A stretch of 46,565 nt of DNA, from NCBI GenBank assembly GCA_016929295.1, contig JAFGJB010000170.1:1-46565 (forward strand), given 5' to 3'. The notes beneath the pieces are model-generated. The model did no database searches. It was not told the DNA's origin and worked only from the letters and a program-made list of their open reading frames with translations. Below are positions 1 through 46,565 of this stretch, piece after piece. Numbering within the stretch: position 1 is the stretch's first letter; each line of letters starts with the position of its first letter. The position numbers were made by a program, and so were the translations under genes. This DNA is from Candidatus Zhuqueibacterota bacterium (GTDB taxonomy: Bacteria > Zhuqueibacterota > Zhuqueibacteria > Residuimicrobiales > Krinioviventaceae).

Positions 1-2
1 AT

Positions 3-227
3 CGCGACAAGTTTGATGAATTGCGCATCGCTTCTGATACCGCCGATAACCGCGCCAAGTTTGTGCTTGGGGCGATCGTCGCCAATCATATCGTCAGCGC
101 CATAGATGCGGTGTGGACGGTCTATCAGCATGATAAAAAGCGGATGTCCAAAATCGACTGGGATGTGCGGTTTGGCGACGGTCACATCCGGCCGACGATC
201 AATTTGAATGTGAACGCACATTTTTAA
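3..227 (+). CDS. C-terminal end of an unidentified protein (5' truncated by window edge)
   Basis: An open frame runs in from the left edge and stops at 225-227, giving 74 residues. The piece has one hydrophobic stretch (around LGAIVANHIVSAIDAVW) followed by a charged segment and a beta-like tail ending in NVNAHF. The 'ANHIVSAIDAVW' segment recalls the end of DUF5683-like membrane-associated proteins of FCB bacteria, but this is recollection of a pattern only. There is an internal TTG at 21, but the frame is open upstream of it, so the gene very probably starts outside the window. The next gene starts 23 nt later on the same strand. Confidence 0.6.
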   Translation, partial: RDKFDELRIASDTADNRAKFVLGAIVANHIVSAIDAVWTVYQHDKKRMSKIDWDVRFGDGHIRPTINLNVNAHF

Positions 228-250
228 TCGGCGCTTTTGCGCTTATTTTC

Positions 251-1552
251 ATGATTGCTCAACGGAGCTTTATTCTTCTCATCGCCTTCATTTCAGGCTA
301 TTTGATCCTGTTTGCTATATCATCCATCCGAGAGAAGGAACAACGTGCTACGAGAGTGTCGCTAGTGGGCTGCCTTTTGCTTTTGTGCGCAAGCGTTCTC
401 CTTCTATTGTTCGTGTCAATACCCGTCATCTTTTGGATTTTGACATTTTCAATAATTATCCTCATCACGCTGTTTCTGATGCCCTTGGGCACGAATACAC
501 CGGTGCAGATCATCGGTGAGAAAACTCGTTACGATGAGCGAGATATAATGTTTGCGCGTGCGCATTATACCCCCGGTTCGGATGCCTATGACGACTATTA
601 TGAACGGCATCCTGATAAAGCAAAAATTGATCGGGAGATTCGCGCGATGCCCGAGTTGATGCAATCTGGCGGTCGACATTACGAACCAACAGACGCCGCA
701 AGAGCCAGAGCAAATTTCAACTTGACAGAGCAATTGACGCTCTTCTGCAATGGTCAACCGGCACTGCAAAAAGCAGCTGCAGAACCGGATGAGATAGGAC
801 TTGAGCTCAAAAAAATGGCTATTTTATCCGGTGCGGTCGATGCGCGAATTGCTGCGCTCGATCATCAACATCTCTACTCGCATATAGGGCGACGGTTGGC
901 CGAATATGGAACAGCTATTGAGCTGGCGCATACGCATGCGCTGGTTTACGCCGTTGAGATGGATTATACTGCCATGCAGCATGCGCCTTACATGCCCGTC
1001 ATGGTCGAATCCTCAAAGCAATATCTGAAAGCTGCTGCGATCGGCGTCGCCCTCGCCTCGCACATTCGTTTGTTAGGTTACAACGCCCGCGTCCATATGG
1101 ACGGCAATTACCTTATGCCGTTGCCGGCAATTGCATCGGACGCCGGTCTGGGCGAAGTCGGACGCATCGGCTATCTCATTCATCCGCGCTACGGCGCGCG
1201 CATTCGCCTCGGTGCGGTGACGACGGACATGCCACTTGCAACCGATTCTTCGATCCTATTCGGTGTGCAGGATTTTTGTCGTATATGCTTAAAATGCGCT
1301 ACTCATTGTCCAGCAGGCGCCATTTCTTTCAGTGAGGAGAAGGAGGTGCGAGGTGTTCGCAAGTGGTCAACAAATCAGGAAGCCTGTTATAGATATTGGC
1401 GAACTATCGGCACCGATTGCGGCATTTGTTTGCGTGTCTGCCCGTTCAGCAAACCAACCAATATGGCGCATTCTGTGATACGCATGTTCATCCGAAGAAA
1501 TGCTATATCCCGTCAAATTGCTGTCTGGGGTGACAAGTTGCTGTATGATTAA
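251..1552 (+). CDS. Reductive-dehalogenase-like corrinoid/Fe-S protein with N-terminal membrane helices
   Basis: The 433-residue protein has about three hydrophobic helices in residues 5-80, then a soluble domain. The C-terminal third carries two cluster motifs: C-x2-C-x2-C-x3-CP (FCRICLKCATHCP) and C-x10-C-x2-C-x3-CP ending in CGICLRVCPF. This pair, with the preceding 'GLGEVGRIGYLIHPRYGARIRLG' type segment (only partly quoted), is the layout of reductive dehalogenases (RdhA) and their relative epoxyqueuosine reductase QueG. Classical respiratory RdhAs have a Tat signal and a separate RdhB anchor; here the anchor is built in and no rdhB is nearby. Genome surveys have described such transmembrane RdhA-like proteins, with unproven activity. 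The start at ATG 251 has no clear ribosome site. Substrate unknown; family assignment is good, dehalogenase function is inference. Confidence 0.82.
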   Translation: MIAQRSFILLIAFISGYLILFAISSIREKEQRATRVSLVGCLLLLCASVLLLLFVSIPVIFWILTFSIIILITLFLMPLGTNTPVQIIGEKTRYDERDIMFARAHYTPGSDAYDDYYERHPDKAKIDREIRAMPELMQSGGRHYEPTDAARARANFNLTEQLTLFCNGQPALQKAAAEPDEIGLELKKMAILSGAVDARIAALDHQHLYSHIGRRLAEYGTAIELAHTHALVYAVEMDYTAMQHAPYMPVMVESSKQYLKAAAIGVALASHIRLLGYNARVHMDGNYLMPLPAIASDAGLGEVGRIGYLIHPRYGARIRLGAVTTDMPLATDSSILFGVQDFCRICLKCATHCPAGAISFSEEKEVRGVRKWSTNQEACYRYWRTIGTDCGICLRVCPFSKPTNMAHSVIRMFIRRNAISRQIAVWGDKLLYD

Positions 1553-1588
1553 AGTACGGTGCAGAAAAATAAAAAGCATTGAGCAAAA

Positions 1589-2521
1589 TTGGTGAATGAT
1601 TTGAAAAGAGCTACGTATGATGTCGTTGTCATTGGCAATGTTGGTATTGACACCAACGTCTACTTTTATGGTGAGCCCAACTTTGACGTGGAATCCAATT
1701 ACACGGAAAACATCGACTGCGTCGGCCAGGCCGGCGGCTATACGGCGCGCGGCTTTGCCCAATTGGGCTATCGCACCGCGTTCATCGGTTACGTCGGCGA
1801 TGACTATGCCGGCCATTTCATACGCGACGAGTTTGCCCGTGACGGAATCAATATGGCCGGTTTGTTCATCGATCCGACCGGCACCGGCCGCAGCGTCAAT
1901 TTCATGTATCCGGACGGCCGGCGCAAAAACTTTTATGACGGCAAGGCGCACATGGTGCTGCAGCCTGACATCGAGCTGTGCGCGACTATTCTTGCGCAGG
2001 CCACGTTCACCCATTTCAGCATCCCCAATTGGGCGCGCACCTTGTTGCCCGTCGCTCAGAAACTGGGGCTGACGATATCATGCGATCTGCAGGATGTCAT
2101 GGATGGTCAGGATCCCTATCGTCGAGATTTTGTGCAGGCATCGGATATCCTTTTCTTTTCCGCTGTTAATTATGCTCGTCCGGAAACAGTATTCAATGCG
2201 ATTCAGCGTGAATTTCCGGACAAGATACTCATTTCAGGGATGGGCGCACGCGGCTGCGCGTCATGCTCGAAAGAGGGCATTGCCTATTACGAGGCGGTTG
2301 ATATGCCGGAGCCGGTGATCGATACCAACGGCGCAGGCGATGGCCTGGCGGTTGGATTCTTGTCGAGCTACCTGCTGGAAAAATATTCTTTGCCGGCGGC
2401 CGTTCTTCGCGGCCAAATCGCCGCGCGATGGACGTGCACGCAACGGGCGACAAGCGCTCACCTCATGATAAAAGAAAGGCTGGATGAAATTTTTATAACA
2501 ATGACCGGAGGTCAGCTATGA
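1589..2521 (+). CDS. PfkB/ribokinase-family carbohydrate kinase
   Basis: The 310-residue product has the ribokinase fold signatures: an N-terminal 'VVVIGNVGIDTNV' strand, a glycine-rich 'GQAGGYTARGFAQLG' segment with 'GYVGDDYAG', and the C-terminal PfkB signature DTNGAGDGLAVGFL, whose Asp (in GAGD) is the catalytic base. Such kinases phosphorylate a sugar or nucleoside hydroxyl with ATP; the substrate cannot be read from the sequence. The start is either TTG 1589 or GTG 1592, neither with a strong ribosome site. Its stop overlaps the cupin start (ATGA at 2518-2521), so the two are translationally coupled. It follows the RdhA-like gene by 36 nt and probably shares its transcript. Confidence 0.85.
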   Translation: MVNDLKRATYDVVVIGNVGIDTNVYFYGEPNFDVESNYTENIDCVGQAGGYTARGFAQLGYRTAFIGYVGDDYAGHFIRDEFARDGINMAGLFIDPTGTGRSVNFMYPDGRRKNFYDGKAHMVLQPDIELCATILAQATFTHFSIPNWARTLLPVAQKLGLTISCDLQDVMDGQDPYRRDFVQASDILFFSAVNYARPETVFNAIQREFPDKILISGMGARGCASCSKEGIAYYEAVDMPEPVIDTNGAGDGLAVGFLSSYLLEKYSLPAAVLRGQIAARWTCTQRATSAHLMIKERLDEIFITMTGGQL

Positions 2522-2787
2522 AAATCAAAGTCGAGAAACCATCTGCCGAAAAACTCGTAAAGCTCGATGTCGCCAATTGGCCCATCTGGACAAAGGAGGT
2601 CTCGGAATTTCCGTGGTATTATGATGAGAAGGAAACCTGTCTCATTCTTGAAGGCCACGTGCTCGTCACACCAGAAGGCGGTGAGCCGGTTGAGATTAAG
2701 AGTGGTGATTTTGTCGAATTTCCAGTGGGACTGCGCTGCGTCTGGAAGATCACCAAAGATATCCGCAAGCATTACAATTTTGGTTGA
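2518..2787 (+). CDS. Small cupin protein (DUF861/Cupin_3 type)
   Basis: The 89-residue single-domain protein contains the conserved pattern of the DUF861 cupin group: an initial 'WPIWTKEVSEFPWYYDEKE', then 'CLILEGHVLVTPEGGEP', then 'IKSGDFVEFPVGLRCVWKI' (quoted in parts). The gene is full length for this class. It overlaps the kinase gene by four bases (ATGA) and has its own AGGTCAGC ribosome-site region upstream, so it is the last gene of a short operon with the kinase and possibly the RdhA-like gene. Members of this family are of mostly unknown function, some acting on ureidoglycolate or as sugar-binding accessory proteins. A role next to a sugar kinase is only inferred. Confidence 0.85.
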   Translation: MKIKVEKPSAEKLVKLDVANWPIWTKEVSEFPWYYDEKETCLILEGHVLVTPEGGEPVEIKSGDFVEFPVGLRCVWKITKDIRKHYNFG

Positions 2788-2814
2788 CAGGAGCCGAAAA
2801 AAAGTTTGAGAGTT

Positions 2815-2842
2815 TGGTGTTTAATACTTATATTAAACACCA
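2815..2842 (+). promoter_or_regulatory. Perfect 12-bp inverted repeat in the cupin-argJ gap
   Basis: TGGTGTTTAATA (2815-2826) is followed by a 4-nt loop and its exact reverse complement (2831-2842). It lies 28 nt after the cupin stop and 166 nt before argJ. There is no T-run after it, so it is not a classic intrinsic terminator; it could be a terminator stem, an operator for the arginine operon, or a processing site. It does not resemble the known ARG box consensus. Confidence 0.5.
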
Positions 2843-3007
2843 TTTGACGAGATGATTATGAAAGTTTGTAATCCAAACATGCTTTTTATCATTTGGGCTC
2901 ACCCTACACCCCGCCGTCTTCGCCCCGTGTGCTAATGCGCTGTGCGCGATAGTGCATGCGGGGGCATATCTGCAATCACTAAAATTCCCACTATTTGAGA
3001 AAGCTAC

Positions 3008-4222
3008 ATGGACGATTTTGATTTCATTCCGAGTCGAGGTACGGTCACCTCGCCGAAAGGATTTAAAGCCAGCGGTGTTTACTGCGGTTTAAAAAGAAAA
3101 AATAAAGATATCTGTCTCATGCTCAGCGATGTTTCAGCAGCTGTCGCGGGATTGTTCACAACCAATCTGGTGCCCGCGCATTGCGTCGTCTACAACAAAG
3201 AGCGTGTCAAATCGGGCTCGGCGCGGGCGCTCATCGTCAATGCCGGTAATGCGAATTGTTGCACCGGTGAGCGCGGTTGGCGAGATACTCTAGACATGGC
3301 AGAAAGAACAGCGACATTGCTCGGCATCCAGGCCTCGGAGGTGCTGGTGCTGTCAACCGGCGTCATCGGCGAATACTTGCCCATGGAAAAAATTTACACT
3401 GGCATCCGTAAGGCTGTTGATGCGTTGTCATACGATGGCGGCGTGCAGGCGGCGCGCGCCATCATGACGACCGATACTGTACCCAAACATTTTTCTGTCG
3501 AGTTTGTCATCGATGATAAAAAATGCACCATAGGCGTTATGGCAAAAGGCAGCGGCATGATTCATCCGAACCTGGCGACGATGTTTGCTATCTTTACTAC
3601 TGATGTCGATATCGACGCGAAATTGTTGGATGAGGCCTTTCGCACCGCTGTCAATGATTCATTCAACATGATGACAATTGACGGTGAGACGAGCACCAAT
3701 GACACGGCTCTTATTTTTTCCAACGGCGCTGCCGGGCATGACAAAATCGTCACCAAAGGCGAAGATTATGACAAATTCGCCGCCGCGCTCATGAATGTGG
3801 CGAAAAAGGCTGCGAAAGCAATTGCCGAAGATGGCGAAGGAGCGACCAAGTTTGTCGTGGTCACTGTCAGTGGCGCGGTATCAAAGGAGGATGCCGTCAA
3901 AGCGGCCAAGGCGATTGCCAGGTCTCTGCTGGTCAAGACAGCCATTTTCGGCAAAGATCCCAATTGGGGACGCGTGGTGCAGTCGGCCGGCGCCAGCGGC
4001 GCTCGCATCAATCCGGATGAATTCTCCGTTGAATTCGCGGGTGTCAAGGTCGCTGAACATGGCGGCGCCATTCCATTTAATCGCGAAAAGACCGTCCGGA
4101 TGATGGATGGTAAGGATGTGCATCTGAAAATTGATCTCGGTGTCGGCTGCGAGACCGCAAGTGTCTTTACATGCGATTTGACCTATGATTACGTGACGAT
4201 AAATGCCGAATATCATACCTAG
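3008..4222 (+). CDS. argJ: Glutamate N-acetyltransferase / amino-acid acetyltransferase ArgJ
   Basis: The 404-residue protein is of normal ArgJ length. ArgJ moves the acetyl group from N-acetylornithine to glutamate, and in bifunctional forms also uses acetyl-CoA. The autocleavage site is visible: KGSGMIHPNLATMFAIFTTD, with the nucleophile Thr191 after Ala-190 (codon at 3578). Other family marks are 'NAGNANCCTG', 'VLSTGVIGEYLPMEKI' and the C-terminal 'GKDPNWGRVVQSAGASG'. ATG 3008 is preceded by GAGAAAG. It is the first gene of the arg operon, 20 nt before proC. Because a short ArgA-type acetyltransferase closes the same operon, this ArgJ may be monofunctional; sequence alone does not decide. 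Confidence 0.96.
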   Translation: MDDFDFIPSRGTVTSPKGFKASGVYCGLKRKNKDICLMLSDVSAAVAGLFTTNLVPAHCVVYNKERVKSGSARALIVNAGNANCCTGERGWRDTLDMAERTATLLGIQASEVLVLSTGVIGEYLPMEKIYTGIRKAVDALSYDGGVQAARAIMTTDTVPKHFSVEFVIDDKKCTIGVMAKGSGMIHPNLATMFAIFTTDVDIDAKLLDEAFRTAVNDSFNMMTIDGETSTNDTALIFSNGAAGHDKIVTKGEDYDKFAAALMNVAKKAAKAIAEDGEGATKFVVVTVSGAVSKEDAVKAAKAIARSLLVKTAIFGKDPNWGRVVQSAGASGARINPDEFSVEFAGVKVAEHGGAIPFNREKTVRMMDGKDVHLKIDLGVGCETASVFTCDLTYDYVTINAEYHT

Positions 4223-4242
4223 ATTAGCAAAAGGAGATTTGA

Positions 4243-5082
4243 ATGTTATTTAGCAAGAAAATAGCTTTCATTGGCTCGGGAAACATGGGCGAAGCCCTGC
4301 TGGGTGGCCTGCTCAAAGCCGAGCTGACCAATCCTGAAAACATACTTGCCACCGATATACGCGACGATCGGCTGCAGGAGATCCAGGCAAAATGGCGAGT
4401 GACAACGACGACAAATAACCACGAGGCGGTGCACTTTGCCGATGTCATCGTCCTGTGTGTGAAGCCTCAGGCGCTCAGACAACTCCTCGATGAGATAAAG
4501 AATGACGTGCGGGATGATCAGCTCATCATCTCCATTGTCGCCGGCATCACGACCCGCATGATCAGCACATTCATCGGCAAAAAGAATCCCGTCGTTCGCG
4601 TGATGCCGAATATTCCCGCCGTCGTCGATGAGGCTGCCTCCGCTCTCTGCACTGGCGAGTTTGCGGCAGATGTTCATAAGGCGATCGCGATGAAAATACT
4701 TGGCGCCGTCGGTGAAGTCGAAGTCGTCTCGGAAGATTTGATGGATGTCGTCACTGGCCTCAGCGGCAGCGGTCCAGCCTACATTTATATGATCATCGAA
4801 GCGCTCACCGATGGCGGCGTCATGATGGGTCTGCCGAGAAATATTGCCACACGACTGGCGACGCAAACCGTTCTCGGCTCGGCAAAACTGGTGCGCGAGA
4901 CCCATGTGCATCCCGCCATGCTCAAAGACCAGGTGACCACTCCCGGTGGCACGACCATACTCGCCATCAAAGAGCTGGAAGAGAGCGGCTTGCGGCCCAT
5001 GCTCATTCGCGCCGTCGAGACAGCGACTAACCGCTCGCGCGAATTGTCACATTTGCTGGAGAAAAAGAATAATTTAGACTGA
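4243..5082 (+). CDS. proC: Pyrroline-5-carboxylate reductase ProC
   Basis: The 279-residue protein has the N-terminal dinucleotide-binding motif IAFIGSGNMGEALLGGL, the mid-protein 'RVMPNIPAVVDEAASALC', and the C-terminal P5C reductase signature region 'SGLSGSGPAYIYMIIEAL' through 'QVTTPGGTTILAI'. It reduces pyrroline-5-carboxylate to proline with NAD(P)H, in the cytoplasm. The start ATG 4243 has an AAGGAGA ribosome site at the correct distance. Its position between argJ and argC is unusual, since proline and arginine synthesis share only the glutamate precursor; the context suggests joint control of both branches. A P5C dehydrogenase gene (catabolic direction) lies 13 kb away in this window. 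Confidence 0.96.
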   Translation: MLFSKKIAFIGSGNMGEALLGGLLKAELTNPENILATDIRDDRLQEIQAKWRVTTTTNNHEAVHFADVIVLCVKPQALRQLLDEIKNDVRDDQLIISIVAGITTRMISTFIGKKNPVVRVMPNIPAVVDEAASALCTGEFAADVHKAIAMKILGAVGEVEVVSEDLMDVVTGLSGSGPAYIYMIIEALTDGGVMMGLPRNIATRLATQTVLGSAKLVRETHVHPAMLKDQVTTPGGTTILAIKELEESGLRPMLIRAVETATNRSRELSHLLEKKNNLD

Positions 5083-5126
5083 CAGCTGGCCGATCAGGAG
5101 CCAGTAACGTCATTTTGAGGACAGTC

Positions 5127-6140
5127 ATGAAAGTCGGGATCATAGGTGCAACCGGATATACAGGGGAGGAATTGCTAAAGTGCCTCGCACGACATGGGGG
5201 CGTCGAGGTGGCATTTGTCAGCTCGGAACAGCGAGCGGGCGTTTCGCTGAAGGAGGTGTTTCCGCATCTGCCCGCCTACGCTGATCTCACCCTCTGCACG
5301 ACGGAGGAATCGACGCGCATTGATGTGGATCTGGTTTTCACCTGTCTGCCTGCGGGTGAGTCCGTCAAATGGGGAAAACGTTTCCTCGATAAAGGCTCTA
5401 AACTCATCGATCTCGGTAGCGATTTTCGTTTCAGGTCAGCGGATATGTATACGAAATGGTATCATATTGAGCACCCGCACCCCGAACTGCTGCCTGATGC
5501 CGTCTACGGACTGACCGAATGGCATCGCGATGACATTGCACATGCGACAATCGTCGGCAATCCCGGCTGCTATCCCACCAGTGTCTTGCTCCCTCTGTTG
5601 CCGTTCGTCGCAGCGGGACTGGTTGCTGACGCGCCCATCATCATCGATGCCAAATCCGGTGTGTCCGGCGCCGGCAAAAAGGCCACGGACGTCACACATT
5701 ATGTATCGGTGAACGAAAATGTGACGCCGTATAAAACGGGGCGGACGCACCGCCATGTTGGAGAAATGGAAAAAGAACTGCGGGCTGTTGGAGGCAAGCA
5801 GACGATTGTTTTCACACCTCATTTGGTGCCGCTGACGCGCGGCATGCTATCGACGATTTACGTTCAATTGGCTGAAGAAAAATCCCGGGATGACCTGTTT
5901 GAGGTGTTGGCAAACACTTATAGCGCCGAGCCTTTTGTGCATATACTCACTGACAGGATGCCGGATATGAGAGTAGCACAAAACAGCAATTTGTGTTTCA
6001 TCAGTCTGCAAAAAGTAGCGGAAGCCAATTGTCTCATATTGTGTTCAGCCATCGATAATCTGGGCAAAGGCGCCAGCACCCAGGCAGTGCAAAATATGAA
6101 CGTGATGCTCGGATTTGCGGAGACGGCCGGCTTGCTCTAG
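5127..6140 (+). CDS. argC: N-acetyl-gamma-glutamyl-phosphate reductase ArgC
   Basis: The 337-residue protein starts with the NADP-binding motif VGIIGATGYTGEEL and carries the catalytic cysteine in VGNPGCYPTSVLLPL (Cys148, codon at 5568), plus 'KSGVSGAGKKA' and 'KTGRTHRHVGEMEKEL' with the active-site histidine region. It reduces N-acetylglutamyl phosphate to the semialdehyde, the third step of arginine synthesis. ATG 5127 is preferred over the upstream TTG 5115 because GAGG at 5117-5120 lies at the right spacing and the conserved sequence starts there. It sits 44 nt after proC and 47 nt before argB, in one operon. Confidence 0.96.
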   Translation: MKVGIIGATGYTGEELLKCLARHGGVEVAFVSSEQRAGVSLKEVFPHLPAYADLTLCTTEESTRIDVDLVFTCLPAGESVKWGKRFLDKGSKLIDLGSDFRFRSADMYTKWYHIEHPHPELLPDAVYGLTEWHRDDIAHATIVGNPGCYPTSVLLPLLPFVAAGLVADAPIIIDAKSGVSGAGKKATDVTHYVSVNENVTPYKTGRTHRHVGEMEKELRAVGGKQTIVFTPHLVPLTRGMLSTIYVQLAEEKSRDDLFEVLANTYSAEPFVHILTDRMPDMRVAQNSNLCFISLQKVAEANCLILCSAIDNLGKGASTQAVQNMNVMLGFAETAGLL

Positions 6141-6187
6141 GTCTTTTATCACTGCTCAGGCATTTGATCCAGAAGAGGAAAAAGAGA

Positions 6188-6964
6188 ATGAGAAGAATAC
6201 TGCTTAAAATCGGCGGCAAAGCGTTTTCCGATAAATCGGGCTTTGAAGAGCTGGCGACGGCCATCCTGTCGGCGAGCGCTGAGGTGATCATCCTGCACGG
6301 CGGCGGCGCAGAAATCTCGCAGGCACTCGCAGAAGCCAGGAGAGAAAGTACTTTTGTCGATGGGGTGCGTGTTACGCAAAAAGCGGATATGGAGATCATT
6401 GAGCATGTGTTGTCGGAGAGAATAAACGGCCGAATTGCGAGGTATTTGTCGGAATTCGGAGTCGACTGTCTTCGACTTGCCGGAAATTCGCATTCCCTTT
6501 TCATCGCTCGCAAAATGTTGCTGAACGGCGCAGATATCGGCTGCGTCGGTGAGGTCGTCAGGGTCAATCCGGCAGTGGTTCTGCAGGCTGTCGCTGAAAA
6601 AAAGGTACCGGTGGTGTCGCCGATATCGGCGGACGAGGATGGACTGACTCTCAATGTCAATGCCGACACGGCAGCGGCGGCCTTGGCTGTCGCTGCGAAA
6701 TGCACGGATCTCGTCTATTTTTCCGATGTGCCTGGTGTCATGGATGAAAACGATAATGTGGTGCCATCACTATCGATTAAAGCCGGGTCTTTTCTCATTC
6801 AAAAGGGCATCATTGTCGGCGGCATGCTGGCCAAGATGGAATCCATATTTCACGCTGTGAAGCAAGGAGTGCAAAAAGTGCACATCACTCGATGGCAGGG
6901 ACAGAATACGCTGAATTATCTCATGAATGACATCGATATCATCAAAACGACAATTCAAAAGTGA
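6188..6964 (+). CDS. argB: Acetylglutamate kinase ArgB
   Basis: The 258-residue protein belongs to the amino acid kinase family: N-terminal 'LLKIGGKAF', 'IILHGGGAEIS', 'FVDGVRVTQKADMEI', and the C-terminal 'LNVNADTAAAALAVA' and 'GIIVGGMLAKMES'. It phosphorylates N-acetylglutamate with ATP. ATG 6188 follows a GAGGAAAAAG stretch and is a better start than TTG 6164. The protein is short and lacks the N-terminal helix that allows hexamer formation and arginine feedback in some ArgB enzymes, so it may be arginine-insensitive (inference). The next gene starts about 8 nt later. Confidence 0.94.
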   Translation: MRRILLKIGGKAFSDKSGFEELATAILSASAEVIILHGGGAEISQALAEARRESTFVDGVRVTQKADMEIIEHVLSERINGRIARYLSEFGVDCLRLAGNSHSLFIARKMLLNGADIGCVGEVVRVNPAVVLQAVAEKKVPVVSPISADEDGLTLNVNADTAAAALAVAAKCTDLVYFSDVPGVMDENDNVVPSLSIKAGSFLIQKGIIVGGMLAKMESIFHAVKQGVQKVHITRWQGQNTLNYLMNDIDIIKTTIQK

Positions 6965-6971
6965 GGTGAGT

Positions 6972-8183
6972 GTGGACGCTCAGCAATTGATACGCCTGGA
7001 AAATGAGGTTCTGCTCGGGACTTATGCGCGGCCCGATTTCATCATCACGTGCGGCGCCGGCAGTTTTCTTTATGACAGTGCGGGAAAAGAGTATCTCGAT
7101 TTTGTCGCCGGAATTTCCGTGTGCGCCTTTGGCCATGCGGATGAACAGTCGCGCAAGGTTTTAGCGGAACAGGCGTCAAAGCTGTGGCACTGTTCGAATC
7201 TTTATCATACGGAACCGCAAGTGCGCCTGGCACATTTACTGGTGCAAAACACTTTTGCCGACAAGGTGTTCTTTTGCAATAGCGGCACCGAAGCCAATGA
7301 AGCGGCCATTAAATTCGCGCGCAAATGGGCGACGAACGAAAAAGAGCATGCCGTCGAGATCATCTCCATGAAGCAGAGTTTTCATGGCCGCACCTATGGC
7401 GCCTTGTCGGCGACCGGGCAGACAAATTTCCATCAAGGCTTTCAGCCCATGTTGCCGGGATTTCGTTTTGCTGATTTCAATGACCTCGCATCGGTGCACG
7501 ATCTCATCCATGATAAAACATGCGCCATCCTCATCGAGCCGGTTCAGGGTGAAGGCGGCATCTTCCCGGCAACAGTCGAGTTCGTGCGCGGTTGTCGGCA
7601 ACTGTGTGATGAACACCATCTGCTTCTGATATTCGATGAGATTCAGTGCGGTTTTGGCCGGACGGGCAGTTTCTGCGCCTGTGAGCAGTATGATGTCACG
7701 CCCGATATCATGACAAATGCCAAGCCCATTGCCGCAGGGCTGCCGCTGGGAGCGGTGTTGTTGACGGACGCCGTGGCGCAGTACATCAAGCCGGGCGATC
7801 ACGGCACGACTTTTGGCGGCGGACCACTGGCTGCAGCAGTGGCATACGATGTATTGACAAGAATAGTCGAGCCGTCATTCCTCAAGGAGGTAGCGGAAAA
7901 GGGCACATATATGTTTGAGAAATTGACAGAGCTGAAAAAAGATGTGCCTTATATTATTGATGTACGCGGACGAGGGCTGATGCTGGCCATTGAGCTAGCG
8001 ATCGAAGCCAAACTATTAGTCAATGCCTGTGCGAATGAAGGATTGCTCATATGCAAGACAGCCGGCCAGGCCGTGCGCTTTTTACCGCCACTCAATATTT
8101 CCAGAGAGCAAATTGATATGGGCATAGCAAAGCTCAAATCAGCATTTATAAAAATTGGAGAGAGCAATGGTTCGCCGAGCTAA
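6972..8183 (+). CDS. argD: Acetylornithine aminotransferase ArgD
   Basis: Class-III PLP aminotransferase of about 403 residues. Recognisable segments are 'YLDFVAGISVCAFGHA', 'VFFCNSGTEANEAAIKFARK', 'SFHGRTYGALSATGQ', 'EPVQGEGGIFPA', 'LLIFDEIQCGFGRTG' and the PLP lysine in 'TNAKPIAAGLPLGA' (Lys251 counted from GTG 6972, codon at 7722). It converts N-acetylglutamate semialdehyde to N-acetylornithine. The start is uncertain: GTG 6972 or GTG 6966; a longer reading would overlap argB. The end overlaps the following acetyltransferase gene by 17 nt, showing tight coupling. Succinyl-diaminopimelate or ornithine aminotransferase activity is possible, but the operon context favours ArgD. Confidence 0.92.
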   Translation: MDAQQLIRLENEVLLGTYARPDFIITCGAGSFLYDSAGKEYLDFVAGISVCAFGHADEQSRKVLAEQASKLWHCSNLYHTEPQVRLAHLLVQNTFADKVFFCNSGTEANEAAIKFARKWATNEKEHAVEIISMKQSFHGRTYGALSATGQTNFHQGFQPMLPGFRFADFNDLASVHDLIHDKTCAILIEPVQGEGGIFPATVEFVRGCRQLCDEHHLLLIFDEIQCGFGRTGSFCACEQYDVTPDIMTNAKPIAAGLPLGAVLLTDAVAQYIKPGDHGTTFGGGPLAAAVAYDVLTRIVEPSFLKEVAEKGTYMFEKLTELKKDVPYIIDVRGRGLMLAIELAIEAKLLVNACANEGLLICKTAGQAVRFLPPLNISREQIDMGIAKLKSAFIKIGESNGSPS

Positions 8184-8631
8184 AGTCAGGGATGTGCCGC
8201 AGATGGCCAGGCTCATCAACGCCTATGCGCAAAAAGGGCAGATGCTCGGCCGACCGATGATCGAACTGTACGAGTCCATCCGCACATTTGCTGTGGTCGA
8301 GCGCGATGATAAAATTGTCGGATGTGGCTCTCTGGCTGTGATATGGAACGACATTGCCGAGGTGCGCGCCGTTGCCGTTGACGCGGACTATCGCGGCCAG
8401 GGTATTGGTCGCGCCATTGTTGAGGCGTTGCTCGACGATGCCAAAGAGCTGGAAATTCCGCGGCTTTTCTGTCTGACCTATCAGCCCGGCTTTTTTAAAA
8501 AGCTGGGATTTAAGGATCTTGATAAACATGACCTGCCGCACAAGGTGTGGAAAGATTGCATTAACTGCCCCAAATTTCCCGACTGCGATGAAATCGCGCT
8601 CATTCTTCATTTTGATGCGGCGCACACCTAA
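8167..8631 (+). CDS. Short ArgA-type GNAT N-acetyltransferase (probable N-acetylglutamate synthase)
   Basis: The 154-residue GNAT protein has the acetyl-CoA loop 'VDADYRGQGIGRAIVEALL' and the special C-terminal cysteine-rich segment 'VWKDCINCPKFPDCDEIAL' typical of stand-alone short ArgA proteins (COG1246). These make N-acetylglutamate from glutamate and acetyl-CoA, the entry step of the pathway. ATG 8167 has a GGAGAG ribosome site (8157-8162) and overlaps the end of argD. Its presence beside argJ is notable: with a linear ArgA, ArgJ would only recycle acetyl groups. It is the last gene of the operon; a large inverted repeat follows at 8745. Confidence 0.87.
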   Translation: MVRRAKVRDVPQMARLINAYAQKGQMLGRPMIELYESIRTFAVVERDDKIVGCGSLAVIWNDIAEVRAVAVDADYRGQGIGRAIVEALLDDAKELEIPRLFCLTYQPGFFKKLGFKDLDKHDLPHKVWKDCINCPKFPDCDEIALILHFDAAHT

Positions 8632-8956
8632 AAAGATGTTCTATCAACCAGACATCCACAGGGCGATGGGGCGCAAGGGAGTCACTAGCTTTGAATGACC
8701 CCATCTCTGTAATACAAATCAGCGACATCTTAAGTTTTAAAGCTAACCGCAAAGGGCGCCGAGAATCACAGAGTAAAAGAAGCGAAATCGGGCAAGATCT
8801 CTGCGACTCTCGGCGCCCTTTGCGGTTTACATGTTTTTGGTTGCGGCGCAAGGCCGCGCGATGACCACATCGGTCAAGAGAGCGATCGGCGTGCTTTCTA
8901 AATAAATCTCGCGTCAGAGGTCCCAAGGCCGATTTTGCGCCCATCATTTTTTAAGA
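8632..8956. other. Convergent intergenic region, no gene seen
   Basis: The 325-nt gap lies between the arg operon (plus) and the DUF362 gene (minus). It holds the long inverted repeat listed separately at 8745-8827. No conserved frame was recognised on either strand, and a T-rich stretch at about 8946-8952 may help end transcription. Confidence 0.6.
8745..8827. repeat. Long inverted repeat (29-nt arms, two mismatches, 25-nt loop)
   Basis: The left arm 8745-8773 (AACCGCAAAGGGCGCCGAGA then ATCACAGAG) pairs with the right arm 8799-8827; only two positions differ. The first 20 bases are perfectly complementary. The word 'CGCAAAGGGCGCCGAGA' resembles the widespread intergenic 'CGCAAAG/GCAGAG' repeats of environmental genomes. 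It lies between convergent operons, so it may act as a two-way terminator or be a miniature mobile element. Confidence 0.85.
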
Positions 8957-10186
8957 TTAGCCATGTACGACGACGCGCGTATCGATCGATGCATCCACAA
9001 TCTCTATCTGGCTGACGTCGTAGATGCCCATGCCGGCTTCCTGGGCAATGCGCAAATAGTTGTCCGTGCCGGAAAAATTGCCGGGCAGGGAATCGCTGGC
9101 AAAACATCCCTCAAAATCGCCTGCCATGGGATCCCAGCCAATGACCTGCGTCGAGATGGAATCGACAGCGACCGGATCTTTGCCGATGATCAATTTGTCG
9201 TATCGTGCCGGTTTGAATCCGGTATTCCACGTCCCCTCGCCATTATCCGCCGTTTGAATGGCGTCATTGATGGCGAAATGAATGGGACGGATTCGACAGA
9301 TATCTAAAAAGTTGCGCACCAGGGTCGGCATGCCTCTTTCGTGCATGGATTGCCTTGATCCACCTTCGCTGCCCTCTTTGCCATCGTTGTAATTCGTATA
9401 AATGGACAGCGGGATGGAGCCCACCATGTTTTTTAACGAGTGGGTCACGCCGGCGCCATAATGCCTCTTCGCTTTGGGCAATGAGACAAAACAATCCAGC
9501 TCGTGTAAAGCGCCATTATGATAGTAGTGCGGCCAACGGCCGAGAGGATTTGGAACCTCGACCTTAACAAAATCCGCATGCGGCGCTTTTTTATTGAGAT
9601 TGACAAACTCGGCGCCGACCGCGTTAACGGCATCAGCATAGCCATAGCCTGAATAGGATTTTTGGTCATAGATCGCTTCCATGACAATCAGCCGTCCTGC
9701 GCCTGCATCTTTGAATAATTCCAGACAGACGCGCAAAATGGTGGGGTGCGTCCAAAAGAGCTCGGTCGCATCCAGGCCGTAATTTCTCGGACATTTATCC
9801 GCGCTGGCCGAGCCACCGGTCATGTTGAGTTTGATGCCGACCGTGTCGCCGGATTTGCAAATATCTCCCAGACCACCCAGCTTGTCAACTGCAGATTCAA
9901 TGTTCGCGCGCAAGGTCGCGTAATCATAGGTTGAAATGTTATTCGTCGCCACTTTTACGCTTGCGTTGCCGTTCGATTCTCCCGCTTTGCCGGATGGCGG
10001 TGCGGCTGGTTGCCGCGTGCTGGATTGAGATGTGTGAGCGAGCGGATTGCTGTTTTTGCTGCATGCGGCTGTGATGACGCCGGCTGTCGCCAGCCCGACT
10101 GCGGAGACAAAACGCCGTCTCGATATCTGTCTCTCCTCGCCCTCCTGCAATTGTCCTGCTCTGGGATTGTTATCTTCCTTCTTCAT
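8957..10186 (-). CDS. Tat-exported DUF362-domain lipoprotein
   Basis: The 409-residue protein begins with a twin-arginine signal (SRRRFVSAVGLATAGVITAAC, residues about 22-42) whose last residues form a lipobox (ITAAC), so it is probably a Tat-exported lipoprotein. The mature part is a DUF362 domain: 'GDTVGIKLNMTGG', 'HPTILRVCLELFKDAGAG', 'FVSLPKAKRHYGAGVTHSLK' and 'ARYDKLIIGKDPVAVDS'. The function of DUF362 proteins is not settled; some members are fused to ferredoxin domains, but no cysteine cluster is visible here. AAGGAAA lies before the start. Low-complexity residues 43-75 probably form a linker from the membrane. It stands alone on the minus strand, downstream of the sigma-factor operon terminator. 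Confidence 0.88.
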   Translation of the reverse strand: MKKEDNNPRAGQLQEGEERQISRRRFVSAVGLATAGVITAACSKNSNPLAHTSQSSTRQPAAPPSGKAGESNGNASVKVATNNISTYDYATLRANIESAVDKLGGLGDICKSGDTVGIKLNMTGGSASADKCPRNYGLDATELFWTHPTILRVCLELFKDAGAGRLIVMEAIYDQKSYSGYGYADAVNAVGAEFVNLNKKAPHADFVKVEVPNPLGRWPHYYHNGALHELDCFVSLPKAKRHYGAGVTHSLKNMVGSIPLSIYTNYNDGKEGSEGGSRQSMHERGMPTLVRNFLDICRIRPIHFAINDAIQTADNGEGTWNTGFKPARYDKLIIGKDPVAVDSISTQVIGWDPMAGDFEGCFASDSLPGNFSGTDNYLRIAQEAGMGIYDVSQIEIVDASIDTRVVVHG

Positions 10187-10305
10187 CTTGGTTTCCTTTT
10201 CACTGATTCTTCTGGTTATCTATTTTGACAAGGTAGTCATTTTTCCGGCTATTATCAAGGCAGTATCTTTATGAGATTGAACGGCGGAACGTCCATAAAG
10301 TTCGC

Positions 10306-10336
10306 AAAAAAAAGCCCGACGTCATGGGTCGGGCTT
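10306..10336 (-). terminator. Intrinsic terminator of the ECF sigma operon
   Basis: Read on the minus strand, AAGCCCGAC (10336-10328), a 7-nt loop and GTCGGGCTT (10320-10312) are followed by a run of eight T residues ending at 10306. It lies 31 nt after the stop of the 10368-10910 gene. Confidence 0.92.
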
Positions 10337-10367
10337 GCGGGGATGAGATGAGACGATGCTCAGGCTT

Positions 10368-10910
10368 TCACTCTTCTTCTTTTATTTCTAACCTTCGTTC
10401 GATTCTGGCCGGGGTTTCATCGCCGTGCCACATAAAGTCGAACGGCTCGTCATCCTTGAGCATGAGGATATCCTTTTGACCCTTTAGGCCGCGCGGGCGC
10501 CAGTTCTTTTTCTGCTCATCCGTTAAGAGATCGCGCTTTTTGAACTCGCTGGCGATGCGCTTTTTTTCAATGGAGGCTTGCATCGAATGAATGTCATCGA
10601 TGAGGGAATTGATTTTTTTCAGATCGGGATTCGCTTCCTCCAGCTCGATGTCCAATTCGAGCTTTTTGACGCCGAGCTCATTTTTAATACTCAATGTCTC
10701 TTTTTCGAATGCCAGATCCAGTTTTTTGAATTCTTTTTTCTGCTCATCGGTGAGATTCAATCTGCTATTCAACATGTCCTCAGCTTGGCGGATTTTGATG
10801 ATTTTTTTGTCACCTTGCACGCGAGTATCAACGTCCACGCTTTTTTGTGCGAGCAGCAGGGTGCTGAAAATAATTGTACAGACCATGAATGTGAAAGTCA
10901 CTTTTTTCAT
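10368..10910 (-). CDS. Spy/CpxP-like periplasmic protein
   Basis: The 180-residue protein has a signal peptide (residues 1-21, cleavage near LLLAQ) and a helical, highly charged mature part. Two copies of the LTxxQ motif of the Spy/CpxP family are visible (LTDEQKKEF about residue 54 and LTDEQKKNW about residue 128), about 75 residues apart as in that family. Spy-like proteins are periplasmic chaperones or stress sensors. It is the last gene of an operon with sigma factor, anti-sigma factor and another helical membrane-anchored protein, 13 nt from the latter, and is followed by an intrinsic terminator. Role in envelope or metal stress is inference. Confidence 0.78.
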   Translation of the reverse strand: MKKVTFTFMVCTIIFSTLLLAQKSVDVDTRVQGDKKIIKIRQAEDMLNSRLNLTDEQKKEFKKLDLAFEKETLSIKNELGVKKLELDIELEEANPDLKKINSLIDDIHSMQASIEKKRIASEFKKRDLLTDEQKKNWRPRGLKGQKDILMLKDDEPFDFMWHGDETPARIERRLEIKEEE

Positions 10911-10923
10911 AGCGTACCTCCTT

Positions 10924-11508
10924 CTACTGTTTTTCTTTTAGCTCAATGGTTTGGGTTTTGTCATTTGTTTCAATTTCCAAAATCTTTTCAGTCATCTCTT
11001 CTTCCTCATAGAGGATGCTTGTGCTGTCGCCTTTTTTGATTTTTATGATCTTTGTTGCTATCCGATGTGGTCGCAAATCCTGAATGAAAAATCGCCAATC
11101 CTCGGGCGGAAGAAGCGGTTTTATCGTCAAAAGATGATCGATGGTCAAACGCTCGGCCGCTATTTGTTTGGCGGTCAACGCGGCGATATTCATCTCCAAA
11201 GAGTCGCGATCGACTTGATTGCTCATCAAATGCGCAATAATTGCCTCGCGCTCCGCGTCGATGGATGCTCGTATGAGGACGAGCTGCTCGTGATAGTCTC
11301 TTCGTAATGAATCAATTTTTCCCTTTACATTGGCTGGTACATGAGGAGCACCGTGCAACATTATCTCGCGATTCAGCGGAGTTTTTCCGTGAAAGGCTTG
11401 ATCGCTCTGATGCTCGTTTGTTCGCCAAAAGTAGACGAGTGTGCCAACCACAGCAATATTGACCGCCACGGAGAACAAAAGTGCCAATAGTGTCCATCGT
11501 GCGTTCAT
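10924..11508 (-). CDS. Membrane-anchored periplasmic helical protein (heavy-metal sensor / Spy-like)
   Basis: The 194-residue protein has a single N-terminal membrane helix (residues 5-27, LLALLFSVAVNIAVVGTLVYF) followed by a helical periplasmic part with 'LRRDYHEQLVLIRASIDAER' and 'LTIDHLLTIKPLLPPEDWRFF'. This resembles the CnrX/ZraP-like 'heavy-metal resistance' group of periplasmic four-helix proteins. It lies between the anti-sigma factor (7 nt) and the Spy-like gene (13 nt). The order sigma, anti-sigma, helical sensor, Spy-like is that of a CnrYXH-type or envelope-stress module. No specific metal ligands are clear, so the inducing signal is unknown. Confidence 0.68.
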   Translation of the reverse strand: MNARWTLLALLFSVAVNIAVVGTLVYFWRTNEHQSDQAFHGKTPLNREIMLHGAPHVPANVKGKIDSLRRDYHEQLVLIRASIDAEREAIIAHLMSNQVDRDSLEMNIAALTAKQIAAERLTIDHLLTIKPLLPPEDWRFFIQDLRPHRIATKIIKIKKGDSTSILYEEEEMTEKILEIETNDKTQTIELKEKQ

Positions 11509-11515
11509 ATGATCC

Positions 11516-11971
11516 TCATTTTTGTATTGCGTTCATGCTCACATAGGTCGCCGTGATGGAACCGACGGGCAAAGGCTCAAAAAAGGTGCTATCGACGAGA
11601 GAGGTGTGTGTTTGCGGTTCAACGATCGGCGTACGTTTGAACGTATTGTGCAGCTGTATGCCAAGCAGCACGCCCAATACCAGTCCCGCGAAAACGATCG
11701 AGGGTGCGAGCACCTTTTGCAGTAATGACCAGACTGGCAAAGGCTGATCGCTCTTTGCGCTGATGGCGGCTTTAATTCGAGTGAGCGTAAAAGCATCCGC
11801 CTGCAACCGCAGATCATCTTGCAGCAAATCTTCGAGCTGTTCAAGTTGGTGCAGTACAGTCGAGCAGTTCTGACAAGACTGCAAATGATCTCGCACCTGT
11901 TCTTGTCGTCGGGAGTCCAACTGCTCGTCTATGTAAGGTGATAATTTCTTTCTTATCTGCCTGCAATTCAT
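11516..11971 (-). CDS. Anti-sigma factor with zf-HC2 domain
   Basis: The 151-residue protein begins with a zinc-finger anti-sigma domain: Cys3, then H-x3-C-x2-C at HLQSCQNC (residues about 29-36). One membrane helix follows (about residues 88-107, APSIVFAGLVLGVLLGIQL), then a short extracytoplasmic tail. zf-HC2 proteins hold an ECF sigma factor inactive at the membrane until stress releases it. It starts 20 nt after the sigma gene stop, in the same operon, so the partner is almost certainly that sigma factor. Confidence 0.9.
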   Translation of the reverse strand: MNCRQIRKKLSPYIDEQLDSRRQEQVRDHLQSCQNCSTVLHQLEQLEDLLQDDLRLQADAFTLTRIKAAISAKSDQPLPVWSLLQKVLAPSIVFAGLVLGVLLGIQLHNTFKRTPIVEPQTHTSLVDSTFFEPLPVGSITATYVSMNAIQK

Positions 11972-11991
11972 GGTTGTCCCTCATTGTGGCA

Positions 11992-12549
11992 TTATGACGA
12001 AATATACTCAGTCATAGACGATTTTAATATCTTTGCCAGCTTTTGCCGTGCGCGAAACAGGCGTGACTCGACAGAGCTCACGCTGATGTTCATGATATCT
12101 GCGATCTCTTTATAAGACAGACCTTCAAAACGATGCAAAACGACAATGGTTTTTTGACTCTCTCCCAGCTGATTCAAAGCCTCGCGCACGAGATGCGCCC
12201 TTTCTTCTTTTTCCAGAGCCGAATGAGGATTTTTTGCGTCAGCTATAAGAGCAATCTCTGCCGTAAAAGATCGGATCCTGGATCGCCGTTTTCGCGACCG
12301 TGCGACATTCAGCGCATGATTGGCGGCAATTCGATACAGCCAGGTTGAAAAAGATGCCTGTGGCTTAAAGCTCGCCAGCGCATGATAGACTTTGATGAAT
12401 ATGTCCTGCGCCGCATCGCGAGCTTCCTCCTCGTTGCCGATGAGGCGAAAACAGGTGTTGAGTACCCTGTCCTGATAACGAAGGACCAATTCATCAAAGA
12501 CGTGCAACTGACCATGTCGAAATTGCTCTACAAGCTGCTCGTCGTCCAT
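11992..12549 (-). CDS. ECF-type RNA polymerase sigma factor (RpoE-like)
   Basis: The 185-residue protein has sigma region 2 (residues about 10-80, 'FDELVLRYQDRVLNTCFRL', 'EARDAAQDIFIKVYHAL', 'FSTWLYRIAANHALN') and region 4 (residues about 125-180, 'LVVLH'-type segment, 'GLSYKEIADIMNISVSSVES', 'RLFRARQKL'). It lacks region 3, as in ECF sigma factors. GGAAGGTG precedes ATG 12549. It heads an operon with its zf-HC2 anti-sigma factor and two Spy-like periplasmic proteins, which are the probable sensor or effector parts. Autoregulation is usual in this class; I did not find a convincing ECF -35 GGAAC element upstream. Confidence 0.95.
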   Translation of the reverse strand: MDDEQLVEQFRHGQLHVFDELVLRYQDRVLNTCFRLIGNEEEARDAAQDIFIKVYHALASFKPQASFSTWLYRIAANHALNVARSRKRRSRIRSFTAEIALIADAKNPHSALEKEERAHLVREALNQLGESQKTIVVLHRFEGLSYKEIADIMNISVSSVESRLFRARQKLAKILKSSMTEYISS

Positions 12550-12826
12550 TCACCTTCCGCTGTCTGATCTGATCTTTAAACACTTTTATGCGTAAAAACT
12601 TGCGGCCTAAAAAATGTAGCGATTCAAGACACTATAAGCAAACTGACACTTTATAATACGAAAAATCAACTGGAAAAGTTTTTCTCTGAATGCCGGCTGT
12701 TTTAATGTTTATAATTCTATAAAAAACAATAGTCATTTGCAGCAGGATAAATGAGGGAACCGTCAAAACTGGCATTCGATTTGTTATGTCATTCATCGAA
12801 ACAGCTGAATGCGAGGATGATGCAGA

Positions 12827-13234
12827 ATGATGAATTTAAGAGATATAAAGAGCAACATGCGACTGGCATTCGTCGTCCACATATTATCGTGCACTCTTTT
12901 GGTGGCACAACCAGCCAGGAGTCTCGATTTTGTGCCGGTGGATAACGATTCTGACATCATCGCTCTCATTCAAGATCATGCAAATGATCCTTTTAGCAAA
13001 GAGGTGAGGATACAGTTCCAGGTCGGCGGTACTGTGCACGTAATCGTTAAAATCACAACGCTGCAGGGAGAGGTCGTTCGGCAATTGATGTCCAGCGTCT
13101 TGAGTGCCGGTTTACATACCATCACGTGGGATGGCAGGTGCGATGATGGGCAGCCGGCAGCGAGCGGCGTCTTTATGTATGAAATTCAAACTGAGCGGAT
13201 AACTCGTTCAGCGACTTGCGCGCTGTTATATTAG
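12827..13234 (+). CDS. Small secreted protein consisting of one FlgD-like Ig domain
   Basis: The 135-residue protein has a signal peptide (about residues 10-32, ending near VAQPARS) and then one domain of about 90 residues. The segment 'VIVKITTLQGEVVRQLMSS', 'LSAGLHTITWDGRCDDGQPA' and 'ASGVFMYEIQTE' matches the FlgD-like Ig module found at the C-termini of the sorting-domain proteins in this window. Here it stands alone, without cargo and without the 'YPNPFN' lead sequence. ATG 12827 follows GAGGATG. Divergent from the ECF sigma operon. It could be a relic or an accessory of the secretion or flagellar-hook-like machinery; function unknown. Confidence 0.72.
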   Translation: MMNLRDIKSNMRLAFVVHILSCTLLVAQPARSLDFVPVDNDSDIIALIQDHANDPFSKEVRIQFQVGGTVHVIVKITTLQGEVVRQLMSSVLSAGLHTITWDGRCDDGQPAASGVFMYEIQTERITRSATCALLY

Positions 13235-13282
13235 ATTGTGTTGACTCTCTCATTTTTTATATTACATGCTCCCTCCACAAAT

Positions 13283-13324
13283 GAAAGAGCAAGGATGCTG
13301 TCGGCGTCTTTGCTCTTTCTATTT
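13283..13324 (+). terminator. Probable terminator after the FlgD-domain gene
   Basis: GAAAGAGCAA (13283-13292) and TTGCTCTTTC (13310-13319) form a 10-bp stem with a 17-nt loop, followed by TATTTTTG. Confidence 0.65.
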
Positions 13325-13546
13325 TTGGGCAGGATGACGACAGTGTAACGACCATAGCGGAGCAATTCATTTATATTCTTGTTTGTGTCGAAATGAGGTG
13401 TGAGAAAAAATGCCCTCTGAAGAGTTGCGAAAATTACCGGAGAAAAACAACAGGTTCGCAACTGAGACTCTGCACAGTCAGCCGATTGAGGTTTTTTTTG
13501 AAAAATTTATTTTTATTCATATTCATCCGTGCGCGAATCCATGTCA

Positions 13547-13575
13547 TTGTCAGTAGTTAATAATGCATTTTAAAT
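13547..13575 (+). promoter_or_regulatory. Sigma-70-like promoter for spoVG
   Basis: TTGTCA (13547-13552), a 17-nt spacer and TTAAAT (13570-13575) lie 38 nt before the spoVG start. The -35 is good, the -10 is weak. Confidence 0.45.
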
Positions 13576-13613
13576 GAGAGAGATGTTGAACAAATTCTAA
13601 ATTATGGATTAGA

Positions 13614-13937
13614 ATGATGAGGATAACCGAGATTAATATCAAGCTGAGAGAGGAGCCTAAACTAAAAGCGTTTGTTAATGTCACATTCGAAAATGTTTTT
13701 TCAGTTAAAGGGCTCAAAATCATTAGCAGTAAAAAAGGACTGCTCTTGTGCATGCCTTCACGGAAGGTGGAAGACGGCACTCAACGTGATATTGCACATC
13801 CTATCAGCAAAGATTTTCGCACGCAACTGGAGACAGAAGTGCTCAACGAGTATGAGCGCGTGCTAAAACGGCGGGAGAATGAACCCACGAATGGCGGCGC
13901 CAAAATGGAGGGACACGTCATCTTTGCTGAGGGTTGA
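13614..13937 (+). CDS. spoVG: SpoVG family nucleic-acid-binding regulator
   Basis: The 107-residue protein matches SpoVG along its length: 'MRITEINIKL' at the start, then 'LKAFVNVTFENVFSVKGLKI', 'GLLLCMPSRK' and 'RDIAHPISKDFRTQLE'. SpoVG is a small dimeric DNA- and RNA-binding protein, named for a sporulation role in Bacillus but present in many non-sporing phyla, where it affects gene expression post-transcriptionally. Two start codons are adjacent (13614, 13617); the family start favours the second. It is a single-gene unit with its own promoter-like element upstream and a strong terminator 23 nt after the stop. Confidence 0.95.
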   Translation: MMRITEINIKLREEPKLKAFVNVTFENVFSVKGLKIISSKKGLLLCMPSRKVEDGTQRDIAHPISKDFRTQLETEVLNEYERVLKRRENEPTNGGAKMEGHVIFAEG

Positions 13938-13960
13938 CAAAGAGGAAAAGCAGATTTTAA

Positions 13961-13992
13961 AGGCCAAATTCGTTTGGCCTTTTTTTATTTTG
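13961..13992 (+). terminator. Strong intrinsic terminator of spoVG with TTCG tetraloop
   Basis: AGGCCAAA (13961-13968), loop TTCG, TTTGGCCT (13973-13980), followed by a T-rich tract. Confidence 0.95.
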
Positions 13993-14088
13993 GGGCGAGA
14001 TATTGACATTTAATGCCTGGATTTGTATAATTTCAGGTTGCATCTTCCGTTCACGAGCCAGTGCAGTTGACTGAAGGGACTAGTCATC

Positions 14089-16329
14089 ATGTTCAATCTT
14101 TGCTCTGCACGCGCGCAAATCAAATTGCACGCCGCCAGCCTGGGTGCTGCCTCCACGGGTGTTCAAATTGTTTTATTGAGACAATTCATGACTATCCTCT
14201 ACGGCAACGAGCTCGTCATCGGTGTTGTCCTGGCACTCTGGTTGCTGTGGATGGGAGTCGGCAGTTTTCTCGGGCATGCCTGGTGGAAAAGGCGCGATCC
14301 CGGACAGTCGATATTTCCGATTTTACTCATTTTCAATCTCATCGTCGCCATTTTTGTCTATGGCGCCAGCAAGTATGTTCGTCATTTTATGCAGGTGCCA
14401 TATGGGGAGCACCTCTCTTTTGCCGATCTGTTCGTTTTTGCCGGTTCGGTTCTGTGCGCACCGGCGATGCTGTTCGGATTTTTGTACTCTCTTCTTGCCC
14501 GCTTGTCTCGGACGCTTGATTCGAAGAAAGAGACGGCCGCTTTTATCTATGGCTACGAGGCGATCGGCACATTCATAGTTGGCATCGCACTGACATTTTT
14601 GCTAATGAAATATTCAAATTTGTTCTGTCTTTTCGCCCTTGTTTTCCTTCAACTTGTGCTGTTCTGTCGAAAGGACAGGATTCTGGCACTGCTGGCGCCT
14701 TTGATCGTCTTTGCTCTCCTGATGATACCACCGACACCGCGTAAATTTGAGGGGTATTTGCTGCGTAAGTACTGGGAAAGTGTTGATGAGACCATCGTGC
14801 TGAGAGATTGGCAGTTTTCCAGGTTTGGTCAATCCTCTATACTGGAATGGGGTGGGGAAAAATTTCTCTATCATAACGGCACCAAAGTAGCGGCTTTGCA
14901 AAACAATATCGATAATCAGATCTGTGCTGCGACTATACTGTCGCAGCATCCGCATCCACAGCGAATTCTCCTGATTGAAGGAAATGCCGGCGGTCTCGCA
15001 CTGCAATGCGCCAAGTTTGTCCATGTCGATGTCATGGAAATGGATGGCGCCATGTTTCATTTTGCCCGGCGGCATATGGACTCTTGCTCGGGAGAGTGGA
15101 ACAGGGAAAATATCCATATCGAGGTGACCGATGCCCGCCGAGCGCTTCGCCACATCGATGCCTTTTGGGACATGATCATCCTCAATGTTGGCGCGCCGGC
15201 GACCGCTTTGTCCAATCGCTATTATACTCAACATTTTTTTGCGCTGGTCAAAGAGCGACTTGCTGCAGACGGCATTTTTACGATTTGTCATTTCCCCTCC
15301 GCCGAGAATTATCTGGGTGAAGAGCTTTTATCTCTCAATAAAATTCTCCTGAATACGTTGCAAAGCGAGTTTGCCGATGTATTGGCGTTGCCGGGCGACG
15401 ATGCCATATTTTTCGCCGCTGATTCTCCATCGCTGCTGGTGAGCACTGCCGAGGAGCTGGAGGACAGATATCGCGCCTTTCATTTGTCCCAGCAGCATTT
15501 TATCCCGCAGATGTTTCATTATATCTATTCCCAGCAAAGGATAGACGATTTTGCCGCACAACTGAACTCGGCTGCGGAAACTCGCATCAACAGTGATTAC
15601 AGTCCGATATCCTATATGTTTGATTTTCTCATCTGGCATAAAATTATTCGCGGCGACAGCGCAATGATGCGTCTTTTTTCCACCAATGGCATTCGCTTGA
15701 TATTTCTTGGGTGCATCTTGTGCGTGATCCTGTCACTGCTCGCATCAGCACATGGCAGCCGGGCTGCTGCTCGAATTCGCACGACGGCCTTCATTGTCGG
15801 CTTCATGGGAATGGCCTTGAGCATGGTGCTGGTCTTGGCTTTTCAAACGTTTTTTGGTTATATCTATGCGTGGATAAGCTTTGCCACAGCGACTTACATG
15901 GCGGGTATGGGAGCGGCAACGTTGATCGTCAACAACAGGATCGCTCATTTGGATGCCGCAAGAGTTTTGGGGCGAATTTTAGGGATTGCGATCATTCTGC
16001 AGCTGGCGCTGACGCCAATTTTGACTTTCATGAACTCCCCGGTGCTCTATATTTTGCTTTTTATGTCAGCCGGCGCTCTCGTCGGGGCCGCCTATCCCCT
16101 CATATGTCGCCTCTATTTTCACGCGACGTCTCAACCTGAATTGGGCAGTATATACGCTGCCGATGTTCTGGGAGGCGCTGTTGGTGCACTTTTCATCACC
16201 AGCATCCTCATTCCACTGAGCGGATTTTTTTTCACTTTATTGTTTTCGGCGCTGCTCTGTTTGTCGGCGTGGATTTACATTAAAAAGCGTCAGCGAACGG
16301 TTGCGATGAGCGAACGCGGAGGGACATGA
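14089..16329 (+). CDS. Membrane protein with spermidine-synthase-like methyltransferase-fold domain
   Basis: The 746-residue protein has three parts: an N-terminal membrane domain of about seven helices (residues 12-215), a soluble SpeE-like Rossmann domain (about 240-470), and a C-terminal membrane domain (about 530-735). The nucleotide-binding loop LLIEGNAGGLALQ and the acidic 'DVMEMDG' are present. The usual catalytic stretch D-S-S-D-P of spermidine synthase is replaced by 'LNVGAPATALSNRYYTQHFF', a pattern of the fused MFS/spermidine-synthase-like family. True aminopropyl transfer is therefore doubtful. The role of this family is not established. It is monocistronic, between the spoVG terminator and a convergent gene. 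Confidence 0.83.
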   Translation: MFNLCSARAQIKLHAASLGAASTGVQIVLLRQFMTILYGNELVIGVVLALWLLWMGVGSFLGHAWWKRRDPGQSIFPILLIFNLIVAIFVYGASKYVRHFMQVPYGEHLSFADLFVFAGSVLCAPAMLFGFLYSLLARLSRTLDSKKETAAFIYGYEAIGTFIVGIALTFLLMKYSNLFCLFALVFLQLVLFCRKDRILALLAPLIVFALLMIPPTPRKFEGYLLRKYWESVDETIVLRDWQFSRFGQSSILEWGGEKFLYHNGTKVAALQNNIDNQICAATILSQHPHPQRILLIEGNAGGLALQCAKFVHVDVMEMDGAMFHFARRHMDSCSGEWNRENIHIEVTDARRALRHIDAFWDMIILNVGAPATALSNRYYTQHFFALVKERLAADGIFTICHFPSAENYLGEELLSLNKILLNTLQSEFADVLALPGDDAIFFAADSPSLLVSTAEELEDRYRAFHLSQQHFIPQMFHYIYSQQRIDDFAAQLNSAAETRINSDYSPISYMFDFLIWHKIIRGDSAMMRLFSTNGIRLIFLGCILCVILSLLASAHGSRAAARIRTTAFIVGFMGMALSMVLVLAFQTFFGYIYAWISFATATYMAGMGAATLIVNNRIAHLDAARVLGRILGIAIILQLALTPILTFMNSPVLYILLFMSAGALVGAAYPLICRLYFHATSQPELGSIYAADVLGGAVGALFITSILIPLSGFFFTLLFSALLCLSAWIYIKKRQRTVAMSERGGT

Positions 16330-16337
16330 CGCCTGAG

Positions 16338-16781
16338 TTAATTGATTGAATTAAAATAGACGTAACGAAGACCAACCGGACGGATTTCATCTGCGAGCCA
16401 ACCCAGCCATAACTCGACGCTGTGTTTCAGCTGGATCTGCGGGCAGTAGGTGAGACCGATGCTGCCGCTGGGATAAAGTTTTTGAGTGATTTCGCCGTTT
16501 GTCTTGAAAAACAGCATGTCTCCCCCGATTTCAAAAAATGGCGTCCATTCCTTCGATGGCGTGATGTCTTGCACGGCGCCGAGATGCATGCCGACCGGGA
16601 AGCCCGCCAATCCCACATAAGAGCCAACTCGGATCGCCGTATTCGCGTCAATTTGATGGCGATACGCCAGCCCGAGAAGGATTTTGCCGGAGAGCGTTAA
16701 ACGCAATTCCATGCCGTGGCTGGACGCCGTCTGATTGGCGAGCACTGTGAAAAAAATAGCTATGTAATATATGTATTTCAC
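16338..16781 (-). CDS. Small secreted or outer-membrane beta-strand-rich protein, unknown
   Basis: The 147-residue protein begins with a signal peptide (about residues 1-20, ending near ANQTASS). The mature part alternates hydrophobic and polar residues with many glycines and aromatics ('KILLGLAYRHQI', 'IRVGSYVGLAGFPVGMHLGA', 'GSIGLTYCPQI', 'PVGLRYVYF'), the look of an outer-membrane barrel or conjugate repair-type small barrel, and ends with an aromatic-rich strand. No family recognised. Convergent with the spermidine-synthase-like gene, 8 nt apart. The AT-rich upstream region (16790-16860) probably holds its promoter. Confidence 0.55.
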   Translation of the reverse strand: MKYIYYIAIFFTVLANQTASSHGMELRLTLSGKILLGLAYRHQIDANTAIRVGSYVGLAGFPVGMHLGAVQDITPSKEWTPFFEIGGDMLFFKTNGEITQKLYPSGSIGLTYCPQIQLKHSVELWLGWLADEIRPVGLRYVYFNSIN

Positions 16782-17043
16782 GCCTCAAGATATAGAGTTC
16801 ATATATTTTATGCAAGTTATTATTCGCAAAGCATTTAACATTTTTTAGCATACGAATTAAGTTGAACTTTATAAATTTTCTTTTATATTATTCGAGTCTC
16901 GACTTTTCGTCGATCTCATTTTATTCACCTTGTCGGCGCCTTCGCAACTCCATAATCAATTTTTGCGTGCATGATCGCGAGACGGATCACATCGACGTCA
17001 AAGGCGGCGTTTTTTTACCAAAGTGCAGGAGTCAAAACGTTCT

Positions 17044-17898
17044 GTGGCCGAAATGAAGGAAATTATTTTTGATGAGGCGCCCGTATTCCAAAAGGCTATC
17101 GTAGCAGCTGCCTTTTCTCCTCGCCTAACAGCTGTGCTGAACGAAGCGCATCGAATCCTGCAACTATTGGGCGCCTGGCCGATCATTGTGCACGCGGGAG
17201 ATGAATCTCCTGCCACTCGTACAAGATTGGAAGAGGCAATCGATCGATCCAGTTTTTCAGAACATCCGCCCGTTTGCATCATTCAACATGGCGCGCCCGC
17301 CGATGTGCTCATCCAGGCGGCAAAAGAACACGCGGCTGACCTGCTCGTTGCGGGTGCACTTGCCAAAGAAGGGGTTTTCAAATATTATCTTGGCTCTGTA
17401 GCCCGCACGATCGCGCGACATGCACCCTGTTCCGTGCTGTTATTCACTGAACCGCAGGTGAATCCGAGCTCTATTCAAAAAATTCATTGTGCGGTAGAAT
17501 ATCGTCAAGGCTCGGAAAAGGCTGTCTACGTCGCCGCGTGTCTAGCATCTTATTTGGGGACCGGAGATCTTTATTACACCCATTCTTTCACCAGCGAAGA
17601 ACTCGAAAAGAAAGATGTGGAGAATCGCAGCGAGTTCATTCGTCAATTTTATCAAAATGAGGATAAAAAGCTGGCAGAATTCATCAAAAGCGCCGGCGTC
17701 AAGAATGTCCCGTACAGCGCGCGCTGCCTGTATGATCAGGTTCGTACGACCACCCTCAACTTTACGCGCGAGTTGCAGGCGGACCTTTTTATCATTCACG
17801 GACCGACTGACCGCTTCAGCTTGTGGAACAGGATGTTCGGCCATGATCTCGAGATCACCCTGCAGCATCTGCCATGCAGTTTGTTGTTGACAAGATAA
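17044..17898 (+). CDS. Universal stress protein family, probably tandem UspA domains
   Basis: About 284 residues. The first half is a clear UspA domain: an N-terminal strand 'KAIVAAAFSPRLTAVLNEA', then 'LIQAAKEHAADLLVAGA' and the ATP-site-like end 'YYLGSVARTIARHAPCSVLLF'. The second half has the same order of elements ('VYVAACLASYL', 'TRELQADLFIIHGP', 'LEITLQHLPCSLLLTR') with weaker motifs and no GxxGS loop. Usp proteins bind nucleotides and respond to stress, but specific roles vary. Start is uncertain: GTG 17023, GTG 17044 (AGGAG at 17027-17031, slightly far) or ATG 17053. Convergent with rocA. Confidence 0.85.
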   Translation: MAEMKEIIFDEAPVFQKAIVAAAFSPRLTAVLNEAHRILQLLGAWPIIVHAGDESPATRTRLEEAIDRSSFSEHPPVCIIQHGAPADVLIQAAKEHAADLLVAGALAKEGVFKYYLGSVARTIARHAPCSVLLFTEPQVNPSSIQKIHCAVEYRQGSEKAVYVAACLASYLGTGDLYYTHSFTSEELEKKDVENRSEFIRQFYQNEDKKLAEFIKSAGVKNVPYSARCLYDQVRTTTLNFTRELQADLFIIHGPTDRFSLWNRMFGHDLEITLQHLPCSLLLTR

Positions 17899-17926
17899 TG
17901 GCGATCTCCTCGAAAAGCCGGCCTCT

Positions 17927-19477
17927 CTATATTAATTTTTCGCTGATCGATTTTGCCTGCATGAATAGACCCAGATAATCCTGGCCGCCGGCTTTAGAGT
18001 CGGTGCCGCTCATATTGAAGCCACCGAAAGGATGCGCGCCGACCATGGCGCCGGTGCATTTTCGATTGATATATAAATTCCCGACAAAAAAGTCGCGTTT
18101 CGCTTTCTCTATTTTGAAACGATCTCGAGTATAGACCGCACCTGTGAGACCATACTCTGTGCTGTTGGCAATATTGAGCGCGTTGTCAAACGAAGAGGTT
18201 TTCAGCACTGCCAGCACCGGGCCAAAAATCTCCTCCTGATCCAGACGGGCGCCGGGTTGAATGTTTTTAAAAATTGTCGGCTTGATGAAATAACCATCGC
18301 CGGGCGCTTTGCCGCCGCCGGTCAGCAGATCGCCTTCGGCTTTGCCGAGTTCAATATAACGTAAAATTTTCTCTTCCGATGCCTGATTGATGACCGGTCC
18401 CATGACGTTTTTCGCATCGCGCGGATCACCAATGGTTATTTTTTCCGCGAGATCAACCAACATTTGGGTGAACTTTTTGTGAATTTTATCCAGGACAATG
18501 ACGCGAGAACAGGCTGAACATTTCTGCCCCTGATAGCCAAATGCGGATGCGATGACATTGGCAGCAGCGTCGTTCAGGTCCGCGTCTGTATCCACGATGA
18601 TCGTGTCCTTGCCGCCCATTTCGGCAATCACTCGTTTGATCCAGAGCTGTCCGGCACTGTGTTTGCCGGCCAGCTCGATGATTCGCAATCCGACTTCTTT
18701 GGAGCCCGTGAAGGAGATGAAACGGATTTTCGGATGTTGCACGATGTAATCGCCGATTTCGCTGCCGCTGCCAGGGATAAAATTCAATACGCCGGCCGGC
18801 AAGCCGGCTTGCTGCATAATTTCAACGAGCAAATGGCCGACGGCTGGAGCATCGCTGGCAGGTTTGAGCAGAACGCAGTTGCCGGTCACAATAGCTGCAA
18901 CCGTCATCCCCGTTAGAATTGCCATGGGAAAGTTCCACGGCGGAATGATCGCCCCCACACCCAATGGCACATATCGCAGTTCCGGCAGCTCATTGGCAAA
19001 GGCCGTCACCCCTTTGATCTCACTCCAGCGAATCATTTCGCGGGCGTAAAAGTCGCAAAAGTCGATGGCCTCCGAGGTGTCGGCTTCGGCTTCAATCCAG
19101 CTCTTGCCGGTTTCAACAATCATCCAGGCGTTGATCTCAAACTTGCGGCGACGCATGATTTGCGCTGCTTTCAGCAGCACGATGGCACGTTCTTGCGCTG
19201 GAACCTGACGCCAGGTCTCCCACGCGAGCATGGCCGCGTCTATTGCCATGTCCACTTCATGTTTGCTCGCTTTGTAAAATGCGCCGATGATCGCTTCCTT
19301 GTCTGATGGGTTGTAGCTCTTGAAAAGACGGTCACTTTTGATCTTTTTGCCGTCGATAAACAATTCATATTTGCGGCCAAACTGATTCTCAACAAACCTG
19401 ATCGCTTCTTCCTGAGCGGCTTTATTTTCCGGATGACTAAAATCGGCATAGGGTTCATTACGAAATTCGGCTAGCAT
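17927..19477 (-). CDS. rocA: L-glutamate gamma-semialdehyde (1-pyrroline-5-carboxylate) dehydrogenase RocA
   Basis: An aldehyde dehydrogenase of 516 residues from ATG 19477, which has a near-ideal AGGAGGT ribosome site; the frame is open further upstream to 19513 but that start is inferior. The catalytic pair is seen as Glu286 (RVIAEMGGKD) and Cys320 (GYQGQKCSACSRV), the positions of Bacillus-type RocA. Other landmarks: 'VPLGVGAIIPPWNFPMAI', 'FISFTGSKEVGLRI' and the C-terminal 'MVGAHPFGGFNMSGTDSKAGG'. It oxidises P5C/glutamate semialdehyde to glutamate with NAD, the last step of proline and arginine breakdown. The SelW-like gene lies 81 nt upstream on the same strand. No proline dehydrogenase domain is fused or adjacent. 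Confidence 0.95.
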   Translation of the reverse strand: MLAEFRNEPYADFSHPENKAAQEEAIRFVENQFGRKYELFIDGKKIKSDRLFKSYNPSDKEAIIGAFYKASKHEVDMAIDAAMLAWETWRQVPAQERAIVLLKAAQIMRRRKFEINAWMIVETGKSWIEAEADTSEAIDFCDFYAREMIRWSEIKGVTAFANELPELRYVPLGVGAIIPPWNFPMAILTGMTVAAIVTGNCVLLKPASDAPAVGHLLVEIMQQAGLPAGVLNFIPGSGSEIGDYIVQHPKIRFISFTGSKEVGLRIIELAGKHSAGQLWIKRVIAEMGGKDTIIVDTDADLNDAAANVIASAFGYQGQKCSACSRVIVLDKIHKKFTQMLVDLAEKITIGDPRDAKNVMGPVINQASEEKILRYIELGKAEGDLLTGGGKAPGDGYFIKPTIFKNIQPGARLDQEEIFGPVLAVLKTSSFDNALNIANSTEYGLTGAVYTRDRFKIEKAKRDFFVGNLYINRKCTGAMVGAHPFGGFNMSGTDSKAGGQDYLGLFMQAKSISEKLI

Positions 19478-19558
19478 GGTGACCTCCTGTTGAAGCTTTT
19501 CTATCGTATTCATGTGATTTCATCTGTCTTGTGCCGCTTGCTGACAACTGTCACATCA

Positions 19559-19774
19559 TCACTGCAATTTCTTTACAATCTCTTCGGTTGTCGGAAAGCG
19601 TCCCAGAGCCTTTTTTGAAAAAATGAGAACATTATCTCTTTTCACCTCAAAAACACCGCCGCCGGAACGTATGAGCTCGATATCGATGCCGAGAGCATTT
19701 TTAATATCAGCTGCCAAACTGACAGCCTTTGGGTAATAATTTCACATGCCGCAATATTCAATTGAAACGTGCAC
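19559..19774 (-). CDS. Selenoprotein W-like (Rdx family) thioredoxin-fold protein with in-frame UGA (predicted selenocysteine)
   Basis: Read from GTG 19774 on the minus strand, 71 codons run to TGA 19559-19561 (followed by a second TGA), with a single internal TGA at 19744-19742. Reading it as Sec gives MHVSIEYCGMU at the N-terminus: Cys8-Gly-Met-Sec11, the CxxU redox motif of SelW/Rdx. The remainder fits that family throughout: 'NYYPKAVSLAADIKNALG', 'IDIELIRSGGGVFEVKRD', 'NVLIFSKKALGRFPTTEEI', ending VKKLQ. Length (about 70-90 in the family) is normal and no frameshift is needed. An AAAAGGA site lies 7 nt before the GTG. A sigma-70 promoter lies about 90 nt upstream and a SECIS-like hairpin directly after the UGA. 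rocA follows 81 nt downstream. The alternative is a pseudogene or base error of a Cys form, but the intact remainder and hairpin argue against this. SelW-like proteins are thiol-redox proteins of unclear substrate. Confidence 0.85.
19709..19727 (-). promoter_or_regulatory. Candidate bacterial SECIS hairpin inside the SelW-like gene
   Basis: Starting 14 nt after the internal UGA, GGCUGUC (19727-19721) pairs with GGCAGCU (19715-19709) to give a 7-bp stem including two G-U pairs, around the 5-nt loop AGUUU. A short stem with a G among the first two loop bases, about 16-37 nt after the UGA, is the usual description of bacterial SECIS elements read by SelB; here the loop begins 21 nt after the UGA. 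Confidence 0.7.
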
Positions 19775-19864
19775 GGCCAATCCTTTTTTGTGAGGTTCTG
19801 TGGCTTTTATGGCTATTCATCGTCGGTCATAAGCAAACCATCTTGGTGATTTTGCTTTTCGGCC

Positions 19865-19893
19865 AATATAAGAAAATGATATAGCATTGTCAA
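19865..19893 (-). promoter_or_regulatory. Sigma-70 promoter for the SelW-like gene (and probably rocA)
   Basis: On the minus strand, TTGACA (19893-19888), a 17-nt spacer and TATATT (19870-19865). The predicted transcript starts near 19858 and has an 84-nt leader before GTG 19774. Confidence 0.75.
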
Positions 19894-19920
19894 TAAAAGG
19901 TCTGTGTTGAATATTTTTGC

Positions 19921-19949
19921 TTGTGATTCGCTGTCATTTTCTATATAAT
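19921..19949 (+). promoter_or_regulatory. Sigma-70 promoter for the adenosine-specific kinase gene
   Basis: TTGTGA (19921-19926), 17-nt spacer, TATAAT (19944-19949). The start would be near 19956, about 50 nt before the gene. It is divergent from, and 28 nt away from, the minus-strand promoter at 19865-19893. Confidence 0.75.
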
Positions 19950-20005
19950 AGCCTCTGATACTGCTTTTTCCTGTAACTGTTGACATCGATTAAGGAGCAA
20001 CGGGC

Positions 20006-20488
20006 ATGGAATTGATAACTGTGCAAATTGAAAACAAGACCAACTTGAATTTTGTCCTCGGCCAGGCTCATTTTATCAAAACATGCGAAGATGTCCACGA
20101 AGTTTTAGTGGGCGCAATTCCGGGCATCAAATTTGGATTTGCTTTTTGTGAATCATCAGGTCCGCGCCTCATACGCTACACCGGCACTGATGACGAACTC
20201 GTCAAGCTTGCCATTCATAATATGGAACAAATTTCAGCCGGTCATGTTTTCATTCTGTTTTTGCGAAATGCATTCCCCATCAACATCCTGAAAACGCTGT
20301 GGAATGTCCCTGAAATTGTCCATTTTTTTTGCGCCACGGCGAATCCGGTGCAGGTTATTCTGATCGAATCCGAGCAAGGCAGAGGTATTCTTGGCGTCAT
20401 TGACGGTCAGAGCACCCTGGGGGTTGAGACGGAAGCGGATATTGAGGAACGCAAAAAGTTCTTGCGCGATATCGGCTACAAGCTGTGA
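20006..20488 (+). CDS. Adenosine-specific kinase family protein (DUF355)
   Basis: The 160-residue protein matches the DUF355 / adenosine-specific kinase family over its full length: 'LGQAHFIKTCEDVHEVLVGA' near the start, 'GIKFGFAFCESSGPRLIRYT', 'AGHVFILFLRNAFPINIL', 'FFCATANPVQVILIE' and 'GRGILGVIDGQSTLG'. The archaeal founding member phosphorylates adenosine; the biological role in bacteria is uncertain. ATG 20006 has AAGGAGC upstream, and a good sigma-70 promoter precedes it. Single gene; a CCCTGCT/AGCAGGG hairpin lies just after the stop (about 20495-20525) and may terminate it. Confidence 0.92.
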   Translation: MELITVQIENKTNLNFVLGQAHFIKTCEDVHEVLVGAIPGIKFGFAFCESSGPRLIRYTGTDDELVKLAIHNMEQISAGHVFILFLRNAFPINILKTLWNVPEIVHFFCATANPVQVILIESEQGRGILGVIDGQSTLGVETEADIEERKKFLRDIGYKL

Positions 20489-20569
20489 GAATCTGCCCTG
20501 CTGACGGCCAGGGCGAGAGCAGGGTGGTGAGTGGTGCCGGCGACGGATTTTTCAGACGCCCATGACTGC

Positions 20570-21445
20570 TTATCTCAATAACACCAGTCGTTTCATTTCG
20601 GTGAATTCATCCGTCAAAAGTCGATAGGTGTAAATCCCGCTTTGCAGCAGCTTGCTGTCATTGTCCGCACCATCCCACCTGACAATGTACTCTCCGGGCG
20701 CTTGCCGTCCCGAGACGAGCGTGCGGACTTTGGTGCCGTGAATGTTATAAATATCGAGCGTCACCGAGGTTTCAGTCGGGAGAGCGAATTTGATAAAAGT
20801 TGTCGCATTAAACGGATTGGGATAATTTTGATACAATGCATGCCCTGCCACCGGATTCGCGGTCGTCGCTTTCACACGCGTCACGGTTTTGCGCTCCAAT
20901 TGAGCGGAGACTAACAGCATTCTCACCCAGGCGAACTGCTTTTTGACAATTCCGATGTTCGGCGCAAAGCCATACCACTGTTCATCCGCAAAGACAGCGG
21001 GATCGTCAAAAAAGAACTCGATGCAATTGTCGAATTGTCCGGCGTAGGTCATCAGCGAGCGATTTTTCCGTACAGTGACGTTCATCTGCCCGTCTTTTCC
21101 ATCCGGGGAATAGGTGTATTGTTCACCATCGTCTATGGTGAAATCGAACCACAAGAGATCCTGGTTGCCCAGACGTCGGTAAATTCGGCCTTGTTCATCC
21201 TGATGAATATAGATGGGATATTCTCTCTTGTCACCCCACGCATAGTAGAGCTTGCCGTGATATTTCACCATGTCAAAGATGCTGTCGGGAAGCGCATAAA
21301 TCGACTCTGTTGTTTCGTAACGATACTGCCAGTTGTTTTGTAGCTGAAGCGGAAAATAGTGTTTATAGTCATCCGCTATCAGCGACTGCGGTGATAAAAG
21401 CATCATCATCATCATGAGTGTGATTCCGGCGCATGCATTTTTCAT
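20570..21445 (-). CDS. Secreted protein with C-terminal YPNPFN sorting / FlgD-like domain, unknown N-terminal domain
   Basis: The 291-residue protein has a signal peptide (about residues 1-24, MMMMLLSPQSLIA region). The N-terminal part (about 28-190) is beta-rich with 'YFPLQLQNNWQYRYETTESI', a start common in secreted FCB lipoprotein-like families, but I cannot name it. The C-terminus, from 'ALYQNYPNPFNATTFIKFAL' to 'RLVLLR', is a FlgD-like Ig domain of the type that directs secretion or surface attachment in FCB bacteria. It lies 24 nt after the DUF3160 gene, which ends in the same kind of domain, so the two are probably one transcript. Confidence 0.8.
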   Translation of the reverse strand: MKNACAGITLMMMMMLLSPQSLIADDYKHYFPLQLQNNWQYRYETTESIYALPDSIFDMVKYHGKLYYAWGDKREYPIYIHQDEQGRIYRRLGNQDLLWFDFTIDDGEQYTYSPDGKDGQMNVTVRKNRSLMTYAGQFDNCIEFFFDDPAVFADEQWYGFAPNIGIVKKQFAWVRMLLVSAQLERKTVTRVKATTANPVAGHALYQNYPNPFNATTFIKFALPTETSVTLDIYNIHGTKVRTLVSGRQAPGEYIVRWDGADNDSKLLQSGIYTYRLLTDEFTEMKRLVLLR

Positions 21446-21469
21446 CTGTCTCTCCAGTTGGATGACTCT

Positions 21470-24217
21470 CTATCGCAACAGGATCAACCGCTTTACATCG
21501 GAAAATTCTGCCGTCACCATTCGATAATAATAGATGCCACTGCTGAGTGGCTGACCCTTGTCGTTGGTCCCGTCCCATGGAACCACGTATAGACCAGCAG
21601 GCTGTGTCGATGAGACCAGCGTTTTAACCTTGCAGCCGCGAATATCAAACAGCTCCAGCGACACGGTTGATTTCTTTGGCATCTCTATCTTGATAAAAGT
21701 TCGAGAGTTGAAGGGATTCGGGTAGTTTTGATAGAGTCCATAGAATGCCGGTTTGGCTGACGTAGCGATCTCTGTCGCACTCTCAAGGGTGAAATGGGTT
21801 CGATAATCGAGCGCGCCTTCAGCGGTGCGTTTGCTGATGCTGATGATGGTTGTGCCGAGCGGCCAGCTCGCTGTTTCGGCACTCACCTTCCAGCCATCCC
21901 CTTGCGCGTCGCGTTCGACGGGAGGCGCTATTTCGCATCCATCCGCAAGCTTTATTTTAAGATCCGGACTGTCCGATGCCGCGATATTGTTTATGGAAAA
22001 GCGGAACGTCAACGGCTCACCTTTGCGCCATTTTTGAATCTGATCGTGTCTTACGCCAAGGGTGGCGGGTTTGCTCCATTCATAAAACGTTGCGGACAGC
22101 ATCGGTGTCGCCGGATTCAGACAAAATGAAGCTGTCCATGCTGGCGGCGGGGGATTGATGGCTTTTTTTAGCATGGTGCGCCATTGATCGTCGGTCAAAC
22201 GATCTGTCGCCGGCTGGATGAACTCGTAATATGAAAATCCGGCGCCTTTTGCGATCGTCGGCTGACCTTCAATGTCGCATATGACATAAATGGCGAATGG
22301 GTGGCCGACAGCCTCCTCAAGCACGGTGCCGCTGTTCGAATCGTAATGCACATCGGCGATGACGGGCATCGGCGCAATGTCGTCCATGAGGCCGGGTTGC
22401 GGGCCTTCACTTGGCATCGTTTCTTGAAATGTGACAATATCGTACAACGTTTTACCGAACTCAAATATGACGAGATAGTCATCGCACGACAAAGGAGTGT
22501 TGGTCAATTCTTTTACGGCTATGATTTGCAGTTGTGCGGCAAGTTTGGCATATGACTTTATATGTGCTTCGAAATTGTTCAAGAGCAAATCCCGGCTCGC
22601 CAGGCCGGCGCACAGAAAATCAGCGAGAGAGGCAATCCGGGCATAAAAGTGCGGATTGGGCTCAACATAACCCTGGCTTTCGATAGATGATGGGGGCAGC
22701 CCGCGCTCGGTGCCGCTCTGTTTGACGTACAGGATGGTGTCATGGCGCAATTCCGCCCACGACGCCAGGGCTGCGTACAACTCTTTATCCCGCCAGGCGT
22801 CGCTTTGCATGAAGAAGGGATAGCCGTCACCTTTGCTCATGAAGAGGGGCATGAAACAGTAGAGCCAGTTCCAGTAGGCGTTTTGCGCCCATACGTCGGC
22901 CGGATAATTTCGAAAAATGAATTTCAAGGAATCGAGTTTCGCGACATAGGACTGATCATTCACATCGCGATCAGAAAGATATTGGAAAGCTCGTTCATCA
23001 CTTGCCCGCTCTTGTGGCCCGAGAACGATCATCACATCAAGACCGGTCGGCATCAATCGGTGTGGAATCTTGTCATAAACAAGTTCATCGAGAATCCACG
23101 AGTCGGGCACGAATCTCTGTCCCATGAAACGAAATCCCTTGCGCGGTTGGCCCGGATAACCGATGGATGCTGCCGGAAATTGCTCTGTTGATTTGAGAAA
23201 ATGAGTCAGTTTGTCTCTGTCGGCCAACATGTCCGGCTGATGAACGGCAAAGCTTTTTCCGTATATCTCATAACAGAGTGATAGATATTGTGAGAAATGA
23301 ATGTCATCACTCTTGCCGACAAAAAAAACAGTAGGCTGATAGATATTGTCCCATATATCAAGCCCGGTGACGTCACGAATGCGAACGTGGATCGCTTGCG
23401 TGAGAAGTATGGCGCTCAGGGTCATATCAAGGGCGTACTCGGAATCATCCTCGCACGAAAACGTCATGCGACCGAGCCACATCATGGCGCGAAAATAGCG
23501 CTCCAGGGCTTCGCTTTTGGTGTAATGGCCGCGTGGCTTGTATTGGGTGTAATCTTCGGGGTAATCGAAGATGGGAGAGTGAACGAGTTGTGCGTTGGCG
23601 TCATGAATCAATACCAGCTCTTGATGATATTTGCCGCCGGGCAACGGATCGACGAAAAACATTTTCGGCGACAGCAGCTGTGACGCGACGAGCAAATAAT
23701 CTCTGTTGCGAAAAATAGCCTTGCGCACCCGTTCGTCCGTCGCGCGCTGATACTGGTCGGCCGAGACACGTTGCAGCTCTTCCAGGAGCTCGTCCAGTTG
23801 GGTGATGAATCGTTCCTCTTCGCAGGTGCGCAAAATGTAATCGAACATCAAATGAAAACCGTGCAGCATAGCATCCGTGGAGATGAACTGCGGGATGCCG
23901 TTCTCGCGGCATTCGTTGTAAATATCAAACATTTCGTTGTAACCGGTTTGATCTTGCCGAATGGCAGGAGTGACAAAAAAATGATTGTCTTTCAGCAAGC
24001 CTGTTTCTGACGATGAGAAACGAAATTGATCAACGTTGATGACGTATTCAAGATTTTCTCCGGGATCACAGACTGGCGCGCGCGGAATGACATCAACAGG
24101 ACGGGGATGATAAACGCCAAACGGTGTTTCCACCGGCGCTGTGATATCGGCCAGCATATCCTTGCCGTTCGTGCTGCAACACAAAACAAGTATGAGCGCA
24201 CTTGTCAACAGTTTCAT
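21470..24217 (-). CDS. Secreted DUF3160-domain protein with C-terminal sorting domain
   Basis: The 915-residue protein has a short signal peptide (about residues 1-18, with CCS near its end; a lipoprotein form is possible). Residues about 80-640 are a DUF3160 domain, recognised from 'PQFISTDAMLHGFHLMFDYIL' (the family's VTTDALLHAFH-type motif), 'RYFRAMMWLGRMTF' and 'VADVHYDSNSGTVLEEAVG'. A short beta domain follows (about 690-810), then the sorting domain 'GLYQNYPNPFNSRTFIKIEM' to the end. DUF3160 proteins are secreted and of unknown function. First gene of a two-gene unit; 'TTCATCTATTGCC' marks the start region. Confidence 0.88.
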   Translation of the reverse strand: MKLLTSALILVLCCSTNGKDMLADITAPVETPFGVYHPRPVDVIPRAPVCDPGENLEYVINVDQFRFSSSETGLLKDNHFFVTPAIRQDQTGYNEMFDIYNECRENGIPQFISTDAMLHGFHLMFDYILRTCEEERFITQLDELLEELQRVSADQYQRATDERVRKAIFRNRDYLLVASQLLSPKMFFVDPLPGGKYHQELVLIHDANAQLVHSPIFDYPEDYTQYKPRGHYTKSEALERYFRAMMWLGRMTFSCEDDSEYALDMTLSAILLTQAIHVRIRDVTGLDIWDNIYQPTVFFVGKSDDIHFSQYLSLCYEIYGKSFAVHQPDMLADRDKLTHFLKSTEQFPAASIGYPGQPRKGFRFMGQRFVPDSWILDELVYDKIPHRLMPTGLDVMIVLGPQERASDERAFQYLSDRDVNDQSYVAKLDSLKFIFRNYPADVWAQNAYWNWLYCFMPLFMSKGDGYPFFMQSDAWRDKELYAALASWAELRHDTILYVKQSGTERGLPPSSIESQGYVEPNPHFYARIASLADFLCAGLASRDLLLNNFEAHIKSYAKLAAQLQIIAVKELTNTPLSCDDYLVIFEFGKTLYDIVTFQETMPSEGPQPGLMDDIAPMPVIADVHYDSNSGTVLEEAVGHPFAIYVICDIEGQPTIAKGAGFSYYEFIQPATDRLTDDQWRTMLKKAINPPPPAWTASFCLNPATPMLSATFYEWSKPATLGVRHDQIQKWRKGEPLTFRFSINNIAASDSPDLKIKLADGCEIAPPVERDAQGDGWKVSAETASWPLGTTIISISKRTAEGALDYRTHFTLESATEIATSAKPAFYGLYQNYPNPFNSRTFIKIEMPKKSTVSLELFDIRGCKVKTLVSSTQPAGLYVVPWDGTNDKGQPLSSGIYYYRMVTAEFSDVKRLILLR

Positions 24218-24615
24218 CTATTGCCTCGATCTTTGTCAATTAGACGCTAAAGAGTGAGATTTCTTTACTTCGATTTGTGCTGTTTCTGATTTCAAATATG
24301 GCTTTTGCAAGCAGTTCAAAATTTATGCCGAAAAGGGCCAGGCGGATCACTATTCTGCTGCTTCACGGTGCTGTTTTACAATAGAATACGACTGCTGCTT
24401 CGGAAAATGTCGCTCTCCGGCACTGCCGGCATGCATAATTTTCGCGATGAGCGAAAATCCCGGCACTTTTTTCCCAGCTTGACTGTGGTATTAATTTTGC
24501 TTAAAATAAGGGCGTGGCTATTTTGTCTTCATGGAGGTGATAGAGTCATCTGAAATCTCATCTTTATGTTATGTGCGTCAGGATCGTCGAAATTATGGCA
24601 AATACGTGAGGGAAA
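24218..24615. other. Divergent intergenic region
   Basis: The 398-nt gap between the DUF3160 gene (minus) and the barrel gene (plus) holds a perfect 8-bp inverted repeat ATTTTCGC/GCGAAAAT (24438-24445 and 24451-24458, 5-nt spacer) flanked by TGCCGG/CCGGCA. This could be an operator or a hairpin. A plus-strand frame at 24305-24553 has no recognisable content and is not called. Confidence 0.5.
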
Positions 24616-25857
24616 TTGACCTTTAAGCGCCGAAATTCTGCCATTTTTATTATTTCATGTCTCCTGCTGCCGTGCGCCGCTACGGCAAGCAGCTATGAGA
24701 CCGGGCCGAGACATGTTGGTTCAGCCTGGAACAATTACAGGGGCAGCCTCTATCTATCCGGACAGGGACGGTTTTATAGCAAGCATGATATCTACATCGG
24801 CGCCAATGATCTGGAGACCGGTGTGACAGTCTGGGATTCTCAGCTCAGCGCGAGTCTGTTGTGGAGTATGACGACGCATTGGCAGCTGGGGATCACACCT
24901 GTCCTGCTGCAAAAGAATCATGTGACGCCCGGCGGGACAGATTCTCCGGGCGACCTTTTTGTCAGCACAAAATTCGGCTCCCTCGGATCGCCGAGGGCGC
25001 CGTTCAAACTGGCGTTGCAGCTGGATGTGCGGGTGCCAACCGGCAAAAATCACAATATTCCGCTTCACCCTTATTCTGCCAATTCTATTGGCTATGGCGC
25101 GATGGGACTGTTGTCCATTCATAGCCGGCCGGCGCAATCGGCGGGTTTCACGTGGGATGTAAACCTGGGCTATTTTAATCACAATGACAAAGGGCTCACG
25201 CTGACGAATGGGGAAAACGACACCCTGGCTGTGGAATCGCCGACAACGGAAATCATCTTCGGCACGGGTGCGATGATGATGGGAAAGAGATTTGGCCTTT
25301 ATGGGGAAATTCACGGGCGCATTTTTTTGCAGCAGCCGCCGGTGACGGCTTACACGCGCGAAAACAGCATCTATATCACCCCCGGCATTATCTATCAGTT
25401 CAATCCTTATATCCGCCTTGTCACCGCCGTCGATCTTGTCCTGCAGGGACGGGATGACGAGACGCTCTATGAGATCGACGGTGTCAGATTGATGAAAAAA
25501 CCGGGGGAGTCCATTCCCAATTTACCTGATTGGCGCTTTCATTTCGGTCTCAGTTTTCGCCTGAAAGAGGGCAAGTTGCCGGAAGCAAAACCACGACCGG
25601 AGAAAGCCGTCGTTGTGGAAGAAGAGCCGGTGAAGGATATAAAACCGGATAAGGATGAAGAACAGGATCTGCGGAAACTGGAGGAGCAGCTAAAACGGCA
25701 AAATGACAATCAGGTCATTGAGACGGAAGCTGAACGACAACAAAGAATGCAGGTGGAGCGGGAGAGAATGCTTGATATTTTGCAGCGCCTGCGGGAGGCG
25801 ATGGATGAGGAAAAAAGACAAAGCGATGATGAAAGCGAGAAATCGAGCTCTCCATAG
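24616..25857 (+). CDS. Outer-membrane beta-barrel-like protein with charged coiled-coil tail
   Basis: The 413-residue protein has a signal peptide (about residues 7-24, IFIISCLLLPCAATAS). Residues 25-320 are rich in alternating strands and aromatic-glycine pairs ('GSLYLSGQGRFYSKHDIYIG', 'LALQLDVRVPTGKNHNI', 'RFGLYGEIHGRIFL', 'WRFHFGLSFRL'), as in transport-type outer-membrane barrels. Residues 330-413 are extremely charged (Glu/Lys/Arg/Gln), a likely coiled coil, ending in EKSSSP. It starts at TTG 24616 with GAGG just upstream; an alternative start is not obvious. Similar barrel-plus-coiled-coil proteins occur in FCB bacteria without known function. Followed by a terminator. Confidence 0.7.
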   Translation: MTFKRRNSAIFIISCLLLPCAATASSYETGPRHVGSAWNNYRGSLYLSGQGRFYSKHDIYIGANDLETGVTVWDSQLSASLLWSMTTHWQLGITPVLLQKNHVTPGGTDSPGDLFVSTKFGSLGSPRAPFKLALQLDVRVPTGKNHNIPLHPYSANSIGYGAMGLLSIHSRPAQSAGFTWDVNLGYFNHNDKGLTLTNGENDTLAVESPTTEIIFGTGAMMMGKRFGLYGEIHGRIFLQQPPVTAYTRENSIYITPGIIYQFNPYIRLVTAVDLVLQGRDDETLYEIDGVRLMKKPGESIPNLPDWRFHFGLSFRLKEGKLPEAKPRPEKAVVVEEEPVKDIKPDKDEEQDLRKLEEQLKRQNDNQVIETEAERQQRMQVERERMLDILQRLREAMDEEKRQSDDESEKSSSP

Positions 25858-25864
25858 TGCACCA

Positions 25865-25893
25865 GCCCGGTGGATGCGATGCCGGGCCTTTTT
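25865..25893 (+). terminator. Intrinsic terminator of the barrel-protein gene
   Basis: GCCCGG (25865-25870), 11-nt loop, CCGGGC (25882-25887), then CTTTTTC. The glyS stop codon of the opposite strand lies in its right edge. Confidence 0.8.
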
Positions 25894-27371
25894 CACTCAC
25901 CTTTATCAATTTTACTAAACAGGTAATCGAATACACCGCGGATCGGGATGCGTTTCTGCTGCATCGAGTCGCGATCGCGCACCGTGACCGTCTCATCCTC
26001 TTTTGTTTGGAAATCTATGGTGAAGCAAAATGGTGTGCCAATTTCGTCCTGGCGTCGATAGCGACGGCCGACGGCGCCACCCTCATCGTAGAACACTGGA
26101 TAGTGCTGCTTGAGCTCGTCTTTCAGTTTGATGGCAATGTCGGACAATCCCTCTTTTTTCACCAGCGGGAAAATGCCGGCTTTGATCGGCGCCAGCGCCG
26201 GATGCAGGCGCAGCACCGTCCGCATATCATTCTCCAGCTTTTCTTCTGCAAAAGCATCGACCAGGACCGTCAGCAAGGTCCTGTCGCAGCCGGCCGATGT
26301 TTCGACAATATAGGGCACATATTTTTCTTTCACTTCATCGTCAAAATAGCTCTGATCTCTGCCGGACCATTCCTGATGGCGTTTCAGATCAAAGTCCGTG
26401 CGATTGTGAATGCCTTCCAATTCTTTCCAGCCGAACGGGAATTCGTATTGAATATCAAAAGCAGCAGCGGCATAGTGTGCCAGCTCATCCTCGCCGTGCT
26501 CGTGGAATCGCAACTTTTCCTGCCGAATGCCAAGCTGTCTGTAATAGTCAATGCGGTCTTGTTTCCAGGTTTCGAACCATGCCATATCGGTTCCCGGACG
26601 CACAAAGAACTGCATTTCCATCTGTTCGAACTCGCGAGTTCGAAAGATGAAATTTTCGGTCGTTATTTCATTGCGGAATGCTTTGCCGATCTGCGCAATG
26701 CCAAAGGGTACTTTCACGCGCGTCGAGTTGATGACGTTCGTAAAGTTGACGTAAATGCCCTGTGCGGTCTCGGGACGCATGTAGACGACGTTGGCGTTGT
26801 CTTCGACCGGACCGACGTGCGTCTTGAACATGAGATTGAATTGGCGCGGTTCGGTCAGAGAGCCGGGCTCTTTCATGTCCGGTCCAACGATTCTCGAAAA
26901 CTCGCGCAGTGGTATGTCGGTCAACGCTAACTTTTCGTAAGTCGACGCATCCGCTTTGGCGATATTTTTCACTTTCCTGGCGGCCAGCTCGTCATCGCCT
27001 TCCTTGAAGGCGAACATGAGTCCATCGTTACCACCATCCTTTGGCCGCAGAACGTACACCTGATCCGCCCGATAACGCTTTTTCGTCACTTTGCAGTCAA
27101 CAAGGGGATCCTGAAAACCGGCGACATGCCCTGATGCTTCCCAGACGCGCGGATGCATGAGAATGGCTGCGTCGAGCCCGACGATGTTGTCGCGCTTTTG
27201 CACCATCCACTTCCACCAAAAATTTTTAATATTTCTCTTCAATTCAGCGCCGAGCGGGCCGTAATCATAGACCGCCGAGAGGCCGCCGTAAATTTCACTC
27301 GACCCGAAGATATAGCCACGACGCTTGCACAAAGAGATGAGTTTGTCCATGGTTGTTTCTTGATTTGTCAT
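25893..27371 (-). CDS. glyS: Glycyl-tRNA synthetase, homodimeric type
   Basis: The 492-residue class II synthetase is of the single-chain (alpha2) type. Visible are 'LCKRRGYIFGSSEIYGGLSAVYDYGPLGAEL' pieces at the start, 'ETAQGIYVNF', the motif 2 'IGKAFRNEI' and 'FRTREFEQMEMQFF', and motif 3 'SAGCDRTLLTVLVDAF', followed by an anticodon-binding domain (about 380-490). It charges tRNA-Gly. A ribosome site AAGGAAACT lies upstream of ATG 27371. It is transcribed alone, and divergent from the cytochrome gene; no T-box-like leader is visible in the short gap. Confidence 0.97.
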   Translation of the reverse strand: MTNQETTMDKLISLCKRRGYIFGSSEIYGGLSAVYDYGPLGAELKRNIKNFWWKWMVQKRDNIVGLDAAILMHPRVWEASGHVAGFQDPLVDCKVTKKRYRADQVYVLRPKDGGNDGLMFAFKEGDDELAARKVKNIAKADASTYEKLALTDIPLREFSRIVGPDMKEPGSLTEPRQFNLMFKTHVGPVEDNANVVYMRPETAQGIYVNFTNVINSTRVKVPFGIAQIGKAFRNEITTENFIFRTREFEQMEMQFFVRPGTDMAWFETWKQDRIDYYRQLGIRQEKLRFHEHGEDELAHYAAAAFDIQYEFPFGWKELEGIHNRTDFDLKRHQEWSGRDQSYFDDEVKEKYVPYIVETSAGCDRTLLTVLVDAFAEEKLENDMRTVLRLHPALAPIKAGIFPLVKKEGLSDIAIKLKDELKQHYPVFYDEGGAVGRRYRRQDEIGTPFCFTIDFQTKEDETVTVRDRDSMQQKRIPIRGVFDYLFSKIDKGE

Positions 27372-27519
27372 ATCAGTTTCCTTTTATGCGATAGCGATTC
27401 ACAAAGAGGAATATATGAAAAAAAACCTCAAGATGCGTCAAAAATTCCTTGGCAAGACGTCGTACACAACAAGTTGATGTCATATTCGCACGGCGCAAAG
27501 ATCAGACTTAAATTATTGG

Positions 27520-27548
27520 TTGTCTTTTTTTGCAGAATTCATTATATA
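27520..27548 (+). promoter_or_regulatory. Sigma-70-like promoter for the tetraheme cytochrome gene
   Basis: TTGTCT (27520-27525), 17-nt spacer, TATATA (27543-27548), 36 nt before ATG 27585. Confidence 0.6.
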
Positions 27549-27584
27549 AATAGGCCGCGGACAGAGATTGACGGAGGATATATC

Positions 27585-28124
27585 ATGAAAATAGCCTGGA
27601 CCATGCTGATTCTTTGCGGTTTTTCTACTGCGTTTGTTCTACAGCTCTTGTCAGCAGAGGCTCAATATGTTGGCGCCAAAAAATGTATGATGTGTCATAA
27701 AAATGAAAATCGCGGGGATCAATGGGGCAAATGGTCCGCCGGACCGCATGCAAAGGCATATGAAACATTGAAATCCGCAGAGTCAAAAGCCATCGCCCTG
27801 GAGATGGGGATCGATGATCCGCTCGATGGCAACTGTTTGCGATGTCACGTGACGGCTTTCGCCGCGCCGACGGCAAAGGTGGCGGAGGGATTTTCGCATG
27901 AAGAAGGAGTCGGCTGCGAAGCCTGCCATGGCCCAGGTTCCTTATACAAGTCCATGAGAGTGATGAAAAACCTCGCTGCCGGCACGCAAGATCCGGATGC
28001 TGTCGCTTTCAGCAGAGGTGATGAGCAAACCTGCCTCGCTTGTCACAATGAGGCAAGCCCCACTTATAGACCCTTTGATTTTGAAAAAGCCTGGGCAAAG
28101 ATTGCGCATAATAATCCCAGGTGA
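27585..28124 (+). CDS. Tetraheme c-type cytochrome (cytochrome c554-like)
   Basis: The 179-residue protein has a signal peptide (about residues 3-26, ending LLSAEA) and four CxxCH haem motifs: CMMCH at 34, CLRCH at 84, CEACH at 111 and CLACH at 150. The 'EGVGCEACHGPGSLY' segment and the 'YVGAKKCMMCHK' start are typical of the cytochrome c554-like family of periplasmic electron carriers. ATG 27585, with GGAGG at 27574, is the true start; a longer reading frame exists upstream but overlaps the glyS region. Partners are not encoded nearby, so its electron donor and acceptor are unknown. Confidence 0.9.
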   Translation: MKIAWTMLILCGFSTAFVLQLLSAEAQYVGAKKCMMCHKNENRGDQWGKWSAGPHAKAYETLKSAESKAIALEMGIDDPLDGNCLRCHVTAFAAPTAKVAEGFSHEEGVGCEACHGPGSLYKSMRVMKNLAAGTQDPDAVAFSRGDEQTCLACHNEASPTYRPFDFEKAWAKIAHNNPR

Positions 28125-28178
28125 CTCGGCTTTTCTTGTTGTCGGATACAAGTCTTATCTGTGTCGGGAGGTGTCGTC

Positions 28179-28370
28179 ATGAAATACAGAGATTCCGCAG
28201 TCATCCAGTGTCCTCACTGTGGGCAAAAGATAAATGTCGACATTGATCCTTCGGTCGCGCACCAGGAATACACTGAGGATTGTCATGTGTGCTGCCGTCC
28301 GATTTTTTTGTCGGTCGACATTGATGTCAAAGGACGTCCTCACATCACAGCCAGACGAGAGAATGATTGA
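28179..28370 (+). CDS. CPXCG-motif zinc-ribbon protein
   Basis: The 63-residue protein has the C-P-x-C-G start motif (IQCPHCGQKINVDIDPS) and a second cysteine pair (TEDCHVCCRPI), the two halves of a zinc ribbon in the small Cys_rich_CPXG family. ATG 28179 has a GGGAGGTG ribosome site. The function of the family is unknown. It lies 54 nt after the cytochrome gene. A fragment of a different gene begins right at its stop codon. Confidence 0.88.
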   Translation: MKYRDSAVIQCPHCGQKINVDIDPSVAHQEYTEDCHVCCRPIFLSVDIDVKGRPHITARREND

Positions 28371-28627
28371 AGCATATCGCCGATCCCGTCTATTTCGACA
28401 AATCCCTGCGCGTGACAATCGAGCATGGACACAACAACTGTTTGACGCTCGACCTTGCCAGCGTCGCCTACTGGTATCAGCAGCCGCCGTTGAGCACACT
28501 GCCGCCGATTCCCGGCAAAGAGGACAGGGCTTTGAAAGGCTTCAACGAGACATGGCAGATACATCAATGGCGTCAGGAGTGGCGCAAGGCCAAGGGCGGA
28601 GATAAACAGCTCTGGGGGGACGAGTAG
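28367..28627 (+). pseudogene. Remnant: C-terminal end of a DUF2961-type protein
   Basis: This 86-residue reading frame overlaps the zinc-ribbon stop. 'DPVYFDKSLRVTIEHGHNNC' and 'SVAYWYQQPPLSTLPPIP' match the C-terminal part of DUF2961 proteins, which are normally several hundred residues long and are now regarded as glycoside hydrolases of a carbohydrate context. Only the last portion is present, in frame from a TTG, with no start region and no N-terminus. It is best read as a truncated relic, though expression as a small peptide cannot be excluded. Confidence 0.7.
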
Positions 28628-28720
28628 AAGCGACGGCTCGTCGCTCTATAGCTTCCACTGCCCAAATATCGTAAATTTTAGCCACGACGGTGGGGGCATT
28701 CTGTTCAGAAGGAGAGTGTT

Positions 28721-29437
28721 ATGCTCATATCCAGACGCCGGTTTCTGCATAAAATGGGCCTGGCCGCAACTCTTGCTGCTCCCACTATCATTCCCTCCTC
28801 TGCGTTTGGTCGTTCCATGACGGCCCCGAGCGATCGCATTTGCCTTGGTCATATCGGCGTCGGCGGTCGAGGCAGTGATTTGTTGCGCAGTTTGTTGCAG
28901 GTGGACGGACAGCACAGCGTCGCTGTGTGCGATCTGTTCTCCGATAGACGTGTGGAACGCGCTTTAAAAGTTGATCAATTTTATGGCGACAAATTCAACA
29001 TGGCCTACAGATCGTGCGCGCAATAGATCGACTTTCGTGAGTTGCTGGCGCAAGAATGCATTGACGCGGTGGTCATTGCTACCCCGGATCATTGGCATGT
29101 TCCCATCGCGCTGGCCGCCGTCAACGCGGCCAAGGACGTCTATGTGGAAAAGCCGCTTGGCGTGAGCATTCGTGAGGATCAGGCTATGCGCGATGCTATC
29201 CGCAAGACCGGCACAACCATTACGAGCATTTTATCGAGTGCGTCAAGACGAGGCTGCCGAGCATCAGCCCGGTGAACGCGGCCGTGCAGTCAGATATCAT
29301 CAGCCATTTGTGCAATATTGCAATCCGATTGCAGCGGCCCATCAGATGGGATCCGCAGACCGAAGAGATAATCGGAGACTCGCAAGCTGCCCGGTTGACA
29401 GCGTGATCCATGCGCAGTCCCTGGAGCTTGATTTAGG
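28721..29437 (+). pseudogene. Decayed Gfo/Idh/MocA-family oxidoreductase
   Basis: The gene keeps a Tat-type signal (LISRRRFLHKMGLAATLAAP) and the start of the NAD-binding domain ('HIGVGGRGSDLLRSLLQ'). A TAG at 29024 interrupts it; the same frame resumes with '[25 protein letters not shown]' and '[12 protein letters not shown]', which holds the family's EKP motif. At about 29216 the frame changes and the middle is missing: the sequence jumps to the C-terminal '[20 protein letters not shown]' and 'HLCNIAIRLQRPIRWDP'. A TGA at 29405 splits this from the final 'SMRSPWSLI'. So it has a nonsense codon, a frameshift with large internal deletion, and a second stop. It cannot make an active enzyme. 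Confidence 0.85.
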
Positions 29438-29724
29438 CGCATGACGTGCCATGGCAGATGCTGTCACATCAGTGCCGGAAAACGATTATCCATTCAACGA
29501 GAGCCTCCGAGGCCGTCCACATGTGATTGATGCCGTCCTCAATCACCTTTAGCAGGGCGAAAGCGCTTGCACATTCAACGATTTTTCTTAAATTAATTCG
29601 GATTTTTGCACCGCCCAACCATAAGAAAAAAGCATGAGGTTGAGCGGCAGCGACAATCAGATATCCCGGCATTGAATCGTCTGAATTGCCCAACAGGCTG
29701 TCTTGTAGAAAGTTGATTTTTGAG
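29438..29724. other. Gap after the decayed oxidoreductase, no gene seen
   Basis: The minus-strand frame at 29469-29756 has no ribosome site and no recognisable domain and overlaps the GIY-YIG start. Nothing else conserved was found. Confidence 0.45.
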
Positions 29725-30012
29725 ATGAAAAGCAGGGAATGGCACCTGTACATCATTCAGTGCAGCGATGATTCGTTCTACACCGGCATCACTACGGACG
29801 TCGGACGACGCTTTCACGAGCACCTGGAGCAAGGCCGTAAGAGCGCCAGGTACGTGCGCGGCAGAGGTCCGTTGCGGCTGGTGTTTGCAGAAAAAATTGG
29901 CGGCAAAGGCGAGGCCTATCGGATCGAAAAAAAGGTCAAAGGCTTGTCAAAGGAGGGGAAGCATCGTCTCGTTCGCGGCGATTTGACTCTTTTCGATCTG
30001 TCGCACAAATAG
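29725..30012 (+). CDS. GIY-YIG domain protein (UPF0213 type)
   Basis: The 95-residue protein begins MKSREWHLYIIQCSDDSFYT, continues with 'GITTDVGRRFHEHLEQGRKS', and ends with 'AYRIEKKVKGLSKEGKHRLV'. This is the small single-domain GIY-YIG group (YhbQ/UPF0213), nuclease-like proteins of unproven role, possibly in DNA repair. The start ATG 29725 agrees with the family; upstream codons in the frame are non-conserved. Followed 9 nt later by rsmE, likely co-transcribed. Confidence 0.92.
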   Translation: MKSREWHLYIIQCSDDSFYTGITTDVGRRFHEHLEQGRKSARYVRGRGPLRLVFAEKIGGKGEAYRIEKKVKGLSKEGKHRLVRGDLTLFDLSHK

Positions 30013-30021
30013 AGAGCAGCG

Positions 30022-30744
30022 ATGAATCTGATATTGTTCGATGAAAAAGAGATTGACAAGCCGCTTCCGCTGCAGGATGAGAGGGCACAACATATCCTCA
30101 ACCTGCTCAAGCTGAAATCAGGCGATCGCTTGCGGGTCGGGCTGCTCAATGGGCCGAAAGGATGCGCCCTTTTTCGTCGCACCAGTTCCGAGGGACTCGT
30201 CCTGGATTTTACCTGGGATGAGCGAGTGGAGCCGCCTCCGGAGCCCATCACCCTGATCATCGGCTTGTCTCGCCCGCATACCAACCAGAAAATATTGCAG
30301 CAAGCCTCTGCGATCGGCGTGAAACGGATGCTGTTCGTCCGCACCGAGCTGGGGGAGGGCTCTTATGCCGCGAGCAAACTGTGGACGAGCGGCGAGTATA
30401 GACGACATCTCATCCTGGGCGCGCAGCAGGCGCGTTCAACCTATATTCCGGTCGTCGAATTCGGCACCCCCCTCTGGATCGCTATGCACCTGGTCGAGGA
30501 TATCCCGCAAAAGATCGTGCTGCATCACGATGAGGGCGCCTCTCGCCTGACGCAAATGAATATTGTCAACGACAAAGCCATTGTTCTAGCCATCGGCGCC
30601 GAGAGAGGCTGGACTGAAACCGAGATGGCGATGTTTCACCGGAACAAATTTTCACCGGCGACGATAGGCGATCGCGTCTTGAGAACCGAGACGGCCGTGG
30701 TCGCGGCGCTGACGCTCGTCAAGGCCGCCATCGGCGCATGGTGA
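30022..30744 (+). CDS. rsmE: 16S rRNA m3U1498 methyltransferase RsmE
   Basis: The 240-residue protein has an N-terminal PUA-like part and a C-terminal SPOUT fold. The start '[20 protein letters not shown]', the middle '[17 protein letters not shown]', and the knot region '[14 protein letters not shown]' with '[15 protein letters not shown]' are RsmE signatures. The knot reads IGAERGW where IGPEGG is usual. It methylates U1498 of 16S rRNA. It follows the GIY-YIG gene by 9 nt and precedes an SDR gene by 16 nt, forming a short operon. Confidence 0.88.
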
Positions 30745-30760
30745 CCAGGATGCGGATCAA

Positions 30761-31546
30761 ATGCGAGAAAATATGATGCAGATAAATCGTTGGTCACTCG
30801 AGGGGATGCGAGTCCTGATCACCGGCGGCACGCGAGGCATCGGCCAGGCGATCGCCAACCAGGTCCTTGAACTCGGCGGCGTCATCTACGTTGTGGCGCG
30901 CAATCAGGAGCTGTTGCAGAAACAATTGCAGGAATGGCAGCAAAAGGGTTTCAAGGCTTATGGCCAGAGGGGAGATATTGCCAATCCGGCCAGTCGACAG
31001 GAGCTTTTTGCGCACATCGCAGAACTGTGGGGTGGTTTGGATGTCCTCATCAATAATGTCGGAATGAACATCCGCAAAAAAGCGGTCGACTACAACCCGG
31101 ATGAATATGATGAGATTTTGACGACAAATTTGCACTCGGCTTTCGACATGTGCCGGCGCGCGTATGCGTTGTTGAAGAAATCGACTTACGCCTCGGTGAT
31201 CAATATCCTGTCCGTCGCCGGTTTGACCCATGTGCGCACCGGCGCGCCCTATGGCATGAGCAAAGCGGCCCTGCTGCAACTGACGCGAAATTTGGCTGTC
31301 GAATGGGCGCAGGACGGCATCCGGGTGAATGCTGTGGCGCCCTGGTATACCAGGACGCCGATGGTCGAGCAGTTACTCCGGAATCGCGACTATCTCGACG
31401 ACATCATTCGACGGACGCCACTTGGCCGCATCGCTGAGCCGGAGGAAGTCGCCGCTGTTGCGGCATTCCTGTGCATGCCCGCCTCGTCCTTCGTCACCGG
31501 CCAATGCATTGCCGTGGATGGGGGATTCACGGTTTACGGTTTTTGA
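30761..31546 (+). CDS. Short-chain dehydrogenase/reductase (tropinone-reductase-like)
   Basis: The roughly 261-residue SDR has the cofactor motif TGGTRGIG near the start, 'NNVG' in the middle, and the catalytic Ser-Tyr-Lys set as 'VINILSVAG' then 'YGMSKAAL'. The end '[21 protein letters not shown]' is typical of classical SDRs. It resembles tropinone-reductase-like and 3-oxoacyl-ACP-reductase-like members; the substrate cannot be stated. The start is ATG 30761 or ATG 30773, both plausible. Last gene of the GIY-YIG/rsmE unit. Confidence 0.88.
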
Positions 31547-31657
31547 CAACACCAGCCTTTTGATGCTCACGATTTTGCGTTTTTTGGGACAGTCGGCGCA
31601 TGGCCGAAAAAGGTGCTGATTCTTGGAATAAATCGCAGCCATATTTGTTAAAATTAG

Positions 31658-31689
31658 AATATTAGTAAAATGATCATATTAATAATATT
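31658..31689. promoter_or_regulatory. 32-bp near-perfect palindrome before the Rrf2 gene (candidate operator)
   Basis: Left half AATATTAGTAAAATGA and the reverse complement of the right half AATATTATTAATATGA agree at 14 of 16 positions, centred on TGATCA at 31671-31676. It ends 11 nt before ATG 31701 and overlaps the place where the promoter and ribosome site should be. This is the expected form and position of an autoregulatory site for the dimeric regulator encoded next to it. Confidence 0.75.
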
Positions 31690-31700
31690 AAAGACCTGAT

Positions 31701-32159
31701 ATGAAATTGACCTTTAAAAGCGACTATGCCCTGCACGCTATCCTTGACCTCTCCTGTTATTTTGGCACAAACAAAGTTGTGCCGCTTGCTGATATCTGCA
31801 AGCGGCACGATATTCCGGCCAAGTTCCTCGAGCAGATCATGCTCATTTTGAAAAAAGCGGATTATGTCGAAAGCAAGCGCGGCAGTGGCGGCGGGTTCAT
31901 GGTGAAAAAAAGGCCGGATGAAATCACGTTGGGCGAGATCATCCGGCAGATCGATGGATCGATAGAGCCGAGCGCCGGACTCAAGGGCAATCACTCGCCG
32001 CAAAAGATAAGCCCTGAAGAGCAAACGGCCTTCGAGGAGGTTTGGGCAAACGTCGCCCGAGCGATATCAGAGGTTGTGGATCATGTCAGCTTTGCGGATA
32101 TCATGCATCGAGTGACTGAGCTGCGGGAGCAGCGCGCGGATTTCAACTATGTCATTTAG
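31701..32159 (+). CDS. Rrf2-family transcriptional regulator (CymR-like position)
   Basis: The 152-residue protein has the Rrf2 winged-helix start 'KLTFKSDYALHAILDLSCYF', 'VPLADICKRHDIPAKFLEQIML' and 'LKKADYVESKRGSGGGFMV'. The three cysteines that bind an iron-sulfur cluster in IscR/NsrR are absent in the C-terminal region, so it is of the cluster-free type, as CymR. cysK starts 57 nt later, the same neighbourhood as CymR and cysteine-synthase control in Firmicutes. That CymR-like signalling through CysK applies here is inference. A 32-bp palindrome lies directly upstream. Confidence 0.9.
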   Translation: MKLTFKSDYALHAILDLSCYFGTNKVVPLADICKRHDIPAKFLEQIMLILKKADYVESKRGSGGGFMVKKRPDEITLGEIIRQIDGSIEPSAGLKGNHSPQKISPEEQTAFEEVWANVARAISEVVDHVSFADIMHRVTELREQRADFNYVI

Positions 32160-32216
32160 CGCCGGGCCGGAGAGTGCTGAGCAGCGAATTTAATCTTTTA
32201 AGAACAGGAGAAGAAG

Positions 32217-33185
32217 ATGGCACAAGTATATGACGACAACAGCCTCGCCATTGGTCGGACGCCGCTTGTCAGGCTGCAAAGAATGGCGGGCGATGCCACA
32301 ATTCTCGCCAAGATCGAAGGCCGCAATCCCGCCTATTCGGTCAAGTGTCGCATCGGCGCCTCGATGGTCTGGGATGCGGAAGAACGCGGCATTTTAGCGC
32401 CCGGCAAGACGATCATCGAACCGACGAGCGGCAACACCGGTATTGCGCTGGCATTTGTCGCCGCCGCGCGCGGCTACAAGCTCATTCTCACCATGCCGGA
32501 GACCATGAGCATTGAACGTCGCAAACTGCTCAAGATCTTTGGCGCACAGGTCATCCTGACCGAAGGCGCAAAAGGCATGAAAGGCGCGATACAGATGGCA
32601 GAAGCGATCGTTGCGGGTGATCCGGAGAAATGCGTCCTCTTGCAGCAGTTCAAAAATCCGGCGAATCCTCGCATCCATGAGCAGACCACCGGGCCGGAAA
32701 TATGGCAGGACACCGACGGAGAAATCGATATCCTGGTGAGCGGCGTTGGTACTGGCGGTACGATCAGTGGTGTCTCTCGATATATAAAAAATGTTCAAGG
32801 CAAAAAAATAATGAGCGTGGCTGTTGAACCGGAAGCAAGTCCGGTCATCAGTCAAACATTGGCCGGCGACGCCTTGACGCCCGGGCCGCACAAGATTCAA
32901 GGTATCGGCGCGGGATTCATTCCTGAGAATCTGGATCTGTCCGTCATCGATGCGGTCGAGTTGGTTTCAAATGAAGAGGCATTCGAGCACGCTCGCCGTC
33001 TGGCAAAGGAGGAAGGCATCCTGGCCGGCATCTCCTGCGGCGCTGCTGTCGCTGCCGCCATCCGCCTGAGCGAGCGCGCCGAACATGCCGGAAAAACCAT
33101 TGTGGTCATCTTGCCCGACAGCGGTGAACGATATCTCTCAACAGCGCTGTTCGAGGGACTATTTGACAAAGAGACCGGTTTGTGA
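32217..33185 (+). CDS. cysK: Cysteine synthase (O-acetylserine sulfhydrylase), CysK/CysM family
   Basis: The 322-residue PLP enzyme has '[14 protein letters not shown]', the PLP lysine Lys43 in '[11 protein letters not shown]' (in place of the usual PxxSVKDR), the substrate loop '[16 protein letters not shown]', '[16 protein letters not shown]' and the C-terminal '[14 protein letters not shown]' and '[14 protein letters not shown]'. It makes cysteine from O-acetylserine and sulfide. ATG 32217 follows AGGAGAAG. Neighbour to the Rrf2 regulator; no serine acetyltransferase is adjacent. The Asp-to-Cys change after the lysine (KC instead of KD) is slightly unusual; CysM-like subfamily members vary here. 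Confidence 0.94.
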
Positions 33186-33455
33186 AAAAAATGGGTCATG
33201 GGGCAAACCAGACCGAGTGATTTTCTTAAAAGACTCCAAGATTGATTTTATTATGTTTCTTCGTGTGAAGTGTTTGTAAATAATCCGGCTCGATAAATCT
33301 TGCAGAAATCCTTCTGCGAATCCAGAAAATTCATCTATTTACATATGACAATTTAGAACGGCGCGCAGCAAAGCATGCAGCCATCACATTTTTACACGAT
33401 GAAGAAATACACCTTTTGTGATACACCATGAATGGGCATGAAAGGAGGGTTCCTA

Positions 33456-34607
33456 ATGCATCACGATAAAAAGTTAAAAAGACTCTATCCACTTCTCGCC
33501 ATGACGTTAATATACAGCATGTGCACGACGGGATACAACACTGATTCATCGACCTGGTATGACGAGAATCCGGAAGAGGATTTGCTCGGCACTTTGTTTG
33601 GCGAAGAGGCGCCGGCGAATGATGTGCAGCCTGTAGGCAATAAATGGGACGATTGGTACAGGGAGGGTGCCGTCGAATCGCCTCAAAAAGAGTTGCCACA
33701 AACACCCGGCCAGGAAGATGCACAGTCCGAATCAAACAATACAACGGCAAACCAGAAAAGTGAGACGACGGCCGTAGTTTTGGAAGATCATGTTCCGGAA
33801 TTTCAGTCCATTATTATAAACGAGCATAAAATCGCTTCTGAAAACAGAATCGAATTGACCGTCGCTCACAGGGTGCGAGCAAAATCAGACGGTGAATCCC
33901 ACTGGTATGCTTTAAGTCACGTTGACGTGAGCATCCAAGATAATCAGGATTTTAAGATTGTCTCCATGGAGACGCAGACCGATGAAAACGGTGAATTGAA
34001 GATCACGCTGGAGCCGAATAATCCTTTTATGTTTTTCTCCTTCGTCCCTTTGGAAGAGACCGGTTTTGATCCTTACAACTATGCCGTTCCCGTGAATTCT
34101 CTGCATTTCAAGGCGATTTCATTTAACCTGCACACGCCGCTTGGCGTCTATCATAATTATCGCTATTGTTACCAGATGTACGATGTGCGAACGGTCATCG
34201 AGGCCTTTGTCAACATGGAAATTGAGTTCAAGACCACGGTGGTGACGTTCAATATTTATGGCGCTGAATCAGGACATCCTGTTCCAGGCGCCAAAATCAC
34301 ACTCAAAGATACGCCGCCAACCCGGCTTCGCTTGCTTTCCAAATATTTTACAAATGTCGTATTGCTCAACTATGCATTGACTGTCTGTCCATACTATGCT
34401 GTTAGCTCGGACTATGTCTATACAAGTCTGGCCGGTGCAAAAATGCGACTCTATTGTCCCTTCGACTATACTTTTGAGATAAGTCACACTAATTTTTTCT
34501 TTAAAACCAATCCGATAAGAGTGACGGCTGATACGAAGACGATTGATGTCTCTCTTGATCGGCTGCACCACGATGTCAAAATCCTTGAAACGACCAGTCA
34601 GCAATAA
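33456..34607 (+). CDS. Secreted protein of unknown function with low-complexity linker
   Basis: The 383-residue protein starts at ATG 33456 with an AGGAGG site. It has a hydrophobic N-terminal segment (about residues 10-24) ending in a cysteine (SMC), which does not fit a clean lipobox. Residues 27-115 are acidic and low-complexity (PENEEDLLGTLF-type, Gln/Glu/Thr-rich). Two possible beta domains follow; 'SHVDVSIQDNQDFKI', then 'TTVVTFNIYGAESGHPVPGAKITLKD' resembles an Ig-like or carboxypeptidase-regulatory-like module. No family is recognised. It stands alone between cysK and the tmRNA gene. Confidence 0.65.
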   Translation: MHHDKKLKRLYPLLAMTLIYSMCTTGYNTDSSTWYDENPEEDLLGTLFGEEAPANDVQPVGNKWDDWYREGAVESPQKELPQTPGQEDAQSESNNTTANQKSETTAVVLEDHVPEFQSIIINEHKIASENRIELTVAHRVRAKSDGESHWYALSHVDVSIQDNQDFKIVSMETQTDENGELKITLEPNNPFMFFSFVPLEETGFDPYNYAVPVNSLHFKAISFNLHTPLGVYHNYRYCYQMYDVRTVIEAFVNMEIEFKTTVVTFNIYGAESGHPVPGAKITLKDTPPTRLRLLSKYFTNVVLLNYALTVCPYYAVSSDYVYTSLAGAKMRLYCPFDYTFEISHTNFFFKTNPIRVTADTKTIDVSLDRLHHDVKILETTSQQ

Positions 34608-34772
34608 GGGGCATTCGTGTCGATGAAGTGGTGTGCACTGTCTCCTAAGGGAAAGATGGTTCCATTTTACAAATTTTATTGAAACCTGTCTCATCCTGTT
34701 GATGTTAAATGGATGAATCAAGAAAGCATTTGATTTTCAATACAAAATGATTATATTACTCGTTAGGAAAAC

Positions 34773-35135
34773 GGGGACGAAACTGGTTTCGACGGGTTAC
34801 GTGGTGTTAGTGGCGGCATGTCGAGGAGGTCCTGGTCACCTCGTAAATCAACCGGGAAAAAAAAGTAATTGCAGACAATTACAGCTACGCTCTGGCTGCT
34901 TAATTGACAGCCAGCGCCCGCTTTCGGTTGTGCCCGCTGGGCTGAAAGATGGGCGTCAGATGCAGTGGGATAGTCATCTGTGATGTCTCGGCGGAGATGA
35001 TGAAACTTTACGAGGCTGGGTCGCTTTGGGTTCGTTCGACGCACCAGAAGTGATCGAGACACAAGCGTTGAACTACACATGTAAATGCTGCTATGGCCGG
35101 TTTCTCGGACGCGGGTTCGACTCCCGCCGTCTCCA
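34773..35135 (+). ncRNA. ssrA: Transfer-messenger RNA (tmRNA)
   Basis: The 5' end GGGGACGAAACTGGTTTCGA and the 3' end with the T-arm CGGGTTCGACTCCCG and acceptor strand CGTCTCC form the tRNA-like domain: GGGGACG pairs with CGTCTCC (one G-U). The tag reading frame begins at GCA 34871 and reads ADNYSYALAA, then TAA at 34901; the ALAA end is the usual degradation signal. The discriminator A at 35135 is followed by CTA, so the terminal CCA is not encoded and would be added enzymatically. tmRNA frees stalled ribosomes and tags the unfinished protein for proteolysis. The length of about 363 nt is normal. An intrinsic terminator follows at 35147. Confidence 0.96.
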
Positions 35136-35146
35136 CTACAATAATC

Positions 35147-35176
35147 AAGCCCTGTCAAGTGAGGCAGGGCTTTTTT
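35147..35176 (+). terminator. Intrinsic terminator of ssrA
   Basis: AAGCCCTG (35147-35154), 10-nt loop, CAGGGCTT (35165-35172), with T-run to 35176. Confidence 0.9.
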
Positions 35177-35230
35177 GTTCAAGCCAATTGCACAAAGTTT
35201 CAGTCTGATAAATATGACCTGGAGATCAGG

Positions 35231-38200
35231 ATGCGGAATCGATTAATCATGCGTCTTTTTTTTAGTGTGTTCTTTTTGGCAACCGCCGGATTTGCGACGG
35301 AACAGGATAATTATGTGCCGGGAGAACTCATTGTCAAACTCGGGCAAAAGAGTGCCTATTCAGCGTTGGGTAACATCTCTGCTCTGCATGCGATCTCGCA
35401 CAAGTATGGCATACAGAGCGTTGAAGCCATTTTTTCATCACGGCCAACCTTTTCCGCGCTGGATAATTTATTCCTCTGCAGAACAGCAAAAGATGTTGAT
35501 CTACAACAGTTGGCGGCACAGATGAGCGGCGAGCTCGATATTGAATACGTCCAACCCAATTATCTCCATCGAACGACCGTGACTCCCAATGATCCCTTTA
35601 TCTCACAACAGTATTATCTGGCGCAGATTCAGGCCTACGAGGCCTGGGACTATTCCAAAGGCGCTCGGGATGTCATCATTGCTATCATTGATACAGGCGT
35701 GGACTATGATCATACGGATCTGGCGGCCAACATCTGGACGAACGCCGACGAGGTGATCGATGGTCTCGATAATGACGCCAACGGCTATATCGATGACATT
35801 CGCGGCTATGATTTTGTCGACAATGCGGGAAATGCCGCACCAGGCGAGGATGGCGATGAAGAGGATAATGATCCGATTGATTTTCACGGCCACGGCACCA
35901 ATGTCGCCGGCATCGCGTCCGCCGTGACAAATAATGCGACCGGCATTGCGGGTGTGGGCTGGGGTTGTGCGATCATGCCGATTCGCGCGGGCTACCAGGG
36001 AAGCGATGGCAATGGCTACCTGGCATCAGCTGCCATCATAAAAGCAATTTATTATGCGACTGATAACGGCGCGGACATCATCAACGCCAGTTTTGGCGGC
36101 ATTCCGGATGATTTTGCTCAGCGCGATGTGTTCCGCTATGCCTTCATGAACGGTCTCGTCATTGTCAAGGCCGCCGGAAATAACAGTTCAGCTGTTCCTG
36201 AAACACCCGGCCAAGAAGACTGGATCCTCAGTGTAGCTTCCGTGACCAGCAATGACACACGATCCAACTTTTCCAATTATGGCCGTTGGGTGAAAATTTC
36301 AGCCCCTGGAAGCGGCATCTATACAACCTCACGCAATAATCGCTACAGCACTCTTCAGGGCACGTCGGTCGCTGCTCCCATGGTCGCCGGCGTCGCCGGA
36401 TTGGTGAAAACGGCGCATCCGGACTGGACAGCGGCGCAGATTATGATGCACATCGTCGACACCGCCGATAATATCGATGCGATGAATCCAGACTATAAAG
36501 GTGAACTTGGCAAAAAAGGTCGCCTCAATGCCGTCAATGCGCTGAGCACGCCATTTCAATCGCGTCCGGAGCTGGTCGTCAGACGCGTCACCGTGGAGGA
36601 CTGGCTCACCGGCAATGGCGATGCGCGTTTAAATGTTGGCGAGACGTCCGATCTGGTGATTCGCATCGCCAACAGATGGTCTGATGCAGCAAATGTCACA
36701 TTGACGCTTTCCACAGACGATCCGTCGATCCAGGTGCTCGATAACACGAGCTCATTTGCCTGCATCCCGGGCATCGCTTCATCTATGAACTATGTTGACA
36801 CGGTCGATGATCTTTTGCGTGTGCAGGTCGATGACCATGCATTCCCGCATAACGTGCATTTTACGTTGGCCATCAGCGCCGACGGCGGTTTCGAGCAAAC
36901 CATTGGCTTGCAGATCGGCATCGAGGCCCGTCTTCTTTTTGTCGATGATGATGACGGCCAGCTCAATGTCGAGGATTACTATTTTTCCGCGCTCGATTCC
37001 ATCGGCATGCCCTATGATATCTGGGACCGATCGACGCAGGGGAATGCGGGCGCGCGACTGCGGAACTATGACATGATCATCTGGTCGTGCGAGAGCGCCA
37101 TGCCGACCCTGGACGATAGTGATACCGAGGATCTGCAATCCTTTTTACGACAGAGCAAGCGCCTCTTCATCGCCGGGCAAAATATCGCCTGGGATCTGTG
37201 TGCGCCACAAACGAATGAGGATGCCAGTGCGCGCAATTATTTAAACCAATATCGCCAGACCAATGGCGGATCAAAACTTTTCTATGAGAACTATCTGCAG
37301 GCCTCATTTGAAAATGATGCCTCCAGTTATTCCCTGGTGCAGGGTGTGGCTTCGGATGCGATTGGCAGCGGCTTAAGTTTTGCCGTTTTTGAACCGTTGC
37401 GCAGCGCGGCCGAACAATCTCGCGACGTCATCGGCGCTACCAGTTACAGCGCAGCGGTCTTTCAGTATCCAGATGGTCAGGTCGCGGCGACGCGCAGCGA
37501 CCGTCTCGGCAAGGTGATCAATTTTGCCTTTGGCGGCTTTGAAGCGATCGCGGACGAGAGCGCTCGCCTGACGGTCATGAGGCGAATAATTGACGAGTTC
37601 ACCGGCCTGCAGGTATCGGTGGCGGATCTGGTCTATGTGGAGGGGCTCGGCGACGATTTTGTCGTGCAGGCGCTCGTCCGCAGCACGGCAGCGCCGGCAG
37701 CCGTTCGTCTCTACTGGCGCACGCTGGATCAGCAGCTCTTCACGATGGCGCCGATGGCCGCCTGCGATTCGCTCTATCAGGCGACGATCCCGGTGCCCGC
37801 TCATGGCTCTGTGCTCGAATACGGCGTCCAGGCTGTCGCCGAATCCGGTCTCTATTCGCCCATCAGGATGAAAAGACTAAAGATCGTCAAGCCCGTGCCG
37901 GCCGTGACGGCAGCGACCGTCAAAAAAACGAGTCTCAGCTGTCGGCCTTTCGTGCAGATGGTCGCCTCGCACGTCGCGCCGATCGACACCGCCAGCGCCC
38001 GCGTGCTCTTCTGGAATGACGTGACGCCACTCGACAGCTTGCAGCTGCAACACCTCGGCGGTACTCTGTTCGGCGGAGAGATTGTTGGCGGCTTTAAACA
38101 TCGGGATTCGCTCTTTTATCAGTTCAGCGTGCTCGACCGAACAGCCAATCCGGCTCGCGGCGTGTCGCCGGTCTACAGTATGGTAGTGGGCGTGGAAGAC

Positions 38201-38953
38201 TTTGAGTCAGGGCTGGACGACTGGCACGCGACGGAGGGCGGTTGGGGCCTGGAGACGTTGCGAAAAAATTCGGGGAGCTATTCACTGCACGAAAGCCCGA
38301 ATGGCGACTATCCGGATAATGCCGAATTGATCGTCACGCTCAAGCGCGGCCTTGATCTGTCCAATTTATCCGAGGCGACACTGTCCCTGTGGATGCTGTA
38401 CGGCTTTCCCTCCGGTGACGCCGGCTATGTGGAAGCCAGTCATGACGGTGGTCAAACATGGGCGACGCTGGCATTGCCCATTGAAGGTGCTGCTGCGAGT
38501 TTTTATAATGCGCAGTTTTCCTTAAGTGATTATACGGGACCGGGCATGCATGATGTTCTCATTCGCTTTCGCTTCAATACCGATGAGGCGAATAGCGGCC
38601 CGGGCTGGTTCATCGATGATGTGAGCATTTTGCCGATCGCAACTGCCGTTGCCGGGAGAGATGGAACACCGCCTGCCGAATTCGAGCTGTCACGCAATTA
38701 TCCCAATCCCTTCAATTCAACGACGACGATTCGCTACACGCTGCCGGCGGAAATGGATGTGCGATTGGTGATCTATAATACGCGCGGTCAACAGGTGGTG
38801 ACCCTGGTCAACGGGAAACAATCGGCCGGCTCTTTCGCCGCTTGCTGGGACGGCTTTGATTCGGATGGCAATCTTGTCCCCAGCGGACTTTATTTTTATA
38901 AACTGGATGCCGGTGGTTTAACGGCGGTGAACAAGATGACCGTGATCAAATGA
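35231..38953 (+). CDS. Large secreted subtilisin-like (S8) protease with C-terminal sorting domain
   Basis: 1240 residues from ATG 35231, chosen because GGAG lies 6 nt before it and a signal peptide (about residues 7-24) follows; the open frame upstream crosses the tmRNA and is not coding. A prodomain ('YVPGELIVKLGQK', about 30-115) precedes the S8 domain with Asp154 ('IAIIDTGVDYDHTDLA'), His221 ('HGHGTNVAGIASA') and Ser379 ('GTSVAAPMVAG'). Long beta-rich regions follow, including an N-glycan-like jelly roll near 'VEDFESGLDDWHA'. The last 90 residues, from 'NYPNPFNSTTTIRYTLP', are the FlgD-like sorting domain. Probably an exported proteolytic enzyme for nutrient or self-processing; the substrate is unknown. 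Confidence 0.93.
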   Translation: MRNRLIMRLFFSVFFLATAGFATEQDNYVPGELIVKLGQKSAYSALGNISALHAISHKYGIQSVEAIFSSRPTFSALDNLFLCRTAKDVDLQQLAAQMSGELDIEYVQPNYLHRTTVTPNDPFISQQYYLAQIQAYEAWDYSKGARDVIIAIIDTGVDYDHTDLAANIWTNADEVIDGLDNDANGYIDDIRGYDFVDNAGNAAPGEDGDEEDNDPIDFHGHGTNVAGIASAVTNNATGIAGVGWGCAIMPIRAGYQGSDGNGYLASAAIIKAIYYATDNGADIINASFGGIPDDFAQRDVFRYAFMNGLVIVKAAGNNSSAVPETPGQEDWILSVASVTSNDTRSNFSNYGRWVKISAPGSGIYTTSRNNRYSTLQGTSVAAPMVAGVAGLVKTAHPDWTAAQIMMHIVDTADNIDAMNPDYKGELGKKGRLNAVNALSTPFQSRPELVVRRVTVEDWLTGNGDARLNVGETSDLVIRIANRWSDAANVTLTLSTDDPSIQVLDNTSSFACIPGIASSMNYVDTVDDLLRVQVDDHAFPHNVHFTLAISADGGFEQTIGLQIGIEARLLFVDDDDGQLNVEDYYFSALDSIGMPYDIWDRSTQGNAGARLRNYDMIIWSCESAMPTLDDSDTEDLQSFLRQSKRLFIAGQNIAWDLCAPQTNEDASARNYLNQYRQTNGGSKLFYENYLQASFENDASSYSLVQGVASDAIGSGLSFAVFEPLRSAAEQSRDVIGATSYSAAVFQYPDGQVAATRSDRLGKVINFAFGGFEAIADESARLTVMRRIIDEFTGLQVSVADLVYVEGLGDDFVVQALVRSTAAPAAVRLYWRTLDQQLFTMAPMAACDSLYQATIPVPAHGSVLEYGVQAVAESGLYSPIRMKRLKIVKPVPAVTAATVKKTSLSCRPFVQMVASHVAPIDTASARVLFWNDVTPLDSLQLQHLGGTLFGGEIVGGFKHRDSLFYQFSVLDRTANPARGVSPVYSMVVGVEDFESGLDDWHATEGGWGLETLRKNSGSYSLHESPNGDYPDNAELIVTLKRGLDLSNLSEATLSLWMLYGFPSGDAGYVEASHDGGQTWATLALPIEGAAASFYNAQFSLSDYTGPGMHDVLIRFRFNTDEANSGPGWFIDDVSILPIATAVAGRDGTPPAEFELSRNYPNPFNSTTTIRYTLPAEMDVRLVIYNTRGQQVVTLVNGKQSAGSFAACWDGFDSDGNLVPSGLYFYKLDAGGLTAVNKMTVIK

Positions 38954-39049
38954 GGAAAAATTTTCACGGCGAATTTGCCGGCCGAGATCGCCAGCGCGGG
39001 CAAGTCCTCGCAGACGCCGCGCTCTGCGTGATTTTGCTTTGCATCCATT

Positions 39050-39469
39050 TTAATATCTGCCAATGAACGAAATGTCCTGCACCAGTCTCTTACCTCCGGC
39101 AAGCATCACATAATCCAGACGGCCATCGCCATTGGCGTCGTGGCCGCCCCAATACTCACCGCTGTCCAGTGTTTCATTGCGATTTGCATCCAGGAGGGCA
39201 ACGATGTAATATTTGCCGCCCGCCAGCTCTTTGATTTCATAGGTTCCGAATCGCGTCAGCACAGTGGATTGGCTCTGCCAGTTGACCTCTTCCAGTTCGT
39301 TGGTGTAACTCGCCACCACAAAGATCGGACCACTGGCGTTCGCCGCTTCGCCGGGGAGTACGTTTCCCGTCAGCGTACCGTCCGTCTTGTCGACCAGAGT
39401 GTCGGGATTTTGGCAAGCCAACCAGGCGCTTATAGAGATGGTAATAAATATCCGAATAACAGCTTTCAT
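39050..39469 (-). CDS. Small lipoprotein with Ca-binding-like loops
   Basis: The 139-residue protein has a lipoprotein signal (ISAWLAC, Cys at about residue 19). The C-terminal half contains 'DANRNETLDSGEYWG' and 'DANGDGRLDYV', two loops with the Asp-x-Asn/Asp-x-Asn/Asp-G-x-Leu-Asp pattern of EF-hand/dockerin-like calcium sites. The middle 'GKYYIVALLDANRN' resembles bacterial Ig-like or DUF-type lipoproteins that read 'YYVLAYLDxNxNG'. Function unknown. It lies between the two subtilase genes, on the same strand as the second one (130 nt after its end), with the hairpin at 39559 between them. Confidence 0.72.
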   Translation of the reverse strand: MKAVIRIFITISISAWLACQNPDTLVDKTDGTLTGNVLPGEAANASGPIFVVASYTNELEEVNWQSQSTVLTRFGTYEIKELAGGKYYIVALLDANRNETLDSGEYWGGHDANGDGRLDYVMLAGGKRLVQDISFIGRY

Positions 39470-39558
39470 GGCCTATTCCTTTCCCAGAAGCGTCAACGCG
39501 TCGCTTTCAGGAGTCGATCTTTGCTTCTCCAGAGTCTTGAGCGATGACAGGATCTCTT

Positions 39559-39588
39559 CCCTTGCAGGGGTGCAATCCCCTGCAAGGG
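39559..39588 (-). terminator. Strong 12-bp hairpin after the second subtilase gene
   Basis: CCCTTGCAGGGG (39559-39570) and CCCCTGCAAGGG (39577-39588) are perfectly complementary around a 6-nt loop. No T-run follows on either strand, so termination is likely but not certain. Confidence 0.6.
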
Positions 39589-39598
39589 AAACAGCGGA

Positions 39599-41809
39599 TC
39601 ACTTGATCAGCAAAAGACGGCGCGTCTGACTCCTCTCTTGCGAGTGTAAGCGCACCAGATAGAGACCGCTGACCACGTCATGTCCGGATTCATCGCTTCC
39701 ATCCCAGAGAATGGCATGTTGACCGGCATCGAGCGTCGCATCAACGAGCAAACGCACCCTCTGGCCGACGGTGTTATAGATCGCCAGTGTGATCGTTTCG
39801 GACTCGGGTAGTTCAAAACGGATCGTCGTCGAGGGATTGGCGGGGTTGGGAAAGATATCCATATTGTCCGCCGCCGCGGCCTGCGCGCTGCTGCCGGTCG
39901 GCGCTGAGGCGGTCAACACAGATGCACCCAGGTCGAGGGTCCAGCCGCTTTTAACGACATCATCGATGGTGATGGTGAATGTGCCGTTGGCATTTTTGAC
40001 TTCATTGGACTCGCAGGTTGCAATGCCGGCGCTGTTCGTTAGACTGACATCCGTATCCGTCGTCAGACCGGACCAGTGGCTGTTGACCGTGGCATCCGTG
40101 ACCGGTGCGCCTCCGAGGCTGGTGACAGCTATCGTCGCTACTGCCTTGGTGAAGAGATTTTTGCCGCTTTTTCGTGTGACCAGGCTCAGCGAGATGGTGG
40201 CGACCTTGAAAGAGTTCTCAATCGGTTCGTCGCTGATCACGGCCGTTGTCGTGGCGATATCCGAAACCTCGCCATCGTTCACCGTCAGGCTCACGCCATA
40301 GGTGCCGGCAGCGCTGTAAGCATGCGACGGAGACATCAACGTCGATGTGCCGCCGTCGCCAAAGTTCCACGAGTAGGTGAGGGCGTCCCCATCCGGATCA
40401 TAGGAGCCGCTGCCGTCAAATTGCACCGCGACGCCCGCTGTGCCGGAGTAGGGTCCGCCGGCATCCGCCACCGGCGCCTGGTTGCCGCCACCGCTGTAGC
40501 CGAGAGCTTCGGCGGCATCGACGATGCCCCAGCCGTACTCGCTGTCCCAGCCGGGCGCGCCGTGGTCTTCAGCCGTGGACTGCAGCGCCTGACGTACATT
40601 GGCCGGCCCAATGACGCCGTTGGCGATGACCAATGCCGCTACGCCGGCGACATGCGGCGTGGCCATTGAGGTGCCAGTGTAAAAATAGAAACCAAATTCA
40701 GAGGGCTTGCGGCCAAAGGTCTGCTGCAGCACGCCATCGCCATAGCCATCGCCGTTTTGATCCACATTGAGATCACCCCCCGGTGCCGTTAGATCCAGTG
40801 AACTGCCCGTGTTGGAATAATCGGCCACCGCTTCATCGAAACGGGTTGCGCCGACGGCGATCACATAGTCGTCGAATGCCGCCGGATAACTCACCACATT
40901 CGCACCGTCGTTGCCCGAAGCAGCCACCAGCGTCACTCCCTTGTTGTAAGCGTAGGCGATGGCATCTCTGAGCGCATCCCCCGGATAATAATCCGGTGGC
41001 CAGCCCAGCGACATGTTGATGACATCGGCGCCATTATCCGCGGCAAAGTGGAGTCCATCTATCAGCGTCGCTGTGGTGCCCGATCCTTGCGCGTTCAGCA
41101 CCTTGACCGGCATCAACGAGCAGTTGTAGGCGACGCCGGCTGTGCCGAACGCATTGTTGGTCGTCTGCGCGACCGTGCCGGCGACGTGCGTGCCATGTCC
41201 CTCGTCATCATTGGGGTGCGCGTCATTATTGACGAAATCATAGCCGGGCACAAAACTGGTGCCGGCCAGATCGGGTGCCAGCCGATAGGTTCGGCCATAA
41301 TCTTCGTAAGCAACGCCGGTGTCAAGAATGCCGATGATCACGCCGGGATTGCCGCCGGATTGCACACTCCAGGCCGCGACAGCATTGATGCCGCCATAAT
41401 CGCTGTTCTGCAGATGCCACTGATAAGCGAAATAGGGATCGTTCGGCGGATTTTGCAGCGCATAGCAGATGGCGTTGGGGCCAGCATAGGTCACGTTGGG
41501 ATTGCGCAGATAGATCTGCAGCATCTCCTCGACGGTCTTGTTGGCCGGTATTCGCAGCAGCTTGTAACCGGCGAACGGACTGGCATAGATCACTTCGGCG
41601 CCATGGAGTTGATTCAGTCGCTCGATGACCTCGTCCGGCACTGCCGGATTAAATTTGACCAGGATTTCTTGCGGCACATATTCAACTTTTGCTGGATTCG
41701 TCCGCAAAGGCTTGATCTGCAGTTCCTGGCCATATCCGGTAACGAGGCACAATAAGACAGCGAACACGATTGCTGTTGTGAAATAGCGTGAAGCGCGTGG
41801 TTGATGCAT
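39599..41809 (-). CDS. Secreted subtilisin-like (S8) protease with PKD domain and C-terminal sorting domain
   Basis: The 736-residue protein has a signal peptide (about residues 9-27), a prodomain ('VEYVPQEILVKFNPA', about 40-115), and an S8 domain with Asp163 ('IIGILDTGVAYED'), His205 ('DEGHGTHVAG') and Ser381 ('YTGTSMATPHVAG'). A PKD domain follows (about 443-515, 'VADAGGPYSG' to 'YGVSLTVNDG'), then a linking beta domain (about 530-640), and the sorting domain from 'IFPNPANPSTTIRF'. The PKD unit usually aids binding to proteins or polysaccharides. A good promoter lies about 180 nt upstream on the minus strand. The last gene segment is followed by a hairpin. Confidence 0.94.
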   Translation of the reverse strand: MHQPRASRYFTTAIVFAVLLCLVTGYGQELQIKPLRTNPAKVEYVPQEILVKFNPAVPDEVIERLNQLHGAEVIYASPFAGYKLLRIPANKTVEEMLQIYLRNPNVTYAGPNAICYALQNPPNDPYFAYQWHLQNSDYGGINAVAAWSVQSGGNPGVIIGILDTGVAYEDYGRTYRLAPDLAGTSFVPGYDFVNNDAHPNDDEGHGTHVAGTVAQTTNNAFGTAGVAYNCSLMPVKVLNAQGSGTTATLIDGLHFAADNGADVINMSLGWPPDYYPGDALRDAIAYAYNKGVTLVAASGNDGANVVSYPAAFDDYVIAVGATRFDEAVADYSNTGSSLDLTAPGGDLNVDQNGDGYGDGVLQQTFGRKPSEFGFYFYTGTSMATPHVAGVAALVIANGVIGPANVRQALQSTAEDHGAPGWDSEYGWGIVDAAEALGYSGGGNQAPVADAGGPYSGTAGVAVQFDGSGSYDPDGDALTYSWNFGDGGTSTLMSPSHAYSAAGTYGVSLTVNDGEVSDIATTTAVISDEPIENSFKVATISLSLVTRKSGKNLFTKAVATIAVTSLGGAPVTDATVNSHWSGLTTDTDVSLTNSAGIATCESNEVKNANGTFTITIDDVVKSGWTLDLGASVLTASAPTGSSAQAAAADNMDIFPNPANPSTTIRFELPESETITLAIYNTVGQRVRLLVDATLDAGQHAILWDGSDESGHDVVSGLYLVRLHSQERSQTRRLLLIK

Positions 41810-42141
41810 GGCCGTCCTCCTTTTTGTGCAATTGGTGTTAGAATTTCGCTCCAGAGCTGCTCCTGATGAGAGACGCCGGAGAGGAAAAGGCTAAACGTGC
41901 TGACAGTGGATTTCTCGCAGCAGCAATGGCATCAGATGTATTTTAAAAAAAAATCAAGAGGGATCCCTGGCGCTCGTCGCCTGCTTGATACAAAGTATAG
42001 TATTTTGCCATGCTTGTCAAGCAGATTTTATTCCCCTTGATTTACACCAATAGAAATATTAATTTTGCGAGCTCCATTGAGCCGATGCCGGGGCAGTGAA
42101 GGGGAGGGATATGGTTCATTAGTCACACACAGGAAGGGAAT
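41810..42141. other. Divergent intergenic region between the second subtilase and the deacetylase
   Basis: The 332-nt gap holds a minus-strand promoter (next entry) and inverted words CTGCTTGA/TCAAGCAG (41981-41988 and 42017-42024) that overlap it. A second inverted word AAATCAAG (about 41951) recurs as CTTGATTT (about 42036). These could be operator half-sites. No gene seen. Confidence 0.5.
41992..42020 (-). promoter_or_regulatory. Sigma-70 promoter for the PKD subtilase
   Basis: On the minus strand TTGACA (42020-42015) is followed by TACTTT at 17-nt spacing (41997-41992) or TATACT at 15-nt spacing (41999-41994). It is flanked by the inverted repeat CTGCTTGA/TCAAGCAG. Confidence 0.6.
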
Positions 42142-43464
42142 ATGATGAAAACGTGCACCACAATTGTGATTCTTCTCGCAGCGCTCGGCTGCAGCAGATT
42201 TGGCCGCGCTCAAACGGTCGATTCGCCGTACGAAATCGGCGTCTGGCGGGGATTCCGCACCGCCGCTGTCAGCTTTACTTTTGATGATGGCACGGCCAAT
42301 CAGTTCAGCAAAGCCGTGCCGCTGTTCAATGAATTTGGCTTCAATCTGACCCTTTTTACTGTGACGCGATCTATCGAGTACGGATTACCCAATTGGGATG
42401 TGCTGCAGAACACCGCCGCGCAGGGGCATGAGATCGCCGCCCACACGTTGACGCACACCAGCTTTGCCGGCATGAGCGATTCGCTGCAGACGCTGGAGCT
42501 GAGAGACTGTCAGAGTGACATCGATTCGCATATATCCGGACAAAAATGCGTGACAATGGCCTATGCCTTTTGTGTGACCGGCAACAAATCTTTGTGCGCG
42601 CAATATTATATCGCCGCGCGCATCTGCTCCGGCGTCATCGAGCCGCGCACGCCGCGCGATTTCATGGCCATCAGCTCCATCATCTGCGGCACCGAGGGAT
42701 CGGTGAAAACAGCGGATCATTTTATCAGCAGGTTCACTTCCACTGTAAAGTCCGGAGGGTGGTGCGTTTTGCTCCTGCACGGCGTCGACGATGACGGCGG
42801 CTGGTCACCCGTGCCATCGAGCACCTTGCGGGAAACGTTGGAATATCTGCACGCCAATCCAAACGACTATTGGATCGAGACCTTTGGCAATGTCGCGCGC
42901 TACATCAAGGAGCGCGATGCCGCATCGGTGGCCGAAATCGCGGCGACGGACACCGACATCACCGTACGGGTGACGGACGGCCTCGATGATGCGATCTATA
43001 ACTATCCCGTCACTCTTCGGCGACCACTTCCCGATGGCTGGGCATCGGCCACTGTCGAGCAAAATGGCCAGCCCGTTGCGGTGCAGGTCGCCGAGGGTGA
43101 CAGCGTCAGCTTTATCATGTTCGATGCGCTGCCGGACGCCGGCGATGTGATTTTGACGAAAAACGGCTCGGCGGGCGTGCGCACAGATGATCAGGCGATC
43201 ACAGCCTCTGTTCTGCGGCAAAACTATCCCAATCCCTTCAATCCGGTGACGACAATCCCGTTTGAATTGACAAAAGCCGGATGGGTGCGACTCACCGTCT
43301 TTGACCTGCGCGGCCGAGAAGTTACGACGCTGCTGAACGAAGAGCTGGCCTCCGGCCGGCATTCAATCACCTTCACCGCCGAGACAGTGGCGAGCGGCGT
43401 CTATGTCTGCACGCTGCAAGGAGAGGGCGTTTTGCAGCAGCGCAAAATGGTGTTGTTGCGGTGA
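42142..43464 (+). CDS. Secreted polysaccharide deacetylase (NodB fold) with C-terminal sorting domain
   Basis: The 440-residue protein has a signal peptide (about residues 5-23). The NodB homology domain (about 38-275) shows motif 1 as 'SFTFDDG' (Asp48-Asp49) and motif 2 as 'AHTLTH' (His101, His105), the metal-binding triad of family CE4. A linker domain (about 280-345) follows, then the sorting domain 'LRQNYPNPFNPVTTIPFEL' to the end. CE4 enzymes remove acetyl groups from N-acetylated sugars or cell-wall polymers. ATG 42142 has GGAAGGG upstream. The sorting domain means export and possibly surface attachment. The GH53 relic follows 83 nt downstream. Confidence 0.92.
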   Translation: MMKTCTTIVILLAALGCSRFGRAQTVDSPYEIGVWRGFRTAAVSFTFDDGTANQFSKAVPLFNEFGFNLTLFTVTRSIEYGLPNWDVLQNTAAQGHEIAAHTLTHTSFAGMSDSLQTLELRDCQSDIDSHISGQKCVTMAYAFCVTGNKSLCAQYYIAARICSGVIEPRTPRDFMAISSIICGTEGSVKTADHFISRFTSTVKSGGWCVLLLHGVDDDGGWSPVPSSTLRETLEYLHANPNDYWIETFGNVARYIKERDAASVAEIAATDTDITVRVTDGLDDAIYNYPVTLRRPLPDGWASATVEQNGQPVAVQVAEGDSVSFIMFDALPDAGDVILTKNGSAGVRTDDQAITASVLRQNYPNPFNPVTTIPFELTKAGWVRLTVFDLRGREVTTLLNEELASGRHSITFTAETVASGVYVCTLQGEGVLQQRKMVLLR

Positions 43465-43547
43465 ATTGACCCGATCCAATGAGGTATAAAGAAGAACATC
43501 GACCATGTTCCAGCGCGGGATCGGATCAATGAATAGGAGGTCATAGT

Positions 43548-43903
43548 ATGCGGAAAAAGAGCAATGCGAATTGTTTTGTCCTCCTGACAGGTCTCTGTCT
43601 GTCAATAAGCATTATGACGCCCGTTCATCCTCTAAACTATGCCATCGGTGCGGATTTGTCCTTTCTCAAGCAGGAGAGGATGGCGGCTTTCTCTTCAAAG
43701 ACGGCGGTGAAGCCAAATCCGGCCTGCAGATTTTCAAGGATCATGGCTATAACTGGATTCGGTTGCGGCTGTTCCACACACCGACGCGACTGCCGAATGA
43801 CCTGGCATACACCATCGCGCTCGCCCAGGCGGCAAAACAGTATGATCCCGACGGCCAGGCACTGCCGGTGCTGACGGTGTTCGACAAATATACCAGATAT
43901 TGA
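43548..43903 (+). pseudogene. Relic of a GH53 (endo-beta-1,4-galactanase) gene
   Basis: It starts with AGGAGGTC and ATG 43548 and a signal peptide, then 'NYAIGADLSFLKQ', the typical GH53 beginning. Near 43667 the frame shifts and continues as 'GEDGGFLFKDGGEAKSGLQI', 'FKDHGYNWIRLRLFHTPTRL' and 'PNDLAYTIALAQAAK'. It then jumps to 'YDPDGQALPVLTVFDKYTRY' and stops, which looks like the C-terminal end. The central two-thirds of the catalytic barrel, with the catalytic glutamates, is missing. So it has a frameshift and a large internal deletion. The family assignment is from memory of GH53 motifs and is likely but not checked. Confidence 0.75.
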
Positions 43904-44080
43904 GTCCTCGCTTTCACAGCATGCGCTCCACAGGTTGAATTGTGCGGTCGCGGCACGTTTGACAGGTGCTTCGAAACCGCGCGGTCGATCATGGATTTTT
44001 TGGATGATATTTTATGTTTCACCAAGTGGAAATCCACGATAGCAACTAAAAAAGAGAGGCAAAAATAACCGGGAAATCGG

Positions 44081-44500
44081 ATGATGTCAGAAAAACTGAT
44101 TTACATAACACATAATGATAAGAAAAAATTAAGGCATTTGCTCGCGCAGTCGAGGGCTCACCATCTGGAAGAGGAAAAATACTTGTCAGATTTAGAATTT
44201 GAATTGGCGCGAGCAAAGGTGGTGAAATCACATGGCGTCCCTGCGGATGTCATCACGATGAATTCGCAAGTTCGTCTTTTGGACACCACGTCGCAAGAGG
44301 AAATGGTCTGTTGGCTGGTTTATCCGGACTACGCCAACGACGAGCACGGCAAAATATCAATTTTCGCTCCCATGGGGTTGGCATTGATCGGCTATCGCGT
44401 CGGCGATATTATTGAATGGCCGGTGCCGGGAGGCATGTTGCGCATTAAAGTCCTGGAAATATTGTATCAGCCGGAAGCTTCCGGTAATTATGATTTATGA
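44081..44500 (+). CDS. rnk: Rnk-like GreA/GreB-family regulator of nucleoside diphosphate kinase
   Basis: The 139-residue protein has a helical N-terminal part (about 1-50, 'HNDKKKLRHLLAQSRAHHLE') and a C-terminal GreA/GreB-type domain ('VITMNSQVRLLDTTSQEEM', 'FAPMGLALIGYRVGDIIEWPV', 'GMLRIKVLEILYQPEA'). This is the Rnk layout: such proteins bind RNA polymerase or influence nucleotide metabolism, and lack the long coiled coil of GreA. Start is ATG 44081 or 44084. A GGGAAATCGG stretch precedes it. A strong terminator follows. Confidence 0.86.
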   Translation: MMSEKLIYITHNDKKKLRHLLAQSRAHHLEEEKYLSDLEFELARAKVVKSHGVPADVITMNSQVRLLDTTSQEEMVCWLVYPDYANDEHGKISIFAPMGLALIGYRVGDIIEWPVPGGMLRIKVLEILYQPEASGNYDL

Positions 44501-44510
44501 TGATTCGCCG

Positions 44511-44562
44511 CAAAAAAATACCCTCAATCCAAAAAACCAGACAACGGTTTTTTGGATTGAGG
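44511..44562 (-). terminator. Bidirectional terminator between rnk and the lipoprotein gene
   Basis: A perfect 17-bp stem (44522-44538 with 44546-44562, 7-nt loop). On the minus strand a T-run (from the A-run at 44512-44518) follows the stem, as needed to end the lipoprotein transcript. Confidence 0.93.
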
Positions 44563-44601
44563 TTATGCAAATTTTGATCTGATTTGAAAACTTTTCGGAA
44601 C

Positions 44602-45198
44602 TCACCTGGCAGCTTTTGAATCGATCATCTGCTGAATTTCATCTTTAAGGGCGAGGAGCTTTTCCATGGTTCCCTTCAGCTGGTCATGGGCAGACACTAG
44701 ATCGCCCTTTTCGACCACTGCGTTGACTTCCAGCAGCGATGTTTCGCATGTAGATAATCGGCTTTGGATGTCATCCAACACTGCCTTGCTTTCTCTGCCT
44801 CTCGGCGCCATGGCGATCAGTCCTTTGACGGCGCCCAACTCGGTTTGAGTTTTTACAATCAGCGTATCGACCAGACTCTTCACTTCTGCCTTCTTCGCTT
44901 CAATCTGCGGCATCACTTCATTCAGCACATTTGTGGTTGATGCCAGCAGTTTTTTTGCCTTTGAATAATTGCGTGAAGCGGCAGATTTGGTATTCTGCAT
45001 ATCTATCTCGGCCAGGGCGGCACTCAGAGAATCATGAGCAGCTTTGTACTGATCGGCAAAATAACGATCAACTTCCGCTGTCTTCGCCGCTTCTAACGCC
45101 GCTTTTGCCGCATCCACTGCTTGTTGCGGTGCCTTGGCACAACCGAACATCATGACCACTGCCAAGCCCAATACGAGAAAAACAAGCTTGACTTTCAT
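44602..45198 (-). CDS. Helical lipoprotein of unknown function (DUF4398-like)
   Basis: The 198-residue protein starts at ATG 45198 with a GGAGG site; the frame is open to 45210 but that start is weaker. It has a lipoprotein signal peptide ending in the lipobox MMFGC (about residue 20). The mature protein is rich in Ala, Lys, Glu and Leu with long amphipathic helices ('VDAAKAALEAAKTAEVDRYF', 'SAALAEIDMQNTKSAASRNY'), like the short tetratricopeptide/DUF4398 lipoproteins. Function unknown, possibly a periplasmic structural or peptidoglycan-associated role. Monocistronic, with its terminator downstream. Confidence 0.82.
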   Translation of the reverse strand: MKVKLVFLVLGLAVVMMFGCAKAPQQAVDAAKAALEAAKTAEVDRYFADQYKAAHDSLSAALAEIDMQNTKSAASRNYSKAKKLLASTTNVLNEVMPQIEAKKAEVKSLVDTLIVKTQTELGAVKGLIAMAPRGRESKAVLDDIQSRLSTCETSLLEVNAVVEKGDLVSAHDQLKGTMEKLLALKDEIQQMIDSKAAR

Positions 45199-45409
45199 TT
45201 TTACCTCCACAATTAGTAGCGGATAGGCTTTTCACCTCAGAGGTGTTCAAACGTTTATGACAGGCGTTCTTCCCACATGTTATTTAGAATTGAGGTGTCT
45301 AAAAACCCATCCATAATGACAATAATTTACAAAAAAATATCCATTTTCGCCAATAAAATTTTGCACTTTTCTCATGAACTGTAATTTTTTTCCGGCATTC
45401 GTAAAACGC

Positions 45410-45438
45410 TTGACCAATTTCGTGATCTTTAGTATAAT
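45410..45438 (+). promoter_or_regulatory. Near-consensus sigma-70 promoter for the 45492 gene
   Basis: TTGACC (45410-45415), 17-nt spacer, TATAAT (45433-45438), about 54 nt before ATG 45492. Confidence 0.85.
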
Positions 45439-45491
45439 CGTGACGAAATGTCCACTATGTTGCAGATCTGCTGAAAGGAATAGAACAAGAA

Positions 45492-46121
45492 ATGACTTTT
45501 GACCATGCGCTCAATCTTTACGAACAGCGGCGGTCGCAGTTGAATACTCCTCGCGCCATTCAGAATTTTCTCGATGCCATTCCGTACAGCTGCGAGCCCG
45601 TCTACCGCTGCCCGCTACGGGTGCTGCGCGACCGCCTCGCCCACTGTTTTGACGGCGCCCTCTTCGGCGCGGCCGCTCTGCGCCGGCTGGGCTATTCTCC
45701 ACTGGTTCTGGATATGATACCGGATGATCGTGATGATGAGCACATGCTGGCACTCTATAAAAAAGACAGACACTGGGGGGCGGTCGCCAAATCCAATACG
45801 GTCGGACTGCGGTTCCGCGAACCGATCTACCGGTCGCTGCGCGAGCTGGTGATGTCCTATTTTGAGCTCTATTATAATGTCGAAGGCGAAAAGACGCTGC
45901 GCGGTTATACAGTGCCGCTGGACCTGCAAACTTTTGACAAATATGACTGGATGACGAGCGATGCCGCGATGGAACGGATTGCCCAGCGCACGGATGAAAT
46001 CAGACGATTTCACCTGCTGACGCCGGCCATGATCGCCCATCTCTCTCCGGTCGATGACCGTCTGTTCAAGGCGTGTTTCATGGGGGCGAATGAGGACGGA
46101 TTATTTAAACCCGGTGGATAA
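45492..46121 (+). CDS. Transglutaminase-like / papain-fold protein of unknown function
   Basis: The 209-residue protein has a Cys-His pair in a transglutaminase-like arrangement: Cys in 'DRLAHCFDGALFGAAALRRL' and His in 'DDEHMLALYKKDRHWGAVAK', with a following Asn in 'KSN' (as a possible third residue). The family is met in several uncultured bacteria but is not named in my memory. No signal peptide or membrane segment, so it is probably cytoplasmic. ATG 45492 has GAAAGGAA upstream and a strong promoter. Six nt before the truncated regulator gene, with which it may share a transcript. Confidence 0.7.
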   Translation: MTFDHALNLYEQRRSQLNTPRAIQNFLDAIPYSCEPVYRCPLRVLRDRLAHCFDGALFGAAALRRLGYSPLVLDMIPDDRDDEHMLALYKKDRHWGAVAKSNTVGLRFREPIYRSLRELVMSYFELYYNVEGEKTLRGYTVPLDLQTFDKYDWMTSDAAMERIAQRTDEIRRFHLLTPAMIAHLSPVDDRLFKACFMGANEDGLFKPGG

Positions 46122-46126
46122 AGCCA

Positions 46127-46384
46127 ATGGCAATTGAATTTAGCCGACTTGATGTCGCCTGCTTTTTTACTCTTATTCTCTGCACTACAGGCGCCCCGCA
46201 GCCTCAGGGGCCCTACTTTGAACATCTCTCGACGCAGGACGGATTGTCCAATGATATTATCATGTCCATCATCCAGTATAGTCGCGGATTCATGTGGTTT
46301 GGCACTTTTGATGGCTTGAATCGTTACGATGGATATCAATTTATTCAATACTTTAATGAGCCGGCGGATTTTCAAAAAGCATAA
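46127..46384 (+). pseudogene. Truncated two-component regulator propeller (reg_prop) protein
   Basis: The 85-codon frame begins with a signal-like hydrophobic segment (VACFFTLILCTTG) and then the first blade of a ligand-sensing propeller: 'FEHLSTQDGLSNDIIMSIIQ' and 'RGFMWFGTFDGLNRYDGYQF'. These are the opening repeats of large hybrid sensor kinases with a two-component regulator propeller, usually over 1000 residues. Here the frame stops at 46382-46384 after the first blade, and the following sequence is AT-rich and belongs to a transposase fragment on the other strand. It is most simply a gene cut off by insertion or recombination. Confidence 0.8.
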
Positions 46385-46409
46385 GGCTATTATACAGCAA
46401 ATAGTCAAA

Positions 46410-46565
46410 TTAAAAATCATCATAAATATTCAATTTGTCATAAGGATATCGAATGATCGGTTCAATTTCTTTTTCATGTCGGGAAATGTAGCTACAAAAC
46501 AGCCATTTTTTCGGATCGTCGACATAGCCATGCTTAACTGAATTAAACCAGAGATAGTGAATTCG
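46410..46565 (-). mobile_element. C-terminal end of a RAYT/Y1-type transposase (partial, runs out of window)
   Basis: Read on the minus strand from the window edge, 51 residues end at TAA 46410-46412: 'RIHYLWFNSVKHGYVDDPKK', then 'WLFCSYISRHEKEIEPII', then 'RYPYDKLNIYDDF'. The 'N-x-V-K-H-G-Y-V-x-x-P-x-x-W' pattern followed by 'S-Y' is the C-terminal hallmark of REP-associated tyrosine transposases (IS200/IS605 Y1 relatives). The catalytic HUH motif and tyrosine would be in the part outside the window. No flanking REP pairs could be judged. It abuts the truncated propeller gene. Confidence 0.78.

Follow-up and report, generated by a model that had tools for sequence, protein, structure and literature searches.

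Selenoprotein W (SelW) had been described in bacteria by 2005 (PMC1088965) and is the most numerous selenoprotein family of ocean surveys (PMC2398784). The SelW-like selenoproteins of the Sargasso Sea and the Global Ocean Sampling data carry a CxxU motif, an in-frame UGA and a bacterial SECIS hairpin directly downstream of it, as does the selW gene described here (PMC1088965, PMC2398784), although those proteins come from marine metagenomes whereas the present gene lies in a draft genome with relatives titled KSB1 or Calditrichota. For Campylobacter jejuni SelW, Ribo-seq coverage beyond the UGA together with proteomic confirmation has documented readthrough (PMC11955535). C. jejuni belongs to a different phylum, and the present protein, with Cys in place of selenocysteine (Sec), exceeds the cut-off of NCBIfam model NF041051 (SelTWH_Campy) by a small margin (91.3 bits against 88, E 3.4e-26). 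Cys-containing members of the wider Rdx family are present among solved structures: Atu0228 (2fa8) and C17orf37 (2ljk) match the present SelW in sequence over nearly the full length of the shared domain (E about 2e-7), but have CxxC where it has CxxU.

The gene lies on the minus strand of the window, by which we mean the whole 46,565-nucleotide stretch of DNA that was analysed. The features that bear on it are the following:

19559..19774, minus strand: selW gene, with a GTG start at 19774, 71 codons and a TGA stop at 19561-19559, identified by its frame and family matches.
19742..19744, minus strand: in-frame TGA at codon 11, read as Sec in the motif CxxU (C-G-M-U); TGA in every aligned homologue.
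19781..19785, minus strand: probable ribosome-binding site AAGGA, six bases 5' of the GTG, by direct reading.
19709..19727, minus strand: SECIS-like hairpin, GGCUGUCA GUU UGGCAGCU, 8 bp, its apical loop containing a G.
17927..19513, minus strand: L-glutamate gamma-semialdehyde (P5C) dehydrogenase, 45 nt downstream of selW (NF002852, 779.6 bits).

An earlier, sequence-only reading had proposed a 71-codon minus-strand frame here with a single in-frame TGA and a normal stop, and its coordinates proved exact to the base: the frame has 71 sense codons, exactly one internal TGA (codon 11) and a closing TGA. That reading had also put the internal TGA at the Sec place of the SelW/Rdx family (Cys-Gly-Met-UGA), and the TGA at codon 11 does stand in the motif Cys-Gly-Met-Sec. 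With this codon read as Sec, the product is VHVSIEYCGMUNYYPKAVSLAADIKNALGIDIELIRSGGGVFEVKRDNVLIFSKKALGRFPTTEEIVKKLQ, in which IEYC-G-M-U occupies residues 5-11; the CxxU motif stands where the family has it, close to the N-terminus and past the first strand, and both its Cys and its TGA are aligned in homologues.

A search for the Rdx (SelT/SelW/SelH) domain, which the sequence-only reading had suggested as a check, was positive with all three models used. With the TGA translated as Cys, Pfam Rdx (PF10262) matched at E 1.8e-17 over positions 1-72 of 74, and TIGR02174 (CXXU_selWTH) scored 50.8 bits against a cut-off of 34.2 (E 1.5e-13), alongside the NF041051 match given above. Judged by sequence comparison, the Rdx match of the frame is far beyond chance, and because of these matches we regard the family assignment as settled.

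Counting from the first base of the UGA, the SECIS-like hairpin spans nucleotides 17-35, and its small apical loop with a G and its placement fit the described bacterial SECIS (PMC1088965). Since the stability of the window hairpin alone is not unusual (z about -0.95 to -1.4), the case for it rests on comparison across relatives, from which three gammaproteobacterial-type rows with a different hairpin were set aside. Across 79 distinct homologues, the eight pairs are formed in 83% of cells (paired fraction 0.83), against 0.18-0.47 in shifted registers and against 62.8% (sd 1.3, maximum 66.9%) in 500 permutations of synonymous codons that kept the protein. The stem covaries: one position shows six pair types (CG, TA, AT, GC, TG and GT). 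The two outermost pairs are unpaired in many homologues. Cells in which both sides had changed numbered 69 against a control mean of 55.5, a difference that is not strong as the sole count. The excess of folding falls in 42-nt stretches that begin 0-12 nt from the UGA, with little or none over the remainder of the gene. The gammaproteobacterial-type SelW (L117, L119 and L131) lacks the SLAA stretch and has the hairpin CUCGCGC CGUGA GCGCGAG, which appears to be a second SECIS form within selW.

The sequence-only reading had also proposed looking for the Sec machinery, and most of it was present in the window's genome: selA (565.3 bits), selB (378.9 bits) and two selD matches (390.7 and 379.4 bits), all above curated cut-offs. 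The tRNA-Sec was the exception, not being found in the draft although it is present in a same-genus genome (G010). Searches of the draft (367 contigs, 95.97% complete) with the Rfam model, with strict and looser patterns, and by DNA comparison with the same-genus copy did not find a tRNA-Sec; the patterns gave nothing or chance-level matches, and the 2 kb region flanking the same-genus gene has no counterpart in the draft by DNA comparison. The sub-cut-off Rfam candidates proved to be ordinary tRNAs (Leu, Ser, Cys, Gly, Tyr, Lys and others), and a pattern candidate on contig C276 was a tRNA-Leu. Elsewhere in the order, tRNA-Sec occurs in 16 of 22 genomes (63-73 bits), the same-genus genome included, and ARAGORN called a tRNA-SeC in each of the ten scanned among these 16, with anticodon TCA as in the same-genus genome. 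Nine of the 13 selW-bearing genomes of the order have it, and none was found in the other four (the window's genome, G003, G017 and G020); in the genome search only some candidates are scored, which makes a negative there weak evidence. A 2022 survey reported selA, selB and selD but no selC in candidate phylum KSB1 (PMC9012183), whereas the genomes that match KSB1-titled records (G021, G004 and G001) do have tRNA-Sec.

The two selD genes differ from each other. Sec-containing SelD is a known type of selenoprotein, and the 379.4-bit selD, on the reverse strand of contig C216, encodes the motif CAG-U-ASK, with TGA in frame where the catalytic Cys would stand and a foldable stem after it, making it a second selenoprotein gene in the window's genome. 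In the other (contig C245) the active-site residue is Cys, and SelD is the C-terminal portion of a frame of 743 residues whose N-terminal region by eye resembles a NifS-type aminotransferase. The genome thus combines a Sec-type SelD with a fused Cys-type SelD.

The observation in favour of a readthrough of the UGA other than by Sec insertion, with Trp, Cys or another residue placed there through stop-codon reassignment or suppression, is that no tRNA-Sec was found in the draft. We consider this alternative very unlikely: TGA is an ordinary stop in the window, where it terminates 13 of 26 genes, selA, selB and selD are all present in the genome, a covarying SECIS-like hairpin lies 3' of the UGA, and the same-genus genome has a tRNA-Sec. 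Reassignment of the genetic code in particular was rejected on the ordinary use of TGA as a stop in the window and on its conservation at the Sec codon across phyla.

That conservation holds at every scale surveyed. In the order, selW is found in 13 of 22 genomes, the window's included, each time with one internal TGA (13/13), and in the phylum it is found in 43 of 82, with TGA the sole stop in the best full-length match of all 43; one additional match (G061), weak and partial, has TAA as well as TGA. Among the best 80 of 170 GTDB-wide relatives, codon-by-codon alignment places TGA at the Sec position in 80/80, and the Cys codon of CxxU is TGC or TGT in 80/80. The TGA-bearing homologues share 42-70% identity and come from many phyla, their record titles naming KSB1, Calditrichota, Zixiibacteriota, Krumholzibacteriota, Neomarinimicrobiota, Planctomycetota, Acidobacteria, Gemmatimonadota, Deltaproteobacteria, Gammaproteobacteria and Firmicutes, and Desulforamulus putei and other isolates are among the best 80. 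The order and GTDB-wide sets overlap, some loci being on identical contigs. Since the TGA is present in all aligned homologues across these phyla, neither an error nor a local change of code explains it. A nonsense mutation, or TGC/TGT misread as TGA, in a SelW gene of the Cys type was accordingly rejected as extremely improbable, for although a fresh pseudogene would likewise show one internal stop in an intact frame, every homologue examined conserves the TGA at that codon, across independent genomes.

The sequence-only reading had expected homologues with Cys at the Sec position; the close homologues all have TGA instead, which is stronger evidence for Sec. The query of the homologue search had Cys at this position, so any bias would be towards Cys homologues. 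In the 82 genomes of the phylum, SelW homologues were found in the Sec form (43) and not in the Cys form (0), the other genomes yielding none, which suggests that SelW has been lost rather than converted to a Cys form.

We therefore consider it almost certain that the locus is a functional selW whose UGA codon 11 is decoded as Sec through SelB, Sec-tRNA(Sec) and the SECIS hairpin. The observations behind this explanation are the frame, the family membership, the conservation of the TGA, the covarying hairpin and the selA, selB and selD genes, and from them we infer Sec insertion and a redox role. The family matches, the conserved TGA and the machinery genes likewise bear out the original interpretation of the stretch as selenoprotein W. 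The locus would encode a 71-residue, thioredoxin-like selenoprotein of the Rdx family with a CxxU redox motif. SelB with Sec-tRNA(Sec) would recognise the hairpin 17-35 nt downstream and decode codon 11, and translation would terminate at the TGA 61 codons past the Sec codon, acting as a normal stop. Most likely the protein serves as a small thiol/selenol oxidoreductase, and its Cys-Sec pair may form a selenenylsulfide with thiol partners.

The P5C dehydrogenase gene is probably co-transcribed with selW. In many relatives it is found near selW; in several the distance downstream is about 1.1 kb, and a gene for a TPR protein, which the window lacks, stands in between. A frame of M29 peptidase type stands upstream of selW in three of the relatives read (one of them was used to test the M29 match), giving the recurring order M29 peptidase, selW, TPR protein, P5C dehydrogenase. 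This order is a lead to function, not proof. It is conceivable, but unlikely, that SelW in this lineage acts with the downstream dehydrogenase, for example by keeping its catalytic Cys reduced; if true, such a link would tie bacterial SelW to amino-acid or proline catabolism. Elsewhere in the window, a tmRNA gene lies at 34773-35136, and the listed start of a long subtilase-like frame (35093-38953) overlaps its 3' end, so the true start of that frame is probably later.

The stretch is a real selW, and since the family has long been known in bacteria, it corrects the annotation without being a gene of a new kind. The gene calls put right are those that end at the UGA in a poorly studied and under-annotated phylum. 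The presence of tRNA-Sec in most genomes of the order, KSB1-titled ones included, contrasts with the survey that reported no selC in KSB1 (PMC9012183), and the selW locus is itself good evidence for the use of selenocysteine in the phylum.
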